A stretch of DNA of 64,000 nucleotides, taken from contig VXSP01000030.1 of NCBI GenBank assembly GCA_009837885.1, positions 62,001 to 126,000 on the forward strand, read 5' to 3'. The notes under the pieces are model-generated. The model searched no databases, was not told the DNA's origin, and saw nothing but the letters and a program-made list of their open reading frames with translations. Both the position numbers and the translations under genes were made by a program. The stretch is from Holophagales bacterium. Its GTDB lineage: Bacteria; Acidobacteriota; Thermoanaerobaculia; Multivoradales; Multivoraceae. Each line of letters begins with the position of its first letter. Position 1 is the first letter of the stretch. This document shows positions 1 to 64,000 of the stretch, piece after piece.

Positions 1-974
1 AGCACCGAGTAGGGCAGCACCTCGACGCCGTCGTCGAGGACGCTGTCGCGGATCCAGGCGCCGCTGTGGACAGTGCAGCCACTACCCACGCTGGAGGCGC
101 CGAGCAGGGTGATGTTCGGGTGCAGCACCGAGTCGGCGCCGACGGTCACGCCGGCATCGATCCAGACGCTCTCCGGGTCGAGGACGGTGACGCCCGCCGC
201 CAGCAGGGCATCGACGCTGCGCCGGTAGAAGACGCGCTGAACCGCGGCGAGGTCGGCGCGGGAGTTGACTCCCAGCGCCTCCGAGGCGTCTTCGACCGGA
301 ACCGCCGCCACGGGATGCTCGCGGGCGGCGGCCGAGACGGCATCGGTCAGATGGAACTCGCCCTGGGCGTTGCCGGCATCGACCTTCTCGAGCCAGTCGA
401 AGATCGCCGGAACCGGAAGCGCGTAGTGGCCGGCGTTGACGGTACGGAGCGCGAGCGTGTCTTCGTCGGCGTCCGCCGCCTCGACGATCCGGACGAGGCG
501 ATCCCCCTCGCGGGCGACGCGGCCGAGACTCCCCGGCTCGGGCAGGTCGGCGACGGCCAGGCTGCCCCAACCGGCGCCGGCGGCGTCAAGCAGGGCTCGG
601 AGGGTTCGCGGCCGGACCAGGGGCGCGTCGCCCGAGAGAACCAGGGCCAGCCCCTCGGAGCGCAGAGAGTCGCGAGCCATCGACAGCGCGTGCCCCGTGC
701 CCCGCTGCTCCGGCTGCTCCACCCAGACGATGTCTCCGGCGCCCGCGTCCTCGTCTTCGAACAGCGAGCGGACCGCGTCGGCCCCGCTCCCGACGACGAC
801 GCAGATCGGCGCGCAGCCCGCCTCGCGGGCGGCCTCAACGACCCAGGACACGAGCGGCCTGCCGCCCACCTCGTGAAGCACCTTCGGCTGTTCCGAACGA
901 AACCGCTTGCTGTGACCGGCAGCGAGGACGACGGCCGCGGCGGTGCTGGAGGTCAACTCAGTCGCTGTGGTCAT
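1..974 (-). CDS. glmU: Bifunctional UDP-GlcNAc pyrophosphorylase / glucosamine-1-P acetyltransferase GlmU (C-terminus beyond window edge)
   Basis: Makes UDP-N-acetylglucosamine for peptidoglycan and envelope glycans in the cytoplasm. About 324 N-terminal residues lie in the window. Seen: an N-terminal nucleotidyltransferase domain with VVLAAGHSKRF...QPKVLHEVGG, EQPEQRGTGHAL and LSGDAPLV, a VNSR segment near residue 240, then the first left-handed beta-helix coils (VWIDAGVTVGADSVLHPNIT). The ATG at 974 overlaps the end of the upstream TPR-like gene by 17 bases, which supports translational coupling and this start. The usual G-x-G-T of the nucleotide loop reads GHSKR here. Family assignment is confident; the acetyltransferase half is mostly outside the window, so an uridylyltransferase with a shorter helix cannot be fully excluded. 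Confidence 0.9.
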   Translation of the reverse strand, partial: MTTATELTSSTAAAVVLAAGHSKRFRSEQPKVLHEVGGRPLVSWVVEAAREAGCAPICVVVGSGADAVRSLFEDEDAGAGDIVWVEQPEQRGTGHALSMARDSLRSEGLALVLSGDAPLVRPRTLRALLDAAGAGWGSLAVADLPEPGSLGRVAREGDRLVRIVEAADADEDTLALRTVNAGHYALPVPAIFDWLEKVDAGNAQGEFHLTDAVSAAAREHPVAAVPVEDASEALGVNSRADLAAVQRVFYRRSVDALLAAGVTVLDPESVWIDAGVTVGADSVLHPNITLLGASSVGSGCTVHSGAWIRDSVLDDGVEVLPYSV

Positions 975-1449
975 GGACGAGGCTCAGGAAGCGCTCGTCT
1001 TCATTGAGGGAAGCGAAGTCCGCGTCGTGAAAAGCCCGCACCCGGTTCGTCGGATCCAGTTCCACCGCCTTCGCGAGCGAATCGAGCGCCGGCTCCGTTT
1101 CGCCCAGTAGCGCGCGGATACAGGAGGCGAGGTAGACGAAGCGGCCGTCCCTGGTGCGCGATCCCGCCGTGCAGATCTTGAGGGCGCCCTCAAGGTCGCC
1201 GTCGTTGCGGGCCATGACGGCCTCGAGAAACGCGTCTTTGCCCTTCCCGTCCTTCGACGCCTCGGCCCGGTCGCAGGCCGCGAGGTAGTCCCCGGCGCGG
1301 CTGATGAGCCGGCTCTCCGCCCCCGCGGCGATCACGGCTTCGAACTCGGACCGGGCTTCCGCGATCCGATCCGCGTGGAACGCCTCGATCCCGGCCTCCA
1401 GCTTCTTCAACATGGCGTCCACCGCCTCCGACCCAGGCCCGTTACTCAC
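958..1449 (-). CDS. TPR-like small cytoplasmic protein of unknown function
   Basis: 163 residues with no signal peptide or membrane segment. It is rich in Ala/Glu/Arg and has helical pairs such as AIEAFHADRIAEARSEFEAV and LDSLAKAVELDPTNR, the second a recognisable tetratricopeptide unit. The GTG start is preceded by GGAGGT at a suitable distance. It lies between a GNAT acetyltransferase gene and glmU and overlaps glmU by 17 bases, so it is very probably cotranscribed. A protein-protein interaction role is inferred from the TPR character; no specific function is recognised. Confidence 0.7.
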   Translation of the reverse strand: MSNGPGSEAVDAMLKKLEAGIEAFHADRIAEARSEFEAVIAAGAESRLISRAGDYLAACDRAEASKDGKGKDAFLEAVMARNDGDLEGALKICTAGSRTRDGRFVYLASCIRALLGETEPALDSLAKAVELDPTNRVRAFHDADFASLNEDERFLSLVHDHSD

Positions 1450-1517
1450 GTTCGACTACCTCCGACTCGACGCCCTGCCGACCATTCGGCCCTACCGATC
1501 ATCAGGAACGCGCAACC

Positions 1518-2084
1518 CTAGCGCATAGGAATGTAGTCTGCGCGGAGCAACGCGTACAGGTAGTGATCGGTGCGACGCCCCTGCAAAACGAAGTAGGAAC
1601 GGAGCCTCCCCTCGCGCACGAATCCGAGCTTCTCCAGCACCTTGCGGGAGGCGTCGTTGTCGATCGCGCAGCGGGCCTCCAGGCGCTCCAGCGGCGTTCG
1701 CAGCAGGAGCTCCGGCAGCAACTGACCGAGCGCGGCGGTCATCGTGCCGCGACCTTGATGGCGGGTCGCCAGGGCGTAGCCGAGCTCGCCCAGGCCGTGC
1801 TCCCAGTTGACGATCGCCAGAGTGATCCAGCCTGAGCGTTCGCGGTCGGCTTCGATCATCCAGGTGTAGCGGTCGCCGCGGCCGCGGTAGAGATCCCTGG
1901 GGCGCTGCGCCGCCAGGTCCGCACGCAGCCTGGCAACGGAAACGTTGTGGAGGGGCTGGTAGCGACGCACGGCCGGTTCGGCGCGCCACCGACGAAGGAA
2001 CGCCGCATCCGCGGGCTGCGCCGGCCGCACGACGACGTCGACGGCGGGAGAAGGCGGGGGATCACGGGTCAGGGGGCTGGTCAT
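1518..2084 (-). CDS. GNAT-family (RimJ/RimL-like) N-acetyltransferase
   Basis: 188-residue GCN5-related acetyltransferase expected to transfer acetyl from acetyl-CoA to an amine, by family often a protein N-terminus or small metabolite. Seen: N-terminal VVVRPAQPADAAFLRRW, central GELGYALATRHQGRGTMTAA (the Q/R-x-x-G-x-G/A acetyl-CoA loop), NDASRKVLEKLGFVREG and a terminal beta strand, the order typical of RimJ-type enzymes. It starts 11 bases after the stop of the family 2 glycosyltransferase and is followed by the TPR-like gene, so it belongs to the same minus-strand run toward glmU. The substrate cannot be told from sequence. Confidence 0.8.
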   Translation of the reverse strand: MTSPLTRDPPPSPAVDVVVRPAQPADAAFLRRWRAEPAVRRYQPLHNVSVARLRADLAAQRPRDLYRGRGDRYTWMIEADRERSGWITLAIVNWEHGLGELGYALATRHQGRGTMTAALGQLLPELLLRTPLERLEARCAIDNDASRKVLEKLGFVREGRLRSYFVLQGRRTDHYLYALLRADYIPMR

Positions 2085-2095
2085 CGCCGGGCTGG

Positions 2096-3583
2096 CTATG
2101 TGGTCCGGGCACGGCGCCCCAGCCGGGGCAGGGCGCCGCCGAGGGCGATCAGGCTATACCCCTGGGCGAACAGGTAGAGAAAGGGCAGGGACCACCAGCG
2201 GCCGTAGAGACCCGCGGCGGCGACGCAGACCCAGAAGTAGAGCGCGAGCGTCGCTTCGCCCCACAAGCTCCATACCGCGCCCGACCTGTAGAGCGCCGGT
2301 GGCTTCCCGGCGGCCGCCGGGATCTTCGGCGTGCGGGCGAAGACGCCGCCGCGCCGCAACAGTCCGCTGATCGTCGCGGCCGAGTTGTTGAGCGAAAGGC
2401 CGATGCCGATGGACATGGCGAGCGGCACCTCGAACCAGAAGCTGGAGCCGCGCCGGCCGGCCCGGCGCTGGCCGGCGGCGTAGCAACCGGCGACCGCTAC
2501 CGTCCCGAGCAGAAACAGGGGCGCGTCGATCCACAGCAGCAGGTGCGGCGACTCCTGCCGCTCGAGGATCGCCGGCAACAGGAGAAGTCCGAGAGCCACG
2601 AGCAGCGGGTAGCAGATGCCCGACGTGAGGTGCGCGGCCGCCGCCAGCTTGACCCGCGGCCTCACCGCGCTGCGCAGGATGCGCCCGAGCAGCTTGCGCA
2701 TCGTCTGAGCCGATCCGCGGGCCCAGCGGTGCTGCTGGCTCTTGAAGTCGTTCACCCGGGCCGGCAGCTCCGCCGGCACCGCCAGGTCCGTCATCAGCCT
2801 GAAGCGCCATCCGGCGAGCTGTGCCCGGTAGGAGAGGTCGAGGTCCTCGGTCAGCGTGTCGACCTGCCAGCCTCCCGCGTCCTCGATCGCGCGCCGCCGC
2901 CACACGCCCGCGGTGCCGTTGAAGTTGAAGAAGCAACCCGCCCGGTACCGGGCCGCCTGTTCGACCAGGAAGTGGCCGTCCAGCAGCACCGCCTGGGCCC
3001 GGGTCAGGAGCGAGTCCTTGCGGTTCATATGGCCCCAGCAGGCCTGGACCATGCCCAGCCCCGGATCGCGGAACGCCGGCACCGTCCGCCGCAGAAAGTC
3101 CGGTTCCGGCACGAAGTCGGCATCGAAGATCGCGATCAGCTCTCCGCGCGCCCGCTCCAGACCGGCGGCCAGAGCGCCCGCCTTGAAACCCTGCCGGTTT
3201 TCCCGACGCATGTGCCGGATGAGCGGCAGGGGCCGGTCCCGCGCGGACGCCCGGACGAGCTCGGCCTCGACCCGGTCGGCGGTGTCGTCGGTCGAATCGT
3301 CGAGGATCTGGACTTCGAGCCGATCCGCTGGGTAGTCGAAGTCGAGAACGGCGGCGATCAGCCGGGGGGCGACGTAGCGCTCGTTGTAGATCGGGAGCTG
3401 GACGGTGACCAGGGGCCACATCTCGTCACCTTGCGCGCTATCTTGGACGCTGGCGGAGTTCTCGACGCCGTCCTCGCCGGCGACCGACGATCGCGACACG
3501 CGAAGCACCAGGAGAAGAACCAGCCGATGCAGTCCGTAGAGAGCGAGCGTTCCGAGAACGGCGTAGTAGACCGGCAAGAGCAC
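2096..3583 (-). CDS. Processive family 2 glycosyltransferase, membrane-bound (cellulose/mannan synthase-like)
   Basis: 495 residues. Topology: an N-terminal membrane helix (YYAVLGTLALYGL), a cytosolic GT-A domain and at least four C-terminal membrane helices. Catalytic motifs are complete: DDSTDDT (nucleotide-binding Asp), FDAD (D-x-D), TEDLDLSYRA (base) and QQHRWARG (the Q-x-x-R-W motif of processive synthases). The order matches CslA-like and beta-glucan/mannan synthases, with UDP- or GDP-sugar as donor and an exported or lipid-linked polymer as product; the sugar is not determinable. The GTG start leaves only 13 bases to the divergent GT-C gene, so the two share one promoter region. No PilZ domain is fused. 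Confidence 0.85.
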   Translation of the reverse strand: MLLPVYYAVLGTLALYGLHRLVLLLVLRVSRSSVAGEDGVENSASVQDSAQGDEMWPLVTVQLPIYNERYVAPRLIAAVLDFDYPADRLEVQILDDSTDDTADRVEAELVRASARDRPLPLIRHMRRENRQGFKAGALAAGLERARGELIAIFDADFVPEPDFLRRTVPAFRDPGLGMVQACWGHMNRKDSLLTRAQAVLLDGHFLVEQAARYRAGCFFNFNGTAGVWRRRAIEDAGGWQVDTLTEDLDLSYRAQLAGWRFRLMTDLAVPAELPARVNDFKSQQHRWARGSAQTMRKLLGRILRSAVRPRVKLAAAAHLTSGICYPLLVALGLLLLPAILERQESPHLLLWIDAPLFLLGTVAVAGCYAAGQRRAGRRGSSFWFEVPLAMSIGIGLSLNNSAATISGLLRRGGVFARTPKIPAAAGKPPALYRSGAVWSLWGEATLALYFWVCVAAAGLYGRWWSLPFLYLFAQGYSLIALGGALPRLGRRARTT

Positions 3584-3596
3584 GTACGCTGACGAT

Positions 3597-5303
3597 ATGG
3601 CAAGGGAACGAGGGCTCGGAGCGGCGGGAACCGGCGCCGCAGGACTGGGTGCGCCGGCGTCCCCGCCGGCCGTGGCCGCGAGGCTCCCGACCCGCGGTGG
3701 ACAAGGGCCGCGAAGCGGCGACCATGCTGCGGCGCTGGTGGCCGCCGCCTGGCCCCTGCTGGCCTGCTTCGGCGGGCTGCTCGCGCTCGACCGCGCGGGG
3801 TTCGTTCCCGCCCCGGGCGTCGCGGGCGCTGGCGTCCTCTTCCTGCTCGTGCTGCTCCTGGCGTTCGGCGCGCTGTGGTGGGGACTGCGGCGCCTGGGCG
3901 CGGCGACGGCGGCGGCCGCCGACGTTCCAGTCGCGGGCGTCCTGGCGGTCGCCGTCGTGCTCCGCCTGCTCGCGCTGCCGCTGGCCCCCAGCCTCTCGGA
4001 CGACGTCTACCGGTACCTGTGGGACGGTCGGGTCGCCGCCTCCGGGGCGAACCCGTATCTGCTGACGCCGGACGACGAGAGCCTCGCCGGACTGCGCGAC
4101 GGCTTGTGGGAGACGACCGCGCATCGGGACGTCGCCACGGTGTATCCGCCGTTGGCGCTGGGAATGTTCGCGGGCGCTGCTTCCCTGCCACGACCTTTCC
4201 TGGCGTACAAGCTGGCGCTTGCCGCCGTCGACCTGGCCGGTTGCGCGTTGCTACTGTTGCTGGCTCGCCGTCGCGGCAATTCGTGGATGGCCCTCGCCTA
4301 CGTTTGGAACCCGCTGCTCGTCGTCGAGGGGGCCGGCATGGGGCATGTCGACGTGCTCGGGGCTTCTCTGGTCATCGGCTGCGTGTGGTTGCTGTCGGAT
4401 GGGGGGCGGAGGAAAGGTGGCCGGCCTGACGGCCAGCCCGATTCCGAAGCCGCCTCCGGCGGCAGCCGGCGGGGACGCCGGCGCACCCAGTGTGAGATGT
4501 CGACGGAGTCACAGACTGGGTGCGCCGACGTCCTCGTCGGCCCTCCGAAAGGCACGCGCGAGGCCGAAGGCCTCGCTCCGCCGGGACGCCGGGGCACCCA
4601 GTGGGTGGTGGCCGGGGTGGTCGGTGCGCTTGCTGTGCTGGCGAAGCTCGTGCCTCTGGCGGCGCTGCCTCTCTGGTGGCGGCACGCCGGCGCCCAGCGG
4701 CGGCGCTTTGCGGTCGGCGCGGTCTCGCTGCTGCTGCCGGCGACGGTCGCCGTGCTGCTGTGGGTTCGCGGCGTTCCGCCAGGCCTGGTCGAGTACGCGC
4801 TGCGCTGGGAGTACAACGGCCCTCTCTACGAGCCGCTGTGGCGCCTGATCGGAGCGCTGCGGCTCGACCTGGCCGCTTCCGGGGTCGTCCATCTGGCCCG
4901 GGTCATCTTCGGCGGTGACGTCGAGGCAGCGCCCTGGAGCACGCTCTACTCCTACGCCTATCCGCAGTTCCTCGCCCGCGTCGCGCTCCTGGCCGGCGGC
5001 GCCGTGCTCTGGCTTCGCCTCTGGCGGCGCCGCCCGGGACCGGTCCGGGCGGCGTTCGGGGCCTTCGCCGTCGTCCTCCTGATGAGCCCCACGTTCTACC
5101 CGTGGTACCTGATCTGGATGCTCCCGTGGGCCGCGTTGACCGGCGCCCGCGCCGTCCTCGCGCTCTCCGCGACCCTACCTCTGGCCTACCTTCCCGCCTT
5201 GACCGGAATGCCGTACTTTCCCTGGGTCTACGGCGCCGTCTGGCTGCCCCCGCTGATTCTGCTCGTGCTCGAGCGCCGACGTCCTGTGCCCCCGTCACCA
5301 TGA
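3597..5303 (+). CDS. GT-C fold polytopic membrane glycosyltransferase (mannosyltransferase-like) with in-frame repeat insertion
   Basis: 568-residue polytopic membrane protein. DDVYRYLWDGRVAASGANPY is the acidic first-loop motif of polyprenol-phosphate-sugar-dependent GT-C enzymes (GT87/DUF2029-like); TVYPPLAL and the late FYPWYLIWMLPW segment fit too. About 10-12 membrane helices are visible. Residues about 285-335 (4449-4602) are encoded by three copies of dispersed repeat A, give a hydrophilic Arg/Gly-rich loop, and keep the frame open. Another copy (3644-3670) lies in the N-terminal region, so the true start might be later, for example GTG 3672 directly after it. The gene is divergent from the GT2 gene; a joint role in envelope glycan synthesis is inferred. 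Confidence 0.75.
   Translation: MARERGLGAAGTGAAGLGAPASPPAVAARLPTRGGQGPRSGDHAAALVAAAWPLLACFGGLLALDRAGFVPAPGVAGAGVLFLLVLLLAFGALWWGLRRLGAATAAAADVPVAGVLAVAVVLRLLALPLAPSLSDDVYRYLWDGRVAASGANPYLLTPDDESLAGLRDGLWETTAHRDVATVYPPLALGMFAGAASLPRPFLAYKLALAAVDLAGCALLLLLARRRGNSWMALAYVWNPLLVVEGAGMGHVDVLGASLVIGCVWLLSDGGRRKGGRPDGQPDSEAASGGSRRGRRRTQCEMSTESQTGCADVLVGPPKGTREAEGLAPPGRRGTQWVVAGVVGALAVLAKLVPLAALPLWWRHAGAQRRRFAVGAVSLLLPATVAVLLWVRGVPPGLVEYALRWEYNGPLYEPLWRLIGALRLDLAASGVVHLARVIFGGDVEAAPWSTLYSYAYPQFLARVALLAGGAVLWLRLWRRRPGPVRAAFGAFAVVLLMSPTFYPWYLIWMLPWAALTGARAVLALSATLPLAYLPALTGMPYFPWVYGAVWLPPLILLVLERRRPVPPSP
3644..3670 (-). repeat. Family A dispersed repeat, reverse orientation
   Basis: Core of repeat family A read as ACTGGGTGCGCCGGCG followed by TCCCCGCCGGC, containing the perfect hairpin GCCGGCG/CGCCGGC. 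It lies within the N-terminal coding region of the GT-C gene, where it encodes a low-complexity Gly/Ala/Pro stretch. Confidence 0.8.
4449..4602. repeat. Cluster of three family A repeats inside a coding sequence
   Basis: A full double-hairpin copy is at 4449-4491: GCCGCCTCCGGCGGC, then GCCGGCG-GGGA-CGCCGGC, then GCACCCAGT. An inverted degenerate copy is at 4515-4541 (ACTGGGTGCGCCGACG...CGTCGGC), and a third, forward copy is at about 4578-4602 ending GGGGCACCCAGT. The block sits in frame inside the GT-C glycosyltransferase gene and encodes about 51 residues with no membrane-helix character. Confidence 0.85.
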
Positions 5304-5316
5304 GACAACGCCTGCC

Positions 5317-6075
5317 GTGAGATACCGCCTGCTGATCGCCTACGACGGGTCGGACTACGCCGGCTGGCAGCGCCAGGACAACGCCCTCGCGGTCCAGCAG
5401 GTCGTGGAGGAAGCCGTGGCGGCAGTGGCAGGCCGGAACGTCATCGTCCACGGTGCCGGCCGCACCGACGCCGGCGTCCACGCCGCCGGGCAGGCGGCGC
5501 ATCTCGACCTCCCGGCCGGGAACCTGCCGTCCGGCGAAACCCGCCGGGCGCTCGTCCACGGCGTGAACCACCATCTCCCGGCGACGATCCGGGTGCTCGC
5601 CGCCGACGCCGTCGACGACTCGTTTCACGCCCGCAAGAGCGCGTCGTTCAAGGTCTACAGGTACCGGCTCTGCACCGCGCCGGTGATCGATCCGTTCCGG
5701 GCGCCCTTCGTCGTGCCAGCCCCGCGCAGACTCGACCTCGAGTCGATGAAGAGGGCCGCCTCCCTGATCAGCGGGCGGCACGACTTCTCGGCCTTCGCCA
5801 AGGCCGGCGGCAGCCACGGCAGCACCGTGCGGACGATTCACGAAGCCGGATGGACCGAACAGGGAGACGAGATCCGGTTCCGCGTCGCCGGCGACGGGTT
5901 CCTGCGCGGCATGGTCCGTGCCCTGGTGGGTACTACCCTGGAACTCGGCCTCGGCCGCCGCGCGCTGGACGATCTGGCCGCGCTGCTCACCGGTCGGCCG
6001 CGCGCCGAGGCGGGCCCGAACGCTCCCGCGCGGGGCCTGTGCCTGGAGCGCGTGGAATACGATCACGCCACATGA
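5317..6075 (+). CDS. truA: tRNA pseudouridine(38-40) synthase TruA
   Basis: Isomerises uridines 38-40 in the anticodon arm of tRNAs. 252 residues, normal for TruA. Seen: YDGSDYAGWQRQ at the N-terminus, the catalytic-Asp motif GAGRTDAGVHA near residue 50, SFHARKSASFKVYRYRL and FLRGMVRALVGTTLELGLGR at the C-terminus. The GTG start at 5317 follows the GT-C gene by 13 bases. The stop overlaps the next start as ATGA, so truA is coupled to cdsA. In many bacteria the gene before cdsA-dxr-rseP is uppS; here truA occupies that place. Confidence 0.95.
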   Translation: MRYRLLIAYDGSDYAGWQRQDNALAVQQVVEEAVAAVAGRNVIVHGAGRTDAGVHAAGQAAHLDLPAGNLPSGETRRALVHGVNHHLPATIRVLAADAVDDSFHARKSASFKVYRYRLCTAPVIDPFRAPFVVPAPRRLDLESMKRAASLISGRHDFSAFAKAGGSHGSTVRTIHEAGWTEQGDEIRFRVAGDGFLRGMVRALVGTTLELGLGRRALDDLAALLTGRPRAEAGPNAPARGLCLERVEYDHAT

Positions 6076-6920
6076 AACGCGTCGTCACGGGCGTCGTGAC
6101 CGCGGCGCTGGCAGCCGCCCTCGTCCTCTACCTCGACCCCGTCCTGTTGGGAGTGGCGGTCACGATCGTCGTTCTCGTGGCAGCGGCCGAGTACAGCGCG
6201 CTGGTGCAGCGGATCGTCGTCTCGCGGACCGTGAGCTGGGCGCTCTGGGTCGCGGTCGGCGTCCTCGCCCTGGCCGACACGACCGCGAACGAACTGATCG
6301 ACGTGCCGCTGCCGGCCGGCCTGAGCGGCGCCGGCACCTGGTTCGCCGCCGCGGCCCTGATCCTTGGCCTGGCAACGGCGGTCGGCCTCGCCAGCCATGC
6401 CGAGATCCGCGATCGGCTCCTGACTTCGGCGCTGTTCACCTACGGCGCGCTCTGGCTCGGCCTGTTCCTGGTCGCCGCGATCAACCTTCATGTCGTCGAA
6501 CCGGTGCTCCTCTTCTGGGTCCTGGTCGTCGCCTCTCTCGGCGATATCGGCGCCTACTACGGCGGCCGTCTGCTCGGACGCCGGCCCCTGGCGCCGGTGC
6601 TCAGCCCGCAGAAGACGATCGCGGGCGCGGTCAGCGGTCTGGCCGCCAGTTGCGCCGCCGGCGTCGCGGTGGTCCTGGTGTGGCGCGGTCCCGATGCCGT
6701 CGGGCTGGACGTTCCCGTCCTGGCGCTGCTCTGCGGCGCCGCGGGACAGGCCGGAGACCTGGTCGAATCGATGCTCAAGCGGGCGGTGGCGGTCAAGGAC
6801 ACGGGGGCCCTTCTGCCCGGGCATGGCGGGCTGCTCGACCGGCTCGACAGCGTTCTGCTGGCGACGCCGGTGTTCTACGTCGCCGTCCAGGCCGGTGCGA
6901 CGCCGTCGCTCCTGCCGTGA
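6072..6920 (+). CDS. cdsA: Phosphatidate cytidylyltransferase CdsA
   Basis: Makes CDP-diacylglycerol from CTP and phosphatidate, the branch point of phospholipid synthesis, in the inner membrane. 282 residues with about eight membrane helices. The C-terminal family signature is intact: SMLKR-AVAVKD-TGALLPGHGG-LLDRLD, residues about 235-260, supplying the metal and CTP ligands. The start ATG 6072 overlaps the truA stop (ATGA), and the stop overlaps the dxr GTG (GTGA), so this is translational coupling on both sides. Confidence 0.95.
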   Translation: MKRVVTGVVTAALAAALVLYLDPVLLGVAVTIVVLVAAAEYSALVQRIVVSRTVSWALWVAVGVLALADTTANELIDVPLPAGLSGAGTWFAAAALILGLATAVGLASHAEIRDRLLTSALFTYGALWLGLFLVAAINLHVVEPVLLFWVLVVASLGDIGAYYGGRLLGRRPLAPVLSPQKTIAGAVSGLAASCAAGVAVVLVWRGPDAVGLDVPVLALLCGAAGQAGDLVESMLKRAVAVKDTGALLPGHGGLLDRLDSVLLATPVFYVAVQAGATPSLLP

Positions 6921-8113
6921 GCGTGCGCAGGCTCGCCGTACTCGGCGCCACCGGCTCGGTCGGTGAGGCGGCCCTTGCCGTCGTGCGCCGGCACCCCGAG
7001 AAGCTCCAGGTGTGTGTCCTGGCGGCAAGGGGCACGAAGCCCGCGCGGCTCGCGGAGCTGGCGCGCGAGTTCCGGCCTCGCCGGGTGGTCGTCGAGACGG
7101 AGCGGGCGGCGGGCCGCCTGCGTCCCGACCTGCCTCCGGGCACGGACGTCGGTTGGGGCGAAGCCGCCCTGGTCGACGCGGTCGGGGACGGCAAGAACGA
7201 TCTCGTGCTGACCGCGATCGTCGGCGCGGCCGGTCTCAAGCCCGCCGCGGCGGCCCTTGCCGCCGGCGCCGACCTGGCGCTGGCGAACAAGGAGGCGATG
7301 GTCGCCGCCGGGCCTCACCTGCGCCGGCTGGCGGCCGGCTCGGGCGCGAGAATCCTGCCGGTCGACAGCGAACACGCCGCCATCCACCAGGCGCTGCGGG
7401 CGGGCCGGCGCCGCGAGGTCCGGCGCCTCGTGTTGACCGCCTCGGGCGGTCCGTTCCTGGACCGTGACCCGGCGACCCTCGACACGGTCACGCCGGCCGA
7501 GGCAACGGCCCATCCGACCTGGAACATGGGGGCCAAGATCAGCGTCGACTCGGCGACGCTGATGAACAAGGGGCTGGAACTGATCGAGGCGAGCTATCTG
7601 TTCGACGTTCCGGGATCGCGGATCGACATCCTGATCCACCCGCAGTCCCTGGTTCACTCGATCGTCGAGTTCCGGGACGGCAACTCGATCGCCCAGATCT
7701 CGGCCAACGACATGGAGTACCCGATCCGGTACGCCCTTTCTCATCCCGAACGCTGGCCGCGCCCGGAGGACGGCGCCGCGAATGGACTGAGTGAACTACT
7801 GGAGACGACCTCCGAGCTCCAGTTCAGGAAGGTCGACCCGGAGGTGTTCCCGGCGCCGTCCCTCGCCCGCGAGGCGCTCATGCGGGGGAACGGGGCGCCG
7901 GCGGTGCTCAACGCGGCGAACGAGACCGCGGTGGCGGCGTTCCTCGGCGGCTCGGCGCCCTTCACCACCATCGTGACGGCGGTGGCGGAAGTGCTCGACC
8001 GTCACGGCCGGGAAACCGGCGGCGCGGAGCCGGCGACGATCGACGAGGCTCTCGAATGGGATTCCTGGGGCCGACGCCGCGCCCGGGAAGTCCTCGCGCA
8101 GCTTCGCGGTTAG
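6917..8113 (+). CDS. dxr: 1-deoxy-D-xylulose 5-phosphate reductoisomerase (MEP pathway)
   Basis: Second step of the non-mevalonate (MEP) isoprenoid pathway: DXP plus NADPH to 2-C-methyl-D-erythritol 4-phosphate. 398 residues, family length. Seen: N-terminal NADPH fold LAVLGATGSVGEAAL, ALANKEAMVAAG, LPVDSEHAAIHQAL (metal Asp/Glu), LTASGGPF, GAKISVDSATLMNKGLELIE (active-site Lys/Ser/Asn/Glu) and IHPQSLVHS. The GTG start overlaps the cdsA stop. The coexistence with a complete-looking mevalonate branch at 49035-54667 is unusual. A full MEP pathway elsewhere in the genome is inferred, not seen. Confidence 0.96.
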   Translation: MSVRRLAVLGATGSVGEAALAVVRRHPEKLQVCVLAARGTKPARLAELAREFRPRRVVVETERAAGRLRPDLPPGTDVGWGEAALVDAVGDGKNDLVLTAIVGAAGLKPAAAALAAGADLALANKEAMVAAGPHLRRLAAGSGARILPVDSEHAAIHQALRAGRRREVRRLVLTASGGPFLDRDPATLDTVTPAEATAHPTWNMGAKISVDSATLMNKGLELIEASYLFDVPGSRIDILIHPQSLVHSIVEFRDGNSIAQISANDMEYPIRYALSHPERWPRPEDGAANGLSELLETTSELQFRKVDPEVFPAPSLAREALMRGNGAPAVLNAANETAVAAFLGGSAPFTTIVTAVAEVLDRHGRETGGAEPATIDEALEWDSWGRRRAREVLAQLRG

Positions 8114-8149
8114 CATCCACGGAAGAGCGCGACGGCGCCCGCTCGCACG

Positions 8150-9460
8150 ATGACCTTCCTGAGCAACATACTGGCCTTCCTGGTCGTGGTCGGAGTGATC
8201 ATCTTCATCCACGAACTGGGGCACTTCGTGGCCGCGAGGCTGTTCCGGATCCGGGTCCGGGTCTTCTCCATCGGCATCGGTTCCCGCATCTGGGGTTTCG
8301 AGCGCGGCGGCACGGAGTACCGGCTGGCCATGATTCCGCTCGGCGGCTATGTCGCCTTCTCGGGAATCGACGCCACGAACCCGACGGGCGACGCGGGCGA
8401 CTTCACCGCCAAACCGCGCTGGCAGCGAGTGATCGTGCTCCTGGCGGGCCCGGCGGCGAACGTCGTGCTGTCGATCGTCCTGATCGCGGCGGTACTGATG
8501 GCCGGGACCGAGCTGGCCGGACCGCGGGACCTGAGCACCGAAATCGGCGCCGTGGCGCCCGAATCGGCCGCGGCCGAAGCCGGTCTCGCGGCGGGCGATG
8601 TGATCCTGCGCCTGGACGGCGAGCACGTGTCCGACTGGCGGGAGCTCTCGAACACCATCCTGATGTCGCCGGAACGCCGGCTCGATGTCGACTTCGAGCG
8701 CGACGGCGAAGCCCTCAGCACCGTGCTCGTCCCTCAGAGGATGCCGCGATACGAACTGGGCGACGCGGGGCTCTACGCCAGCCTCCTGCCGCGGGTGCGC
8801 CAGGTGTTCGAGGACACTCCGGCCGAGCAGGCCGGTCTGCGGTACGGGGACACGCTCTACGCCGTCGACGGCCATGCCGTCGCCGACGCCGACGACTTCC
8901 GCCGGCTCGTCGAGCCGCGGGCGGGCGAGCAGGTCAGCATCGAAATCGGCCGCGGCGAGGATCGCGTCGTCGTCCAGCTCGTGCCGGAGAGCGAGGCCGG
9001 GGTCGGCCGGGCCGGCATCGCGATCAGCCACTTCTCCTATCAGCGAGTCGGCCCGGTCGCGGCAATTGTGGAAAGCGCACGGATCAACTGGGAGACGACG
9101 ACCGAGATCTTCGGCTTCCTGGGCGGCCTGATGGAACGCCGGGTCTCACCGCAGAGCGCGCTGGCCGGCCCGATCGAGATTGGCCGCATCAGCGGTCAGG
9201 CGGCTCGCAGGAGCTTCAGCGACCTGGTGTTTCTGATCGCCCTGATCAGCCTGAACCTCTGCATCCTGAACCTGCTGCCGATCCCGATGCTCGACGGCGG
9301 CCAACTCGTCATCCTGCTGCTCGAGAGCGTTCTGCGCCGCGACCTCTCGATCCAGTTCAAGAACCTGGTCACCCAGTTCGGTCTGGTGGTGGTCGTGGCC
9401 ATCATGTTGTTCGCGATCTACTTCGACCTGGTGAAGAACCTGCCCGGCCTCGGGCGCTGA
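8150..9460 (+). CDS. rseP: RIP-type site-2 zinc metalloprotease RseP
   Basis: Inner-membrane protease that cleaves transmembrane segments of anti-sigma factors and remnant signal peptides. 436 residues. HELGH zinc motif at residues 21-25 inside the first helix, followed by AMIPLGGYVAF; two PDZ domains in the middle (for example AAEAGLAAGDVILRLDGEHV and EQAGLRYGDTLYAVDGHAV); C-terminal NLLPIPMLDGGQLV supplies the third zinc ligand. It starts 36 bases after dxr in the classical cdsA-dxr-rseP order, which makes an envelope-stress role likely. Confidence 0.95.
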   Translation: MTFLSNILAFLVVVGVIIFIHELGHFVAARLFRIRVRVFSIGIGSRIWGFERGGTEYRLAMIPLGGYVAFSGIDATNPTGDAGDFTAKPRWQRVIVLLAGPAANVVLSIVLIAAVLMAGTELAGPRDLSTEIGAVAPESAAAEAGLAAGDVILRLDGEHVSDWRELSNTILMSPERRLDVDFERDGEALSTVLVPQRMPRYELGDAGLYASLLPRVRQVFEDTPAEQAGLRYGDTLYAVDGHAVADADDFRRLVEPRAGEQVSIEIGRGEDRVVVQLVPESEAGVGRAGIAISHFSYQRVGPVAAIVESARINWETTTEIFGFLGGLMERRVSPQSALAGPIEIGRISGQAARRSFSDLVFLIALISLNLCILNLLPIPMLDGGQLVILLLESVLRRDLSIQFKNLVTQFGLVVVVAIMLFAIYFDLVKNLPGLGR

Positions 9461-9473
9461 AGGCGCTTCGTCG

Positions 9474-10253
9474 ATGATGGCCGGCAAGCTCCCCGACTGG
9501 ATCGGCAAGGCGGTCCGCCACCCGTGGCTCAAACGGGGCGTCCTGTTCGCCGCCTACGGGGGCCTGCTCGTCCTCCTGCTGGGCGCCTCGTCCTACCTGG
9601 CGCTCTCGAACTTCGTCCGCAGCGGAGTCATCGCCGTACCCGACCTGGTGGGCCTCGATCGAAGCCAGGCCGAAGCCGGTCTGGCCACCGCGGGTCTGGC
9701 CTTGCAGCGGGTGGAGGACGACCGCTACGACGAGGCGGTCCCGGCGGGTCACGTACTCCGGCAGGACCCTCCCGCCGGCAGCGCGGTCAAGGAGGGCAGC
9801 GGCGTGGTCGTCTACCTGTCGCGGGGCCGGGAGCTCGTCGAGACGCCGGACCTGAGCGGCCAGGTTCTGCAGACGGCCCAGGTGAGCCTCACTGCCTCGG
9901 GGCTGCAGATGGGGAGGAGCCGGAGCGTGTTCGCCGAGTCCGGTGAGCCGGGCACCGTCGTTCGCCAGGATCCTCCCGCCGGCAGCCCGGCCGACCCGTC
10001 GTCCCAGGTGGACCTGATGGTCAGCCTGGCCAACCCCGGCGCGATGTACGTCATGCCGGACCTGATCGACCTGCCCGAGGAGCCGGTCCGCGACTTCTTC
10101 GAGACGCGCGGATTCCGGCTCGGAAGGGTAAAGTACGAACCCTACGAAGGCGTCCCAGCCGGGATCATCCTGCGTCAATACCCGCTTCCGGGACACCCCC
10201 TGCGGCAGAGCGATTCGATCGCCCTCGTGGTAGCCGCGCAAGACAGTCGCTGA
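9474..10253 (+). CDS. Membrane-anchored protein with three PASTA domains
   Basis: 259 residues: a short cytosolic N-terminus, one membrane helix (residues about 23-46, GVLFAAYGGLLVLLLGAS) and three consecutive extracytoplasmic PASTA domains starting at VIAVPDLVGLDRSQAEAGL, VETPDLSGQVLQTAQVSL and YVMPDLIDLPEEPVRDFF, each ending with an RQDPPAGS or RQYPLPG turn. PASTA domains bind muropeptides or beta-lactams in PBPs and Ser/Thr kinases, but no catalytic domain is present here. It lies 13 bases after rseP and before rpe. A cell-wall sensing or scaffold role is inferred. Confidence 0.85.
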   Translation: MMAGKLPDWIGKAVRHPWLKRGVLFAAYGGLLVLLLGASSYLALSNFVRSGVIAVPDLVGLDRSQAEAGLATAGLALQRVEDDRYDEAVPAGHVLRQDPPAGSAVKEGSGVVVYLSRGRELVETPDLSGQVLQTAQVSLTASGLQMGRSRSVFAESGEPGTVVRQDPPAGSPADPSSQVDLMVSLANPGAMYVMPDLIDLPEEPVRDFFETRGFRLGRVKYEPYEGVPAGIILRQYPLPGHPLRQSDSIALVVAAQDSR

Positions 10254-10302
10254 AGCCGCCCCAGTCCGCCCGCAAGCACGGCCGCCCGCAAGAACCTGAA
10301 CG

Positions 10303-10956
10303 ATGAAGATCGCGCCTTCGATCCTGGCGGCGGACCTCGCCGACCTGGCCTCCGCAGTCCAACTCTGCGAGGAGGGAGGCGCGCAGCTCATCCACGTCGA
10401 CGTGATGGACGGTCATTTCGTGCCCAACCTGACCTTCGGCCCGCCGGTGATCGTCGACCTGGCCAAACGCACGCGGGTCGGCTTCGACATCCACCTGATG
10501 GTTTCGAACCCGGAAGCGCTGCTCGACCGGTACCTGGACAGCGAGCCGGCCTGGGTGTCGATCCACCACGAGGTGACGAAGGAGCCGGGACGGCTTGCGG
10601 CGCGCATCCGCGAGCGCGGCGCCGGTGCCGGCGTGGCGATCAATCCGGCGACCCCGCTGGACGAACTCCTGCCCTACCTGGATCAACTGGACTTCGTCGT
10701 GCTGATGTCGGTCGTGCCCGGTTTCGCCGGTCAGGCCTTCCACGCCGAAGTGCTCGAGAAGGCCCGGCGCCTCCGCGCCCTGGTCGAGGAACGGGGACTG
10801 CCCGTGAGCATCGAAATGGACGGCGGAATCAAGCCCGGCAACCTGGACGACGTGGCCGCCGCCGGTGTCGATGTCGCCGTCGTGGGTTCCGGCGTCTTCG
10901 CGGCGGACCGGCCGGTCGAGACCCTGGTCGCCCTCCGGCGGCAGGCGGGCGAATGA
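10303..10956 (+). CDS. rpe: Ribulose-phosphate 3-epimerase
   Basis: Interconverts ribulose 5-phosphate and xylulose 5-phosphate in the pentose phosphate pathway. 217 residues, TIM barrel. Motifs: APSILAADLADL, IHVDVMDGHFVPNLTFGP (metal His/Asp), DIHLMVSNP, VLMSVVPGFAGQAF and the phosphate-binding EMDGGI...GSGVF. It ends with an ATGA overlap into bamD, so it is part of the same run of coupled genes. Confidence 0.95.
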   Translation: MKIAPSILAADLADLASAVQLCEEGGAQLIHVDVMDGHFVPNLTFGPPVIVDLAKRTRVGFDIHLMVSNPEALLDRYLDSEPAWVSIHHEVTKEPGRLAARIRERGAGAGVAINPATPLDELLPYLDQLDFVVLMSVVPGFAGQAFHAEVLEKARRLRALVEERGLPVSIEMDGGIKPGNLDDVAAAGVDVAVVGSGVFAADRPVETLVALRRQAGE

Positions 10957-11828
10957 ACCGTCGCGGCACTCTTGTCCTGCTGGCGGCCGCGCTGGGCCTG
11001 GTCGTCGGATGCGGTGGCGTCAGGGACGACCCCATTCTGCGGCTCTCGTCGGCGGAGGCCCTCGAGATCGGCAAGCAACTGCTGGAGGAGGAGAAGTTCA
11101 CGCAGGCGCGGGAACACCTCGTCCACGCCTTCGAGGTCGAGCCGAACTCCGAGACCGGCCGTGAAGGGCTGCTGCTGGCCGCTGACGCCCTGTTCCTGCG
11201 CGGCGGCTACCAGTCATACGTCGAAGCCGAGCAGCGCTACCGGGACTTCCTGAACCGGTTCCCGACCTCCGACCAGGCGGCCTACGCCCAGTTCCGTCTC
11301 GCGGCGTCGCTCGCCGAACGAATGGAGAAGCCGGACCGCGACCAGCAGACGGCCCGGCTCGCGCTGACCGAGTTCGAGAACGTCCGACGGCTGTACCCGA
11401 CCAGCCAGTTCGCCGGTCAGGCGGCACAGAGAATCGTCGAGGTTCGCAACTACCTGGCGGAGCACGAGTTCGTCGTCGGGTCCTTCTACTACCGCTTCCG
11501 CACTCCCACGGCCGCCGGTAACCGCTTCAGGGAGATGCTCGAGCAGTACCCGGACTACCCGGAGCCCGACAAGATCCTCGCCCACATGTGCCTCACGTAT
11601 CGCCTGGTCCTGCAGCAGATTCCGAGCAGGTTGGGGCTCGACCGCTACGAGTACCTCAACGAAGCCTGCGACCGGCTGCGGAACGAGTTTCCGGGCAGCC
11701 CGTGGCTCAAGAAGGCGCCTTCGGAGGAGCAGCTCCGAAAACTCCGCATCAAACTGCCGGACACACCCATCCGGCCGGACAGGAATCGACAGGATGGACC
11801 GCCCGTCGAAGAGAACACCGACATCTGA
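10953..11828 (+). CDS. bamD: BamD-like outer-membrane assembly lipoprotein
   Basis: 291 residues. N-terminal lipoprotein signal with lipobox LVVGCGG (Cys about residue 21), then at least four TPR-like helical pairs (EIGKQLLEEEKFTQAREHLV; AEQRYRDFLNRFPTSDQAAY; ALTEFENVRRLYPTSQFAGQ; and GNRFREMLEQYPDYPEPDKI), the arrangement of BamD/ComL. By family it is the essential partner of BamA in beta-barrel insertion. It overlaps the rpe stop (ATGA) and overlaps the next gene by 35 bases. The C-terminal 60 residues after the TPRs are longer than in the E. coli protein. Confidence 0.85.
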   Translation: MNRRGTLVLLAAALGLVVGCGGVRDDPILRLSSAEALEIGKQLLEEEKFTQAREHLVHAFEVEPNSETGREGLLLAADALFLRGGYQSYVEAEQRYRDFLNRFPTSDQAAYAQFRLAASLAERMEKPDRDQQTARLALTEFENVRRLYPTSQFAGQAAQRIVEVRNYLAEHEFVVGSFYYRFRTPTAAGNRFREMLEQYPDYPEPDKILAHMCLTYRLVLQQIPSRLGLDRYEYLNEACDRLRNEFPGSPWLKKAPSEEQLRKLRIKLPDTPIRPDRNRQDGPPVEENTDI

Positions 11829-12606
11829 ACCGCGTCTCTCGCTGGCGATACTGGCGTTAGCCTGCCTGAGTGGCGGGTGCGCCTCGACCGATACGACCGG
11901 CAGCTTCATCGATCGCCTGAGGACCCCGAACGAAGGCGTCCGCGCCGAGCTCGAGCAACTCGAAGCGCGGGTGCGGCGGCTCGAGACCGAGGCCTCGGCG
12001 AGCAACACCGAGAACGCCCGGCTCAGGGAACGGATCGCCGAACTCGAGGCGACTCTGGAAGAGGTCCGCGCTTCGGCGACGGCCCCGGCTTCACCCGCTC
12101 CGTTCGATCCGCAACCGCCCCCCAGGGTGCAGGTGGTCCAGGTGAGCGACCTCGAGAGCGACACGGATCGAGCGCCCGCCGGGACGGAGACCGACCCCGA
12201 GGCCGACCCCGTGGCCGCCGCCGAACGAACCGGAAACGAACTGTACGACCAGGCGCTTCAGGCGTTCATGAGACGCGAGTACGTGGAGGCGGAACTCGGA
12301 TTCCAGCGCTACATCAGCGACTTCCCTGACGCGGATCTGTCCGACAACGCCCTCTACTGGATCGGCGAGTGCCGGTTCGCGCGCGGCGACAACAGGGGCG
12401 CCGCAGCCGCGTTCCAGCAGTTGCTCCACGACTTTCCCCTCGGCAACAAGGTGCCCGATGCACTGCTGAAGGTAGGCAGGTCGCTCGAGCGGCTGGGCGA
12501 TACGGACGGCGCCCGGCGCCGCTTTCGCGAGGTCTCGAGGCGCTTCCCGGACACCGAAGCCGCCCGGATGGCCGCCGATTCGCTAGCGGCGCTTGACGGC
12601 CGCTAG
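11794..12606 (+). CDS. CpoB/YbgF-like tol-pal associated lipoprotein
   Basis: 270 residues: lipoprotein-type signal with lipobox LSGGCAS, a coiled coil (VRAELEQLEARVRRLETEAS and onward, residues about 50-100), a Pro/Asp-rich linker, then a C-terminal TPR domain (NELYDQALQAFMRREYVEAE, FQRYISDFPDADLSDNALYW, FQQLLHDFPLGNKVPDALLK, RRFREVSRRFPDTEAARMA). That architecture is CpoB, which coordinates peptidoglycan synthesis with outer-membrane constriction. No tolAQR or pal gene is adjacent; the neighbour is bamD. The start overlaps bamD by 35 bases; a later start would still have to keep the signal sequence. Confidence 0.8.
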   Translation: MDRPSKRTPTSEPRLSLAILALACLSGGCASTDTTGSFIDRLRTPNEGVRAELEQLEARVRRLETEASASNTENARLRERIAELEATLEEVRASATAPASPAPFDPQPPPRVQVVQVSDLESDTDRAPAGTETDPEADPVAAAERTGNELYDQALQAFMRREYVEAELGFQRYISDFPDADLSDNALYWIGECRFARGDNRGAAAAFQQLLHDFPLGNKVPDALLKVGRSLERLGDTDGARRRFREVSRRFPDTEAARMAADSLAALDGR

Positions 12607-12609
12607 AGC

Positions 12610-13359
12610 CTAGCCGCCCGCCAGCACGGCGAAGTCGAGACCGCCGGGATTGACGGCCGCCCAAGCCGCGCGGTGGTGCGCGATGTAGACGCGGAGCACA
12701 CTGTTGATGAAGCCGCGCGTCTCGCGGAAGGGGGGCATGCCGCCGAAGCGGTCGACGGTGCCGGGCCCCGCGTTGTAGCCGGCAAGGGCCAGGACGAGGT
12801 CGTTGTCGGCACGACGCAGCAGGTAGGCCAGATAGCTGGCGCCGGCGTCGAGGTTCTGGCCTGGGTCGTAGGCATCCGCTACGCCCAACTGCTCGGCCGT
12901 AGTGGGCATCATCTGCATCAGTCCCAGGGCACCCTGGGACGAGACCGCCTCCGTGTCGAATGAGGACTCCGCCTGTACGACGGCCGCCACGAGTAGCGGA
13001 TCGACATCGTGGCGCCGGGCAGCGCTGAGGATCAGGCCACCGTACGGAACGTGCTGCATCCTGGCCCGAACAGCGTCCTCGTCGGCAGCGCCGATGAACA
13101 GCTCGAAGCTCTCCCGGCGCAAGTGAATGGCCTCATAGAGCGGATCGCTTCCCGGTTGCCCGGAGCCGACCAGGGACGACGGCTCGAGCCACGCCTGAAT
13201 CTGCTCGAAGAGGGCAACATCTTCCAACGGGATCGACATGGGCCGCGGTTCCAGGTGCCGCCCCGGCGCAGTTTCGCGGGGCGCGGCGGCCAGAATGGCC
13301 GCCGCCGCCACGGCGATGGCAGTGGTTCGACTTCGGAGACCGGGTTGCAGGAAAGTCAT
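12610..13359 (-). CDS. Lytic transglycosylase, SLT domain
   Basis: 249 residues from the ATG at 13359 (MTFLQPGLRSRT), which places a hydrophobic export segment (IAVAAAAILAAAP) at the N-terminus; an upstream in-frame ATG at 13431 would add a non-signal-like leader. The SLT (goose-lysozyme-like) domain has the catalytic Glu in VVQAESSFDTEAVSSQGALG, the LMQMMP motif, and ALAGYNAGPGTVDRFGG. By family it cleaves the MurNAc-GlcNAc bond of peptidoglycan, leaving 1,6-anhydro ends. It converges with the cpoB-like gene, 3 bases apart. The N-terminal 90 residues match nothing I recognise. Confidence 0.88.
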   Translation of the reverse strand: MTFLQPGLRSRTTAIAVAAAAILAAAPRETAPGRHLEPRPMSIPLEDVALFEQIQAWLEPSSLVGSGQPGSDPLYEAIHLRRESFELFIGAADEDAVRARMQHVPYGGLILSAARRHDVDPLLVAAVVQAESSFDTEAVSSQGALGLMQMMPTTAEQLGVADAYDPGQNLDAGASYLAYLLRRADNDLVLALAGYNAGPGTVDRFGGMPPFRETRGFINSVLRVYIAHHRAAWAAVNPGGLDFAVLAGG

Positions 13360-13601
13360 CGGGTGTCTGCTGGAAGGCGTTGATCGGCCGTCTCTTGAAG
13401 AACCGGCCGCCGAGACATGTTCGGCAGCCACTTCGGCGGCAGGGAGTCGCTCGCAGGTCGTACGTTCCTCGACGGCTCTGGCCGCTCGACGGGAACGCCC
13501 GCGCTGCTCGAGCCGCTATTGGAGCAAGGTGCGTGCCAATCCGCTGTGGATGCAGGTCAAACGAAGGCCCGAATCGTCGATCCTGCGGGGCCGTCCTCCC
13601 G

Positions 13602-13898
13602 CTATCTCGACTGGATCCTCTTGCCGGAGCCGCGATAGTCCGTCGCTTGTATCTGAAGCGTGGCGACCTTGTTCCGCAGCGTATTGCGATGAAGCCCCAG
13701 GTCGTTTGCCGAATTCGTGATGTTGCCTTTGTTGAGTCGTAGGGAAGCGAGAATGAACTGGCGTTCGAAGATCCCGCGGGCCTGCGCCAAGGTGACACCC
13801 TGGGAAGCCAACTGGTTCACGAGGCGATCGAGTTGGCCGTTGAGATCCTCCGCCGCCTCTTCGGTAGAGGGGCGGTTATCTGGGCTGAGCGGCTTCAA
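13602..13898 (-). CDS. Small Fis-type helix-turn-helix DNA-binding protein
   Basis: 98 residues. The C-terminal half, FERQFILASLRLNKGNITNS followed by ANDLGLHRNTLRNKVATL, is a Fis/NtrC-type helix-turn-helix. The N-terminal half is helical and could dimerise. No receiver or AAA domain is attached, so this is a stand-alone nucleoid or regulatory protein rather than a truncated NtrC, although a decayed response regulator is possible. The annotated start is TTG; a TAGCAT hexamer lies 24 bases upstream. It sits alone between a lytic transglycosylase and tatA. Confidence 0.7.
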   Translation of the reverse strand: MKPLSPDNRPSTEEAAEDLNGQLDRLVNQLASQGVTLAQARGIFERQFILASLRLNKGNITNSANDLGLHRNTLRNKVATLQIQATDYRGSGKRIQSR

Positions 13899-13967
13899 GG
13901 CGAGTCACATGCCGAAGCAGCCATGCTAGCACGGCTGCGGCCCGACTTGTGCCGTGCAGGCTTCCTG

Positions 13968-14162
13968 TCAGCTGCTCTTCGCGCCCGACGAAGACGCGTT
14001 TTCCTCCTCCAGTTCGGAGGAGTCGTCGCCCCGCAGCCCCCGCTTGAAGTTGCGGATGCCCTCACCCATCCCCCGGCCAAGCAGCGGCAGCTTGCTGCCG
14101 CCGAAGATGACCATCAGGATGACGAAGATGATGAGAAGCTCTTGGATGCCAATGGAAGGCAT
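13968..14162 (-). CDS. tatA: Twin-arginine translocase subunit TatA/TatE
   Basis: 64 residues: a single N-terminal membrane helix (IGIQELLIIFVILMVIFGGS), the hinge G-x-x-x-L-P followed by an amphipathic helix (GRGMGEGIRNFKRGL with the conserved F-K) and an acidic polar tail. This is the pore-forming component of folded-protein export in the inner membrane. AGGAGAACCCC precedes the ATG as a Shine-Dalgarno region. No tatB or tatC is adjacent, which is common for a dispersed tatA. Confidence 0.92.
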   Translation of the reverse strand: MPSIGIQELLIIFVILMVIFGGSKLPLLGRGMGEGIRNFKRGLRGDDSSELEEENASSSGAKSS

Positions 14163-14197
14163 GGGGTTCTCCTGTTGAACGTCGGGCTCGGGCCGGG

Positions 14198-14203
14198 ATT
14201 CTA
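14198..14203 (-). promoter_or_regulatory. Candidate -10 element for tatA
   Basis: TAGAAT on the minus strand, 35 bases upstream of the tatA ATG, in the short gap after the kinase gene. No convincing -35 hexamer is seen. Confidence 0.35.
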
Positions 14204-14207
14204 GCAG

Positions 14208-15281
14208 TTACGCCGGCTCGCCGGGCGCTTCGGCGGTAAACGCCGCCCACTCCCGGCGCAGGCGGGGAGCGAGTTCACGGCCCTCGGCAAGAACGTCCAG
14301 CGCGTCGACGAACCGCCGCAGGGCGGGCCGAATCAACGGCAGGTGACGGTCGTCGCCGAGCGCGGCGAAGTGGGCGAACGTGCCGACGATTTTCAGCATC
14401 CGCTGCGCCAACGCGGCGTGGTACAGGGCAAGCTCTTCGACGTCCTCCCCCAGGACCGCCAGATGGCCACGTCGCTGGCCGGCGGAGAGCTTCAGACTGT
14501 CGTTCAGCAGCGAAGCCAGGTCGTAGTGCGGCGGGCCAAGCCGCAGGTCCTGGTGATCGATGACGACGACCTCCGGTTCAGCCCCCTCCCGCGCCGGGGC
14601 CCGCAGCATCAGGTTGCGAACCATGAAGTCACGATGGCAGGGCACAGGCGTCGCCGAACCCAGACGCTCGCATACGGCGTTGCAGAGACTGCGCAGCCGC
14701 TCGGCCAAAGTCGCGTTTCGCACCAGCCCGCGCGGCTCGAGAAAGCGCTCCCAGGTCAGGTCGAGTTCCGTCCTCAGCAGGTCCCGGTCGAGAGGTGGCG
14801 ACCCCAGGGCGTGCACGCTGTCGGGAGGCAGGAGCTGGATCCGGTCAATGTGCGCCATCGCTTCCGTCAGGCACCGGTCGAGTGCCGCCGGACTCAGATC
14901 TCCGGCCTCCCATTGGTCGAAGACCGTCCGCGGCCCCAAGTCTTCCAGCAGGACCCAGACCTGCTCGCCAAACGAGTGCCGTTCTACTCGTGGCAGCGGC
15001 ACCCCGGCCGAGCTCAGCAGCTCCGTCGCGGCCAGGAACCGCGCCGCCACGTCGGCCATGCCGTCCGGGTAGGCGCAGACGACGAACTGCTCACCGCCCT
15101 CGAGGCGCAGCCGCGCATAGCGCCGCGCGGAAACGTCGCCGGCCAGGGGCTCGAAGGAAACAGGCCGGAAGCCCTCGGCTCCCAGTCCATCGACGATCGG
15201 CTCCCAGAGATGGCGGTCGCCCGGTGACGAACCCGGACTGTCGCGCGGACGGTCTGTCTGGGATAATGCTCTCGGTGCCAT
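14208..15281 (-). CDS. AmgK-like aminoglycoside-phosphotransferase-fold sugar kinase
   Basis: 357 residues from the ATG at 15281. Protein-kinase-like APH fold: VPCHRDFMVRNLML is the catalytic H-x-D-x-x-x-x-N loop, VVIDHQDLRLGPPHYDLASL the metal-binding motif and substrate face. The late block QRMLKIVGTFAHFAALGDD resembles AmgK, the kinase that phosphorylates MurNAc/GlcNAc at C1 in cell-wall recycling. The partner nucleotidyltransferase (murU) is not adjacent, so the substrate is inferred only. The start codon lies in a CCATGG palindrome shared with the divergent small gene, so the two coding regions overlap by two bases. Confidence 0.75.
   Translation of the reverse strand: MAPRALSQTDRPRDSPGSSPGDRHLWEPIVDGLGAEGFRPVSFEPLAGDVSARRYARLRLEGGEQFVVCAYPDGMADVAARFLAATELLSSAGVPLPRVERHSFGEQVWVLLEDLGPRTVFDQWEAGDLSPAALDRCLTEAMAHIDRIQLLPPDSVHALGSPPLDRDLLRTELDLTWERFLEPRGLVRNATLAERLRSLCNAVCERLGSATPVPCHRDFMVRNLMLRAPAREGAEPEVVVIDHQDLRLGPPHYDLASLLNDSLKLSAGQRRGHLAVLGEDVEELALYHAALAQRMLKIVGTFAHFAALGDDRHLPLIRPALRRFVDALDVLAEGRELAPRLRREWAAFTAEAPGEPA
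15262..15267 (+). promoter_or_regulatory. Candidate -10 element (GATAAT) for the small conserved gene
   Basis: GATAAT ends 12 bases before the ATG at 15280 and lies inside the first codons of a possible longer reading frame of the divergent kinase. A transcript from it would carry a leader of only about six bases. Confidence 0.4.
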
Positions 15282-15576
15282 GGAACCCCGGCTCAAGCAA
15301 CTGCTCGAAGATCTCACCCGCTCCCTGTGCGAGGCGATCGCAGAGTCGCCTGAAGTCCACGACCAGCTCGAATCGATCCGGCGCGAAGGCTACACGCTGA
15401 ATCTGTTCCTCGACTGCAAGCCGTTCGAGAGCGACGAGCAGGTCGAGACGGAGAACGAGACGGAACAGCCTCTGCCGGCGCCGCCCTTCAGGATCAACGG
15501 CCGCGACCTCGCCATCCTCCGGTCCCTCGGGATCGACCCCACGCGCAAGGCCCGCAGCCGCACTTCGCGTCGATAG
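15280..15576 (+). CDS. Small conserved-looking protein of unknown function
   Basis: 98 residues: an N-terminal helical, charged region (RLKQLLEDLTRSLCEAIAES), a central LNLFLDCKPF strand-like segment, an acidic linker and a basic tail ending RKARSRTSRR. No membrane segment or signal. It is divergent from the kinase gene with overlapping start codons. It keeps strong coding character (high GC in third positions) and has its own GATAAT -10 candidate. I do not recognise a family. Repeat A follows its stop by six bases. Confidence 0.65.
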   Translation: MEPRLKQLLEDLTRSLCEAIAESPEVHDQLESIRREGYTLNLFLDCKPFESDEQVETENETEQPLPAPPFRINGRDLAILRSLGIDPTRKARSRTSRR

Positions 15577-15582
15577 CGCTCG

Positions 15583-15622
15583 ACTGTGTGCGCCGGCGTC
15601 CCCGCCGGCTGCCGCCGCAGGC
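15583..15622 (-). repeat. Family A dispersed repeat after a gene end
   Basis: Reverse-orientation copy: ACTGTGTGCGCCGGCG, TCCCCGCCGGC, then the partial second hairpin TGCCGCCGCAGGC. It begins six bases after a stop codon. The remaining DNA to 15768 holds the leader of the downstream tonB copy, which resembles the leader of the other tonB at 20843-20940. Confidence 0.85.
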
Positions 15623-15768
15623 ATGTGACCCGGGTCTTTCGACCCCGGGGAAGAACCGCGCCGGCCGCCAGCCGGTTCCGCTTCGGTGAATCGGAATACG
15701 CCGAACCAGCAGGAGGTTGAACTCGTCTAACGCGCGACAGGACACCTGACCGAAGAGGGGGTAACCGG

Positions 15769-16509
15769 ATGAGCGACCAGAACCTCGAACAGGCTGCATC
15801 CCGGGTCGAGGAGCCCGCGAAGGAGGAAGCGACCCCGCCGACCTCCGCCGAACAGGGCCTGCTGACCTACGTGCGGGAGACCCGCGAGGACAACAGGACG
15901 TTCCGGTACTCGTTGGGGCTGGCGGTCATCCTCCACGGCATCCTGCTGATCGTGAAGCTGCCGGATCTGTACGGCGACACGGTGGCGCCGCCGCCGAAGC
16001 CCAAGGTCTTCGTCGTGCAGCAGGTGCGCTTCAAGCCGCCACCGCCGAAGGAAGAGCAGCAGATTCCGAAGCCGAAGTCGAAGAAGGTGCCGATCCCCGA
16101 TCCCACGCCCGACGAGCCGGAGCCGATCCGGATCGACGAGCCGGAGGAGATCGACATTCCCGAGGTCGACGATCTCGATCTCGACCTTCCCGAGGCGCCA
16201 CCTCCGCCGGAACCGAAAGGGCCGATCCATCTCACCGGCGACGTGACGAAGCCGGAGAGGATCAGCGCGCCGCAGCCTCAGTACACCGAGATTGCGCGCA
16301 GGGCGCGGATCCAGGGCGCCGTGATCCTCCAGGCGACGATCGACAAGAACGGCGACGTCACTGACGCCAAGGTTCTGAAGCCCTTGCCCATGGGGCTGGC
16401 CGAGGCCGCCGTGTCGGCGGTGGAGCAGTGGAAGTTCAAGCCGGCGACGCTGAACGGCAAGCCGGTCGCCGTCTACTACAACCTGACCGTCACCTTCGAG
16501 CTCCAGTAG
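15769..16509 (+). CDS. Energy transducer TonB, duplicate copy
   Basis: 246 residues. One membrane helix near residues 45-65 (LGLAVILHGILLIVKLPDLY), a long Pro/Glu/Lys periplasmic spacer (PPPKPKVFVVQQVRFKPPPP; PEPIRIDEPEEIDIPEVDDL) and the C-terminal TonB domain (ARIQGAVILQATIDKNGDVT; LAEAAVSAVEQWKFKPATLN). It transmits proton-motive force from ExbB/ExbD to outer-membrane receptors. It is nearly identical to the tonB at 20099-20842, including part of the DNA before the start codon, but here stands alone without exbB/exbD. GAGGGGG precedes the ATG. Convergent with gatB. Confidence 0.9.
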   Translation: MSDQNLEQAASRVEEPAKEEATPPTSAEQGLLTYVRETREDNRTFRYSLGLAVILHGILLIVKLPDLYGDTVAPPPKPKVFVVQQVRFKPPPPKEEQQIPKPKSKKVPIPDPTPDEPEPIRIDEPEEIDIPEVDDLDLDLPEAPPPPEPKGPIHLTGDVTKPERISAPQPQYTEIARRARIQGAVILQATIDKNGDVTDAKVLKPLPMGLAEAAVSAVEQWKFKPATLNGKPVAVYYNLTVTFELQ

Positions 16510-16594
16510 ATGACGATCTGCCGATTCGTCCATGCCCTGACCGCGGTTTGCCTTCTGATGAGCTCACCGGACGCACGAAGGAACCGCCGCGCCG

Positions 16595-18097
16595 CTAGCC
16601 GTCAGCCAGCTTGCGGCGCAGGATCTCCTGGGCGGCTCGGGGTTCGGCGCTGCCGCGTGAGGCCTTCATGATCTGGCCGACCAGGTAGCCGAGGGCCTGC
16701 TGACGGCCGCCGAGGTACTCCGTGACGGCCCTCTCGTTGGCGGCGATCGCTTCGTCGGCCCAAGCCTCTAGCTGGGCGTCGTCGCGGACTTGGCGGAGGC
16801 CGAGCCGGTCGGCGATCTGGTCCGGGGTTTCGGACGAGTCCCAGGCCGCGGCGAGCACGTCCTTTGCGGCGGTGGTCGACAGCTCGCCGGAATCGACCAG
16901 GGCGACGACGGCGGCGAGGCGCTCCGGCGCGATCGCTTCCTCCACGTCGATGCTCCGCTCCTTCAACTCGCGCAGAAGTTCCGTCATCACCCAGTTGGCA
17001 ATGGACCTCGCGCCCTTCGGGTGGGCAGCGACGGCTCGCTCGTAGTAGGTCGCCAGGGCAACGCTGCCCGAGAGCAGTGCCGCCTCTTCCGAGCGCAACC
17101 CGTAGGCGTCGCGGAAACGGGCGCTCTTCGTCCACGGCAGCTCCGGGAGCTGGTTCGTTTGCCGTTCGATGCGTTCGCTGGACAGCACGACGGTGGGCAG
17201 ATCGGGCTCGGGAAAGTACCGGTAGTCGTGCGCCTCCTCTTTCGACCGGAGCGACCGGGTCACACCGGTTGAGGGCTCGAAGCTCCGCGTCTCCTGCTCG
17301 ACCTGAGCCCCGGAGGTCAGGATGTGCAACTGACGTTCCCGCTCGTACTCCAGCGCCTTCGCCACGTGGCGGAACGAGTTCAGGTTCTTGACCTCCGTCT
17401 TCGTACCAAGCGCGGTCTCGCCCACCGGCCGGAGCGAGAGGTTCGCATCGCAGCGCAGACTGCCCTCCTCCATGTTGCCGTCGCTGGCGCCCGTGTAGAG
17501 CAGGACCTGGTGAAGCACCTGCAGATAGGCCTGTGCGTCGACCGGCGAACCGATCTCCGGCTCCGTGACGATCTCCACCAGAGGCACTCCGCAACGGTTG
17601 AAGTCGACCAGGCTCCGACCCGGGAGCGGCCCGCCTCCCGGTACCTCGTGGAGCAGCTTTCCGGCGTCTTCCTCCAGGTGGAGCCGGTGGATGCGCAAGG
17701 TGTTTCCCGACGGCAGCGGCACGCCACCCCCCTCGGCCAGAGGCTCGTCGTACTGGCTGATCTGGTAACCCTTGGGCAAGTCGGGGTAGAAGTAGTTCTT
17801 GCGTGCGAACACCGACCGCCGGCGGACCTCGCAACCGAGGGCCAGCGCGAGCCGGATGGCCAGGTCGATCGCGTGTTCGTTGGTCACCGGAAGGGTGCCG
17901 GGATAGCCGAGGCAGACCGGGCACACGAGATCGTTCGGTTCGGCGCCGAACCGATTCTCGCAGCGGCAGAACATCTTCGTGCGCGTGCGCAACTGGACGT
18001 GGACTTCCAGTCCGATGACCGTTTCCCATCCCGTGTCGACAGGAACTCCGACGGCGCCCGTCCCGGGCGTGCTCTGCGCTACGCTCATGGCCGTCAC
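16595..18097 (-). CDS. gatB: Asp-tRNA(Asn)/Glu-tRNA(Gln) amidotransferase subunit B
   Basis: 500 residues. GatB transamidates Glu-tRNA(Gln) or Asp-tRNA(Asn) with ammonia from GatA. Seen: VIGLEVHVQLRTRTKMFCRC with the zinc Cys pairs continuing in NDLVCPVCLGYPGTLPV, the kinase-like domain FYPDLPKGYQISQYDEPL, GVPLVEIVTEPEI, MEEGSLRCDANLSLRP and the C-terminal YqeY-type helical domain. The GTG at 18097 and the ATG at 18088 are alternative starts; a TAGGAT hexamer 12 bases before the GTG favours a very short leader. gatA and gatC are not in the window. Confidence 0.95.
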   Translation of the reverse strand: MTAMSVAQSTPGTGAVGVPVDTGWETVIGLEVHVQLRTRTKMFCRCENRFGAEPNDLVCPVCLGYPGTLPVTNEHAIDLAIRLALALGCEVRRRSVFARKNYFYPDLPKGYQISQYDEPLAEGGGVPLPSGNTLRIHRLHLEEDAGKLLHEVPGGGPLPGRSLVDFNRCGVPLVEIVTEPEIGSPVDAQAYLQVLHQVLLYTGASDGNMEEGSLRCDANLSLRPVGETALGTKTEVKNLNSFRHVAKALEYERERQLHILTSGAQVEQETRSFEPSTGVTRSLRSKEEAHDYRYFPEPDLPTVVLSSERIERQTNQLPELPWTKSARFRDAYGLRSEEAALLSGSVALATYYERAVAAHPKGARSIANWVMTELLRELKERSIDVEEAIAPERLAAVVALVDSGELSTTAAKDVLAAAWDSSETPDQIADRLGLRQVRDDAQLEAWADEAIAANERAVTEYLGGRQQALGYLVGQIMKASRGSAEPRAAQEILRRKLADG

Positions 18098-18109
18098 TAT
18101 GGCCGCGGC

Positions 18110-18115
18110 ATCCTA
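18110..18115 (-). promoter_or_regulatory. Candidate -10 element TAGGAT for gatB
   Basis: TAGGAT on the minus strand, separated by 12 bases from the GTG start at 18097. It lies in the 33-base divergent gap shared with pgeF. Confidence 0.4.
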
Positions 18116-18130
18116 CAGCAGGCCTCTGCG

Positions 18131-18829
18131 GTGAAGAGCGAGTCGGCAAGCGTGGCATTCGCGGTCTATCGCCGCCAGCCGGTGTGGGCCGCCTTTCTCG
18201 GCGTGGCGCCGCAAGAGGGAGAAGCCGGTCCGGAGGACGCCCTCCGGGTTCTGGCGGAGCAGGTGCCCGCGGCGGCGGCGGTGGCGCCGGCCTGGCTTCG
18301 CCAGCGGCACGGCACCGACGTGCTGAGAGCGACGAGGCCTGGACCGACCGGCGATGGGGATGCGCTGATCGTCCGGGAGCCCGGGGTTGCGGCTACGGTC
18401 TTTGTCGCCGACTGTGTGCCCGTGCTGATTGCCGCCGGCGACCTGGTCGCCGCGGTTCACGCCGGCTGGCGGGGGCTCGCGAGCGGGGTTCTGGCTTCGG
18501 CCGTCCACGAGTTGAGCCGTGCTCCGTTCCGCGATGGGTTGTCGGCCGAGGCCTGGATCGGACCGGCGATCGGACCCTGCTGCTACGAGGTCGGCGAAGA
18601 CGTTGCCGTCCAGGTGGAGGCCCGGAGCGGTCCAGAGGTGGTCACTCGAAGACCCGGCCGGAAGCCGCACCTCGACCTGCCGCTGGCGGCGTCGCGGCAG
18701 CTTGCCGGCCTGGGCGTGGCGCCGGTCTCGGCACTGGAACGCTGCGTGCGCTGCAGTCCGGACTGGTGGAGCTATCGTCGAGACGGTGCTCGCGCCGGCC
18801 GCAACTACGCGTTCATCTGGCGCGACTAG
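18131..18829 (+). CDS. pgeF: PgeF/YfiH-family copper-dependent oxidase / purine nucleoside phosphorylase
   Basis: 232 residues from the GTG at 18131, the only start that avoids running through the divergent gatB promoter. YfiH (DUF152, laccase-like LACC1) motifs are complete: RQRHGTDVL, VFVADCVPVLI, AAVHAGWRGLASG (catalytic His), IGPAIGPCCYEVGED (Cys) and CVRCSPDWWSYRRDG. Members act as purine nucleoside phosphorylases/adenosine deaminases and, in E. coli, edit mis-incorporated L-Ser in peptidoglycan precursors. Repeat A begins on the last base of the stop codon. Confidence 0.88.
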   Translation: MKSESASVAFAVYRRQPVWAAFLGVAPQEGEAGPEDALRVLAEQVPAAAAVAPAWLRQRHGTDVLRATRPGPTGDGDALIVREPGVAATVFVADCVPVLIAAGDLVAAVHAGWRGLASGVLASAVHELSRAPFRDGLSAEAWIGPAIGPCCYEVGEDVAVQVEARSGPEVVTRRPGRKPHLDLPLAASRQLAGLGVAPVSALERCVRCSPDWWSYRRDGARAGRNYAFIWRD

Positions 18830-18874
18830 CCGCCTTCGGCGGCAGCTGGCGAGGACGCCGGCGCACCCTGTGTG
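18829..18874 (+). repeat. Family A dispersed repeat at a convergent gene junction
   Basis: Full double-hairpin copy: GCCGCCTTCGGCGGC, then GCTGGCG-AGGA-CGCCGGC, then GCACCCTGTGTG. It fills most of the gap between the pgeF stop and the end of the convergent TPR gene. The second stem tolerates one G-T wobble. Confidence 0.85.
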
Positions 18875-18903
18875 AAGCGTCGACGTTCGCCGACGTTGGC
18901 CTG

Positions 18904-20076
18904 CTAGCGCGGCGGCTCGTTCGTCGCTCCGGGAACTTCTTCGAGTTGCCGGCGGAGTTCCTCTTGCTTGCGCTCGAGTTCCGCGATGTTCTCGTTGAAC
19001 TCGTCGGCTTCCCGGTTTTCCTGCGCGATCTGCTTGTTCTCACGCACCCGCGCGGCGCCAGCAGCGTTCCCGGCCCGTTCGTAGGCCGAGATCGCCGGGT
19101 CGTACTTGTTCTGCTTGGAGAGCACGAAGCCGAGGTAGTCGAGGACCTGCCTCTTGTCAGCATCATCGGAAGCCAGAGGGAGGGCGTCGTTCAGCGCCGC
19201 CTCGGCGTCGCTGTAGCGCTCGAGCGAGCCATACGCCTGCCCGAGGTAGAAGTGCGCGTGCCAGTCGTTGCTCTTCTTCGAGATCGACTGCTGGAACGTC
19301 GATGCCGCCGAGTCGTAGTTCTTTCCGCCAAGCTGCACTTCGCCCAGCAGGAGGAGGTTGTCATACGAGGGGCTGCTCCCGACCAGGCTCCTCGCCACGT
19401 CTTCAGCCTTGCGGTAAATGCCGGCCTTCCCGGAACCCTGGGTACTCCGTCCCTTGACCTTCAGGGCGTTCACGAGAATCTTCTTCCACTCCGACCTGCT
19501 GCCGTCCATCGCGATGGCCCGCTCGTAGGCGGCAATCGCGGGATCGAGCTGCGCATCGCTATGGAGCATCTGGCCGTACTCGAAGCGAGCCCCGGCGTCG
19601 GCGGGCTTCAGGTCGGCGACCCTGCCCAGATCAGCCGCCGCACTGCCGGTGTTGCCCAACCGCGCGTAGCTGGCGCCACGCGTCTCGTACACACCGACCT
19701 GGATGTTCGCGGGCAACGCGCCGATGTTGAGCCTGCTGAGCGTCGAAATGCACTCCCTGGGCTTGCCGCTCTGGTAGAAGGCCTGGCCCAGGAGCACCTG
19801 GCTGCCGATGTCGTCGGCCTTCATTTCGATTGCCTTCTGGAACGCGGCAACGGCTTCGCCGGCCTTGCCGCCCCGGAGCAATGAACGGCCCAACATCTGG
19901 TAGCCGGCCTGCTGATCGGGGCGCTCCTCGACGAACTGCTGGAACTCGGCGATGGCCTGGGCGTAATTGCCGGACTTGAATGCGGCCACGCCCTCGTCCC
20001 AGCCGGCGAAGGCCACCGATGCGGTCAGCAGTGCGCAGACCGTAGTAAGTGCGAGTACGGATCGGCGAGTAGTCAT
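18904..20076 (-). CDS. Periplasmic TPR protein of the TonB operon
   Basis: 390 residues. N-terminal signal peptide (VLALTTVCALLTASVAFAGW), then about eight tetratricopeptide units (AAFKSGNYAQAIAEFQQFVE; AVAAFQKAIEMKADDIGSQV; AASTFQQSISKKSNDWHAHF; and others), and a charged coiled-coil tail (NENIAELERKQEELRRQLEE). It starts 22 bases after tonB in the exbB-exbD-exbD-tonB operon. TPR proteins often accompany TonB systems in Acidobacteriota and Bacteroidota; a scaffold or periplasmic adaptor role is inferred. Confidence 0.8.
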   Translation of the reverse strand: MTTRRSVLALTTVCALLTASVAFAGWDEGVAAFKSGNYAQAIAEFQQFVEERPDQQAGYQMLGRSLLRGGKAGEAVAAFQKAIEMKADDIGSQVLLGQAFYQSGKPRECISTLSRLNIGALPANIQVGVYETRGASYARLGNTGSAAADLGRVADLKPADAGARFEYGQMLHSDAQLDPAIAAYERAIAMDGSRSEWKKILVNALKVKGRSTQGSGKAGIYRKAEDVARSLVGSSPSYDNLLLLGEVQLGGKNYDSAASTFQQSISKKSNDWHAHFYLGQAYGSLERYSDAEAALNDALPLASDDADKRQVLDYLGFVLSKQNKYDPAISAYERAGNAAGAARVRENKQIAQENREADEFNENIAELERKQEELRRQLEEVPGATNEPPR

Positions 20077-20098
20077 GATCGGGCCGTAGTCCTCCGCT

Positions 20099-20842
20099 CT
20101 ACTGGAGCTGGAAGTTGACGGTCAGGTTGTAGTACACGGCGACCGGCTTGCCGTTCAGCGTCGCCGGCTTGAACTTCCACTGCTGCACCGCCGACACGGC
20201 GGCTTCGGCAAGGCCCATCGGCAGCGGCTTCAGGACCTTGATGTCGGTGATGTCGCCGTTCTTGTCGATCGTCGCCTGGAGGATGACGACACCCTGGATC
20301 CGCGCCTTGCGCGCGATCTCGGTGTACTGCGGCTGGATGTCGCTGATCTTCTCCGGCTTCGTCACGTCGCCGGTGACGTAGATCGGTCCCGTCGGCTCCG
20401 GCGGAGGCGGCGCCTCGGGGAGGTCGAAGAGGTCGAGGTCGTCGACCTCGGGGATGTCGATCTCCTCGGGCTCATCGATCCGGATCGGTTCCGGTTCGTC
20501 GGGCGTGGGATCGGGGATCGGCACCTTCTTCGACTTCGGCTTCGGAATCTGCTGCTCTTCCTTCGGCGGTGGCGGCTTGAAGCGCACCTGCTGCACGACG
20601 AAGACCTTGGGCTTCGGCGGCGGCGCCACCGTGTCGCCGTACAGGTCGGGCAGCTTCACGATCAGCAGGATGCCGTGAAGGATGACCGCCAGCCCCAGCG
20701 AGTAGCGGAAGGTCTTGTTGTCCTCGCGGGTCTCCTGCACGTAGGTCAGCAGGCCCTGTTCGGCGGAGGTCAGCGCGGTCGCTTCGTCCTTCGCGGGCTC
20801 CTCCGCGGGGGACGCAGCCTGTTCGAGGTTCTCGTCACTCAT
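20099..20842 (-). CDS. tonB: Energy transducer TonB of the exbBD operon
   Basis: 247 residues, same architecture as the copy at 15769: one membrane helix, a Pro/Glu/Lys spacer and a C-terminal TonB domain (PQYTEIARKARIQGVVILQA; AVQQWKFKPATLNGKPVAVY; VNFQLQ end). Because it is in operon with exbB and two exbD genes, it is probably the parental copy. Differences from the other copy cluster at the N-terminus (AEEPAKDEATALT), near the spacer end (LFDLPEAPPPPEPTGPIYVT) and in the C-terminal domain. Confidence 0.93.
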   Translation of the reverse strand: MSDENLEQAASPAEEPAKDEATALTSAEQGLLTYVQETREDNKTFRYSLGLAVILHGILLIVKLPDLYGDTVAPPPKPKVFVVQQVRFKPPPPKEEQQIPKPKSKKVPIPDPTPDEPEPIRIDEPEEIDIPEVDDLDLFDLPEAPPPPEPTGPIYVTGDVTKPEKISDIQPQYTEIARKARIQGVVILQATIDKNGDITDIKVLKPLPMGLAEAAVSAVQQWKFKPATLNGKPVAVYYNLTVNFQLQ

Positions 20843-20940
20843 CCGGTTACCCCTCTTCGGTCAGGTTCTCGGTCAGGTGTTCTGTCGCGTGGTGTCTGGG
20901 TTCAACGTCCAGCCGGTCTCGGCGTATTCCGATCTCTTCC

Positions 20941-21378
20941 CTAGTACCAGAAGCTCTGGATCTCGCGCTGGGTGGGAACCGAGATGTTGATCGGCTGCTC
21001 CAGCCCGTAGTCCTCCCACTGGCGCAACTCGTCGTACACCTGGACCATGAACTTGTAGGGCGTCGCGATATCGGGCCGGATGATCACCGGCTTCTTCGGG
21101 TTCCGCTCGAGCTTCGGCTTCAGGTAGGGGATGATCTCGTGCAACAGCATCGGATCCTGGTCGACGATCAACTCGCCGTTCGGCATGATCTCGACCAGCA
21201 CCGACTCCTCCTTCTCGACCACCGGCGGATCGTCGTCGTCCTCGGGAAGCGCGAAGTCCAGTCCGCGGGTGGCGGTGAACGTCGTCGTCACCATGAAGAA
21301 GACGATCAGCAGGAAGGCGATATCCGCCATTGACGAGGTCGGGATTTCGTCGTCCGGGCGATCACGGTCAAGTCTCAT
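20941..21378 (-). CDS. exbD: ExbD/TolR-type biopolymer transporter, second copy
   Basis: 145 residues. One N-terminal membrane helix with the functional Asp just before it (IPTSSMADIAFLLIVFFMVT) and a periplasmic ExbD domain ending in IQSFWY. It forms the stator complex with ExbB for TonB energisation. It lies 21 bases after the first exbD and 98 bases before tonB; that gap resembles the DNA before the other tonB gene. The Asp/Glu-rich EDDDDPPVVEKEE segment is a difference from the first exbD. Confidence 0.92.
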   Translation of the reverse strand: MRLDRDRPDDEIPTSSMADIAFLLIVFFMVTTTFTATRGLDFALPEDDDDPPVVEKEESVLVEIMPNGELIVDQDPMLLHEIIPYLKPKLERNPKKPVIIRPDIATPYKFMVQVYDELRQWEDYGLEQPINISVPTQREIQSFWY

Positions 21379-21399
21379 CTTGCGCCTCCTTCGTCAAGC

Positions 21400-21828
21400 T
21401 TACAGGTCGTCGACCGTCACCTGATCCGACAGCAGGTAGACGTCCCGGACCTTGGCCCGCTTCAACGCGTCGATCACCTCGTCGACCTTCAGCCAGTCCA
21501 CGTCGCCGTGCGACTTGACGACGAAGACCTTCTGCGGGTCCATCGCGATGACGCCCGCGGCCATCGAGAGAACCTCGTCAGCCGCGCTGACCAGGGCGCT
21601 CTGCTCCGTGCCGTCGGAAACCCGGATGCGCCCGTTCGGATCGATCGAGACGTAGGCGGACTGCTTCGGAATCTCGTACCTGAGCGTCGTCTTCGGCAGC
21701 GTCACCTGGGTCTTGTCGACCTCGAAGGTGATCGTCAGCATGAAGAAGATGATCAGCAGGAAGGCGATGTCCGCCATCGAGGCCGTCGGGATGTTCGGCT
21801 TGTGCTCGATGGTTGCCTTGAGCTTCAT
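21400..21828 (-). CDS. exbD: ExbD/TolR-type biopolymer transporter, first copy
   Basis: 142 residues. N-terminal IPTASMADIAFLLIIFFMLT holds the proton-path Asp and the single helix, followed by a periplasmic domain (YVSIDPNGRIRVSDGTEQSA; KVFVVKSHGDVDWLKVDEVI). Paired with a second, divergent exbD gene downstream, which suggests a heteromeric ExbD pair, as often seen in Acidobacteriota and Bacteroidota. Confidence 0.92.
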   Translation of the reverse strand: MKLKATIEHKPNIPTASMADIAFLLIIFFMLTITFEVDKTQVTLPKTTLRYEIPKQSAYVSIDPNGRIRVSDGTEQSALVSAADEVLSMAAGVIAMDPQKVFVVKSHGDVDWLKVDEVIDALKRAKVRDVYLLSDQVTVDDL

Positions 21829-21864
21829 GTCGATCTACTCCGCTGAAGACTGGCGAAAACGCCT

Positions 21865-22530
21865 CTAGCTGGCGTCGCCGCCGGACTCCGGCGGGATCCC
21901 GCTGCGCTCCATCTCGCCGAACGTCTCGAGGAGCATGTTCGCCGAAGTTTCGATGTCGCGGACGAACTTGTTGATCCGGCTCATGAAGTAGTTGTAGGCG
22001 AGCTGGGTCGGAATGGCGACCGCCAGACCGCCCGCTGTGGTGGTCAGGGCCTCCTTGATACCGGTGGCGACCGCGCCGGGGTTCGACAGACCCTGTGCCG
22101 CCAGCGCGTCGAAGCCGGCCATCATGCCGGTCACCGTGCCGAAGAACCCGAGCAGCGGGGCGACGTTGGCCGTCGTCGCCAGCACCGCGAGGCCCCGCTC
22201 GAGGCGGCCCATCTCGAACAGCGCCGCGTTCTCGATCGTCTTCTCTACGTCTTCCTTGGGCTGGCCGTACTTCATCAGACCGGCCTTGAGGATCGAGGCG
22301 ACCGGACCGCGGTACTCCTCGCATACCTTGACCGCTTCACGAATCGAGCGGTTCACGACCAGCGCCTTCCGCACCTTGGGGAGGAACTCGTGAACGTTGA
22401 TCCGAGCCCGCCGCAGCGCAATCAGTCGCTCGACCACCACCGCTGCCGCGATGACGGAGAAAGCGAGCAATGGCCACATGACGGGGCCGCCCTCGTTCAT
22501 CAACTTCCAGAACGTGCCACCAATGTTCAC
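21865..22530 (-). CDS. exbB: ExbB/TolQ/MotA-family proton channel
   Basis: 221 residues with three membrane helices (MWPLLAFSVIAAAVVVERLI; VLATTANVAPLLGFFGTVTG; TTTAGGLAVAIPTQLAYNYF) and the conserved Ala/Gly-Leu-G-F-x-G-T-V block plus the T-T-x-x-G-L-A-V-A-I-P block. It drives ExbD/TonB using the proton gradient. The start is GTG at 22530, chosen because CTGAGGAGG stands seven bases upstream. First gene of the TonB operon. Confidence 0.93.
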   Translation of the reverse strand: MNIGGTFWKLMNEGGPVMWPLLAFSVIAAAVVVERLIALRRARINVHEFLPKVRKALVVNRSIREAVKVCEEYRGPVASILKAGLMKYGQPKEDVEKTIENAALFEMGRLERGLAVLATTANVAPLLGFFGTVTGMMAGFDALAAQGLSNPGAVATGIKEALTTTAGGLAVAIPTQLAYNYFMSRINKFVRDIETSANMLLETFGEMERSGIPPESGGDAS

Positions 22531-22614
22531 CTAGCTACCTCCTCAGAACTGCGCCCGCCAACGGGCCTGGTTGAACCGCCCGCCGAAGGCGGACGCGATT
22601 CTGGACATGCGGTG

Positions 22615-22666
22615 ACCCCTACACCGGAGGGGTGCCTGGCTCACCTTGGAACGGTGGAGCAATATA
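22615..22666 (-). promoter_or_regulatory. Leader of the exbB operon with candidate -10 and hairpin
   Basis: The only AT-rich spot in the 166-base gap is TATATT (minus strand, 22666-22661), preceded by TGTGC as an extended -10. An inverted repeat, ACCCCT/AGGGGT with a seven-base loop (22615-22633), lies downstream in the presumed leader. A fold in the leader is possible; no known riboswitch is recognised. Confidence 0.35.
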
Positions 22667-22696
22667 GCACACGGGTTCAGCTAGGGAACCGCCCGA

Positions 22697-23212
22697 TCAA
22701 CCGCGTTCCGGCGACGCTCCGGCCGCCTCCATGACCCGCTCCAGGGGCCGCCGGTGGACATAGCAGAGGGCGACGGCCAGGGCGTCGGATGCGTCGGCGC
22801 TACGCCGCGCCGGCGCTGGCCCCAGGAGCACCTCGACCATCCGGGAAACCTGGGTCTTGTCGGCTCGACCAGTGCCGCAGACGGCCTGCTTGACGTGGGC
22901 CGGGGAGTACTCCTCGACTTCCAGGCCATGCCGCCCGAGGACTGACAGGATGACGCCCCGGGCCTGGGCGAGCGCGATCAGGGAGCGGCTGTTGCGGCCG
23001 TGAAACAGCGTTTCCAGGGCCGCCGCCGCCGGCTGCCAGCGTTCGAGGGTCTCCTCCAGGCCCTCGGCCAACCGCGCCATGCGCGCCGCCGGCGTCGGCT
23101 CGGCGGTGAGGACGATCCGGCCCGCATCCAGTTGCCGAACCCTCGACCCTTCCTGTTCCACGACGCCGAACCCCGTGTAGCGACTCCCGGGATCGATCCC
23201 GAGAACGATCAC
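22697..23212 (-). CDS. ruvC: Holliday junction resolvase RuvC
   Basis: 171 residues from the GTG at 23212. RNase-H-like fold with the catalytic acidic residues in VLGIDPGSRYTGFGVVE (Asp), ALETLFHGRNSRSLIALAQA (Glu), YSPAHVKQAVCGTGRADKTQ and ADASDALAVALCYVHRR (Asp pair). Cuts four-way junctions in recombination. It follows yebC by 19 bases, the classical yebC-ruvC order; ruvA and ruvB are not next to it. In-frame upstream sequence runs back into yebC and is not part of the protein. Confidence 0.95.
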   Translation of the reverse strand: MIVLGIDPGSRYTGFGVVEQEGSRVRQLDAGRIVLTAEPTPAARMARLAEGLEETLERWQPAAAALETLFHGRNSRSLIALAQARGVILSVLGRHGLEVEEYSPAHVKQAVCGTGRADKTQVSRMVEVLLGPAPARRSADASDALAVALCYVHRRPLERVMEAAGASPERG

Positions 23213-23231
23213 GGCGGAGCGCAGGAGGCGG

Positions 23232-23996
23232 TCAGGACGCCAGCCGCTCGAGCAGTTCGTCGTCGAGGTCGAAGTTGGCCCAGACGTTCTGCACGTCGTC
23301 CTGATCCTCCAGTGCATCGATCAGGCGCATGAGCGGCCCCGCGCCCCCTTCGTCGACCTGGACCAGGTTCTGGGGTTCCATCGTCAGTTGCGCGACGGTC
23401 GCGGGCAGGCCGCGCTCCTCGATCGCGTCCTTCGTCGCGTGGAACGCCTCGACGGAGGTGTAGACGCTGTAGCTCTCGTCCTCGACGGCATAGTCCTCGG
23501 CCTCGAGTTCGAGGGCGAGTTCCACCAGCGCATCCTCGTCCACACCGAAGCCCTCGAGGGCAACTCGATCGAAGGCGAAGAAGCCGCGGCGATGGAACAT
23601 CCAGGCGACGCAGCCGTTCTCGCCCAGGTTGCCGCCGTGTTTGGTGAACAGGTGCCTGACCTCCGAGACGGTCCGGTTCCGGTTGTCGGTGAGGGTTTCC
23701 ACCAGCACCGCCACGCCACCGGGGCCGTACCCCTCGTAGGTGACTTCCTCGTAGGACACACCCTCGAGCTCTCCTGTGCCCTTCTTGATCGCCCGGTCGA
23801 TGTTGTCGCCCGGCACGTTCTGCGCCTTCGCGTCCGACAGTGCGTGACGGAGTCTGGGGTTACCCGAGGGATCCCCCCCGCCGAGCCGGGCGGCGACCGA
23901 GACCTCCTTCAGGATCCGCGTGAAGACCTTGCTGCGACGGGCGTCCTGCGCCGCCTTCTTGTGCTTGATCGTGCTCCACTTGCTGTGACCCGACAT
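23232..23996 (-). CDS. yebC: YebC/PmpR/TACO1-family protein
   Basis: 254 residues, family length. Starts [20 protein letters not shown], the YebC signature, followed by [40 protein letters not shown] and [20 protein letters not shown]. Members act as translation factors that relieve ribosome stalling at polyproline or as transcriptional regulators. Coupled to ruvC. A TAAGAT hexamer nine bases before the ATG suggests a very short leader. Confidence 0.95.
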
Positions 23997-24005
23997 GGCG
24001 GGTTT

Positions 24006-24011
24006 ATCTTA
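24006..24011 (-). promoter_or_regulatory. Candidate -10 element TAAGAT for yebC
   Basis: TAAGAT on the minus strand, nine bases before the yebC ATG at 23996. It touches the ATG of the divergent folC, so the folC start may in practice be the in-frame GTG at 24026. Confidence 0.4.
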
Positions 24012-25354
24012 TGCTGCGCCGCCACGTGACCGGCGCGACCAAACCCACGGCGAGCGAGATCCTCGACCGGCTCGAAGTCTGGGGACAGAAGCTCGGCCTC
24101 GAAGCCACGCGCAGCCTGCTCGACGTTCTCGGCAGGCCGCAGAGTCGCGTGCCGACGGTGCTGGTCGCGGGGACCAACGGCAAGGGCTCGACCAGCGCCG
24201 CGCTCGCCTCGATCCTGAGCGCAGCAGGCTTCCGCTGCGGTCTCTACACCTCACCCCACCTCGAGCACGTCGAGGAGCGACTCCGGATCGACGGCGCGGC
24301 GATATCGGAAGCCGCACTCGGGCAGCAGCTCCGGCGCGTACTGGACGCCGCCGGCGAGACGCCGCCGACCTACTTCGAGAGCCTGACCGCGGCGGCCTGG
24401 CTGCACTTTGCCCATCATGGCGTGGACGCCGCGGTGTTCGAGGTCGGCCTGGGCGGTCGACTCGACGCGACGAACGTCTCGGACCCCCTGCTCTCCGTGA
24501 TCACCCAGGTGGCGCGCGACCACGCGCCGCAACTGGGCTGGACCCTGACCTCCATCGCGGGCGAGAAGGCCGGCGTGATGCGCTCCGGCCGCACCTGCCT
24601 GACCTGGCCGGGCCGCCCGGAGGTGGGACGCGAGCTCCGCCGTTGCGCGGCGGTCTGCGGCGCGCATCTCGTCGACGCGGAGGATGGGGTCGTGTTCGAC
24701 CGCCGGCTCGAATCCGGGCCTTTCTCCCTGACCACGCCGAATGCTCAGTACGACTTCCGGGCGCCCCTGGCCGGCGGCCACCAGCTCACCAACCTCGTCC
24801 TCGCGGTACGCGCTGCAGAGGAGTTCTGCGCCCTCGCCGGACGAAACCTCGACCCGGAGACCGTCAGGCAAGGCCTCGACGCAGTCCGCTGGCCGGGACG
24901 GCTGGAGTGGGTCGAAGTCGAAGCCCAAGGTGGGCGCCGCCGGATCCTCTTCGATGCCGCCCACAATCCCGCGGGCGCGGCCGCGCTCCACTCCTTCCTC
25001 GAGGAAACGGGACTCCGGTTCGACCTTCTGTACGGGTCTCTCGCCGAAAAGCACCCTGAACAGTGTCTTCCCCTGTTGGTGGAGAAGGCGGAGCGAATCG
25101 TGCTGACGGACTTCGACCATCCCCGTGCGGCGTCACCCGAAACGCTGGTTCCGCTCCTTCCCGCCGGCCGAGCCGTCGTGAACGGCGACGCCGCCGACGC
25201 ACTCGAACGCTGCCTCGCGTCACCTTCGAGTCCAGCCCACGCCCTGGTCGTCACCGGTTCCCTCTACCTCGTCGGAGAAGTCCGATCGGCGCTGCGTGAA
25301 CGCTATGGCGTCCCCGTCGCGGCGCGAGAACTCGTTACCGGGTTCAGTCCGTAG
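24011..25354 (+). CDS. folC: Folylpolyglutamate synthase / dihydrofolate synthase
   Basis: 447 residues. Mur-ligase-type ATP-binding loop VLVAGTNGKGSTSAALAS near residue 50, GLYTSPHLEHVEERLRIDG, VFEVGLGGRLDATN, GEKAGVMRSGR, and a C-terminal domain with ILFDAAHNPAGAAALHSFL. Adds Glu to dihydropteroate or folates. Only 14 bases separate it from the divergent yebC start; the ATG at 24011 has no Shine-Dalgarno and GTG 24026 is an alternative start. The last 11 bases overlap the convergent rpiB. Confidence 0.93.
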   Translation: MLRRHVTGATKPTASEILDRLEVWGQKLGLEATRSLLDVLGRPQSRVPTVLVAGTNGKGSTSAALASILSAAGFRCGLYTSPHLEHVEERLRIDGAAISEAALGQQLRRVLDAAGETPPTYFESLTAAAWLHFAHHGVDAAVFEVGLGGRLDATNVSDPLLSVITQVARDHAPQLGWTLTSIAGEKAGVMRSGRTCLTWPGRPEVGRELRRCAAVCGAHLVDAEDGVVFDRRLESGPFSLTTPNAQYDFRAPLAGGHQLTNLVLAVRAAEEFCALAGRNLDPETVRQGLDAVRWPGRLEWVEVEAQGGRRRILFDAAHNPAGAAALHSFLEETGLRFDLLYGSLAEKHPEQCLPLLVEKAERIVLTDFDHPRAASPETLVPLLPAGRAVVNGDAADALERCLASPSSPAHALVVTGSLYLVGEVRSALRERYGVPVAARELVTGFSP

Positions 25355-25778
25355 TGTCGATCTTCGCGACGCGGGCGGTGTGGCGGTCGCCGTCGAAGGG
25401 AGTGTCGAGGAAGACCTCGAGCAGTTCGGTGGCCTGGCCGGCGCCGAGGACGCGGGCGCCGAGGGCAAGGACGTTCGCGTCGTTGTGGGCGCGGGACATG
25501 CGTGCCGTGTAGCTGTCGGTGGGGTTGACCGCCCTGACGCCCGCGAAACGGTTCGCCGACATCGCCATGCCGACTCCCGTGCCGCAGACGAGCAGGCCGC
25601 GGTCCACCTCGCCGGCGGCCAGGGCGCGCGCGACCTGGGCCGCCTTGTCCGGGTAGTCGACGGGACCGGATCCGTCGGCGCCGAAGTCCACGAACTCGAT
25701 GCCGCGCCCCCGCAGCACTTCGCCGAGCTGGTCCTTCAGCTCGACTCCGGCGTGATCCGCGCCGACCGCGAACTTCAT
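25344..25778 (-). CDS. rpiB: Ribose 5-phosphate isomerase B
   Basis: 144 residues. MKFAVGADHAGVELKDQL at the start, VCGTGVGMAMSANRFAGVRA with the catalytic Cys, and YTARMSRAHNDANVLALGAR. Interconverts ribose 5-phosphate and ribulose 5-phosphate; with rpe at 10303 the window has two non-oxidative pentose-phosphate enzymes. It follows the small basic gene by eight bases, the third member of the purE run, and overlaps folC convergently. Confidence 0.95.
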   Translation of the reverse strand: MKFAVGADHAGVELKDQLGEVLRGRGIEFVDFGADGSGPVDYPDKAAQVARALAAGEVDRGLLVCGTGVGMAMSANRFAGVRAVNPTDSYTARMSRAHNDANVLALGARVLGAGQATELLEVFLDTPFDGDRHTARVAKIDTTD

Positions 25779-25786
25779 CCGCCGCG

Positions 25787-26032
25787 CTACTCCCCGGACT
25801 CCCCGGAGTCCGAGGACCCGGTTTCCGGTTCCGGCTCGGCCGGCGCGGGCGACGCCTTGGTCTTCCTGCTCGACGCCTTCTTCCTGGACGCCTTGGCCTT
25901 GGCCTTGGTGCGCCGCACCTTCACCGACCGCGACGCCGTTTCCCGGGTCGCGGCCTCCTCACGGCGGCGCTGCTTGAGACGCTTCAGCCGGCGCTGGCGC
26001 CGACGACGGAGCTTGCGGTCCTTCTCTCTCAT
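25787..26032 (-). CDS. Small highly basic protein coupled to purE
   Basis: 81 residues from the ATG at 26032, overlapping the purE stop as ATGA. The N-terminal 25 residues are almost all Arg/Lys/Gln (KLRRRRQRRLKRLKQRRREE), the middle is Lys/Ala/Ser-rich like a histone tail (KVRRTKAKAKASRKKASSRK), and the end is acidic. It is followed eight bases later by rpiB. A nucleic-acid- or ribosome-binding role is inferred from composition only. It resembles ribosomal protein bS21 only in charge, not in motif, so I leave it unnamed. Low-complexity coding makes the call moderate. Confidence 0.5.
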   Translation of the reverse strand: MREKDRKLRRRRQRRLKRLKQRRREEAATRETASRSVKVRRTKAKAKASRKKASSRKTKASPAPAEPEPETGSSDSGESGE

Positions 26033-26538
26033 TCCTGAAGCGTAGCCGCATCCTGCCGGACACGCTCGTCGGCCGCTGCCACGCGCTCGCCCATCCGGCC
26101 ACGGTAGTCCTTCAGGGCGGCGGCCAGATCCGGATCGCCGAGCGCCAGGATCTGGAGAGCCAGCAACCCGGCGTTGTCGGCACGGTTCACGCCCACCGTT
26201 GCGACGGGGATCCCGGGCGGCATCTGCACGATCGCCAGCAGAGCGTCGACGCCGTTCAGCGGACCGCTCGCCACCGGGACGCCGACCACCGGCAAAGTGG
26301 TCGCGGCCGCCACGACGCCCGGAAGCGCGGCGGCGACGCCGGCGCCGGCGATCAGCACGCCGATACCGCGCCCGGCCGCGCCTTCGGCCCACTCGGCCGT
26401 CTCCCGCGGAGTCCGGTGCGCCGAGAGAACCCGCGACTCGCAGCCGACTCCGAAATCGGCGCAGACCTTCGCCGCCTTCTTCATCGTCGGCCAGTCCGAG
26501 TCGCTGCCCATGACGATACCCACTCTGATGTCGCTCAT
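26029..26538 (-). CDS. purE: 5-(carboxyamino)imidazole ribonucleotide mutase PurE
   Basis: 169 residues. VGIVMGSDSDWPTMKKA at the N-terminus, ESRVLSAHRTPRETAEWAEG, IAGAGVAAALPGVVAAATTL and PVVGVPVASGPLNGVDALLA, all typical of bacterial class I PurE in de novo purine synthesis. No purK is adjacent. Translationally coupled to the small basic gene through an ATGA overlap. Confidence 0.95.
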   Translation of the reverse strand: MSDIRVGIVMGSDSDWPTMKKAAKVCADFGVGCESRVLSAHRTPRETAEWAEGAAGRGIGVLIAGAGVAAALPGVVAAATTLPVVGVPVASGPLNGVDALLAIVQMPPGIPVATVGVNRADNAGLLALQILALGDPDLAAALKDYRGRMGERVAAADERVRQDAATLQE

Positions 26539-26599
26539 TCGCTCCTGATCTCCGCCTTGCCGCTGGTCAGATGTTGAGATGTCGGCCGCGCTCCCTCAC

Positions 26600-28186
<1,587 letters not shown>

Positions 28187-28276
28187 CCGATCGGCTTTCT
28201 TACCACAGGCGAAGTCGCCCTGGCGCCCCGAAACGCCTCGCAGGCTCGGTGTTTCGGCCCATCCCGTCCGCACGGC

Positions 28277-28324
28277 GGAGCCTGCGCCCCGACTTGCTTC
28301 GCTGCGTTCCGTGGCGCAGGCTCC
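28277..28324. repeat. Perfect 12-base inverted repeat between divergent genes
   Basis: GGAGCCTGCGCC at 28277-28288 and its exact reverse complement GGCGCAGGCTCC at 28313-28324, loop of 24 bases, ending directly against the tldD -10 candidate. It could be a hairpin, an operator for a dimeric regulator or a small unclassified repeat. The rest of the 151-base gap shows nothing else I can support. Confidence 0.6.
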
Positions 28325-28330
28325 TAGAAT
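28325..28330 (+). promoter_or_regulatory. Candidate -10 element TAGAAT for tldD (leaderless geometry)
   Basis: TAGAAT is followed by exactly seven bases and then the ATG at 28338, so transcription would begin at or next to the A of the start codon. No Shine-Dalgarno sequence is present, consistent with a leaderless mRNA. Confidence 0.45.
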
Positions 28331-28337
28331 CCAACCA

Positions 28338-29678
28338 ATGACGTCGACCGCCAACCGTGCCGGGCCGCGGCCGTTGCTGACCTCCGACGTTGCCGTACCG
28401 GCCGACGCACTGAGCCGTCTGGCCGCGCACGGAAACCAGCAGTTCGAGGCCTTCTTCGAGCGTCTCGAGACCGTCGAGCTACTGCCGCGAGGCGCTTCCA
28501 ACCGCCTGCGCCTGAGGAAGGAACAGGGCCTCGGCGTGAGGAAGATCGAGAACGGCAGGAGCCGCCTGGCAGCCGCCGACACGATCTCGGGCCCTGCCTT
28601 CGCCGCCTGCTGCGACCGGGTCGCGGGCACCAGCCGCTCGATCGGCGCGGCGCCGCCGCGAATCAGGACGGGGAGCTGGCCCGCGTTGCGTCTGGCCGAG
28701 ATCGAACAGGCCGAGTCCAGGCTCACCCGCGCCGTGAACCGCCGGCGCGTCGGATTTCCGATGGAGATCACCGCGCGCCGCCATCGCCGGCAGGTACAGG
28801 TGGTCCGCAGTCCGATCGCGGCGCCGCCGCAGTTCGAGGAGTACTTCAGCCTGCAGGTGACGACGCCGTGGGGCGTCTGGGGCGGTCTCCTGCCATCCCT
28901 CGCGGACGAAGACCTGGACCCGGTCGCCCACTGCCTCGTCGACCGGCTGTGTTCTCGAGGCCTGCCGCCGCACGGGCACGCTCCCGGCGTCATCGTCCTC
29001 GGGCCGAACGCCGCCGCGGTCCTGCTCCACGAGGTCGTGGCCCACGCGCTGGAAGCGGACACCCTCGGCCTCTCCGGCGCTCCCGACCACGTCGTCGGAC
29101 TGAAGCTGGGCGGCCGCGAACTCGACGTGATCGACGATCCCCGCGCCGCGCCGCTGGCCTGCAAGCGCTCGAGCGACGACGAGGGCACGGCGGTCATCAG
29201 CCGCTGGCTGCTCAGGCGCGGCCGGGTCCGGCAACCCCTCGCCGACCTGGCCTGGGCCGAGCGCTGCCCCGGCATGATCCCGGGCGCGGCCCGCCGCGCG
29301 AGCCGGCATCGGCTGCCGGGACCGCGCACCACCCACCTCGAGCTGCTTCCCGGCACCATTCCCGAGACGGACCTCTTCGCCGAGGCCGCGGGCGGCCTCT
29401 ACATCGGAGAGTTCGACAGGGGCAACCTGGATCCGCTCGACGGCCGCTGCGTGCTCCGTGCGCCTTGCGGTCGCCGGATCGGAGCGAGCGGCCCGGTCGA
29501 CCACACGGGGCCGATCGAGATCCGGTCGCGGGCCGTCGATCTTCTCGCGGCGGTTACCGCGGTCGCGGACCGTCCGCTCGCGGGCGGCGCCGGCTGGTGC
29601 GCGAAGGACGGCGCACCGATGCCGGTCTGGGCCCGCTGCCCGTCGATCCGCCTGGAAGGACTGCAGGTGGCCGATTGA
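28338..29678 (+). CDS. TldD-like metalloprotease, divergent
   Basis: 446 residues. The TldD/PmbA fold is recognised by the N-terminal flexible beta region ([20 protein letters not shown]) and the metal site [13 protein letters not shown] (H-E-x-x-x-H). [20 protein letters not shown] and the late [15 protein letters not shown] fit the C-terminal domain. TldD/TldE complexes degrade unfolded peptides or trim modified peptides such as microcins and gyrase poisons. It overlaps its partner gene by four bases (TTGA). It is more diverged than ordinary TldD (HEVVAH rather than HEGVGH). Confidence 0.8.
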
Positions 29679-31093
29679 AGTCGGCTCCGCTCCCCGGCGT
29701 GCGGAGCCTCAGGCTGGCGTTGGGCGCGGTGCGTGAACGCACCGGCGCGACCGGAGCCGAGCTCTACGTCAAGGCCGGAAACACGCGCCGGATCGAGATC
29801 GACCCCTGGATGACGCCCGTGACGGCCGACCCGGACGACCTGCAAGCCCAGGTGTCGGTCCTGGACGAGCGGGGGTGGGCGCTGCGCGCGGGAGGCGCCA
29901 GCCGCGCTCTTTTTCTCGCCGATTCCGGCCCCCTCCCGGAACCGAACGGCTGGAGGCGGCTCAATCGCCACTCCTTGCGGCCAGGAAGCCTCAGGCTGCC
30001 GGCGGCCCGTTCCGGAACGGCGCCGTCACCGGCCGCCGATACGGGCGAACACTCGCCGGACGACGAAGAGGCGGCGGGCCTGGCCTTCCTCCATGACCTC
30101 CTGCGGCGTCTGGGCGAGCGAATGCCCGAGGCCCGTCTCGTCCGGGGCCGGCTCGACAGCGGCGCCAGCGCCGCGGTGCTCGCCAGCACGACCGGCGTCA
30201 CCGCGCGGAGCGGGCGGCGGCTCGCGACGGTTGAACTGGACTTCGCCGCTTCACGAGACGGCCGCCACGGACACTGCAGGCTCTACCGCGCGGCCTCGAA
30301 CCTCCACCTTCTCGGCGCCGACGCCATCGCGAGCGAGATCGCGGAACGGCTGACGCTGGCAACGGCCCCTGCCCCACCCTTCCTGCCTGCGGGCGAGGTA
30401 GCCGTGTCCCCGGCACTCGGCTGCAACCTGCTGGCGCTGCTCACGCCTCTCTTGCGGGGGCGCGACGGCTGGCGGCGGCTGCGGAAACTGGGCGCCGGCC
30501 GCCCGCTCGGGCCGCCCCAACTGCAGATCGTGGACGACGGCGGCCTCGATGCCGGCTGGATGAGAGCAGCGTTCGACGACGAAGGCGTCCCGACCCGGGC
30601 CGTGGCCCTCGTACGCGACGGCGAACCCGGCGAACCCCTCCTGAGCTGGGAGGACGACGGCTGGTCGGGTTTCGCCGCCGCCGGCTGCCGGCGCAGGTCG
30701 GGATGGCGAGCGCTACCGGAACTCTGCCACTCCCACCTGTACATCGCCGGGACCTCCGAATCCGCCGAGTCGATCCGGAGCGGCATCGTGCATGGGTGCT
30801 ACCTGCTGGACAGGGTGCATGACGGGCGCTGCCATGCGACGTTCGAGGCCTCGACGAACGGCGGACCAGGACGGTTGGAAGAGGGGCGTTTCGAGGTCGA
30901 CGCGATCGGCCTGGTCATTCGCCGCGGCGAGGTCCTGGGCCAAGCTCCCAGGGTGAGGCTGACCGGCTCCCTGCGGCAACTCCTCCAGGGTGTTCGCGCC
31001 ATCGGCGACGACCTGCGCTTCCTGCCCGCGCCCGGGGCGGTCGGCGCTCCGACCCTGCTGCTGACCGGGCTGCAGGTCGAGGCGGTCGGCTAG
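29675..31093 (+). CDS. TldE/PmbA-like partner subunit
   Basis: 472 residues from a TTG start whose last bases overlap the tldD stop. It lacks an H-E-x-x-x-H motif, as the non-catalytic TldE/PmbA subunit does. Segments CHSHLYIAGTSESAESIRSG, GCYLLDRVHDGRCHATFEAS and the gene pairing indicate the family; overall similarity to known TldE is low and this is judged from context as much as sequence. It ends overlapping the convergent TPR gene by four bases. Confidence 0.65.
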   Translation: MKSAPLPGVRSLRLALGAVRERTGATGAELYVKAGNTRRIEIDPWMTPVTADPDDLQAQVSVLDERGWALRAGGASRALFLADSGPLPEPNGWRRLNRHSLRPGSLRLPAARSGTAPSPAADTGEHSPDDEEAAGLAFLHDLLRRLGERMPEARLVRGRLDSGASAAVLASTTGVTARSGRRLATVELDFAASRDGRHGHCRLYRAASNLHLLGADAIASEIAERLTLATAPAPPFLPAGEVAVSPALGCNLLALLTPLLRGRDGWRRLRKLGAGRPLGPPQLQIVDDGGLDAGWMRAAFDDEGVPTRAVALVRDGEPGEPLLSWEDDGWSGFAAAGCRRRSGWRALPELCHSHLYIAGTSESAESIRSGIVHGCYLLDRVHDGRCHATFEASTNGGPGRLEEGRFEVDAIGLVIRRGEVLGQAPRVRLTGSLRQLLQGVRAIGDDLRFLPAPGAVGAPTLLLTGLQVEAVG

Positions 31094-32331
31094 GGCGCGG
31101 GTACCGGGAGTCTGCGGATCGTCGTCTCGAGCTGCGCGCTGCTGCGAGCGCTTGGCTGGAAGCGACCGCCGCTGCCGCGGAAGGTCCCGGCCGCGGGTGG
31201 AGTCGACTGCCTGCCGCCGGGGCCGACGGGTGTTCCGGGCTGGATGCCACCGCGGGAACCTCCGGCCGGGCTCACCTGGGACGGCGCACCGCCCACCGGA
31301 TTCCCGACCACCATCCTGCCGCCGCCAAGCGTTCGCGTCCGCAGGTTCTCCCGGGTGAAGACACGCGGCCGCTCCTCGGCCTGCGCGTTCTCGGATTCCG
31401 GCTCCAGACCCGCGGCTGCACGGCCCGTGTCGGCGGTTTCCCACTCGGTTTCGACGGCGGCCCCACGGTCGAACGTCCGGTCCACTGCCTGGTCACCTGC
31501 CGGGAGGCTGGCCGGTGACTGGATCACTCGCCTGACGTTGCCGGCGCTCTCGCCCTCGCGCCCACTCACCCGGTTCGCTCGCCGGGACAGATCCCGGTCC
31601 GCGTCCGGCTCGGGCATCTCCGCTGCCTCCGCTGCCTGCGCGGCGCCGCCCGCATCGGCGGCCGTTGCTTCCTCCTCCATTCGCGGCAACAGCAGGCTGC
31701 TGATGCGCCCCGGCTCGGAGTAGGTCCGCGGCGGCAGGGCTTCGACCCGGCTTCGGTCCGCCTTGAGAAGCACCTCCGTGGCGTACCGGTTGACCGCGAA
31801 GTGCGGGTTGACATCGGTGAAGGCGAGACGCGTGTCCAGGCTCAGGGCATGCACGTAGTGCTCCACGGCGGCCACGGCATCTCCGGCATCGTCCGCGATC
31901 CGGCCGAGCTGGTAGTGCGCCCAGGCGTTCCCCGGATCCAGCTCGATCGCCCTTTCCATGTGCGTCGAGGCCAGCTCACTGTCGCCGGTCGTGTAGGCGA
32001 GCAGCGCCAGGTTGTAGTGCGCGGGCGCCCAGGCGCCGTCCTCGGCGATCGCGGCGAGGTAGTGCTCGAACGCTCCCTCGACATCCCCGCGCAGTTCCAG
32101 CAGGTTCGCCAGGTCGTTCAGCGCGCTTGCGCGATCCGCGGACGTGGTCTGCTCGTCCACCCGCTTGCGCTGGGCGGCGATCGCCCGGTCGAGATTCTGG
32201 ACCTCCGCCGGCGCGGGCTCGACCGTCTGAGCCGCGCCCTGCGGGACACCGCCCACCGGCAGACCCGGCCCCACAATCAGCCAGACCAGCGTCAGCACCG
32301 TCGCTCTGGACATCGTCTTCATGGCAGTCAT
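31090..32331 (-). CDS. Exported TPR protein with Gly/Pro-rich C-terminal tail
   Basis: 413 residues. N-terminal signal peptide (TVLTLVWLIVGPGLPVGGVP), then three to four TPR units (ALNDLANLLELRGDVEGAFE; AHYNLALLAYTTGDSELAST; AHYQLGRIADDAGDAVAAVE), then a long unstructured region rich in Glu, Arg, Gly and Pro. The tail is about half of the protein and has no recognisable domain. It is divergent from selA and convergent with the tldE-like gene. The function is unknown; an envelope location follows from the signal peptide. Confidence 0.75.
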   Translation of the reverse strand: MTAMKTMSRATVLTLVWLIVGPGLPVGGVPQGAAQTVEPAPAEVQNLDRAIAAQRKRVDEQTTSADRASALNDLANLLELRGDVEGAFEHYLAAIAEDGAWAPAHYNLALLAYTTGDSELASTHMERAIELDPGNAWAHYQLGRIADDAGDAVAAVEHYVHALSLDTRLAFTDVNPHFAVNRYATEVLLKADRSRVEALPPRTYSEPGRISSLLLPRMEEEATAADAGGAAQAAEAAEMPEPDADRDLSRRANRVSGREGESAGNVRRVIQSPASLPAGDQAVDRTFDRGAAVETEWETADTGRAAAGLEPESENAQAEERPRVFTRENLRTRTLGGGRMVVGNPVGGAPSQVSPAGGSRGGIQPGTPVGPGGRQSTPPAAGTFRGSGGRFQPSARSSAQLETTIRRLPVPAP

Positions 32332-32371
32332 GGCTCTCTTCGCGCGGCGCGCGGGATCGGAGTTGCCGGTT

Positions 32372-32377
32372 TAGGAT
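32372..32377 (+). promoter_or_regulatory. Candidate -10 element TAGGAT for selA
   Basis: TAGGAT followed by nine bases and the GTG start at 32387. GCAGGACGTG offers at best a weak Shine-Dalgarno, so a very short leader is likely. Confidence 0.4.
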
Positions 32378-32386
32378 CTGCAGGAC

Positions 32387-33724
32387 GTGAGTCAACTGCG
32401 ACGACTACCTGCAGTCGGACACCTGCTGCAGGAGAGCCCGCTTGCCGAACTCACTGGATTATACGGAAGGGAAGCGCTGAGGGTCCAAGCAACCCGCGTT
32501 CTCGACGCGGTCAGGGCCGAGATCCTGGCCGGAATCGACGACGACGAGCTGACGGAGAGAATCCGCGGGATCCCGGAAACCGTCCGCGCCGCGCTGGAAG
32601 CGGAAGCGCCGCCGCTCCGAAGGGTGCTCAACGCGACGGGCATCTTCCTCCACACCAACCTGGGCCGCGCGCCTCTGCCCCGCGACGTCGTCGCCGACCT
32701 GGCCGATCGCCTGGACGCGTACTGCGACCTGGAGATGAGTCTTGAGACGGGCCGCCGCGACAACCGCGGCAAGAGAGTCGAGAACCTGGTGCGCGCCCTC
32801 ACCGGCGCCGAGGCGGCGCTGGTCGTCAACAACAACGCCGCCGCCCTGGCCCTGGCCCTCTCCAGTCTGGCGGCCGGCCGCGAGGTCCTGCTGTCCCGGG
32901 GCGAGCTGGTCGAGATCGGCGGTTCGTTCCGGATACCGGACATCCTCGAGGCGAGCGGAGCGCGCCTGGTCGAGGTCGGCACGACGAACCGCACGCGGAT
33001 CGCGGACTACGAGCGCGCCCTCCGTCCGGGCGTCTCCCTGGTGCTCAAGGTCTATCCGAGCAACTACCGGATCCGGGGCTTCGTCGAAGAGGTCGACCCC
33101 GCGACGCTCGCCGACTTCGCCCACCGCCACGGCCTCCCGCTTCTGGTCGACGAGGGCAGCGGCATGCTGCGACCGGAGGCGGTGCCCCAACTCCGTCGCC
33201 ACCAGAGCTTCCAGGACCTGATCGGCGCCGGCTGCGACCTGGTCTGCGGCAGCGGCGACAAGCTCCTCGGCGGCCCGCAGGCAGGACTGATCGCGGGCCG
33301 CGAGACGACGGTCGCGCGGCTCCGGGAGTCGCCGCTCTACCGGGCCCTCCGCCCGGGAAGGCTGGTCCTGACCGCGCTGGACGCGGTGCTTCGGAGGCAC
33401 CTGGCGGCGCTGCCCATGCCGATCGCGGCTTTGTGGCTTGACGATGAAGAGCATCGTCGCCGGGTCGAGGAGCTGGCGGCCCGGCTTGGCGGCGAGGCCG
33501 TCCGGGGCAGCGCCTACGTCGGCGGCGGTTCCGCGCCGGAGCAGGAGATCGAGGGCTGCGTGGTGGCCCTGACGGTTCCCGCCGGCGTGGCCGCCCGGCT
33601 CCGCCAGGGCGAACCGCCGGTCGTCGGCTACCAGCGCGACGGTCGTCTGTTCCTCGACCTGCGGACGGTGGATCCGGAGGATGACGAGGCGCTGGCCGGT
33701 GCGGTGGAACGGGTGTTGGCCTAG
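32387..33724 (+). CDS. selA: L-seryl-tRNA(Sec) selenium transferase SelA
   Basis: 445 residues, family length. RRVLNATGIFLHTNLGRAPL near residue 80, LEMSLETGRRDNRGKR, ALVVNNNAAALALALSSL, and the PLP-lysine motif VCGSGDKLLGGPQAGLIAGR. Converts Ser-tRNA(Sec) to Sec-tRNA(Sec) with selenophosphate. The expected partners selB, selD and tRNA-Sec are not in the window, and I see no gene with an in-frame TGA/SECIS arrangement, so active selenocysteine use is inferred from the completeness of this enzyme. It overlaps the pilX/pilY1-like gene end by four bases. Confidence 0.93.
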   Translation: MSQLRRLPAVGHLLQESPLAELTGLYGREALRVQATRVLDAVRAEILAGIDDDELTERIRGIPETVRAALEAEAPPLRRVLNATGIFLHTNLGRAPLPRDVVADLADRLDAYCDLEMSLETGRRDNRGKRVENLVRALTGAEAALVVNNNAAALALALSSLAAGREVLLSRGELVEIGGSFRIPDILEASGARLVEVGTTNRTRIADYERALRPGVSLVLKVYPSNYRIRGFVEEVDPATLADFAHRHGLPLLVDEGSGMLRPEAVPQLRRHQSFQDLIGAGCDLVCGSGDKLLGGPQAGLIAGRETTVARLRESPLYRALRPGRLVLTALDAVLRRHLAALPMPIAALWLDDEEHRRRVEELAARLGGEAVRGSAYVGGGSAPEQEIEGCVVALTVPAGVAARLRQGEPPVVGYQRDGRLFLDLRTVDPEDDEALAGAVERVLA

Positions 33725-35502
33725 AAGCTCCGGTCCTCGAACCAGTCGACGTCGATCCGGCACACGGGCAGGACCGCCAGGCGAAGCGGCTCGGCGTTCA
33801 CGCCCGTGCCGACAACGCGCAGGCGGGCGCCTACGAAGCGGCAGCTTGACGGCATACCGGCCCGGAGCGTCTTCAGGACCCGCTCTTCGCCAGGTGACAG
33901 AAAGGGCGCGGAGTAGCTCCCCGGATGGTCCACTTCCAGCCGAACCGGCGCACCGAAGTCGACCGAAGGCCGCGAGGCGCCGCTCGCGATCCGCACGCCG
34001 CGCGCTCCACCGGCGGCGGCATCGCCGGAACGAAGCCGGAGCGAGTAGCGGCGGATCTCTCCACCGTCGAGCCCGGTCGGCCTGAAGGTCAGGAAGGTCA
34101 GCAATCCGGCCGCCGCCAGCGGCGGCGAGGCGATCTCTTCGCCCCGCTCCAGTGCGAGCGACCAGCCCTGTTCCGACGGCGGCAGCCCCGGCGCCAGGCG
34201 ATCGGGACCCGGAACGTCGCCGGAAGGATCGAGGGCGAAAACACTCCCATCGGCGTCGATGCGCCCCGATCCACGGTCGACCAGGACGAAGAAGCGACCG
34301 GCCGCCTCCTCGGCCGGCGCCTGTGCGTCGACTCGCCCGTCGGCGCCCAATGCCAGCACCAGCGCACCGGTCTCCGGCACCGGCACGACCGCCGGAGGCT
34401 GACGGATGGGACGTCCGCCGGTCTCGAACACCCGCCGCGGCGCCCACACGCCCGCCGCGACGCGTCCGCCGGCAAGTGGCGCGGGAGTCGACACGTCGAC
34501 GCGGTACAGGCTGCCGGCGAGTGTGCCGACGTAGAGCCGGTCGGCCACGCCATCGCCGTTGAGGTCCGCCGCGGCCGGCGTCGCAGTGGCCGGAGCGTCC
34601 AGTTGCCGCTTGTAGCGCAGTGTGCCGGAGGCGACTTCAACGATGTAGAGCCAGTCGCCGACCTCTTCCGGACGGTCGGGATCGTAGCCGCCGCCGAAGA
34701 ACGCGACCGGACGGTCGCCCTCGCCCAGACGCAGCCTCACGATCGCCGGCGCGGCAAGCAGGCGGCCGAGATCGGGCGCACCGTTGCCGTCCTCGTCGGT
34801 CGAGTCCGCGAACGACCAGAGCGGAGCCGGATGTGGCGCCAACTCGACCGCATGGAGCGTACTGCCGGAGCCGCCCGCCGCCACGGCCCGCGGCGCGTCG
34901 CTACCGCTGTCCTCAAACCTCGCCACCGCGACCGGCGTCCCTTCCTCATGGTCGCCGGCCTCGGCGACGGCAGCCTGCCGGATCCTCCGCCGCGCTTTCG
35001 CCGTCGCCGCGGCCAGATCCCATCGGTCCCGGCTCCCCGCCGGCCAGGGCATCAGGTCGACCACGGCGGACACCGAGCGCACCGGCGGCGGCAGCCCGTC
35101 CGAACGGCGCGGAGCGGTCGCCGTAGCCGAGACGGCGTGGCTGACCCGCCTCAAACCGCCCAGCGATCCCAGCGTTCCCTCCAGGTTCGCCATGCACAGG
35201 TGGCACGCGCCGTTCGCCATCGGGACGAAGCCGGACACCTCGAGCAGAACCTCGGCGCCGGGCAGCGAGCCGCCGAGGGTTCGCGTGGTCGGCTCGCCCG
35301 CACCGGCGATGCCGCGCGCCACGCCGAGCTCCACACCGCCGTCCGCCGCGGCCAGCAGACGCACCTGCACCTTGTCCTGAAACGCGACCAGCAGTTGCGT
35401 CTGCGTCGCCATCAGCAACGCCAGGCAGGAGCCGCTCAGGAGGAGCAGGATGAGCGTCACGAGCAGAGTCGAGCTGCCCTGAGCCGCCGCCGAGTCCTTC
35501 AC
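33721..35502 (-). CDS. PilX-PilY1-like fusion pilus protein
   Basis: 593 residues from the GTG at 35502 (four-base overlap with the pilW-like gene). The N-terminus has a PilX-like hydrophobic stretch right after a Gly (GSSTLLVTLILLLLSGSCLA). The C-terminal two thirds resemble the PilY1 beta-propeller: WLYIVEVASGTLRYKRQLDA, the calcium-loop motif DLNGDGVADRLYVGTLAGSL and YRVD. PilY1 and PilX are normally separate proteins of the minor pilin operon. Cys pairs (CHLC) could form a disulfide. A surface adhesin primed in the pseudopilus is inferred. Confidence 0.7.
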   Translation of the reverse strand: MKDSAAAQGSSTLLVTLILLLLSGSCLALLMATQTQLLVAFQDKVQVRLLAAADGGVELGVARGIAGAGEPTTRTLGGSLPGAEVLLEVSGFVPMANGACHLCMANLEGTLGSLGGLRRVSHAVSATATAPRRSDGLPPPVRSVSAVVDLMPWPAGSRDRWDLAAATAKARRRIRQAAVAEAGDHEEGTPVAVARFEDSGSDAPRAVAAGGSGSTLHAVELAPHPAPLWSFADSTDEDGNGAPDLGRLLAAPAIVRLRLGEGDRPVAFFGGGYDPDRPEEVGDWLYIVEVASGTLRYKRQLDAPATATPAAADLNGDGVADRLYVGTLAGSLYRVDVSTPAPLAGGRVAAGVWAPRRVFETGGRPIRQPPAVVPVPETGALVLALGADGRVDAQAPAEEAAGRFFVLVDRGSGRIDADGSVFALDPSGDVPGPDRLAPGLPPSEQGWSLALERGEEIASPPLAAAGLLTFLTFRPTGLDGGEIRRYSLRLRSGDAAAGGARGVRIASGASRPSVDFGAPVRLEVDHPGSYSAPFLSPGEERVLKTLRAGMPSSCRFVGARLRVVGTGVNAEPLRLAVLPVCRIDVDWFEDRSF

Positions 35503-36512
35503 CGGAGGTTCCTCAACCGGACGACTGACGACGCGGTCCGCTCCACCCGCAATGCAGCGGAGGCCGGATCGCCGGCGCGGGCCGTACTCACCAGGTTCGC
35601 GGTGAAGCGCCGTCCATCCGCGGCGCGCACCATCGTCACGTCCAGGTCGACGATGTCGTCGGCGATCGGCTGCAACAGGCTCGAGTTGCGCCGCCGCCAG
35701 GCAATCTCCGTCCCGGGGTAGAAGCGCGCCTTGGCCAGCTGTGGCCCCCGGCCGGACCCCGGATCGCCCGGCCGGATGTAGAACCGCCACTCCTCCAGCA
35801 CGCCGACTCGCACGACCGCGCCCATCCGGCCCGCCGGCCAGACGCCTCTCGACATGCCGGCGTAGGCGGCGGCGATCGGCCCCCGCGAGGGATCGCCGTG
35901 GAAGTGGACCCTCAGCATGCGGCCGCGACCGCGACCGCTGGCCTCTACCTCCGTGATCGGAGCGACCGCATGAGTCGCCCCGGCCGCCGCGACCAGGAGC
36001 AGGGCGTCGTCACCCGCATCGCCCGCGTCCTGCAACATGGAGAGCGATTGTGAAACGCCGCCCGCGGTTTCAGCCCTCACTTCGACCCAACCGCGTCCGC
36101 TGGCCGGATCGACGGCGGAATCCTCCACCCAGTACAGAGGGCCGTTCATCACGCCCCGAACGACGAGGACATCCGTGCCCTCGGCCGCGGTCAGAGCGCC
36201 GACCGGATGGCCTGACGCCACGTCCTTCTCGACGAAAGCGGCGAGCTCGGGGCGCGGCTCCTGGCCCGGCATCCACCGCACGATGCCACCGCGGCCAGCG
36301 CCGCGCAGGCTCCGCCGCAGCTCCCGATGACCCGTCCGCTGCGCCTGCTGAAGGAACGCGTCGTCCAGTTGGGCCCGCGCCAGACGCTGATGGAACGTGA
36401 ACAGGGAGAGCGCGAACGCGGACACGGCAACGGTGAGGCCGAACGCGACGAGGGTCTCGATCAGGCTGGCGCCGGACTCGGCCGTCCTCGGGAAACTCGC
36501 GGCGGTCCTCAT
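35499..36512 (-). CDS. PilW-like type IV pilus minor pilin
   Basis: 337 residues. Prepilin signature at residues about 13-35: SGASLIETLVAFGLTVAVSA, with the Gly-Ala junction, Glu at position 5 and the long hydrophobic helix. The C-terminal region has the length and mixed beta character of PilW proteins. It overlaps pilV upstream and the fusion protein downstream by four bases each, so the operon is pilV-pilW-pilXY. Confidence 0.82.
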   Translation of the reverse strand: MRTAASFPRTAESGASLIETLVAFGLTVAVSAFALSLFTFHQRLARAQLDDAFLQQAQRTGHRELRRSLRGAGRGGIVRWMPGQEPRPELAAFVEKDVASGHPVGALTAAEGTDVLVVRGVMNGPLYWVEDSAVDPASGRGWVEVRAETAGGVSQSLSMLQDAGDAGDDALLLVAAAGATHAVAPITEVEASGRGRGRMLRVHFHGDPSRGPIAAAYAGMSRGVWPAGRMGAVVRVGVLEEWRFYIRPGDPGSGRGPQLAKARFYPGTEIAWRRRNSSLLQPIADDIVDLDVTMVRAADGRRFTANLVSTARAGDPASAALRVERTASSVVRLRNLR

Positions 36513-36964
36513 GGAACGCGCAGGGTGACGACCGTGATCGTCCGTTCGCCCGCGGCCCGGCCCGCCTGGAGGGCGGTCACCTGGAGCGTGACCTCGGCAA
36601 CTTCCAGCGACTCACCCGGACGTCCGGGTTCGGCCACGGGAACGGAACGGACGACGCGACGGAAGCGGGGCGGCTCGGACGCGCACGCAGCCTGCCAGGC
36701 ATCCATGGAAGGGCACCAGACCTGCTCCAGGTCCTCGGCGCCGTCGAGATCAGGCAGGCTGTCGAGATCCAGAAGGGACGCGCGCGCCATTGCGGCGAGA
36801 GCCTCCGCGCGGCGCGCCTCGAGGTTGTTCAGCCCGGATCGAACGAGCAGCGCGAGCACGGTGGCCGCGGTCAGGCCCAGCAGCGCGAAGGAGACGAGCA
36901 CCTCCACGAGGCTGAAGCCGGCATTCCGGGGCGCGGCGAAAGCAGCGCGGCGGGTCCTGTCCAT
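36509..36964 (-). CDS. PilV-like type IV pilus minor pilin
   Basis: 151 residues. Class III signal NAGFSLVEVLVSFALLGLTA with Gly-Phe cleavage junction and Glu5, followed by a small C-terminal domain. Members prime pilus assembly or serve natural competence. First gene of the minor pilin operon; the family A repeat lies directly upstream, between it and the prepilin peptidase. Confidence 0.85.
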   Translation of the reverse strand: MDRTRRAAFAAPRNAGFSLVEVLVSFALLGLTAATVLALLVRSGLNNLEARRAEALAAMARASLLDLDSLPDLDGAEDLEQVWCPSMDAWQAACASEPPRFRRVVRSVPVAEPGRPGESLEVAEVTLQVTALQAGRAAGERTITVVTLRVP

Positions 36965-36998
36965 ACTGACCAGGACGGAATTGGGGGCGGAAAGCGGA

Positions 36999-37028
36999 GC
37001 CGGCGGGGACGCCGGCGCACCCAGTGTG
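36999..37028 (+). repeat. Family A dispersed repeat between pilus genes
   Basis: Copy of the second hairpin and tail: GCCGGCG-GGGA-CGCCGGC then GCACCCAGTGTG. It is the main content of the 71-base gap between the prepilin peptidase stop and the pilV start. Confidence 0.85.
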
Positions 37029-37035
37029 GGCAGGT

Positions 37036-37827
37036 CTACAGCAGCGACGTGTAGGCGGCGATCAGCCGCGTGCCGAAGAACAGCGACACGACGGCGCCCA
37101 CCGCCAGAAAGACGCCGAAGGGGAGCCTGGAGCTCCAGCCCAGCCGGCCGCGGGCCAGGAACAGGACGCCGGCGACGGCGCCGATCAGGGACGCGAGGAA
37201 CAGAGTCAGCAGCGTCCCGCCGACGCCAAGGAAGGCGCCGACCGCGGCGAGCATCTTCACGTCCCCGAGCCCCATGCCCCGTACCCGGCGAAGGAGGTAC
37301 CAGAGCCCGATCAGCAGCAGCAGGGCGCCCGCCCCGATCGCCGCGCCGAGCACCGCGTCCCGGGGCGTGGTCCAGGTGACGACGAAGGAGCCGGCCAGGC
37401 CGACCCCGATTCCGCCCCAGGTCAGCGGGTCAGGGAGCAGGAGGTGGCTTGCGTCGATGAGCGCCAGCACCAGCATCAGGCTGCAGAAGACGGCGGCCAC
37501 AAGGCCGTCGAACGTCGGCCCGAACACGAGCCAGGAGGCGAGCCAGAGCAGACCGCTGCCCGCCTCGACTGCCGGGTAGCGCCACGCGATCGCCTCGCCG
37601 CAGGTCCTGCAACGGCCCCGGAGCATCGCAAAACTCAGGAGCGGCACGTTGTCCCGCGCGGCGATCCCGGCGCTGCAGTGGGGACAGCGCGAGCGCGGCC
37701 GAACGATCGACTCGCCACGCGGCAGGCGCCAGGCGACCACGTTGAGGAAGCTGCCCACGCACAACCCGACCACCGCGGCGTACACCGCTCCGAAGGCGAA
37801 GGTCACCGGCGTCACTTCGGCGGTCAT
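37036..37827 (-). CDS. pilD: Type IV prepilin peptidase / N-methyltransferase PilD
   Basis: 263 residues, about eight membrane helices. N-terminal methyltransferase part with two zinc Cys pairs (RSRCPHCSAG and GRCRTCGEAI) after VGSFLNVVAWRLPRGESIV; peptidase Asp residues in LALIDASHLLLPDPLTW and GLGDVKMLAAVGAFLG (the GxGD-type aspartate). Cleaves and methylates prepilins such as those encoded just downstream. It overlaps the M20 peptidase gene upstream by four bases. Confidence 0.93.
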   Translation of the reverse strand: MTAEVTPVTFAFGAVYAAVVGLCVGSFLNVVAWRLPRGESIVRPRSRCPHCSAGIAARDNVPLLSFAMLRGRCRTCGEAIAWRYPAVEAGSGLLWLASWLVFGPTFDGLVAAVFCSLMLVLALIDASHLLLPDPLTWGGIGVGLAGSFVVTWTTPRDAVLGAAIGAGALLLLIGLWYLLRRVRGMGLGDVKMLAAVGAFLGVGGTLLTLFLASLIGAVAGVLFLARGRLGWSSRLPFGVFLAVGAVVSLFFGTRLIAAYTSLL

Positions 37828-39251
37828 GGTTGCCCGCCGTTCCCCCGAACGAGCGCGGCGACGACCCGTTTCATCATCTCGCAGCCGCGAAGGAAGCCGT
37901 CCACCGGTATCCGCTCGTCGAGCCCGTGGATGCCGGCGGCGTCCCCGCCGGCTATGACGAAGGGGGAGAAACCGTAGGCGTCCACTCCGCGCCGGCGAAA
38001 GAAGCGCGAGTCCGTGGCGCCGGCGATCATGGCCGGCGCCACCGGCGCGCGCACGCCGAGCACGCGTTCCAGAGTCCGGTACGCGTCACTGTCCGTGCTT
38101 GACGCCGGGCTGGCGCCCGAGCGCAGGAGTTCCTCGACGTGGATGCCGGTACCAAGAACGGTGTCGACCCGCCGGCGAAAGGCCTCGGCATCCGTGTCCG
38201 GCAGCAGGCGGGCGTCGATCAGCGCCACCGCCTCGGCCGGCGCCACGTTGACCGGTCCCTCGCCGTTGTCGATCCGGGTGATCTGAACCGTGTCGCGGAA
38301 GCTTGCCGACATTCCCGGCAGCAGCACCCGGTCCAGGCCGCCGACCCGCAGACGCCGGTCGAGCTCCGCCTGTACGGCCTCGATCGGCTGATCGAAGACT
38401 TCGGCGAACTCGTCCGAGTGGAACGCCGCGAGCCCCCGGTAGGCCTCGTGCGCCGCGGTGGTGACCCGCCACGGATGCTCCAGTTCGAGGACCCGGTTCA
38501 GCGCTCGCACCAGCCGGTGCGTGGCGCTCGCGGGGTTGAATCCCGAACCGTGCCCGCCGCGCCCGGTGGTCGTGACGCGGAGCCAGAACACCTGCTTCTG
38601 CGCCGTCTCGATGCCCCACCACAGCAGGCGGTCCCCAGCCGTCCGGTTGACGCCCGCCTCGTTCAGCACCGCCTCGACATCGTGGAACAGGTCCCAGTGC
38701 TCCTCCAGCAACCAGCCGACACCGTCAGCGCCGCCCGCCTCCTCGTCCGCGGCGGCGACGAAGACCAGGTCGCGGCGTCTCGGCTGTCCGCTCTCGAGCA
38801 CGTGCAACAGCGCGCCCAGATGGGCGATGCCCAGGCTCTTCGCGTCGAGGGCGCCGCGGCCCCAGATCTTCCCGTCGTGCAGCGTTCCGCCGAACGGAGG
38901 CCGGCTCCAGCCCTCTCCCGCCGGGACTACGTCGACGTGATGCAGCAGCACCAGGGCGCCGTCTTCGGCATCGACGGCGTTCGCCTGCAACCGCGCGTAG
39001 AGATTGGCCCGGCCGTTGGGGCTGATCAGCACCCGAACGTCGATCTCTCCCTCCGGGTCGCGCCCCTCGATCAGCGAGACCAGGTACTCGACGGCGGCCA
39101 GCTCGCCGCCCGGGGGATTGCTCGTGTCGAACGCGAGATAGGTCTGTAGCCAGGCGACCGGACCCGCGCCGGCGAACGCCGGCCCCGCCGCCAGCAGAAC
39201 CACGGCGGAGGCCAGCAGCAGCCGGGTCGGCCGTCCTCCGCGCGCCGTCAC
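37824..39251 (-). CDS. Exported M20-family peptidase, second of a tandem pair
   Basis: 475 residues from the GTG at 39251 (GTGA overlap with the first M20 gene). Signal peptide LLLASAVVLLAAGPAFAGAG. Zinc-binding motifs: LLHHVDVVPAGEGWSRPPFG, IWGRGALDAKS, the catalytic pair FVAAADEEAGGADG, LNEAG, and a C-terminal GIHGLDERIP His. By family a di-zinc exopeptidase (carboxypeptidase/aminoacylase type) acting here in the periplasm. The dimerisation domain is present between the two halves. Substrate unknown. Confidence 0.88.
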   Translation of the reverse strand: MTARGGRPTRLLLASAVVLLAAGPAFAGAGPVAWLQTYLAFDTSNPPGGELAAVEYLVSLIEGRDPEGEIDVRVLISPNGRANLYARLQANAVDAEDGALVLLHHVDVVPAGEGWSRPPFGGTLHDGKIWGRGALDAKSLGIAHLGALLHVLESGQPRRRDLVFVAAADEEAGGADGVGWLLEEHWDLFHDVEAVLNEAGVNRTAGDRLLWWGIETAQKQVFWLRVTTTGRGGHGSGFNPASATHRLVRALNRVLELEHPWRVTTAAHEAYRGLAAFHSDEFAEVFDQPIEAVQAELDRRLRVGGLDRVLLPGMSASFRDTVQITRIDNGEGPVNVAPAEAVALIDARLLPDTDAEAFRRRVDTVLGTGIHVEELLRSGASPASSTDSDAYRTLERVLGVRAPVAPAMIAGATDSRFFRRRGVDAYGFSPFVIAGGDAAGIHGLDERIPVDGFLRGCEMMKRVVAALVRGNGGQP

Positions 39252-40741
39252 CGGGCCGCCTCGGGCACGCCGCCCGCGGAGACCGCGGTCAGCGTGGTCT
39301 CCGGCGCCAGGTCGAGAAGGTCCAGTACGACCTGCCCGTAGAGCTCGACCCCATCGATGAAGGCGGGCAGGGCGATCTTCTCGTTCGGGCCGGCCACGGT
39401 CATCGAGTCGACGGCCAGGAACCGGAAAGGCGTGAATCCGTACGCGGCAATACCGTGGAGGCGGAAGAAGCGGGCGTCGTTGGCGTAGCGCGCCAGCAGG
39501 TAGGGACCGATCCGCTCCGGTTCGACGCCAGTGCGCCGGCGCAGCGAGTCGGTCAACTGCAGGTAGGCCGGGTGATCGAGCGGGCTGCCGTGTGCCGCTC
39601 CCCGCCGCTCGTGAATGCGGATTTCCACGCCGTCCAGCAGCCGGGCGGGAAGGAGTTCGGCCGCGGCCGCGTCGGCGTCCAGCCCGGGCAGCACGTGGAG
39701 GACGATTCGCAGTCGGTAGCCGCCCGCGGGCGCGGCTTCGACGAAGAACGGGTGCGCCTCGTTGCGGAACAGCGCCTTGAGCAGGTCCGGCAGACCGTCG
39801 AAGAGCTCCGGCTCCTCGAGCACGCGCTCGGGCTCGGCCAGCGCCGCTCGATAGTCCGGGTGCTGGCGCGACGGCCCGTAGGCCGCCGCGAACGCGGCCA
39901 CCTCGGGAACCACGGCCACCGGCTTCGCGGTGCCGAGGGCCACAAGCAGATCGGCGCGCAGCCGCTCCAGCCGCTCCGCCGCCGGCGCCGTGGCCATCAC
40001 CTCCAGGAACTGCTTCTGGGCGAAGGAAGTGCCCCAGTACTTCACGTCGTCTGTCCAGGTCGCCTCCAGCACGCCGCCCTCGGTCAGCACGGCCCAGACC
40101 CGGTCCCTGAGTTCCGGGCGGTTGTTCAGGATGTGGCGCGTCCCCAGGTCGCTGCCGGTCTCCTCGCTGCTCGTCGCCAGGAAGATCAGGGACCGCCGAG
40201 GCCGCCGGCCGGTCACCGCCATCCGTTCCCGGGTCGCCAGCGTCGCGGCGAGCTGAGCCACGGTCACGCTCTTCATGTCGAACACACCACGGCCGATCAT
40301 CCACGGCGGCTCGATCCGCCCTTCGAACGGCGGCACGACCCACTCCTCCGGGCGTCGCACCGGATCGACGTCGAGGTGGTTGTGGAGCACCAGCGCCTCG
40401 CGGCTCTCGCCTTCGAGGATCGCCCAGAGGTTCGCCCTGGCGCCCTCGTGCGGCTCGATCTCCACGGCAAGGCCCGCCTCCTCCAGGATGCCGGCCAGGT
40501 AGCGCGCGGCATCGATCTCGCGACCGGTGTCCGGCGTCGTGTCGATCCGCACAAGATCCTGAAGGCGCCGGACGTTCTCGTCCGCCTCGAAGTCGACGTC
40601 CTGCCAACTCGTGTCGAAGACGGGAGGCGGCGCCGTTCGCCGGGAGAATGCGACGGCGAACGCGACGGCCGCGAGCAACGCTCCATAGAGCACGATCCGG
40701 GCAGCCAGGCGGTGCCGCGCCTTCGACTTCGCGCTCGACAT
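39248..40741 (-). CDS. Membrane-anchored M20-family peptidase, first of a tandem pair
   Basis: 497 residues from the ATG at 40741 (MSSAKSKARHRL); an ATG 27 bases earlier is possible but extends into the gap. An N-terminal signal anchor (VLYGALLAAVAFAVAFS) is followed by the peptidase: LVLHNHLDVDPVRRPEEWVV, MIGRGVFDMKSVTVAQLA, FLATSSEETGSDLGT and VLTEGGV. Same catalytic plan as its neighbour, but the two share only moderate similarity, so the pair is an old duplication or a functional pair rather than a recent copy. Confidence 0.87.
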   Translation of the reverse strand: MSSAKSKARHRLAARIVLYGALLAAVAFAVAFSRRTAPPPVFDTSWQDVDFEADENVRRLQDLVRIDTTPDTGREIDAARYLAGILEEAGLAVEIEPHEGARANLWAILEGESREALVLHNHLDVDPVRRPEEWVVPPFEGRIEPPWMIGRGVFDMKSVTVAQLAATLATRERMAVTGRRPRRSLIFLATSSEETGSDLGTRHILNNRPELRDRVWAVLTEGGVLEATWTDDVKYWGTSFAQKQFLEVMATAPAAERLERLRADLLVALGTAKPVAVVPEVAAFAAAYGPSRQHPDYRAALAEPERVLEEPELFDGLPDLLKALFRNEAHPFFVEAAPAGGYRLRIVLHVLPGLDADAAAAELLPARLLDGVEIRIHERRGAAHGSPLDHPAYLQLTDSLRRRTGVEPERIGPYLLARYANDARFFRLHGIAAYGFTPFRFLAVDSMTVAGPNEKIALPAFIDGVELYGQVVLDLLDLAPETTLTAVSAGGVPEAAR

Positions 40742-40801
40742 GTGCGGAATCAGCTTAGCGCCTCCCACCTGAGCTGTACGGTCACCAAGCTGCTACCGTC
40801 C

Positions 40802-41773
40802 ATGCCGCCACTCGTGCAGCTCTCCAACCACCAGCCGTTCCGCGGCATCGGAAGGGGCCTGCTGATCCTGCTCCTGCTGGGCACGATCACCTTCGCCGGG
40901 CTCGGCTTTCTCGGCGACTTCGAGCAGATCCGCGATCTGATCCGCGACTTCAGTGTCTCGACGCTGGTCGTCGTGCTGCTGCTGTCCGCGGTCAACTACT
41001 GGCTGCGCTTCGTTCGCTGGCAGATGTACCTGCGGCAACTCGACATCCGCCTGCGCTGGAGCCGCAGTCTCGCCATCTTCCTGACCGGCTTCCTGCTCGC
41101 GGTGACGCCAGGCAAGGCCGGCGAGCTCGCCAAGGCCTGGCTGGCGAGGGAGTTCGGCGGCGGACGGGCGCGGCCGGTCGTCGCCGTCGTCGTCACCGAA
41201 CGGCTGCTCGACGTGCTCGCCGTCCTGCTGCTGCTCCTGTCCTCGGTCTTCGTCTTCGCCGGCCAGAGCTCGTTCGTCGCTCCCATCGTCCTCGTCGCGG
41301 CCGGCGCCGCGGTCGCGGTGGCCTACGGTCCCCTCACGAAACGGCTCCTGCCCCTGCTGGCGAAGACCCGACTCGCCAGGGGGCGCGCCGCCGTGCTGCT
41401 CGACATCCATCAGGCCTTCACCAAACTGGTGGAGCCCAGGATGCTGATCCCGGGGCTCGCCCTGTCCACCGCGGCGTGGGCGGCCGAGGGGATCGGCTGC
41501 GCGCTCGTCGTACGCCACTACGCGCCCTCGGTGCCCGTCCTGGCCTCGGTGTTCGACTACGCGGCGTCCAGCGTCGCGGGCGCCGCCTCGATGATCCCCG
41601 GCGGTCTGCTCGCCGCGGAGGGATCGCTCGTTCTGCTGCTGGAGCGCCAGGGCGTTGCGCTCGACGCCGCGATGGCCTCGACCGTCATCGTCCGCGCCGC
41701 CACCCTGTGGTTCGCGGTGGCCGTCGGGGTGGTGGCCATGCCCTGGGTGCTGTCGCTACTGCGCCGGCGCTAG
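40802..41773 (+). CDS. Lysylphosphatidylglycerol synthase-type transmembrane protein (UPF0104)
   Basis: 323 residues from the ATG at 40802, about eight membrane helices. Motifs of the LPG_synthase_TM (flippase-like) family: NYWLRFVRWQMYLRQLDI, FLTGFLLAVTPGKAGELAKA and ASSVAGAASMIPGGLLAAEG. There is no C-terminal lysyltransferase domain, so it is the membrane half only. Members move or present lipids or polyprenol-linked sugars; the exact cargo is unknown. It is divergent from the M20 pair. Confidence 0.82.
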   Translation: MPPLVQLSNHQPFRGIGRGLLILLLLGTITFAGLGFLGDFEQIRDLIRDFSVSTLVVVLLLSAVNYWLRFVRWQMYLRQLDIRLRWSRSLAIFLTGFLLAVTPGKAGELAKAWLAREFGGGRARPVVAVVVTERLLDVLAVLLLLLSSVFVFAGQSSFVAPIVLVAAGAAVAVAYGPLTKRLLPLLAKTRLARGRAAVLLDIHQAFTKLVEPRMLIPGLALSTAAWAAEGIGCALVVRHYAPSVPVLASVFDYAASSVAGAASMIPGGLLAAEGSLVLLLERQGVALDAAMASTVIVRAATLWFAVAVGVVAMPWVLSLLRRR

Positions 41774-41799
41774 GCGGAAGGCGGCGCTAGGCGCCGGAT

Positions 41800-41850
41800 G
41801 CCGGCGGGGACGCCGGCGCACCCAGTGTGCAGAGCGCCGGCGCACCCAGT
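41800..41850 (+). repeat. Family A dispersed repeat, one full and one partial copy in tandem
   Basis: Full copy at 41800-41829 (GCCGGCG-GGGA-CGCCGGC, GCACCCAGTGTG) followed at 41834-41850 by the partial unit GCGCCGGCGCACCCAGT. It fills the gap between two convergent genes and ends three bases before the stop of the UbiA-family gene. Confidence 0.85.
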
Positions 41851-41852
41851 CG

Positions 41853-42737
41853 CTACTGCGCCGGCCCCCGCAGGTAGACGATGAGGAAGACGGCCAGGGC
41901 GTAGAGCCCCACGTTCACGAGGAAGGGAACGTCGTACAGAAGTAGCTCGGTCGGGTTCCGCTGTTTCGGATTGTCGGCCTTGTGGATCAGGTACAGGTAG
42001 CGGAAGATGCCGAACAGCACGAACGGAACGGTCCACACCAGGCCGTAGTCGCCGAAGCGCATGACGGTCTCGTCGGCGGTCGTGTAGAGAGCGTAGGACA
42101 GCAGGGTCGAGGCCGTCACGACGTTCATCATCTGGTCCAGGAACGTCGGGCTGTAGTGATCGAGAACCGCCCGCTGCTCGCCGGCGTCGTCCGGAAGCAG
42201 CACGAGTTCGTGGCGGCGCTTGGAGAATCCCAGGAACAGCGACAGGAAGACGGTGCAGAGCAGCAGCCAGGCGGAAACCGTGACCCCGACGGCGGCCGCT
42301 CCGACCACCACCCGGATGACGTAGCCGCTCGCCAGCACCATCACGTCGACGATCACGATCTCCTTCAGCCACAGGCTGTAGAGAAGGTTCGCCAACAGGT
42401 AGAGGCCGACCAGGAGCGCCGTCTCCCGGTTGAGCGTCCAGGCTGCGATCAGCGCGGCGGCGGCAAGCGCGGCGCCCGTCGCGGCGGCGGGCACCGCGCC
42501 CAGGGCGCCGGACGCCACCGGCCGCAACCGCTTGCGGGGGTGGCGGCGGTCCTGCTCGCGGTCGCGGAGATCGTTGAACAGATAGACGGCACTGGCCGCG
42601 GCGCAGAACGCGAGGAAGGCAATCGCCGACGCCTCCAGCGTGCCGCGATCCAGGAGGCTGCCGGCAAACGTCGCCGGCGCCAGCACGAATACGTTCTTGC
42701 TCCACTGCGCCGGCCGGAGCGACCTGAAGAGCGGCAC
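41853..42737 (-). CDS. UbiA-family prenyltransferase, decaprenyl-phosphate phosphoribosyltransferase-like
   Basis: 294 residues from a GTG at 42737, chosen because the ATG at 42824 would overlap the upstream transporter by 80 bases; the longer form cannot be excluded. About nine membrane helices. The first Asp-rich motif is LFNDLRDREQDRRHPRKRLR, preceded by RPAQWSKNVFVLAP; both resemble mycobacterial DPPR synthase, which transfers phosphoribose to decaprenyl phosphate, more than UbiA or MenA. The second Asp motif lies in a later cytosolic loop. The acceptor and donor are inferred. Confidence 0.78.
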   Translation of the reverse strand: MPLFRSLRPAQWSKNVFVLAPATFAGSLLDRGTLEASAIAFLAFCAAASAVYLFNDLRDREQDRRHPRKRLRPVASGALGAVPAAATGAALAAAALIAAWTLNRETALLVGLYLLANLLYSLWLKEIVIVDVMVLASGYVIRVVVGAAAVGVTVSAWLLLCTVFLSLFLGFSKRRHELVLLPDDAGEQRAVLDHYSPTFLDQMMNVVTASTLLSYALYTTADETVMRFGDYGLVWTVPFVLFGIFRYLYLIHKADNPKQRNPTELLLYDVPFLVNVGLYALAVFLIVYLRGPAQ

Positions 42738-42744
42738 GGGGCCT

Positions 42745-44055
42745 TCAGCCGCGGCCGGAAGCGGGGATCCCGAACTCGCGGAGGGTCCCCTCGAGCGTCG
42801 GTCGTCCGAGACGCATCCGATCATCGGTCAGCAGGTAGGAGAAGAGGAAGCCGCCACCCAGCATGAGGATCCCGACCAGGAAGCAGTACATGACCGCGCG
42901 GTCGGGGTAGACATCCTTCAGGTAGCCCAGGTAGACCGGACCGACGATCCCGGCGGCCGCCCACGCGGTGAGCACGGCGCCGTAGATCGAGGACATCTTC
43001 CGCGAACCGAACACGTCCAGGACGAAGGGCGGCATCGTGGCGAACCCGCCGCCGAAGCAAAGCAGCACGTAGCAGACGAGTATCGAGAAGATCCAGGGAT
43101 TCGTCTCCGTCATCAGCACACCGAACACGACCATCTGGCTCGCAAGCAGGATCCGGAACACCTTCACGCGGCCGATACGGTCCGACAGCAAGCCCCAGAA
43201 CAGCCTCCCCACCCCGTTGCACAGCGAACTGATCGCGATCAGCGTGGCCCCGTACCCCGCCAGGGTCGCCGGCTCGAGCGAGGGGTCGGAGAGACCCCAG
43301 ACCTCCTGGAGCAGCTCGGACTGGAAACTGATCACCGTGATGCCGGCGGCGATGTTGAAGAAGAAGACGATCCACATGAACACGAACTGCTGGGAACCGA
43401 GGTACGTCTTGACAGCGGTCTCGTCCTCGGCGGCTTGCGGCGCGTCCGGTCCGGCTACCACCTTCGACAGTTCGGAGGGCGCCGGCGGATCGCTCAGCAG
43501 CAGGCTGCAGGGAATCAGGAGGCAAGCGAAGATGACGCCCAGCCAGAAGAAGACCTGCGCGAGCTCCTCGCCGGCGCGCACCACCAGCAGGGGCGCCAGT
43601 CCCTTGCTCAGCAGGAAAGCGCCGACGCCGAAGCCCATGACGACGATCCCGGTGACCAGCCCCTTGTGGTCCGGAAACCACTTGGCCACCGTCGCGACCG
43701 GCGTCACGTAGCCAAGTCCGATGCCGGCGCCGCCGATCACCCCGTACCCAATGTAGAAGAGCGGCAGCATGTCCAGGCGCAAGGCGGCTGCCGCGATGAT
43801 GTAGCCGCCCGAGAACAGGATGCTGCCGATCACGGCGAGTTTCCTGGGCCCGAGCCGCGGCAGCACCTGGCCGGCCCACGCGGCCGATACGCCGAGCGAG
43901 AAGATCGTGATGCTGAACGCCCAGGCCGTTTGCGAGAAGGTCCACCCCGCCTGCCGGACGAGCATCGTCTGGAAGAAGCTCCAGGCGTACACCGTGCCGA
44001 AGCACAACTGGAGCGTCGTGCAGAGCAGCGCGATGACGGTTCTGTGGACCCGCAC
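42745..44055 (-). CDS. OFA-type major facilitator transporter (oxalate/formate antiporter family)
   Basis: 436 residues, twelve membrane helices. The N-terminal GTVYAWSFFQTMLVRQAGWT and ATVAKWFPDHKGLVTGIVVM segments with GYVTPVATVAKWFPD are the OFA signature, and FNIAAGITVISFQSELLQEV opens the second half. Members exchange monocarboxylates or dicarboxylates such as oxalate and formate. It starts seven bases after the HAMP protein gene, so it is likely coregulated with the binding protein upstream. Confidence 0.85.
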   Translation of the reverse strand: MRVHRTVIALLCTTLQLCFGTVYAWSFFQTMLVRQAGWTFSQTAWAFSITIFSLGVSAAWAGQVLPRLGPRKLAVIGSILFSGGYIIAAAALRLDMLPLFYIGYGVIGGAGIGLGYVTPVATVAKWFPDHKGLVTGIVVMGFGVGAFLLSKGLAPLLVVRAGEELAQVFFWLGVIFACLLIPCSLLLSDPPAPSELSKVVAGPDAPQAAEDETAVKTYLGSQQFVFMWIVFFFNIAAGITVISFQSELLQEVWGLSDPSLEPATLAGYGATLIAISSLCNGVGRLFWGLLSDRIGRVKVFRILLASQMVVFGVLMTETNPWIFSILVCYVLLCFGGGFATMPPFVLDVFGSRKMSSIYGAVLTAWAAAGIVGPVYLGYLKDVYPDRAVMYCFLVGILMLGGGFLFSYLLTDDRMRLGRPTLEGTLREFGIPASGRG

Positions 44056-44062
44056 GCCGGAG

Positions 44063-44803
44063 CTACTCCGTGCCGGAAACGCTCGTCGGCAGGCCTCGGC
44101 CGGCGCCCTGGCGCGACACGTGAAGGAACAGGCGCGCCAGGTGGCCCACCTCGTCGTCGCGGGTCAGGAGTTCGCGCTCGCCGAGCTCGTCTTTCTCCCC
44201 GTCCTTGGCCAGCTCCACCGCGTAGGCGAGGAGTTCGCCCAGCGGCTTGGCGGCCAGGTTGACGAACCAGATCGACGCCAGCACGCCGAGGACGAGCATG
44301 ACGCTGATCAGGTAGACCTGCTGGCCGATCGCCCGCTGAATCTTGAGCGCGACGACGTCGAGGTCCATCCCGACGTGGACGGTGCCGGCGACTCCGGCCA
44401 GGATCGGACTGCCGACCTCGATGAAATCGCCCATCCCGGGCAGGCTCCGTTCAACCGGCGCCGTGTTGCTGTGTTCGCTCTCGAGAATCTCCTCCGGGAT
44501 GCCCGGGACGAAGGTGTGCGCCAGGAACTCGCCCGTCTCGCTGGTGATGTAGATGTACCGGATGCCCTGAACCTCGAGAAACTGGTCGACCAGCGACTGC
44601 AGCGTCGCAAGATTCTGGTTCAGGAGAATGCCGGCGCTCGAGTCCGCGATCGTCTTGGCGATGTTCTGGGTGTTGACCTCGTACTCCGCCGACAGCTCGG
44701 TGTCGACGGTGTAGATGCAGAGAATCGAGGTCGAAAGGACGATCAGGCCGAAGACGGCGAAGATGCCGAACCTCGTCCACTTGAAGAGCCTGCGGATTCT
44801 CAT
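44063..44803 (-). CDS. Cache-like sensor ending in a HAMP domain (no output domain)
   Basis: 246 residues: a cytosolic start, helix FGIFAVFGLIVLSTSILCIY, a periplasmic sensor-like region (residues about 35-155, NIAKTIADSSAGILLNQNLA; RYIYITSETGEFLAHTFVPG), a second helix (VYLISVMLVLGVLASIWFVN), then a HAMP domain ending DDEVGHLARLFLHVSRQ and a short tail. There is no kinase, cyclase, GGDEF or chemoreceptor domain. Its ATG is one base after the stop of the binding-protein gene. It probably transmits ligand information to a separate partner; no truncating frameshift is visible. Confidence 0.72.
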   Translation of the reverse strand: MRIRRLFKWTRFGIFAVFGLIVLSTSILCIYTVDTELSAEYEVNTQNIAKTIADSSAGILLNQNLATLQSLVDQFLEVQGIRYIYITSETGEFLAHTFVPGIPEEILESEHSNTAPVERSLPGMGDFIEVGSPILAGVAGTVHVGMDLDVVALKIQRAIGQQVYLISVMLVLGVLASIWFVNLAAKPLGELLAYAVELAKDGEKDELGERELLTRDDEVGHLARLFLHVSRQGAGRGLPTSVSGTE

Positions 44804-44804
44804 C

Positions 44805-46166
44805 TCAGCCGAACCTGGCGCCCCAGTCGTCGAGCGGAACGAACCGGCCGTCCTCGACGACGGTGTGGTACACGCTCTGGAGTCCCTGGCGCCGGTCTGG
44901 ACCGAAGGACACGCGCTCGCTGATCCCGAGATCGAAGTCCTCGATGGAGAAGACCGCCTCCTCCAGGCCCGCCCGGTCCGGGTTCGGGCCCAGCCGCCGC
45001 AGAATCTCCCCCATCAGCTTGGCGTTCAGGAACCCCTCGAGACTGCCGAAGCTGTACGGGAACGGTGCGTACTCCTCCTGCATCAGGTCGGCCGGAACCT
45101 GGGGGTCGTAACGCGTCATCAGGTCCCGGTACTCCTGGACCGCCGGAATCGAGGTGTCCTCGTAGCTGGGGACCACCTGGGAGTTGATCAACTGCCGGGT
45201 GTATCTCTCGGCGTCGTCCTGCCCCTCGGTCAGGAGCTTCAGCAGGTTCTCGCTGCCGACGAAGGACAGGTTGGCGATCGGCACGTCGAGCCCGAAGTCG
45301 ACGGCGTCGCGCGCGAACGCGGCGCAGGCTGCGTAGGCGCCAATGCAGATGACGGCGTCCGGCGAGACTCCCTGGAGGATCTCGACCTGCTTCCTCATGC
45401 TGCCCGTGAACTTCTCGCCCCGGCTGTAGGTCGCCTCGCCCGCGAGCCGCTCGCCGTGACTCGCCAGCGCCGCCCTGACGCCGGCCCAGCCGCTACGCCC
45501 GTACGCGTCGATCTGGTAGAAGACGGCGATTCGCCGCCTGCCGATCTGCACCAGGTTGTCCACCAGACCCGCCGTCTCCTGGTTGTAGGAGGCACGCAGG
45601 TTGAACGCGAACTCGCCGTAGGGCGGCTCCCGTTGCGGCTGGGCGCCGGTGAACGGGAAGAACAGGAAGATGTTCTCGTCCTGGAACTTCTTCAGGATCG
45701 GCAGGACCCGGGTCACGGTCGGCGTCCCGACGTAGCCGAACAGGAGGAACACCTTGTCCTCCAGCATCAGCCTCATCGTGTTCTGAACGCAGGGATCGGG
45801 TTGATAGCCGTCGTCGTACAGCTTGAGGCTGACCCTTCGGCCCTCGATGCCGCCGTTCTCGTTCACGTTGTTGAAGTACGCCATGGCTCCACGGTAGAGC
45901 TCCGTGCCGAGCCCCCTCGACGGACCCGAGAAGGCGGCGGACACCCCGAGAACGATCTCTTCGTCCGTGGCGCCCCGACCTTCCGCCACGTCGGACGACT
46001 CGGCGTCCGAGCCTCCGGACTCCTGCCCGCGTCCCGCGGCCAGCGACGACGCCGTGAAGGGAGCGACGAGCAACGCGGCCAGGCCGGACCGCATCACGGA
46101 CTTCCTGGTGACCAGGGGACCCCAGCTGCCCCTGTGCGGAGCTCCCGGTCCGGGACTGCTTTGCAT
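44805..46166 (-). CDS. Periplasmic ligand-binding protein (branched-chain amino acid / ANF receptor type)
   Basis: 453 residues from the ATG at 46166, which stands seven bases after AGGAGG; the ATG at 46172 is too close to that site. A signal-like stretch (MRSGLAALLVAPFTASSLAA) follows a longer N-terminus. Type 1 periplasmic fold: EEIVLGVSAAFSGPSRGLGT, LLFGYVGTPTVTRVLPILKK, RRIAVFYQIDAYGRSGWAGV and VICIGAYAACAAFARDAVDF. LivJ-like, but no ABC permease or ATPase genes are near. Its neighbour is a HAMP sensor, which suggests ligand sensing rather than uptake. Confidence 0.85.
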   Translation of the reverse strand: MQSSPGPGAPHRGSWGPLVTRKSVMRSGLAALLVAPFTASSLAAGRGQESGGSDAESSDVAEGRGATDEEIVLGVSAAFSGPSRGLGTELYRGAMAYFNNVNENGGIEGRRVSLKLYDDGYQPDPCVQNTMRLMLEDKVFLLFGYVGTPTVTRVLPILKKFQDENIFLFFPFTGAQPQREPPYGEFAFNLRASYNQETAGLVDNLVQIGRRRIAVFYQIDAYGRSGWAGVRAALASHGERLAGEATYSRGEKFTGSMRKQVEILQGVSPDAVICIGAYAACAAFARDAVDFGLDVPIANLSFVGSENLLKLLTEGQDDAERYTRQLINSQVVPSYEDTSIPAVQEYRDLMTRYDPQVPADLMQEEYAPFPYSFGSLEGFLNAKLMGEILRRLGPNPDRAGLEEAVFSIEDFDLGISERVSFGPDRRQGLQSVYHTVVEDGRFVPLDDWGARFG

Positions 46167-46172
46167 GGACAT

Positions 46173-46180
46173 ACCTCCTG
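46173..46180 (-). promoter_or_regulatory. Ribosome binding site deciding the start of the binding-protein gene
   Basis: CAGGAGGT on the minus strand. Its distance to the ATG at 46166 is normal (about seven bases), while the ATG at 46172 directly abuts it, so 46166 is the more likely start. Confidence 0.6.
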
Positions 46181-46230
46181 TTCCGTTGGCCGCGTCAGAC
46201 ACTATCGCCAATCGGCGTAGCCGCCTGGTC

Positions 46231-46236
46231 TAGGAT
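46231..46236 (+). promoter_or_regulatory. Candidate -10 element TAGGAT for the biotin carboxylase gene
   Basis: TAGGAT followed by 12 bases and the ATG at 46249, in the divergent gap with the binding-protein gene. The leader would be only a few bases. Confidence 0.4.
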
Positions 46237-46248
46237 GCCCGCTCTGGC

Positions 46249-47793
46249 ATGAAGAACGGCCTGAAGAAGGTGCTCGTCGCGAACCGCGGCGAGATCGCGG
46301 TGCGGGTGATCCGGGCGCTCCGCGAGCGCGGCATCGTCTCGGTCGCCGTCTACTCGGAGGCGGACCGCGCCGGTCTCGCCACACAGATGGCGGACGAGGC
46401 CCACTGCATCGGCCCCGCTCCGTCGATCGAGAGCTACCTTCAGGCCGGGAGAATCGTCGACCTCGCCGCGTCCATCGGCGCCGACGCGATCCACCCCGGC
46501 TACGGCTTTCTGTCCGAGAACGCCGGTTTTGCGCGCCTGTGCGAGGAACGCGACATTACTTTCATCGGGCCGCCCTCCGCGGCGATCGCCGCGATGGGCT
46601 CGAAGATCGAAAGCCGGCGCCTGATGACCGCGGCCGGCGTACCCATCGTGCCGGGCGGCACCGATCCTCTGGCCTCCGCGGAAGCGGCCCGCGAAGCGGC
46701 AGCCGAGATCGGCTATCCGGTGATGCTCAAGGCCTCCGCCGGCGGCGGCGGCAAGGGCATGCGGCTGGTACGGGAGGAAAGCGAAATCGAAGCGGCCTTC
46801 CGGGGCGCGACCTCGGAGGCCGGCGCCAGCTTCGATGACGCCTCGGTCTACATCGAGCGCTTCGTCGAGCGGCCCCGCCACGTCGAGATCCAGATCCTCG
46901 GCGACCGGCACGGACGGATCGTCTCTCTCGGCGAACGGGAGTGCTCGCTGCAACGACGGCACCAGAAAGTGGTCGAAGAGGCGCCGTCGCCCGTCGTCGA
47001 CGCGGATCTCCGCCGCCGGATGGGCGAGGCGGCCGTTCGCGCCGCGGCCGCCGTGCAATACGTCGGCGCGGGCACGGTGGAGTTCCTGCTCGATCCCCGG
47101 GGAGAGTTCTACTTCCTGGAGATGAACACGAGGATCCAGGTCGAGCATCCCGTGACCGAGCTGGTCACGGGCATCGACATCGTCGCCGCCCAGCTCGACA
47201 TCGCGGCCGGCGAACCGCTGCCCGAGGCGCTGGAGAACGGCATGGAGCCCCAGGGGCACGCGGTCGAGGTCCGCCTGTACGCGGAGGATCCGTTCCGCAA
47301 CTTCGCTCCGTCGCCTGGCCGCATCGAACTGCTCCAACTACCGGAGGGCCCGGGCGTTCGCAACGACTGCGGCGTCTACGAGGGCGCGGAGGTGACGATC
47401 CACTACGACCCGATGCTGGCCAAGCTGATCGTCTGGGGGCGCGACCGGAGCGACGCTCTGGCTCGCCTCAGGCGGGCGCTCGCCGAAACCCGGGTGGAGG
47501 GCATCCGCACCAACCTGCCCCTCTTCGAGCAACTGCTCGAGGACGAGGACTTCGTGACCGGCAACATGGACATCTCGATGCTGGATCGCAAGCTCGAGAA
47601 CGGCGAGCTGCGGCCGGACGCGCCGGACGACGACGCCCTGGAGACCGACCTGCCCGTTCTCGCCGTCGTTCTCGCCCACCTGAAGCGGGTCGAGGCGAAC
47701 GGAACCGCGAGCGCGGCCGGCGGCAGCACGCCACAGTCGAACTGGCGGCTGGCGGCGCGGCGCGACGCCCGGAGGGGCACGAGTTGGAACTGA
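46249..47793 (+). CDS. Acyl-CoA carboxylase biotin carboxylase subunit
   Basis: 514 residues. ATP-grasp carboxylase: VLVANRGEIAVRVIRALRER at the start, IHPGYGFLSENAGFARLCEE, the ATP loop KASAGGGGKGMRLVR, YIERFVERPRHVEIQILGD, and FYFLEMNTRIQVEHPVTELV. It carboxylates biotin on a carrier protein with ATP and bicarbonate. It is longer than acetyl-CoA carboxylase AccC (about 450), with a C-terminal extension that runs toward a biotin-carrier domain encoded by the next gene; this suggests a split propionyl- or methylcrotonyl-CoA carboxylase alpha subunit. Confidence 0.93.
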   Translation: MKNGLKKVLVANRGEIAVRVIRALRERGIVSVAVYSEADRAGLATQMADEAHCIGPAPSIESYLQAGRIVDLAASIGADAIHPGYGFLSENAGFARLCEERDITFIGPPSAAIAAMGSKIESRRLMTAAGVPIVPGGTDPLASAEAAREAAAEIGYPVMLKASAGGGGKGMRLVREESEIEAAFRGATSEAGASFDDASVYIERFVERPRHVEIQILGDRHGRIVSLGERECSLQRRHQKVVEEAPSPVVDADLRRRMGEAAVRAAAAVQYVGAGTVEFLLDPRGEFYFLEMNTRIQVEHPVTELVTGIDIVAAQLDIAAGEPLPEALENGMEPQGHAVEVRLYAEDPFRNFAPSPGRIELLQLPEGPGVRNDCGVYEGAEVTIHYDPMLAKLIVWGRDRSDALARLRRALAETRVEGIRTNLPLFEQLLEDEDFVTGNMDISMLDRKLENGELRPDAPDDDALETDLPVLAVVLAHLKRVEANGTASAAGGSTPQSNWRLAARRDARRGTSWN

Positions 47794-48293
47794 TCGTCGC
47801 CCGCTCGGCGGAGGAGGTCCGCGTCGAGGTCCGCGCCGAGGCGAACGGCCACTGGACCGTCGCCGTCGACGACCGCGAGTACCGGGTGGACGCCGCGACC
47901 CTCGGACGGCCGGATGTCCTAAGCGTGATCGTCAACGGGCGTCAGGCGACGCAGAGCGTACGCTCGCTCGGCAACGGCGCCTATGACGTCGACGGCGTCG
48001 AACTGAAGGTGATCGACCCCCGCTCGCGGGCTCTCGGCGAGACGGCGCAGCAGGGAGACGCCGACACGTTCGAGGCGACCGCCTACATGCCCGGCCGCGT
48101 CACGGCCGTGCTCGCGGCCGAGGGCGACGAGGTGGCCTCCGGGCAGGGCGTTGTCGTGCTCGAGGCCATGAAGATGGAGAACGAGATCCAGTCGGAGATC
48201 GACGGGCGGCTCGAACAGCTCCTCGTCGAGGTCGGCCAGACGGTCGACGGCGGCCAGCCGCTCTTCGTCGTCGCCGCCGGCGCCGACGCCTAG
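47784..48293 (+). CDS. Biotin carboxyl carrier protein of acyl-CoA carboxylase
   Basis: 169 residues from a TTG that overlaps the biotin carboxylase gene by ten bases in another frame. A linker/BT-like region comes first (DREYRVDAATLGRPDVLSVI), then the biotinyl domain: YMPGRVTAVLAAEGDEVASG, VVVLEAMKMENEIQSEIDGR with the biotinylated Lys in EAMKMEN. It carries carboxybiotin to the carboxyltransferase, probably the subunit at 26600-28186. The frame change relative to the preceding gene looks natural rather than a sequencing error, because both ends are well formed. Confidence 0.9.
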   Translation: MELIVARSAEEVRVEVRAEANGHWTVAVDDREYRVDAATLGRPDVLSVIVNGRQATQSVRSLGNGAYDVDGVELKVIDPRSRALGETAQQGDADTFEATAYMPGRVTAVLAAEGDEVASGQGVVVLEAMKMENEIQSEIDGRLEQLLVEVGQTVDGGQPLFVVAAGADA

Positions 48294-48310
48294 CTCGCTC
48301 GCTGCCGCCC

Positions 48311-48353
48311 ACTGGGTACGCCGGCGTCCTCGCCGGCTGCCGCCGCAGGCGGC
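48311..48353 (-). repeat. Family A dispersed repeat at a convergent gene junction
   Basis: ACTGGGTACGCCGGCG, TCCTCGCCGGC and the second perfect hairpin GCCGCCGCAGGCGGC. It fills the 80-base gap between the convergent biotin carrier and DtxR-family genes. Confidence 0.85.
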
Positions 48354-48373
48354 CGGCACGACCGGCGGCAGCG

Positions 48374-49048
48374 CTAGTTCGCTTCCCGCACGAGCACCTT
48401 GGACGCGGCGGGGAAGCCGAGGCTGAACTCGCGCGCATCCGAGACCACCGCAACGCTGCCGGCCGTCTCGTCCCGCGCCGCCACCTCGACCAGGCTGCCG
48501 GGCATCAACCCTTCGCGCTCCGCGAAGCGCAGGAACTCGGCGTTCTGGTCCGTCACCCGAACCACCTCGACGACCTGGTTCAAGGCGCACTTCAACAGGC
48601 TCGGATGATCGACGAGCTCGATGTGGCCGTCGGCGCTCGGAATCGGATCGCCGTGGGGATCCACCGATGGATGGCCGAGCATCTCGTCCATCCGCTCGAT
48701 CATCCGTCCGGAAACGGAGTGCTCTAGCAACTCGGCCTCGGAGTGGACCTCACTCCAGTCGAAACCCATCACGTTGACCAGAAAGAGCTCGATCAGCCGA
48801 TGCCGTCTGAGCACGTGCGTCGCCAGCTTGCGACCGGCCGGCAGGAGTCGGACTCCGCTGTACGGTTCGTAGGCGATCAGCCCGGACTCGGCGAGGGTCT
48901 TCATCATCGCCGTGACCGAGGCGGGAGCCACCTTGAGGCGCGCCGCGATCCGTCCCATCGGTACGAGTTCCGCGCCCTCCAACCGGGCTTCGTGCTCCGC
49001 CAGGAAGATGCACTTCAGGTAGTCCTCGACGGTGCTACTGGCGCGCAT
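48374..49048 (-). CDS. DtxR/MntR-family metal-dependent regulator in the mevalonate operon
   Basis: 224 residues from the ATG at 49048. N-terminal winged helix (TVEDYLKCIFLAEHEARLEG; AARLKVAPASVTAMMKTLAE), a metal-binding dimerisation domain (RHRLIELFLVNVMGFDWSEV; HSEAELLEHSVSGRMIERMD; DPHGDPIPSADG) and a C-terminal FeoA/SH3-like domain. By family a Fe2+ or Mn2+ sensing repressor. It overlaps the isopentenyl phosphate kinase gene by 14 bases, so it is the last gene of the mevalonate operon. Whether it controls that operon or only rides in it is unknown. Confidence 0.88.
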   Translation of the reverse strand: MRASSTVEDYLKCIFLAEHEARLEGAELVPMGRIAARLKVAPASVTAMMKTLAESGLIAYEPYSGVRLLPAGRKLATHVLRRHRLIELFLVNVMGFDWSEVHSEAELLEHSVSGRMIERMDEMLGHPSVDPHGDPIPSADGHIELVDHPSLLKCALNQVVEVVRVTDQNAEFLRFAEREGLMPGSLVEVAARDETAGSVAVVSDAREFSLGFPAASKVLVREAN

Positions 49049-49961
49049 CTTCCACCTCGCTGGCACGCACGGCTGTACCGGTTGGACGCACGAGTGTACC
49101 GGCGCTCTCCGCCTCCCCGTCCGCGTCCCGCAGCACCGACTCGAGAAGGCCGGGGCGGCGCCCGTCGATGATGAGCGATTCAACGCCGCGCCGCGCCAGC
49201 GCCCAGGCGGTCGACAGGCGATGCTCCATCCCGCCAGTGACGTCGACCGCCGGTGAGCCGCCGGCAGCCGCCGACGCCGCGCGGATGTTCGCCGCGTCGA
49301 TGCGGCGTACGAGCCGGCCGGCGCCGTCCAGCACGCCGGCCGTGGCACCGAGCCACACCGCCCGTCGCACCTCGATACCGAGCGGCACGAGGGCGCGAAC
49401 AAGGAACTCGAACACCGTCTCCGTCGACGCGATCGAGGCCCCGCGCGTCCGGTCCACGACGACATCACCCATCGTGACCGGCACCAGGCCCTCCCGCAGC
49501 GCCGCCGCCAGCGGTGCGGGCGGCGGGCCGTCAGCCTCCCCGTCGTCAGCGACGAGAAACCCGGAAGGCAGTTGAGAATAGGCCGGAACGCCGGCCTCGA
49601 CCAGGCTTCCGACGACCAGCCGGTGGAGCTCGAACGCCGCGGACTGCGTGCGCGCGATGCCCATCCGGTCCGCGCCCGGCCCTGGACCGCTGCCGCCCCC
49701 GCCGCCGGCGAGGCCGGCCGCTCGGGCCTCCGGGTGTCCGAAGGAACCGCTGCCGTGACCGACCACGAGGCCGTCCCCCGACCAACCGGCCGCGATCTCG
49801 GCCGCCAGCCGCCGCAGGTGTTCCTTCGCGACCGTGCGCGGTTTCGTCTTGTCCGTGATCAGGCTGCCGCCGAGCTTGACCAGCGTGACGTCCAGCCGCC
49901 CGTCCCCGGCCTCCGCCACGCCCGCAGCGGCCGCACTCAAAGCTCGGCTCCGTGGCGCCAC
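49035..49961 (-). CDS. Isopentenyl phosphate kinase
   Basis: 308 residues. Amino-acid-kinase fold: VTLVKLGGSLITDKTKPRTV near residue 25, VVGHGSGSFGHPEARAAG (the phosphate-binding H-G-x-G-S-F-G-H block that marks IPK), LREGLVPVTMGDVVVDRTRG, and AVDVTGGMEHRLSTAWALAR. It phosphorylates isopentenyl phosphate to isopentenyl diphosphate in the alternative mevalonate pathway. Glutamate 5-kinase and aspartokinase relatives lack the GHGSGSFGH block. A Gly-rich insertion (GGGGGSGPGPG) follows it. It overlaps the decarboxylase gene by 25 bases and the regulator gene by 14. Confidence 0.88.
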   Translation of the reverse strand: MAPRSRALSAAAAGVAEAGDGRLDVTLVKLGGSLITDKTKPRTVAKEHLRRLAAEIAAGWSGDGLVVGHGSGSFGHPEARAAGLAGGGGGSGPGPGADRMGIARTQSAAFELHRLVVGSLVEAGVPAYSQLPSGFLVADDGEADGPPPAPLAAALREGLVPVTMGDVVVDRTRGASIASTETVFEFLVRALVPLGIEVRRAVWLGATAGVLDGAGRLVRRIDAANIRAASAAAGGSPAVDVTGGMEHRLSTAWALARRGVESLIIDGRRPGLLESVLRDADGEAESAGTLVRPTGTAVRASEVEDARQ

Positions 49962-50989
49962 ACCGGCGGGCCGCCGGTGCGATCGCGGAGCACCCGCTCG
50001 ACGCTGCCGAGTGCCATGAGCCGTTCCGCCACCCGCGCTTCGTCGGCCGGCTGGCAGATCACATGGACGTTCGCGCCCGCATCCATCGTGGCGTAGGCCG
50101 CCACGCCGTCCGCGCGCAGATCGCGGACCGCGGCCAGCACCTCGATCGTGCCCGGTGTCCAGTAGTACACGGGAGGCCTGGACGACATCGCGATCAGGTG
50201 GAGATCGATTCCCTCTTCCTCGACCGCCGGCCCCAGGGCCTCGAAGTCGCGCCGTCTGAGCGCGGCGCGCACCTGTTCGAGACGCTCCTCGAGCGCGGCG
50301 AGGCGCGGCGCGAAGTAGGGACTGCTGACCGCGAGCTGGTGCCCGTCGCGCGAAGACACCTTCTTGGCGCCGGTCTCGACGACGGCGACCACATCACAGA
50401 GCGGCCAGGCGTCCTCGTCCAGGACCTGAACCGCGCTGTTCTCGTCCCCGTCGGGCCACTCCACGTAGCCGCCGTAGGCCGAGCGCGCGGCCGAACCCGA
50501 ACCGCTGCTCCGCGACAGGGCGGACAGGGTCCGCGGTGGCAGGTCGAAGCCCATGGCGGCCGTCACGGCGAGGGTCAGGGCGGTGAAGCCCGAAGCGGAA
50601 GAGGCGATCCCGGCAGCCGCCGGGAACGTGTTGCCCGTCGCGATCCGGAACCCACCCGTGTATGGCGCCGCCGTTTGCCGCGACCACTCGCGCAGCCTGT
50701 CCAGGTGGCGCCGCGTGCGCTCGACGAAGGCCGGCGGCGCTTCCGCGGCGGGCTCGGTTCGACCGGCAGCCGGCTCTTCCAGCCAGACGATCTCGTCGTC
50801 CCGCCCGTCGGCCAGAGGGGACGCCGAGCAGATCGACCGGCAGGCGTCGAGGGTCATCGACAGCGAGCGGTTGAAGGGTACCGGGCCCGTGAGATCGCGG
50901 GCGCCCCAGTACTTGATGAAGGCGATGTTCGAAGGCGCCTCGGCGGTCACGGGCCCAGGCTGATGGGCCGGTTCCAACACGGAGTTCAT
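49937..50989 (-). CDS. Phosphomevalonate / diphosphomevalonate decarboxylase
   Basis: 350 residues, GHMP fold. APSNIAFIKYWGARD opens the protein, where classical diphosphomevalonate decarboxylases read KYWGKRD; FNRSLSMTLD and SSGSGSAARSAYGGYVEW follow (catalytic Ser/Arg), and the catalytic Asp lies in YATMDAGANVHVIC. It decarboxylates a phosphorylated mevalonate to isopentenyl (di)phosphate. Because an IPK gene follows and no phosphomevalonate kinase is present, I favour 5-phosphomevalonate as substrate. The sequence alone does not settle this. Confidence 0.85.
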   Translation of the reverse strand: MNSVLEPAHQPGPVTAEAPSNIAFIKYWGARDLTGPVPFNRSLSMTLDACRSICSASPLADGRDDEIVWLEEPAAGRTEPAAEAPPAFVERTRRHLDRLREWSRQTAAPYTGGFRIATGNTFPAAAGIASSASGFTALTLAVTAAMGFDLPPRTLSALSRSSGSGSAARSAYGGYVEWPDGDENSAVQVLDEDAWPLCDVVAVVETGAKKVSSRDGHQLAVSSPYFAPRLAALEERLEQVRAALRRRDFEALGPAVEEEGIDLHLIAMSSRPPVYYWTPGTIEVLAAVRDLRADGVAAYATMDAGANVHVICQPADEARVAERLMALGSVERVLRDRTGGPPVWRHGAEL

Positions 50990-51001
50990 CTCTCCCGGAG
51001 C

Positions 51002-52120
51002 CTACAGTCGATCGGCGATGGGACTCTCGAATCTCAGACCGTCGGCGCCGATTGCCGCGTTGACGGGCTCGAGGTCCGAGATTCCATCGACCGTCTCCTC
51101 CGGCCGGCCGCTGAGCACGCAGATCAGGGCACCGGCCGACTCGCCTTCGAGAGCCCCGGCCCCGGAGATCTTCGCCGCGCCCCCGGCCGCTTCCACCGAC
51201 GCGATCCGCTGCGCGACCGCCGGCGGCACCACGCCGAGTTCGACCAGGGCGCGGTGGCCGTCGGCGATCGCGGCAGCCGCATCCCGCGGCCCGCCGTCCC
51301 CCAGCGCCGCGCGAAAGGACTCGACCGCCGCCCCGATGCGGTCGAACACGGCGGTCGTCCGCTCGGGTTCGTCGTCGTAGCGCCGTCGCACCGCCGTGAC
51401 CACCGCGCCCGTCGTCTGGCCGGGCGTCCCGCTGTCGAGGATCCTGACCGCACCGGGAAGCCACTCCGGCCGCGGCAAGTCGTCGAATCGCAACTCGCCC
51501 TCCTCACGGCGGACGAGCAGGACGCCACCCCGTAGCACCGTGCCGCTGTCGATCCCCGACGGGAAACCGTGCTGCCGCCGCTCGACCTCGAGCGCCGCCG
51601 CCTCGATTGCCGCCAGTTCGTTCCGTGAGCGAACGCGCTTTCCCGCCAGTGCTCGGACGGCAGCAACCACTCCAACGGCGGCCGCGGCCGAACTGCCAAG
51701 GCCGGCACCAACCGGAACCTGGGACCGCAACCGCAGCTCCAAACCCCGTCGTCGCAGCTGTTCCGAAACCGCCGGTGGCAAAGATGCAGCCGCTTCACCG
51801 ACCGCGATCCTGACCAGGGCACTCCGGTCGTCCGCCGGTTTGAACGACACGTCGCCCGCTTCGAACCTGCCCCATCGACTGCGGGCGCGGTTCGTGAAGT
51901 CCTCAAGCGCCCGCCACGTGTGCTCTTCCTGAAGATCCAGGTCGGGCAAGTCCAGGCGGACCCGGCCGACATCCGTCGAACTGCAACGCGCCTCAACGGC
52001 AAGGCGCAGGTCCACCGCCGCCACCACCGCCGGCCGGCCATACACCGCCGCATGCTCCCCCATCAGGATCACCTTCCCCGGCACGCTCAACCGCACCGCG
52101 GACGCCACATCTCCGGTCAT
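51002..52120 (-). CDS. mvk: Mevalonate kinase
   Basis: 372 residues from the ATG at 52120, which keeps the gene clear of the repeat upstream. GHMP motif 1 VPGKVILMGEHAAVYGRPAV and motif 2 VPVGAGLGSSAAAAVGVVAA are those of mevalonate kinase rather than phosphomevalonate kinase. HGFPSGIDSGTVLRGG and AKISGAGALEGESAGALI complete the fold. It phosphorylates mevalonate at O5. It precedes the decarboxylase by 12 bases. Confidence 0.92.
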   Translation of the reverse strand: MTGDVASAVRLSVPGKVILMGEHAAVYGRPAVVAAVDLRLAVEARCSSTDVGRVRLDLPDLDLQEEHTWRALEDFTNRARSRWGRFEAGDVSFKPADDRSALVRIAVGEAAASLPPAVSEQLRRRGLELRLRSQVPVGAGLGSSAAAAVGVVAAVRALAGKRVRSRNELAAIEAAALEVERRQHGFPSGIDSGTVLRGGVLLVRREEGELRFDDLPRPEWLPGAVRILDSGTPGQTTGAVVTAVRRRYDDEPERTTAVFDRIGAAVESFRAALGDGGPRDAAAAIADGHRALVELGVVPPAVAQRIASVEAAGGAAKISGAGALEGESAGALICVLSGRPEETVDGISDLEPVNAAIGADGLRFESPIADRL

Positions 52121-52162
52121 CGAGCGACCCGAAAGCCCGACGCCGTCCAGCCTGTCCGCGGG

Positions 52163-52313
52163 CCGTTGGGGAGGCTCCCCAGCGGACTCGGAGCGAGCGA
52201 CTTCCACGAACGCCCCCGAAACCGAGCGCTACCGAAGCGAGCGGAGCGGAGCGAGCGCCAACCTCTCATCCACTCAGGGAGCGGGAGCGGCCGCTGGGGA
52301 GCCTCCCCAACGG
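52163..52313. repeat. Family B MITE-like element inside the mevalonate operon
   Basis: 151 bp with perfect 23-base terminal inverted repeats (52163-52185 and 52291-52313; arms contain TTGGGGAGGCTCCCC and GGGGAGCCTCCCCAA). The interior shares GCGAGCGCC and CTCATCCACTCAGG with the other family B copies. It occupies most of the 233-base gap between HMG-CoA reductase and mevalonate kinase, contains no gene, and could form a stable hairpin in the operon mRNA. Confidence 0.85.
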
Positions 52314-52353
52314 ACCGTGGACAGGCGGCAGCCACGCGTCCGGCGCTTCAGGT

Positions 52354-53631
52354 TCAATCCGCGCGTGCGGCGCTGGAGCGGCCAAGCCGCTCGTGGGCCC
52401 GCGCCAGGTCACGCGACGTGAACGCCGCGGTCAGGGAGAGTTCGCCGGCCAGGACGACGGCGCCGACGATCTCGGCCAGCCGGCGCACCGCCGCGCCGGG
52501 CCGCTCCGCGTCGGGCCGCACACCCATCACCTCGAGCGCTTCGCGCTGCGTGTCCAGACCGGTGCCGCCGCCGATCGCGGCCAGCGGGCAATCCGGCATG
52601 TAGACGGACGCGTAGACGGAGCCGTCGTCGCGGGCCTCGAACGACGCCACACCCATCGCGCCCTCGACGACGTGGGCGAGATCCTGGCCGCAGGCGACAA
52701 AGACCGCCGCCAGCACGTTCGCGAACTGCGCGTTGAAGGCGAGCGCGCCGGCCGCCACGGAACCGAGCAGATTCTTGCGGTAGGCCACATCCTGGAGTGC
52801 CTTCGCCTCCGACTTGAGGACCTTGCGCACGGTCGTCTCGTCGAGCACGACCTCGGCGTGAATCCGCTTGCCGCGACCGAGCTGGTAGTTGACCGCGGAC
52901 GGTTTCTTGTCGACGCAGTAGTTCCCCGACAGCGCCACGCACTGGGCGCCCGTCTCCGGCTCGATCAGCTCGGACACGACGCGGTCGCAGGCGATAGTCA
53001 CCATGTTCATGCCCATCGCGTCGCCGGTGGCGAAGCGGAAGCGAAGGAACACGGTGCTTCCGACCACCGACGGTCGAATGTCGCGAAGCTCCAGGAACCG
53101 GCTTGTCTCCTGCGCCTTGGCGCGAATCCTCTCCTCGTTGGCTTCCAGCCACTCGAGCAGCCGCCGGGTGTCCTCGATACCCGTCGTGCGGAAGACCGGC
53201 GCCCGGGTCATGCCCACGTCCTCGACGAAGACGGTGGCGCCGCCCGCGGCCGTGATCGCGCGACAGCCGCGGTTCACGCTGGCTAGCAGCGCCCCCTCGG
53301 TGGTCGCCATCGGCACGCAGACCGTGCCGTCGATCTCGCTCCCCCGCACGTGAACCGGTCCGGCGACGCCCATCGGCACCTGGGCGGCGCCGATGAAGTT
53401 CTCGCAGTTCTGGGTAGACGCCCGTTCGCCGTCCAGGGCGTAGCTGCCGATCGCCGTGAGCGGACCGCTGCCGGTCGACAGGTCCAGAGCCCGGCGCCGC
53501 ACCGCGGCTTGCCCTGCCGCGTCGAGGCCCGGCGGGGGCCTGTGGAAGCCGCGCTCCGAGCCGGCGATCTCGGCCGCCGCGGCCTCGAGTTCGGGCGCAA
53601 GTTCAGAGCCGGAAGCCAGCCGATCAGCCAT
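52354..53631 (-). CDS. Hydroxymethylglutaryl-CoA reductase, class I type
   Basis: 425 residues. Class I (archaeal/eukaryotic-like) signature: ENFIGAAQVPMGVAGPVHV, catalytic Glu in PMATTEGALLASVNRG, FATGDAMGMNM, catalytic Lys in CVDKKPSAVNY, catalytic Asp in VFVACGQDLAHVVEG, and a C-terminal His in RAHERLGR. Reduces HMG-CoA to mevalonate with NADPH, the committed step of the mevalonate route. Its GGAGG site and ATG overlap the end of idi2 by eight bases, so it is coupled to it. Class II enzymes of many bacteria lack these motifs. Confidence 0.95.
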   Translation of the reverse strand: MADRLASGSELAPELEAAAAEIAGSERGFHRPPPGLDAAGQAAVRRRALDLSTGSGPLTAIGSYALDGERASTQNCENFIGAAQVPMGVAGPVHVRGSEIDGTVCVPMATTEGALLASVNRGCRAITAAGGATVFVEDVGMTRAPVFRTTGIEDTRRLLEWLEANEERIRAKAQETSRFLELRDIRPSVVGSTVFLRFRFATGDAMGMNMVTIACDRVVSELIEPETGAQCVALSGNYCVDKKPSAVNYQLGRGKRIHAEVVLDETTVRKVLKSEAKALQDVAYRKNLLGSVAAGALAFNAQFANVLAAVFVACGQDLAHVVEGAMGVASFEARDDGSVYASVYMPDCPLAAIGGGTGLDTQREALEVMGVRPDAERPGAAVRRLAEIVGAVVLAGELSLTAAFTSRDLARAHERLGRSSAARAD

Positions 53632-54667
53632 CGCCCGCCTCCTTCAGCAACGGCACGCGGCGCAACGCCGCGAGGTCGGCCGCACCGGTGCAGAACATGC
53701 ACGTACGCAGCTCGAAGGCCGTGCGGGAGATGCGATCGACGACCGCCTCGGTCGACGCGTTGGCCGCCTCGAGGAACGGGAAGGCCATGCCGGCGACGTC
53801 GGCGCCAAGGGCCAGCGCCTTCGCCGCGTCGACGCCGGAGCGGATGCCGCCGCTGCCGATCACCTGGACGCCGGGCACCGCCGTCAACTGGCGGATCGAC
53901 TCCGGCGTCGGCACTCCCCAGTCGGCGAAGCGCTCACCCAGCGCCACCTCGTCGGCCCGGGCCGCCTCGATCCGCGCCCAGCTCGTGCCTCCCACTCCGG
54001 CCGTGTCCAGGATGCGGACACCGACGTTGGCGAGCTCGCGGCCGACCGCGGCCGAGATGCCGCAACCGATCTCCTTGACCACGACCGGCACGTCCAGCGC
54101 CTCGACCACGCGCGCGATCTTCGGCAGCAGGCCGCGGAAGTTCAGTTGGCCTTCCGGTTGCAGCGCCTCCTGCAGCGCGTTCAGGTGCAGCACCAGGGCG
54201 TCGGCCTCGACCATGTCGACCGCCGCCCGGCACTCTTCGATGCCGTAGCCGTAGTTCAGTTGCACCGCACCCAGATTGGCCAGGATCGGCACGCTGGGCG
54301 CGAACTCCCGCACCCGGAACGTCGCCGCGGTTTCCGGATCGTCGATCGCCTTGCGCTGCGAGCCGACGCCGAGAGCGACCCGCCTCGCCTCGGCCGCTTC
54401 GGCCAGACGGCGATTGATCTCCTCCGCGGCGCCCGTTCCCCCCGTCATGCACGAGATGAGCAACGGCGCCTCGAGTTCCCGTCCCAGGAAGTCGCAGCCG
54501 ATCCGGACGTCGTCGAAGTCGATCTCCGGCAGCGCCCTGTGCTCGAAGCGGTAATCGTCGAAGTAGCTGCGCTCGACCTGCATGCGCCGGTCCAGCGCCA
54601 GCCGGATGTGCTCAGCCTTGCGATCCCGCTCGCCCTCCGCCGCCGCCAGCAGCGGACGGGTACTCAC
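53624..54667 (-). CDS. fni: Type 2 isopentenyl-diphosphate delta-isomerase
   Basis: 347 residues, FMN TIM barrel. RKAEHIRLALDRRMQVERSY, PLLISCMTGGTGAAEEINRR, ALGVGSQRKAIDDPETAATF, LHLNALQEALQPEGQLNFRG (the QE pair of the catalytic site), VVVKEIGCGISA, and GSGGIRSGVDAAKALALGAD are family motifs. Interconverts IPP and DMAPP. First gene of the operon, with a GTG start. A TACAGT box about 40 bases upstream is the only promoter-like hexamer I find. Confidence 0.95.
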   Translation of the reverse strand: MSTRPLLAAAEGERDRKAEHIRLALDRRMQVERSYFDDYRFEHRALPEIDFDDVRIGCDFLGRELEAPLLISCMTGGTGAAEEINRRLAEAAEARRVALGVGSQRKAIDDPETAATFRVREFAPSVPILANLGAVQLNYGYGIEECRAAVDMVEADALVLHLNALQEALQPEGQLNFRGLLPKIARVVEALDVPVVVKEIGCGISAAVGRELANVGVRILDTAGVGGTSWARIEAARADEVALGERFADWGVPTPESIRQLTAVPGVQVIGSGGIRSGVDAAKALALGADVAGMAFPFLEAANASTEAVVDRISRTAFELRTCMFCTGAADLAALRRVPLLKEAGDG

Positions 54668-54770
54668 GCGACCGCCCCAATCTTGCGGCTACACATGCGC
54701 GGCACTGTACCGGAATTTCGCGTAAGTGAAGCGTTCACGGTCGGATGCGGCTACGGCTGCAGGTACGGCC

Positions 54771-54947
54771 GCCTGAAGCGGGTCCGGGGGGGGGGTCCCA
54801 GACGGACGCTCACGCCTTCCTGGTGGATGAGAAGGCCGGGCGCTCGCTTCGGTCGGCTGCGCTCCGCAACTCGTCGATCAATGAAAGGACACGGGCAGTC
54901 GCTGGCCTCCAGCCCGCTGGGACCCTCCCCCCGGACCCGCTTCAGGC
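54771..54947. repeat. Family B MITE-like element upstream of the mevalonate operon
   Basis: 177 bp with 31-base terminal inverted repeats that match at 30 positions (left arm 54771-54801, right arm 54917-54947; arms share GCCTGAAGCGGGTCCGG). A run of ten G lies at 54786-54795. The interior, read in reverse, contains GGAGCGCAGCCGACCG as in the copy at 56981. The rest of the 364-base gene-free stretch 54668-55031 holds the idi2 promoter area on the left and the hicB ribosome site on the right. Confidence 0.85.
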
Positions 54948-55031
54948 TGGACGTCGTCGGGCATTGGGACGTTGGTCACGAGTGACACGCCAGCCGCGTG
55001 CTAGGTTGCGCCTCGCCCCAGGAGGTTCGGC

Positions 55032-55298
55032 GTGACGCGCACCGGCCTCAGTATCGAGTTTCCGGCTGAAGTGCACCGCGAGCGGGACACATGGGTGGCT
55101 TCGTGTCCGCAGCTTCATGTAGCTAGCCAGGGCTCCTCGGCCGCAGAAGCCATCGCCATGCTGCGAGAGGCCCTGGCCCTGTTCATAGAGGGCTGCTGTG
55201 AGCAGGGGATCCTGGATCGCGTTCTAGCGGAGAGCGGTCTGGAGACCGCCGGCCGTGAGGGTCCTCAGACCTTGAAGTCGCCCCAGACGCCGCTGTGA
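55032..55298 (+). CDS. HicB-like antitoxin-fold protein, orphan
   Basis: 88 residues. The HicB partial RNase-H fold is clear: SIEFPAEVHRERDTWVASCP, QLHVASQGSSAAEAIAMLRE and ALALFIEG. The GTG at 55032 is preceded by AGGAGG six bases upstream. No HicA toxin gene stands on either side, so it is an orphan antitoxin or a regulatory relic. It lacks the C-terminal ribbon-helix-helix of many HicB proteins. Its last 34 bases overlap the convergent EEP gene. Confidence 0.72.
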   Translation: MTRTGLSIEFPAEVHRERDTWVASCPQLHVASQGSSAAEAIAMLREALALFIEGCCEQGILDRVLAESGLETAGREGPQTLKSPQTPL

Positions 55299-56113
55299 TC
55301 TGAAAGCTTCGTGGCTCCAAGTGCCTTCGGGTAGATACCGACGCAGCGGACCCCGTCGGCCTTTGGCTGCGGTTGGTGGAGGGTGAGGTCCCCGGTATGC
55401 GCGATGTGGTCGATGAGTGCGCCTCCCTTCTTGCCTGGTGGCTCCCGGAGTGCGCCCATCCAGACGTTGGAGTGGTCTACTTCGATGAGCGGTGCGGGAA
55501 TCTCGAGGAAGTCGCCTTCGGTAGCGACCTCGAAACGCTCGAGCGTGCGTTCTAGCTCGTCATGTACCCCAGAAGGCGTGTACTTGCGCGGAATCCGCTG
55601 GTTGAAATCACCGAGGACGATCGTCCTGAGGCCTCCGCTGGCGAACGAGGTTCGAGCAAAGCCCGCCAACCAGTTAAGGTGGTCCTGCCAAGCTACCCTG
55701 TCCCTCCGGCCACTGTTTACATGAGCGTCTCTCCACGGGATGCAGACGCCGACGACCGTGATCTTGCCGATGGGTGTTTCCGTAACGCCGGCCACCAGCC
55801 GGCCGCCCGGAAGTCGAGCCTGAAGAGGATCAAACACGGGGGTCCAAGGCCGCTTGCTCCAGAGCAGCACCTTTCTGCGGCCCGGACTGGCCTTCGGAAT
55901 CGAGTAACCCCAGTCCGTACCGGCATCGATCATGTTGCCGCATTTCGGCAGGATGTCGGCGGCACCAACCTCGGTCACGCACAGGATGTCGCAATCGGGC
56001 GCCGCGAGGACCTTGGCAACGAACGGCCCCTTCTCAAGACTGAGCTTCGCGAACTGGACGTTCCACGTGCCGACCCGGACGCGACCGCCCGGCTTCGCTG
56101 CGTCGTCGGCCAT
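55265..56113 (-). CDS. Endonuclease/exonuclease/phosphatase-family protein
   Basis: 282 residues. EEP fold motifs in order: VRVGTWNVQFA (Asn), ILCVTEVGA (metal Glu), TIVLGDFNQRI (Asp/Asn), VDHSNVWMGAL and KLSDHSGVWGDFKV (the last Asp-His pair). No signal peptide or extra domain. Members cleave nucleic acids or phosphoesters; the substrate is open. It lies in the low-GC cassette between two family B elements, downstream of three small membrane-associated genes on the same strand. Confidence 0.82.
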   Translation of the reverse strand: MADDAAKPGGRVRVGTWNVQFAKLSLEKGPFVAKVLAAPDCDILCVTEVGAADILPKCGNMIDAGTDWGYSIPKASPGRRKVLLWSKRPWTPVFDPLQARLPGGRLVAGVTETPIGKITVVGVCIPWRDAHVNSGRRDRVAWQDHLNWLAGFARTSFASGGLRTIVLGDFNQRIPRKYTPSGVHDELERTLERFEVATEGDFLEIPAPLIEVDHSNVWMGALREPPGKKGGALIDHIAHTGDLTLHQPQPKADGVRCVGIYPKALGATKLSDHSGVWGDFKV

Positions 56114-56140
56114 TCCTCACCTAAGGACAGTCTGGAGTAC

Positions 56141-56272
56141 TCAGGCGAGCAGACGGTCCAGCGCTGTGACAAAGACAGCGGCAGTGCCGGCAATCAGCGC
56201 CATGCGCCAAGTGAGACGAGCCTCCATCGCGGCCAGGTCGCGACGCAGTTCGGCTAGATCGGATCGAGTCAT
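56141..56272 (-). CDS. Tiny coiled-coil, tail-anchored protein (43 aa)
   Basis: 43 residues from the ATG at 56272, which overlaps the stop of the preceding 73-aa gene as ATGA. A charged helix (SDLAELRRDLAAMEARLTWR) runs into a C-terminal hydrophobic segment (ALIAGTAAVFVTALDRLLA). The coupling argues that it is real despite the length. No family is recognised; small coiled-coil plus membrane tail proteins occur as holin-like or scaffold components, but nothing else phage-like is nearby. Confidence 0.5.
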   Translation of the reverse strand: MTRSDLAELRRDLAAMEARLTWRMALIAGTAAVFVTALDRLLA

Positions 56273-56490
56273 ATGAGGAAATCGGCAAGGCGGGCCAGGA
56301 GCAGTAGCGCGCCACCGCCGCCGAGAAGCCGCCACAGGAGGCGCGATTCCAGAACCGCAATCTCGGACCGTAAACCGACGATCTCGGCGCGTTTCTCGGC
56401 GGCCACAACGGCCATGTCGCCACGAGTGACGGGCTCGTCGCGCCCCGAAAGCCGGTCGGCGCGTTCCGCAGTCAGGTCGACCGTCGTCAT
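56269..56490 (-). CDS. Small coiled-coil, tail-anchored protein (73 aa)
   Basis: 73 residues: polar start, a heptad-rich helix (EKRAEIVGLRSEIAVLESRL) and a C-terminal membrane segment (GGGGALLLLARLADFLI). Coupled to the 43-aa gene. Same plan as its neighbours on both sides, so the three look like a set. Function unknown. Confidence 0.55.
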   Translation of the reverse strand: MTTVDLTAERADRLSGRDEPVTRGDMAVVAAEKRAEIVGLRSEIAVLESRLLWRLLGGGGALLLLARLADFLI

Positions 56491-56608
56491 CGCCAGCAGG
56501 CTACCGGCCGCGTCAACCGACGGTCAACGCTGGAACGTCCCTCTGCGGTTTGATCCGAGAAGTTCGCAACCGTGAGATCCCGCTGTGGGAGGCGATTCGG
56601 GTCCTTGA

Positions 56609-56872
56609 TCAAGCAAGAAGCCAGTTCAGCACGACGACCAGCAGCGACGAAGCCGAGACGAAGGCGACTGTCACCACAACGATCCACAGCCTGTCCACTT
56701 TCCGATGAAGGCCGTCCAGGTGCTTCCGCACCTCATCCAGATCCTCCACCGCCTCATCCAGCTTCTTCGCCGTCTTGGAATCGCGAGCCGGGGCTCGCTC
56801 AGCGATCAGTTCTGCGAGCTTGGTCGCCAGCGGCGTTAGCGCCGCGACTGCTGCCGCAACTGGTAAAGCCAT
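56609..56872 (-). CDS. Small coiled-coil membrane protein (87 aa)
   Basis: 87 residues from the ATG at 56872, chosen because AGGAGG stands five bases before it; a longer frame upstream lacks such a site. A hydrophobic N-terminal helix (ALPVAAAVAALTPLATKLAE) is followed by a charged coiled coil (DEAVEDLDEVRKHLDGLHRK) and a C-terminal membrane helix (WIVVVTVAFVSASSLLVVVL). It resembles haemolysin-XhlA-like architecture loosely. First gene of the minus-strand cassette that ends with the EEP protein. Confidence 0.6.
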   Translation of the reverse strand: MALPVAAAVAALTPLATKLAELIAERAPARDSKTAKKLDEAVEDLDEVRKHLDGLHRKVDRLWIVVVTVAFVSASSLLVVVLNWLLA

Positions 56873-56980
56873 CACTACCTCCTTGGTCCATCGCAAACCA
56901 CCGGCCCGGAATCGCGCCGAATCTCTGTCACTCAACCTACTGCATGCAAGTCGGTCCCGCGCATTCGCTGACGCCTTCCA

Positions 56981-57158
56981 GCCTGCCAGGGGTCGGAGGG
57001 GAGGGTCCCAGCGAGGCTGTCGGCAAGCGACTGCCGACGACCTCTCATGAACCGACGCCTATCCGGAGCGCAGCCGACCGCAGCGAGCGCCGACCGTTCA
57101 TTGACTCAGAAAGCGCGAGCGGCCGCTGGGACCCTCCCCTCCGGCCCCGTCGGCAGGC
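56981..57158. repeat. Family B MITE-like element next to moaA
   Basis: 178 bp with imperfect terminal inverted repeats of about 33 bases (left 56981-57013, right 57124-57158; arms share GGAGGGGAGGGTCCCAGCG and its complement). The interior contains GGAGCGCAGCCGACCG and CTCATGAACC. It is the main content of the 338-base gene-free stretch 56873-57210; I see no gene there. Confidence 0.85.
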
Positions 57159-57210
57159 GGGTGCGTCCGACGACTCTCCGCCGCCGCGCCGCAGCCGCGC
57201 AGGCGATTTC

Positions 57211-58260
57211 TCAGCCGCCGATGCGGAACATCTCGACGCGCTGGGGGGCCGGCTGCAGGCCGGCGCGGAGGCGTTCGGCGCGGACCTCGGAGTAGCGGTC
57301 TTCGCGCTGGCGCCAGTGGGCGGCCAGAAAGGCGAGTAGCTCGTCGTCCGTGGCGCCGGCGCGGAGGCGGTCGCGGAGCGACGGGCCGGTGTCGGCGAAG
57401 AGGCAGGTGTACAGGCGGCCGTCGGAGGAGAGGCGGGCCCGGGCGCAGTCGCCGCAGAAGGGGCGGCTGATCGAGGGGATGACGCCGAACTCGACGCCGT
57501 CGTCCAGGTAGCGGAAGCGCTCGGCGACATCGCTGGCCTGCGCGCGGTCGACCGGTTCGAAGGGCCAGCGTTCGGCGATGCGGTCGGCGATCCCGGAGGC
57601 GGTGATGACCTGGTCGAGACTCCAGTCGTTCACCGTGCCGACATCCATGAACTCGATGAAGCGGACGATGTGGCCGCGCTCCTTGAAGTAGCCGGCGATG
57701 TCGGCGACTTCGTCCTCATTCGTGCCCTTCATGACGACCGTGTTGATCTTGACCGGACCAAGGCCCGCGTCAGCCGCGGCGTCGATGCCCTCAAGCACCT
57801 GGCCGACACCGTGGCCCAGTCCCGTGACTCGGCCGAAGACATCGTCGTGCAGGGACTCGACGCTGACCGTGACCCGGTCGAGGCCGGCGTCCGCGAGAGC
57901 CCGCGCCTTCTTCGCCAGCAGGGCGCCATTCGTCGTCAGCGCGAGGTCCTCGACTCCCGGCACCGCCGCCAGAATGCGAACCAGGTCCTCGATGTCCCGC
58001 CGCAGCAGCGGCTCGCCGCCGGTCAGCCGCAGTTTGCGCACGCCGAGCTCCACAAACAGCCGCACCAGGCGCTCGATCTCCTCGAACGTCATCAACTGCT
58101 GCCTGGGCAGGAACTTGTATTCCCGGTCCGCCGGCATGCAGAAGGTGCAGCGGAAGTTGCAGCGGTCGATGACGGAGATGCGCAGGTCGCGTACCGGCCG
58201 GCCGAGGCGGTCGCTGACCGTGGCCGACGGCATACCGCCGTTCGTGGAGTCGAGGGTCAT
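57211..58260 (-). CDS. moaA: GTP 3',8-cyclase MoaA (molybdenum cofactor synthesis)
   Basis: 349 residues. Radical-SAM cluster motif in ISVIDRCNFRCTFCMPADRE, GGEPLLRRDIEDLV, and the C-terminal second cluster with ISRPFCGDCARARLSSDGRL and YTCLF. First step of molybdopterin synthesis from GTP. No other moa genes lie beside it. A TAGCAT hexamer nine bases before the ATG suggests a short leader; no Moco riboswitch-like leader is possible in that geometry. Confidence 0.95.
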   Translation of the reverse strand: MTLDSTNGGMPSATVSDRLGRPVRDLRISVIDRCNFRCTFCMPADREYKFLPRQQLMTFEEIERLVRLFVELGVRKLRLTGGEPLLRRDIEDLVRILAAVPGVEDLALTTNGALLAKKARALADAGLDRVTVSVESLHDDVFGRVTGLGHGVGQVLEGIDAAADAGLGPVKINTVVMKGTNEDEVADIAGYFKERGHIVRFIEFMDVGTVNDWSLDQVITASGIADRIAERWPFEPVDRAQASDVAERFRYLDDGVEFGVIPSISRPFCGDCARARLSSDGRLYTCLFADTGPSLRDRLRAGATDDELLAFLAAHWRQREDRYSEVRAERLRAGLQPAPQRVEMFRIGG

Positions 58261-58269
58261 GGACGGACA

Positions 58270-58275
58270 ATGCTA
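58270..58275 (-). promoter_or_regulatory. Candidate -10 element TAGCAT for moaA
   Basis: TAGCAT on the minus strand followed by nine bases and the moaA ATG at 58260. Confidence 0.4.
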
Positions 58276-58324
58276 CGCGAGCCGGACCGACTTCGCCGGA
58301 AGGAGAATGTCGAGCGCGACCAGC

Positions 58325-58330
58325 TAGACT
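58325..58330 (+). promoter_or_regulatory. Candidate -10 element TAGACT for the FN3 surface protein
   Basis: TAGACT followed by nine bases and the TTG at 58340, the same geometry as at other starts. It supports the TTG start over the GTG at 58445. Confidence 0.35.
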
Positions 58331-58339
58331 AGGTCCTGC

Positions 58340-60208
58340 TTGGGCAGGCGGCTTCTCGAAGTGCGTCCGCTCAGACCAAAGCGTCCATCCCCGAGACATG
58401 CCAACGCGAGCCCGGTCGAGACCGGCCCGAAGCGAGGTCTCGGTGTGCTGCTTGCGCTGTCCCTGACCACGGCGGCGGCCGAGGCGCAGAAGCCAGGTGC
58501 GCCGTTCCCGATTGTGGCTTCCCTCGCCGTGGGCGAGGTGTATGTCCTGTGGAGCGAGCCACCTGACACCGGGGGATCCGCCATCAGCTCCTACGACGTG
58601 CAGTACGTCAAGACGGACGAAGAGGGCACCGCGGAGTGGACACTGCTAACCGGCGTCGGTACCCAGGTCGGCCCTCCGGAAGGCAACAACCCGGTCGAGT
58701 TCCACTACACGATCACCGGGCTGGACGCGGACACGACCTACACCGTCCAGGTGCGGGCCGTCAACGATTCCGGCGCCGGGTCGTGGTCACTGGGCCACAC
58801 GGCAACAACTCTCGCCCAGCCCGTGAACCTGGAGCCGGTCGTCATCGGAACACTCCCCGACGTGAGGCTCGGACTCGGCTCGGAGAGTGTCGATGTCGAT
58901 GTCGCGCCGGCGTTCTCGGATCCCGAGGGCGACACCCTGACCTTCAGCGCCTTCTCGAAGGACACCAGGATCGCCACGATGACGATCAGCGGCTCCATCG
59001 TTACCGTCAGCCCGGTCGGCCGGGGAAGAACGGCGGTCGTGGTCACTGCGACTGACGAGGACGGCTCCAATCGCCCGGTCCAAACCGCGTTCGACGTGGC
59101 CGTGGACCAGCCCGAAGTCACCGTCTCGTTCGGTTCGACGTCGTATCGCGTGACCGAGGGAAGCAGTCTAAGAGTCATCGTGAGCCTCACCCAGGCCCCC
59201 GGCCGGACCGTCCTGGTCGGACTCGTCCAGGAGACCCTGGGCGGCGCCACGGGTTCCGACTACAGCGGTGTCCCGGACCTCGTCCGGTTCCTGATGGACG
59301 AAACGCGCCAGGAGTTCACCATCGAAGCCACGGACGACAGCGACGACGACGACGGGGAGTCCGTGAAGATCAGCTTCAACACGAACCCGGGAGTCATCGC
59401 CGGGAGTCCGACAACCGTCGCGCTGGTCGACAACGACGGCGTAGACGCAGGCGGCGGTGGTGGCGGAGGCGGGGGCGGGGGCGGCGGAGGAGGAGACGGC
59501 GCAGGTGGCGACGGCCGCAAAGGTGGCGAGGGCGACGGCACCCCTCACGACGACGACCCCGATCCGACTCCGTCCGGTCCACCGAAAGCCGCCTTCACGG
59601 TCGACGCCGACTGCTCCGATGACCTCTGCCGAGCCCGCACCGCCGCCCCCGTCCGCTTCACCGACACCAGCACCGGCCGGATCACCTCCCGCACCTGGGA
59701 CTTCGGCGAAGGCACCCGGGTCCGGCAGTCCACCGTCGACTACGCCTGGGCCGAACCCGGCTTCTACGACGTGACCCTGACCGTCACCGACGGTAGCCAG
59801 GTTTCCACCGCCTCGAAGACATTCCTGGTCGAAGCCGCCGAACCCCGAGGCACCTGCGTCGCCGACGCCGAAACGCTCTGCCTCCACGACTCGCGCTACG
59901 CCGTCACCGCTGACTGGCGAGTCGCCGACGGCGACGCCGGCACGGGCAGGGTCGTCCGCGCCGGCACGAACGACTCGGGGATGTTCTGGTTCTTCACCCC
60001 GAGCAACTGGGAGGTGTTGATCAAGGTACTGGACGGCTGTGCCCTGAACGGCCACGTCTGGGTGTTCGGCGCGTCGACGACGGATCTCGGCTACTCGATC
60101 CGGTTGACCGACACGCTGACCGGCACGGTGCGGGAGTACGGGAACGAGCCCGGGATGCCGGCGCCGGCGATCACCGACGTGGCGGCGTTTGCAGAGGGTT
60201 GCCGGTAG
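58340..60208 (+). CDS. Multi-domain surface protein (FN3, Calx-beta, PKD, C-terminal tail domain)
   Basis: 622 residues from a TTG; GTG 58445 is an alternative. Export segment LGVLLALSLTTAAAEAQ. Then a fibronectin III domain (VYVLWSEPPDTGGSAISSYD; YTVQVRAVNDSGAGSWSLG), a cadherin/Ig-like unit (FSDPEGDTLTFSAFSKDT), a Calx-beta domain (VSFGSTSYRVTEGSSLRVIV), a linker with about fifteen Gly in a row, a PKD domain (TSRTWDFGEGTRVRQSTVDY; GFYDVTLTVTDGS) and a C-terminal domain, CLHDSRYAVTADWRVADGDA...SGMFWFFTPSNWE...LDGCALNGHVWVFGAS. The tail domain recurs in many Acidobacteriota exported proteins (recalled, not searched). Adhesin or matrix role inferred. Confidence 0.75.
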   Translation: MGRRLLEVRPLRPKRPSPRHANASPVETGPKRGLGVLLALSLTTAAAEAQKPGAPFPIVASLAVGEVYVLWSEPPDTGGSAISSYDVQYVKTDEEGTAEWTLLTGVGTQVGPPEGNNPVEFHYTITGLDADTTYTVQVRAVNDSGAGSWSLGHTATTLAQPVNLEPVVIGTLPDVRLGLGSESVDVDVAPAFSDPEGDTLTFSAFSKDTRIATMTISGSIVTVSPVGRGRTAVVVTATDEDGSNRPVQTAFDVAVDQPEVTVSFGSTSYRVTEGSSLRVIVSLTQAPGRTVLVGLVQETLGGATGSDYSGVPDLVRFLMDETRQEFTIEATDDSDDDDGESVKISFNTNPGVIAGSPTTVALVDNDGVDAGGGGGGGGGGGGGGGDGAGGDGRKGGEGDGTPHDDDPDPTPSGPPKAAFTVDADCSDDLCRARTAAPVRFTDTSTGRITSRTWDFGEGTRVRQSTVDYAWAEPGFYDVTLTVTDGSQVSTASKTFLVEAAEPRGTCVADAETLCLHDSRYAVTADWRVADGDAGTGRVVRAGTNDSGMFWFFTPSNWEVLIKVLDGCALNGHVWVFGASTTDLGYSIRLTDTLTGTVREYGNEPGMPAPAITDVAAFAEGCR

Positions 60209-60252
60209 GAGCAGGCAGAACGATCGCCCCCGCCACGACGCGCTTGTCGAAG

Positions 60253-60277
60253 GCCGGCGGGGACGCCGGCGCACCCG
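60253..60277 (+). repeat. Family A dispersed repeat at a convergent gene junction
   Basis: GCCGGCG-GGGA-CGCCGGC followed by GCACCCG. It occupies the gap between the surface protein and the convergent nudC. Confidence 0.8.
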
Positions 60278-60287
60278 GCGAGTCCCG

Positions 60288-61220
60288 CTAGCGCTCGTCG
60301 CGAAGCCAGTTGTCGATCAACCGGCGGGCGATCGAGAACGACGGCGGCAGCCGCACCTCCCGGGCGCGGAGCGCGTACTCCAGCTCGGAGCGGGTCGCCC
60401 ACACCGCCTGTTCCAGTTCCTCGGTATCGACCCGCACATCGCCGCCGGGCGAGGTGGCGTAGAAGCCGAGCATGATCGAGGTCGGGAACGGCCACGGCTG
60501 AGAGGAGTGGTAGCGGACCGTGTCGACGGCGATGCCGGTTTCCTCCAGGACCTCGCGCGCGACCGCGCTCTCGAGGCTTTCGCCGGGTTCGACGAAGCCG
60601 GCGAGCGCCGAGAACATGCCCGGCGGCCAGGAGGCCTGCCGGCCCAGCAGGCAGGATCCACCGTCGCCGGCCTCCGTGTGGACGAGCATGATGACGGCCG
60701 GATCCGTGCGCGGGAAGTGCTCGATGCCGCACGACGTGCAGACGCGCAGGTGGCCGGCGTTGCGACACTCGGTCGCGGCGCCGCACTGACCGCAGAAGCG
60801 GTGCCGGCGGTGCCAGGTGGCCATCGCCCGCGCGTAGGCGAGCAGGTTGGCGCCGCGTCCGCTCATCGCCGCGCCGACCTGGCGCAGCTCGACGAAGCGA
60901 CCGGCGCCCCTGAGCGGGCCGGCGAGGGGATCTTCCCGGTCGGAGAGATCGACCGAGAAGTAGGCGACACCTTCCGCTTCGCCCAGGAACACGACATCCT
61001 CGGCCCCGTCGACCAGCCCGGCCGCCTCGACGGTCGCCACCGTTCCGGGAACCGGCCCCTGGTCACCGGTGTGGGCGTCGAAGACCAGGCTGCGCTCGCG
61101 CCAGACCGCGGTCAATTGGCTGGTCGGATCCGCCAGTCTCCGCGCCAGCCACTCGGCGTCGCCGCGGCGCTCGGAGCGCCGGTCGACCGCCGGCTCGGCA
61201 AGTGCATTGTGAGGCCTCAT
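60288..61220 (-). CDS. nudC: NAD+ diphosphatase / deNADding enzyme NudC
   Basis: 310 residues. N-terminal domain, then a zinc ribbon (FCGQCGAATE and VCTSCGIEHFPRTDP), the Nudix box GFVEPGESLESAVAREVLEETG and the NudC-specific SQPWPFPTSIMLGF. Hydrolyses NAD(H) and removes NAD caps from RNA. A TAGCCT hexamer exactly seven bases before the ATG gives a leaderless geometry. Confidence 0.94.
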   Translation of the reverse strand: MRPHNALAEPAVDRRSERRGDAEWLARRLADPTSQLTAVWRERSLVFDAHTGDQGPVPGTVATVEAAGLVDGAEDVVFLGEAEGVAYFSVDLSDREDPLAGPLRGAGRFVELRQVGAAMSGRGANLLAYARAMATWHRRHRFCGQCGAATECRNAGHLRVCTSCGIEHFPRTDPAVIMLVHTEAGDGGSCLLGRQASWPPGMFSALAGFVEPGESLESAVAREVLEETGIAVDTVRYHSSQPWPFPTSIMLGFYATSPGGDVRVDTEELEQAVWATRSELEYALRAREVRLPPSFSIARRLIDNWLRDER

Positions 61221-61227
61221 GCGCCGC

Positions 61228-61233
61228 AGGCTA
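61228..61233 (-). promoter_or_regulatory. Candidate -10 element TAGCCT for nudC (leaderless geometry)
   Basis: TAGCCT on the minus strand separated from the ATG at 61220 by seven bases, so the transcript would start at about the start codon. Confidence 0.35.
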
Positions 61234-61242
61234 CAGCCTGAG

Positions 61243-62355
61243 TCAGTCGGCGCGGCGGTAGGCCATCGCTTCCGAGACCCGGCGCTGGGCGATGCTCATC
61301 GCCGCCTCGCGCAGGAGGCACTTCTCGCCCCGGGCCAGTTCCAGCACTTCCCGCGTGTTCTGGCGCACCGTGTCCTCGATCCTCTCGAACGCCTGCCGCT
61401 CGGAGCCGCCCGCGTACTCGACCGCGCCGCAGATGATGCCGCCGGCGTTGGCCACGAAGTCCGGAATCGAGAGGATGCCGCGGTCGTGGAGAATCCGCTC
61501 GCCCGCCGGCGTCACCGGGATGTTCGCGCCCTGGAGCACCACCTTGCAACCGACGCGGCCGGCGTTGCCGCTGTCGATCACGTCCGGACGCGCGGCCGGC
61601 ACGAAGAAGTCGACTTCCAGGTCCAGGAAGGCGTCGCCGTCGATGCGGCTGCCGCGCGGGTACGCCGTGACGCCTCCGGTCGCGTCCATCGTGGCCACGA
61701 GTTCGTCGATGTCGATGCCGTCCGGGTCACAGATCGTGCCGTCGAGATCGGTGACCGACACGAGGCGCGCGCCCCTTTCGGCCAGGAACCGGGCCGCCGG
61801 CCGTCCTACGTTGCCGAAACCCTGGATGGAGACGGTGGCGCCTTCGAGCGCGACCACGCCCGCCTCTTCGGCCACCTCGGCGGCGATGGCAAGGCCGAAA
61901 CCGGTAGAGCCCGTCTCGTCGAGCGGAATCCCTCCCAGGGACCTGGACAAGCCGACCGAGCGGCCGCCCTCATCGCGGATCCAGGCCATCGCGGTCTCGT
62001 TCGTGCCCATGTCGGGGGCGGGGATGTAATCCGTCAACTGCCGGATCGCGCGGCCGAACTGCCGGATCAGGGCCTCTCGGTTCGCCGTCCGCGGATTCGC
62101 CCGGATGCCCGCCTTGCCGCCGCCGTGGCGCAGGCGCGCCATGGCGTTCTTCCAGGTCATGGCCCGCGCCAGCCGGCACACCTCCTCGACGCTGACGTCC
62201 GGCGCCATGCGGATGCCGCCCATCGTGGGGCCGGCGGCGCTGTTGTCGATGACGACGATCCCCTCCAGGCCGCAACGGGGCTCGTAGACGGTGACGACCT
62301 TCTCAGGACCGTAGTCGTCCGTGAATTCGAAGTGGTCGAAAGCAAGTTCTGACAT
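61243..62355 (-). CDS. Glu/Leu/Phe/Val dehydrogenase family oxidoreductase
   Basis: 370 residues from the ATG at 62355; GGAGG lies at a normal distance upstream. Catalytic region TMGGIRMAPDVSVEEVCRLA, MTWKNAMARLRHGGGKAGI (catalytic Lys), PAPDMGTNETAMAWIRDE (catalytic Asp), Rossmann domain VSIQGFGNVGRPAARFLAER and FVANAGGIICGAVEYAGG. Oxidative deamination of an amino acid with NAD(P). The PAPD-GTNE block is glutamate-dehydrogenase-like; the length is closer to leucine dehydrogenase, so the substrate is open. Downstream gene of nothing obvious; the TlpA pair lies upstream on the same strand. Confidence 0.9.
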   Translation of the reverse strand: MSELAFDHFEFTDDYGPEKVVTVYEPRCGLEGIVVIDNSAAGPTMGGIRMAPDVSVEEVCRLARAMTWKNAMARLRHGGGKAGIRANPRTANREALIRQFGRAIRQLTDYIPAPDMGTNETAMAWIRDEGGRSVGLSRSLGGIPLDETGSTGFGLAIAAEVAEEAGVVALEGATVSIQGFGNVGRPAARFLAERGARLVSVTDLDGTICDPDGIDIDELVATMDATGGVTAYPRGSRIDGDAFLDLEVDFFVPAARPDVIDSGNAGRVGCKVVLQGANIPVTPAGERILHDRGILSIPDFVANAGGIICGAVEYAGGSERQAFERIEDTVRQNTREVLELARGEKCLLREAAMSIAQRRVSEAMAYRRAD

Positions 62356-62461
62356 CGGTGTTCCTCCCGCTACCGCCAAACACCGATCGGATGCGACTAC
62401 TTCCCGATTCCCGCCCCGCGCTCTCGGCAGGGCCAGCCTTCCACGCACCTGGCTTGCGCGA

Positions 62462-63022
62462 TCAGGCGCCCTCCCCGAGCAACACGAGCACCGCCTCCTC
62501 GAACTCCGAGTACAGCATCCGCCCCAGGTGGATGTTGTCGAGCGTTCCGGCTCGGTCGAAGAACATCGTGGTCGGCAACGCTCCAGGCCACTCTGGATCG
62601 AACGCCATGACGAAGGCGACCGAGTCGTCGCCTGCCGACGCAAGGTAGGAGACGAGGCCCGGCGCCCGCTTGGCGAAGAAGGGACGCACCCGGTCCTCGA
62701 GCTTTTCCGGATCGTCCATCGATACGGCCAGCACAACGAGGCCGCGGTCGGCATAGCGTTCCTGCAGGAGGTCGAGTTCCGGCAACTCCTGCAGACACGG
62801 AATGCACCACGTGGCCCAGAAGTTGACGACGACCACCTTGCCGCGATGGTGTTCCAGAACCGCCTTGAACTGCTCGGCGGTTGCCGGGTGGATCGTGTCC
62901 GGTTCGAGCAGATGTTCCACCGACGCCGCCTCCTCGGCGAGCGCCGGCGGTGCTACGGCAGGCAGCGCAGCAAGCAGCGCCGCCGCCGAGACGACAATCG
63001 CGACTGGTGTCTTGACGGTCAA
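62462..63022 (-). CDS. TlpA-like exported thioredoxin-fold protein, second of a pair
   Basis: 186 residues. TTG start at 63022 preceded by AGGAGG six bases upstream. Signal peptide (VVSAAALLAALPAVAPPALA), then the conserved leader LLEPDTIHPATAEQFKAVLE, the thioredoxin core GKVVVVNFWATWCIPCLQEL with Cys-Ile-Pro-Cys, and a C-terminal beta sheet with the cis-Pro in ALPTTMFFDRAG. A periplasmic thiol-disulfide oxidoreductase by family. Paralogue of the next gene. Confidence 0.88.
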   Translation of the reverse strand: MTVKTPVAIVVSAAALLAALPAVAPPALAEEAASVEHLLEPDTIHPATAEQFKAVLEHHRGKVVVVNFWATWCIPCLQELPELDLLQERYADRGLVVLAVSMDDPEKLEDRVRPFFAKRAPGLVSYLASAGDDSVAFVMAFDPEWPGALPTTMFFDRAGTLDNIHLGRMLYSEFEEAVLVLLGEGA

Positions 63023-63121
63023 TGCGAACCTCCTGTTCCCGCGGCGGCCGACTCCGTGGGAGCAGGCTCTACCCGGCCCGCAGTATAGACCCGTGGCCGC
63101 CGCAACTGTGCTTCGGCCGGT

Positions 63122-63718
63122 CTAGGGCTCGGTTTCGAGCGCCCCTTCGAACAGCCTCGCGAACTGGAGGTAGGTGCGCGTGCCGATCACGGTCTCCACG
63201 AGCCGACCCTCCGCATCGTAGATCAGGGTCGTCGGGAACTTGGACGGCCAGTTCTCGTAGAACGCGCGGATGAACTCCCTTCCCTCCTCCCACCGCTCCC
63301 TTTTCTTCTTTCGGCCTTGCTCAAGCGGTGGCCCGACCGCGACGTACGAGATCAGACCGGGAGCGTTCTTCGTGAAGTAGCGCCGGATCTTCTTCATCGC
63401 CTTCGGATCGTCCGCCGAGACCGCAAGCACCTTCAGCCGGTCCGCGAAAGTCTCCTGCAGTCCGTCGAGAGCCGGCAGCTCATCCAGGCAAGGCTTGCAC
63501 CACGTGGCCCAGATGTTCACCATGACCACCTTGCCGCGATGGTGGTCCAGCACGGCGCGGAACTGGTCCGAAGTGACCGGGTAGATATCGTCCGGCTCGA
63601 GGAGCTTCCGGTCGACCGGTTCCGCTTCGGCCTCGGCCGCTGGCCCCACCGCTGCCAGGGGACCGACGATCGCCAGGATGACGACCAGGTTGGTGAGGGA
63701 GCCGACCGTTGCCTTCAA
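63122..63718 (-). CDS. TlpA-like exported thioredoxin-fold protein, first of a pair
   Basis: 198 residues. TTG start at 63718 with GGAGG five to six bases upstream, as in its paralogue. Signal peptide (LTNLVVILAIVGPLAAVGPA), LLEPDDIYPVTSDQFRAVLD, VVMVNIWATWCKPCLDELPA with Cys-Lys-Pro-Cys, and a Lys/Arg-rich insert (EQGRKKKRERWEEGREF) before the cis-Pro strand FPTTLIYDAEGRLVET. The differing Cys-x-x-Cys dipeptides suggest different redox potentials in the pair. Confidence 0.88.
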   Translation of the reverse strand: MKATVGSLTNLVVILAIVGPLAAVGPAAEAEAEPVDRKLLEPDDIYPVTSDQFRAVLDHHRGKVVMVNIWATWCKPCLDELPALDGLQETFADRLKVLAVSADDPKAMKKIRRYFTKNAPGLISYVAVGPPLEQGRKKKRERWEEGREFIRAFYENWPSKFPTTLIYDAEGRLVETVIGTRTYLQFARLFEGALETEP

Positions 63719-63758
63719 GCGTGACCTCCGTGTCGGGCTGTCGAGCTAGCTATGGAGT

Positions 63759-64000
63759 CTAGCGGGCCGTCGCGCGGTACTTCGACCCCTCCCGTTCGAC
63801 GCGGCCGTCGCGTTCGAGACGGTCGAGGTGCAACTGCATGCTGTTCCGTTCGGCCTTCGCGATACCGGCTCCCTCGTCGTGAGGCCGGTAGACGAAGCGG
63901 TGCGCGACGATGTCGTCCATCGTTCTCGGCTCCGCCAGGTACTCGAGCAGACGGCTCTCGCGGTCGGCTATGCGCGCCACGTAGCGGTCGAGGCGGCCGA
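63759..64000 (-). CDS. C-terminal end of a probable MBL-fold hydrolase (start beyond window)
   Basis: About 80 C-terminal residues; the reading frame is open through the window edge. DRYVARIADRESRLLEYLAE, PRTMDDIVAHRFVYRPHDEG and MQLHLDRLERDGRVEREGSK form a winged-helix tail like that after the metallo-beta-lactamase domain of LACTB2-type hydrolases. The catalytic part is outside, so the assignment is tentative; a stand-alone wHTH regulator is the alternative. Confidence 0.5.
   Translation of the reverse strand, partial: GRLDRYVARIADRESRLLEYLAEPRTMDDIVAHRFVYRPHDEGAGIAKAERNSMQLHLDRLERDGRVEREGSKYRATAR

Follow-up and report, generated by a model that had tools for sequence, protein, structure and literature searches.

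A glycosyltransferase gene with in-frame repeats

The window (the whole 64-kb stretch of DNA analysed, from genome G000) contains at 3597–5303 (+ strand) a gene for a 568-aa glycosyltransferase of the GT-C fold, whose open reading frame runs uninterrupted across several copies of a short hairpin repeat, here called REP. Pfam assigned no family to the protein, and every one of the 21 genomes of the genus had a match to it, that in G013 being weak and distant. The model showed a multi-helix membrane fold (DSSP helices) with an acidic motif, the invariant D136, in the first large loop, and the best PDB matches in Foldseek were the GT-C enzymes AglB, ArnT, PimE and ALG3 (probability 1.00, although weak, with all E values >0.001). 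In the G003 assembly one gene was found twice with equal scores (G003:C19:4001-6535 and G003:C34:36396-38930), suggesting redundant contigs.

The repeat comprised a perfect 7-bp GC stem, a GGGA loop and a flank, GCACCCAGT, which leaves an unpaired foot, GGGTGC, on the opposite strand. Folding z-scores were -3.9 for a single hairpin and -8.2 for an inverted pair.

Comparison with relatives and the model placed a variable loop, 80 codons as extracted (4386–4625, +), between two helices of the enzyme. From left to right this loop contained an inner hairpin, GCCGCCTCCGGCGGC (4449–4463; sequence and folding), which recurred upstream of many other copies; REP copy 1 (4465–4491, +; 18-nt core 4474–4491), reading GCCGGCG-GGGA-CGCCGGC followed by the flank; a 23-nt spacer, GTGAGATGTCGACGGAGTCACAG (4492–4514, +); REP copy 2 in inverted orientation (4515–4541, −; 18-nt core 4515–4532), identified like copy 1 by core match and folding; a further inner hairpin, GCGAGGCCGAAGGCCTCGC (4558–4576), near-identical to a module inside the REP pairs flanking a transposase gene of G005; and copy 3 (4585–4602, +). 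The spacer was found repeatedly between inward-facing REP pairs, in 26 places in six genomes at ≤3 mismatches, four of them in G000. Copy 3 was a resident core, the orthologue of the only copy in G003, with which it had the diagnostic GGGGCACCCAGTGGGTGGTGG in common.

Site states in relatives

Between conserved flanks, the loop measured 77 codons in the window gene and in G019, 12 in G012, G014, G015 and G022, 20 in G003, G004, G006 and G008, 40 in G011 and 101 in G005, where an extra 24-codon near-exact tandem unit was present; all of these states were in frame. One core already stood at the site in G003, G004, G006 and G008. The window loop exceeded that of close relatives by exactly 171 nt (57 codons), a net insertion lying roughly within 4398–4568, with ambiguous breakpoints because the insert and the resident core share sequence. 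The first-pass annotation had described an insert of about 51 residues at 4449–4602 made of three in-frame copies. The insertion and the three copies were borne out, but its size and limits were not, and copy 3 was not newly acquired. Orthologues with shorter loops bore out its proposal that a spreading repeat had become part of a protein loop, and the alignment gave none with the same loop made of unrelated DNA. MAG data are rich in repeats, and an insert of this kind might be suspected of being an assembly artefact, but it occurred at the same site, with ordinary divergence, in the separately assembled G000, G005 and G019, which leaves that suspicion with a negligible probability.

A second in-frame insert, overlooked when the central one alone was annotated, was located by orthologue comparison at approximately 3621–3731 (+; net 111 nt, 37 codons) and contained a REP copy (3644–3670, −) with an exact match to the 18-nt core (3644–3661). 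The window gene had 51 codons before the WPLLACF motif, as against 13–16 in eleven orthologues, and among these twelve sequences the insert was confined to the window gene. The relatives had no resident copy at this site.

Effects on proteins

In the AlphaFold model the central insert was a disordered loop between two helices (pLDDT 40–56, against about 88 or more in the helices). Whether the loop was cytosolic had been raised in the first-pass annotation, and helix alternation in the model would most likely place it on that side. dN/dS was about 0.8 in the insert versus 0.22 in the rest of the gene (pairs G000–G019 and G005–G019), calculated from few sites (in the insert, the pair G000–G019 gave 7 synonymous and 15 nonsynonymous changes). 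The insert probably evolves almost neutrally, its peptide probably having no function of its own.

In-frame copies also occurred in the linkers, loops or tails of four other G000 proteins: an MFS protein with a copy before its second half (loop length varied in G003 and G005 and was shorter in G008), a 3508-aa polyketide synthase (L126:8418-18941, −) with two copies in inter-domain stretches, a GCV_T/Fer2 protein with a copy in a linker that most relatives lack, and an AP_endonuc_2 protein with one at its tail. Copy-free relatives were examined for two of the four, the MFS and GCV_T proteins, and one of the locus comparisons used just those rows that had been read in the right orientation. Copies elsewhere were translated in several frames (GRRRTQ, TGCAGV, DAGAPS, TLGAPA and GTPAHP), indicating that what is repeated is the DNA and not the GRRGRRRTQ-like peptide, which the first-pass annotation had suggested looking for in other proteins. 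Preservation of the frame in at least three species, and an Arg-rich composition that would fit the cytosolic side, are what a functional extension of the enzyme kept by selection might show. Such an extension is nevertheless improbable given the near-neutral dN/dS, the predicted disorder, the absence of the insert from most relatives and the different frames used in other proteins.

Copy number and distribution of the repeat

Eleven matches at ≤2 mismatches were found in the window, against 0.04 expected from shuffles. Besides those in the glycosyltransferase gene, core matches were located at 15583–15609 (−), 18845–18871 (+, directly after a TAG stop), 36999–37025 (+), 41800–41826 (+, with a partial second copy at 41833–41850), 48311–48337 (−) and 60253–60279 (+, diverged). 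G000 had 179 copies (26-mer, ≤2 mismatches) and each of the other 20 genomes of the genus 11–255, so that the repeat was present in 21 of 21, while three other genera of the same family gave 1–3 chance-level matches to the 18-mer. The genus relatives were mostly MAGs labelled Holophagales, Thermoanaerobaculia or Acidobacteria, which we take to be sponge-associated.

Among the matches listed, 96 of 125 copies (77%) were intergenic, intergenic DNA making up about 5%, and on contig C9 the count was 21 of 31 versus 5% expected; these percentages are approximate, with gene calls from an in-house script, and the G000 copies examined (the first 100 exact matches listed, plus contig C9) were a non-random sample. 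Copies near predicted gene starts, where the start site may be wrong, were not taken as genuine. A predicted gene with three copies (G000:C9 45777-48020) was rejected because it probably represents a miscall across an intergenic cluster; its three copies are still included among the 11 counted as “internal”. The family was high-copy and mostly extragenic, as are REP/REPIN families. Inverted pairs were clear around the transposase genes and in the insert, and few adjacent pairs were seen among the family copies fetched. Some copies were enclosed by a pair of outer inverted arms, GCGCGGCAGAA on one side and TTCTGCCGCGC on the other, in the manner of a larger palindrome (L124–L127 on G000:C22 and C25, and G000:C9 149765).

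RAYT genes and the GTGC foot

Thirteen genes for RAYTs (REP-associated tyrosine transposases) were found in 12 of the 21 genomes, and all thirteen had the HVH, W and Y..NP motifs. The exact repeat of the window flanked the RAYT gene of G005 on both sides and that of G015 (locus L177, near a contig end) on one side only; in both relatives a single-copy RAYT gene was flanked by the same REP. At the G010:C86 RAYT locus (L169) a run of N followed shortly downstream.

The G005 RAYT scored above the NCBIfam cut-off of NF047646 and could be aligned with E. coli TnpA-REP (4ER8), the W-Q of the E. coli protein corresponding to W-M here. The Met, which stands where E. coli TnpA-REP has its guide-contacting Gln95, was present as W-M in 13 of 13 RAYTs. 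The hairpins flanking these genes were group-specific in sequence and had the foot GGTGC, with isolated exceptions, for instance GAGTGC in G013; every subfamily seen had a GTGC foot in place of GT[AG]G or CGTC. These two are the commonest REP tags but are not universal, and since other atypical feet have been published, e.g. CnGA in class 3 (PMC6006769), GTGC was treated as a variant and not as an exclusion. W-Q, W-E and other pairs are tabulated in that paper, W-M being absent, and a literature search, with most subscription journals outside its reach, found no GTGC-tagged REP.

No RAYT was detected in G000, either with PF01797 or by searching with the G005 protein, which speaks against a RAYT origin of its repeats, and none was found in eight other members of the genus. 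Some RAYT genes lay at contig ends, and a RAYT may therefore have been lost in assembly. RAYT presence matched repeat copy number only partially across the genus, G003 and G022 having high copy numbers and no detected RAYT. The absence from G000, together with the outer inverted arms on some copies, might point to a palindromic element or MITE that has no relation to RAYTs and is moved by another transposase, but the RAYT genes of G005 and G015 have the identical repeat beside them, and we regard such an element as very improbable.

The same absence could also mean that REPs spread into the gene and grew within it by recombination or slippage between copies, with no transposase acting at the site. 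This competes with the insertion step only and overlaps otherwise with a RAYT-linked origin. The central insert adjoins a resident core and G005 has its extra tandem unit, as such growth would leave them, but the N-terminal insert occupies a site where relatives have no resident copy, and copies are dispersed across the genus and tied to RAYT loci; recombination or slippage is an unlikely source of the insert, though one to be taken seriously.

Proposed origin

The insert is very probably an inverted REP pair with its inner hairpins, from a REP/REPIN family that a RAYT (a Y1 tyrosine transposase) mobilises; an ancestral RAYT would have inserted the pair, which would then have been kept as a drifting disordered loop. 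The RAYT link is supported by a family that is multicopy, hairpin-forming, mostly extragenic and found flanking a single RAYT gene in relatives; tolerated insertion is supported by the shorter site states in relatives, the preserved frame and the other in-frame copies in tolerant places. Movement and cleavage of the REPs by the RAYT are what we infer from the sequences. At a REP hairpin the ancestral enzyme would have cleaved single-stranded DNA, which it would have joined beside the REP core already in the gene. Selection may then have kept only stop-free inserts of multiple-of-three length in a tolerant loop, the peptide drifting as a disordered, most likely cytosolic and probably functionless segment.

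Systems of REP/REPIN and RAYT (TnpA-REP) are known in, for example, Pseudomonas fluorescens SBW25 and E. coli (PMC3116915, PMC8266576, PMC6006769). The present family had in common with them short hairpins bearing a 5′ foot, many copies lying mostly outside genes, inverted pairs (here clear around the RAYT genes and in the insert), and one RAYT per repeat type with its own flanking REPs. It differed in its foot (GGTGC/GTGC versus GT[AG]G or CGTC), in W-M versus W-Q at the guide-contact position, and in that many copies appeared to be single REPs whose inner hairpins varied. By motif, the RAYTs were placed near TnpA-Y1 subclass 2.7 (PMC6006769, Table 1), with [ND]HVH and YIxxNP motifs, a similar length and about one copy per genome, but that subclass has WQ and GT[AG]G REPs where WM and GTGC are found here. 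Intragenic in-frame REPs have been described in Opitutus terrae, Rickettsia conorii and others (PMC3733652); as there, our copies were in frame in unrelated proteins, singly or grouped, and presumably tolerated in loops or linkers, and beyond those we found graded filled and shorter site states across one genus and RAYT-flanking copies in relatives. The first-pass analogy to Rickettsia palindromic elements is in principle a fair one, both being, by description, in-frame palindromes in genes. However, most copies here were intergenic and a RAYT association was visible, and REP/REPIN-RAYT systems are the nearer kin, given the RAYT genes that this repeat flanks in relatives. In-frame REP insertion being of a kind already known (PMC3733652, PMC6006769), the locus is largely explained, the variant tag being the new element.

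It is conceivable, if somewhat short of an even chance, that in a RAYT clade of sponge-associated Acidobacteriota the guide tag became GTGC as Gln gave way to Met at the guide-contact position, and that the REPs of this clade add protein loops by inserting beside REP cores already in coding sequence. Within the genus a single protein loop can be followed from short through intermediate to long forms made by a mobile repeat, and the naturally altered RAYT tag could be used to test how RAYT transposases read their target.

Follow-up and report, generated by a model that had tools for sequence, protein, structure and literature searches.

Does a decarboxylase of the mevalonate pathway that reads KYWGARD, with Ala in place of the Lys of the classical diphosphomevalonate decarboxylases (MDDs), act on a substrate with one phosphate fewer, as the initial annotation of this sequence proposed? 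The gene is encoded in a window, i.e., the whole stretch of 64,000 nt analysed here, from Holophagales bacterium GCA_009837885.1 (contig VXSP01000030.1, positions 62,001-126,000 of the forward strand). Its sequence, predicted fold and genomic context indicate that it very probably encodes the mevalonate 5-phosphate decarboxylase (MPD) of the alternative mevalonate pathway, the route that employs isopentenyl phosphate kinase (IPK), in a lineage of Acidobacteriota.

The decarboxylase gene and its operon

The decarboxylase ORF (350 codons) was confirmed at exactly the coordinates given in Table 1; a plus-strand frame over the same interval was rejected, the real gene being on the minus strand. 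It belongs to a minus-strand operon with the order IDI2-HMGR-MVK-decarboxylase-IPK, in which 12 nt separate the end of the mevalonate kinase (MVK) gene from the start of the decarboxylase gene, and the final 25 nt of the latter are shared with the listed IPK frame. A metal-dependent regulator of the DtxR/MntR type is encoded after the IPK gene (48374-49468, minus strand, with the domain starting at about residue 144 of the ORF) and recurs after IPK in the closest homologous loci.

Table 1. Features of the locus, in window coordinates
Feature	Coordinates	Strand	Remarks
Putative mevalonate 5-phosphate decarboxylase (MPD), 350 aa	49937..50989	-	standard annotation name: diphosphomevalonate decarboxylase
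KYWGARD, residues 26-32	50894..50914	-	Ala30 codon 50900-50902; corresponds to S. epidermidis Lys21 and A. thermophila Asn20
Pro36	50882..50884	-	position of S. epidermidis Ile27 / R. castenholzii Arg83
Ser162, extra residue preceding GSGSA	50504..50506	-	not in A. thermophila MPD or the compared MDDs
GSGSAARS, residues 163-170	50480..50503	-	Ser164, Ser166, Arg169 retained
KKVSSRDGH, residues 209-217	50339..50365	-	Lys209 invariant; His217 corresponds to A. thermophila His194, Met in MDD
MDAGANVHV, residues 302-310	50060..50086	-	catalytic Asp303
Isopentenyl phosphate kinase (IPK)	49035..49961	-	NF040647 127.5 bits, cut-off 120; nearest solved chains are IPKs
Mevalonate kinase	51002..52207	-	best model TIGR00549 148.2 bits, below cut-off 163.05
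HMG-CoA reductase	52354..53631	-	
Type 2 isopentenyl-diphosphate delta-isomerase	53624..54667	-	TIGR02151 392.4 bits, cut-off 281.3
DXR (MEP pathway)	about 6926-8098	+	

The MPD reading is favored by the adjoining IPK, which passes the cut-off of its model, and by the whole-genome search for phosphomevalonate kinase (PMK), in which the sole match to the one model used, TIGR01220, was sub-threshold and turned out to be a homoserine kinase, the control, Lactococcus lactis, also falling below the cut-off of this model. The genome thus shows the combination expected of an MPD pathway, IPK present and PMK, as judged by one model only, absent. Given the absence of PMK, mevalonate diphosphate is not expected to form, and it is mainly this absence that would set the specificity of the enzyme in the cell. 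In the mechanism that we propose, the enzyme would bind mevalonate 5-phosphate and ATP, phosphorylate the 3-OH and then eliminate phosphate and CO2 to yield isopentenyl phosphate, which would be converted to isopentenyl diphosphate by the adjoining IPK.

The same reading also follows from the recurrence of the IPK-bearing operon in Acidobacteriota, Gemmatimonadota, Rhodothermota and Planctomycetota (specifically, in named Acidobacteriota bins, in bins of Gemmatimonadales, Rhodothermaceae and Salinibacteraceae and in a Planctomycetota bin). The IPK/MPD pathway is described in the literature consulted for Chloroflexota and archaea, and a full IPK operon in Acidobacteriota, together with its relatives in the other phyla, widens this range.

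The phosphate-binding site and structural relatives

The substitution noted initially was confirmed: the site is occupied by Ala30, whereas Lys is found in the classical MDDs, specifically in the form KYWGKAN in E. faecalis, KYWGKKD in S. aureus and KYWGKRD in yeast, Cryptococcus, mouse, human and Arabidopsis. The initial annotation had also placed the replaced Lys in a phosphate-contacting region and had considered the Ser and Arg of GSGSAARS and the Asp of MDAGANVHV to be retained. Indeed, this Lys is listed among the phosphate-binding residues in Table 4 of PMC3857490, and Ser164, Ser166, Arg169 and Asp303 are all present. The six phosphate-binding positions given in that source are Tyr18, Lys21, Ile27, Ser139, Ser141 and Ser192 in S. 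epidermidis MDD and Tyr74, Leu77, Arg83, Ala201, Ser203 and Thr255 in R. castenholzii MPD, and the haloarchaea/Thermoplasmatales row of the same table has Met or Tyr at the place of Lys21 (Dellas et al., 2013; PMC3857490). The window protein has Tyr27, Ala30, Pro36, Ser164, Ser166 and Ser213 at these positions and, judged from the alignment, is MPD-like at the Lys position and MDD-like at the serines, with a residue of its own at the Ile27 position.

Given Pro36, Ser164 and Ser213, the window protein falls outside the R. castenholzii-type subgroup, which has Arg or Thr, Ala and Thr at the positions of Ile27, Ser139 and Ser192, respectively (Arg83, Ala201 and Thr255 in the R. castenholzii enzyme, compared via the residues of Table 4). 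Nevertheless, the latter enzyme resembles it in the neutral residue, Leu77, at the Lys21 position and in the genomic setting, described as including IPK and no PMK; it is reported to refuse MVAPP (PMC3857490).

The closest solved structures all belong to A. thermophila MPD, which further argues for the MPD reading. Among solved structures, 6n0x is the nearest in sequence (E 7e-59), with the E. faecalis and staphylococcal MDDs ranking below it; for the AlphaFold2 model (58 sequences, mean pLDDT 92.3), Foldseek ranks 1-17 are all A. thermophila MPD chains, followed by the MDDs, ligand-bound structures included. The predicted fold is that of a GHMP-type decarboxylase with the catalytic Asp and Lys, Lys209 being invariant and Asp303 nearly invariant in the alignment of 58 sequences; the E. 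faecalis MDD residue Lys187, within the matching stretch KDVSSRDG, is reported to be required for catalysis (PMC7414129).

The window protein and A. thermophila MPD have in common the fold, the His equivalent to His217, the replacement of the MDD Lys by a neutral residue, and the GSGSA and Asp motifs. Their identity is 36-37%, and the A. thermophila enzyme has Asn in place of Ala30, Arg in place of Pro36 and Pro in place of Ala306, and has no counterpart of Ser162. The classical MDDs (E. faecalis, S. aureus, yeast, human) share the fold, the ATP chemistry, the GSGSA-RS motif, Asp303 and Lys209, but have Lys in place of Ala30; those of E. faecalis and S. aureus additionally carry Met and Pro in place of His217 and Ala306, respectively. 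Four features went unmentioned in the initial annotation, namely His217, Ser162, Pro36 and Ala306 (Pro in the classical enzymes). The presence of Ala at the published Lys21 position and of the conserved PMD histidine at the published Met position, together with the loss of the Lys of KYWGK that typifies classical MDDs, supports assignment to MPD. Under this assignment, the small neutral Ala30 would take away the charge that binds the substrate diphosphate in the classical enzymes; His217 occupies the position of the Met of proven bacterial MDDs.

Loss of the MDD Lys has already been published as a rule for MPDs (PMC3857490, PMC11052028). The initial observation was right and its interpretation mostly right: the idea that the loss of charge fits one phosphate fewer agrees with the neutral residue of proven MPDs, with the IPK operon and with the failure of the PMK model to find PMK, but does not stand as a sufficient rule. 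The A. thermophila MPD, with Asn20, has been crystallised both with MVAP (6n0x) and with MVAPP (6n0y); the solved specificity mutant, 6n0z, alters two sites, N20K and H194M, which correspond to Ala30 and His217 (Thomas et al., 2019, ACS Chem Biol, as represented by the PDB titles, PMC9254496 and PMC11052028); both activities have been ascribed to Chloroflexota enzymes (PMC11052028); and three of the 76 IPK-labelled homologues surveyed below have K or R. Loss of the Lys by itself, therefore, does not exclude a diphosphate substrate. The residues, predicted fold, operon, missing PMK match and conservation are results of this analysis; the substrate of the window enzyme, its kinetics and any acceptance of mevalonate diphosphate in vitro we infer.

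The protein scores 209.8 bits with the MDD model TIGR01240 (cut-off 171.35) and 127.4 bits, far below the cut-off of 475, with the PMD model NF040704 (IPP_alt_MvaD); these scores and the three MDD-type serines speak against MPD. Conceivably, the gene encodes a classical MDD that tolerates Ala and is fed by a divergent PMK encoded elsewhere, with IPK only salvaging isopentenyl phosphate; the TIGR01240 score and Ser164, Ser166 and Ser213 conform to such a scenario. We consider it improbable, given that a neutral residue was seen at the site in no MDD examined, those in Table 4 of PMC3857490 included, that the PMK model finds homoserine kinase only, and that His217 is present instead of Met. The counterexamples that the initial annotation had named, a proven MDD with Ala or a proven MPD with Lys, were sought among the sequences and literature compared, and neither was found. 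Furthermore, TIGR01240 matches all 58 proteins of the family alignment, including the IPK-linked members, suggesting that the names it confers are likely wrong for much of the family; this standard model probably misnames the decarboxylation step as that of MDD.

An MEP pathway without canonical DXS in the same genome

The genome also encodes most of the MEP pathway: in addition to DXR in the window, IspH lies about 7 kb ahead of the window start, and IspG and IspF are encoded elsewhere. The decarboxylase could accordingly be a relict, or have another activity, e.g., that of a kinase only. This appears very unlikely because the gene is under purifying selection (dN/dS 0.13-0.20 against five homologues) and retains Asp303 and Lys209, and because the decarboxylase and IPK are each found above cut-off in 19 of 20 further genomes of the genus, and canonical DXS is above cut-off in none of the 21 genus genomes, the own one included, where the match is a transketolase. 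At the same curated cut-offs, DXR was detected in 19, IspH in 18, IspF in 18 and IspG in 16 of these 20 genomes, the remaining four having split or partial matches to IspG. Purifying selection on the decarboxylase, together with the neutral residue in 73 of the 76 IPK-labelled homologues, in turn favors the MPD reading.

In three further genera of the family, the decarboxylase and IPK are found, with no match to DXR, IspH, IspG or IspF. Two order-level genomes (G075 and G090) encode DXR and/or IspH and IspG, with DXS, decarboxylase and IPK all lacking above cut-off.

Loss of dxs has been reported in 6 of 31 cultivated Acidobacteria, along with one SD22 genome that has most of the mevalonate genes (PMC5462960), and in a survey of 4,400, 181 candidate species are listed as lacking Dxs only (PMC10663253). 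Hence, any novelty may lie only in the pairing of such an MEP pathway with a full alternative mevalonate operon; we found no report of Acidobacteriota with this combination in the open-access literature searched.

The site residue across the family

Ala30 is present in all 12 same-genus-like homologues (at least 81% identity) that have the site, a 13th (L013) ending before it, and in all 15 same-genus sequences of a second set, the own one included, which may overlap with the 12; the substitution is thus not a chance event. Outside the genus, order-level relatives have a neutral residue in 15 of 15 loci (A 13, I 1, S 1). The site was readable in 78 of 80 homologous loci, with a neutral residue in 66 and K or R in 12.

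For comparison with the pathway, homologues were scored IPK-positive if NF040647 was above cut-off genome-wide or an IPK ORF lay within the same locus (L047 and L053 from split or partial hits); the genome-wide search for IPK and PMK was made for 50 of the 80 loci. Both E. faecalis and S. aureus were taken as IPK-negative by assumption, and no label was assigned to L069, A. thermophila, L177 or L178. Among the 88 labelled rows, the 76 IPK-positive ones have A (40), V (11), N (6), I (5), T (4), M (4), Q (2), R (2), S (1) and K (1), and the 12 IPK-negative ones K (6), R (5) and L (1), an association of the neutral residue with IPK that is significant by row count (Fisher p 1.3e-10). The expectation, raised initially, of a neutral residue among IPK-associated homologues is thus borne out in 73 of 76 rows and fails in three, L067 (K), L070 (R) and L080 (R), which show that IPK can adjoin K or R types and to that extent suit a classical MDD with a salvaging IPK. 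In a tree built by a quick method (without L013 and L040, which end before the motif, and L001, the own copy), the enzymes of the Acidobacteriota type cluster together, with strong support, in a single group of 51 rows, and there are only three independent IPK contrasts. Given these three contrasts and the K/R exceptions, the row count was not used as proof and the idea of predicting the pathway from the residue alone was rejected; the association agrees with the MPD reading and is not independent proof of it.

Among chosen rows, the equivalent of His217 is found in 39/39 Acidobacteriota-type, 7/7 Chloroflexales, 7/7 Anaerolineae-type and 9/9 Caldilineaceae-type proteins, and Met in 4/4 of the MDD type (two MDDs of solved structure plus two homologues from actinobacteria). 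His is also present in three of four K-type Patescibacteria, so that its exclusivity to MPD was rejected. The Ser162 position, again among chosen rows, carries Ser in the Acidobacteriota-type and Chloroflexales proteins, holds C, S or A in four of five IPK-linked Patescibacteria-type ones and is a gap elsewhere. Ala306 replaces Pro in 30 of the 39 Acidobacteriota-type rows.

As a tentative proposal, which we regard as possible rather than probable, Acidobacteriota, Gemmatimonadota and Rhodothermota could possess a separate MPD lineage with a small neutral residue and an inserted Ser before GSGSA, as opposed to the Asn/Arg or Leu/Arg of Chloroflexota, accompanied in the genus of the window by an MEP route without canonical DXS. 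If so, two unusual isoprenoid routes would operate in one cell. The residue rule itself is already published; the gene is of an ordinary kind and its distribution slightly new. The natural residues at the first site of the Lys/His pair (A, S, T, I, V, M, N, Q, L, K and R) provide a test set for the choice between one and two phosphates by decarboxylases.

In the actinobacterium Phytomonospora (L041; 7998-9008, plus strand), a homologue with KYWGL is encoded beside HMGR and MVK, in a genome with no IPK above cut-off and no PMK match, a further exception to the residue rule. The family was found in 3 of 149 sampled genomes of Actinomycetota, two with KYWGKRD and Met, and the third, that of L041 itself (L179), with Leu and His.

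Five Patescibacteria-type homologues (L061, L072, L073, L074 and L077; approximately 8001-8930) have Asn where the catalytic Asp is expected (NTGQ), along with Gln at the His/Met site and Arg in the position of the Lys; these proteins could act solely as kinases or have some other activity. Two more GHMP kinase ORFs are present at four of these five loci.
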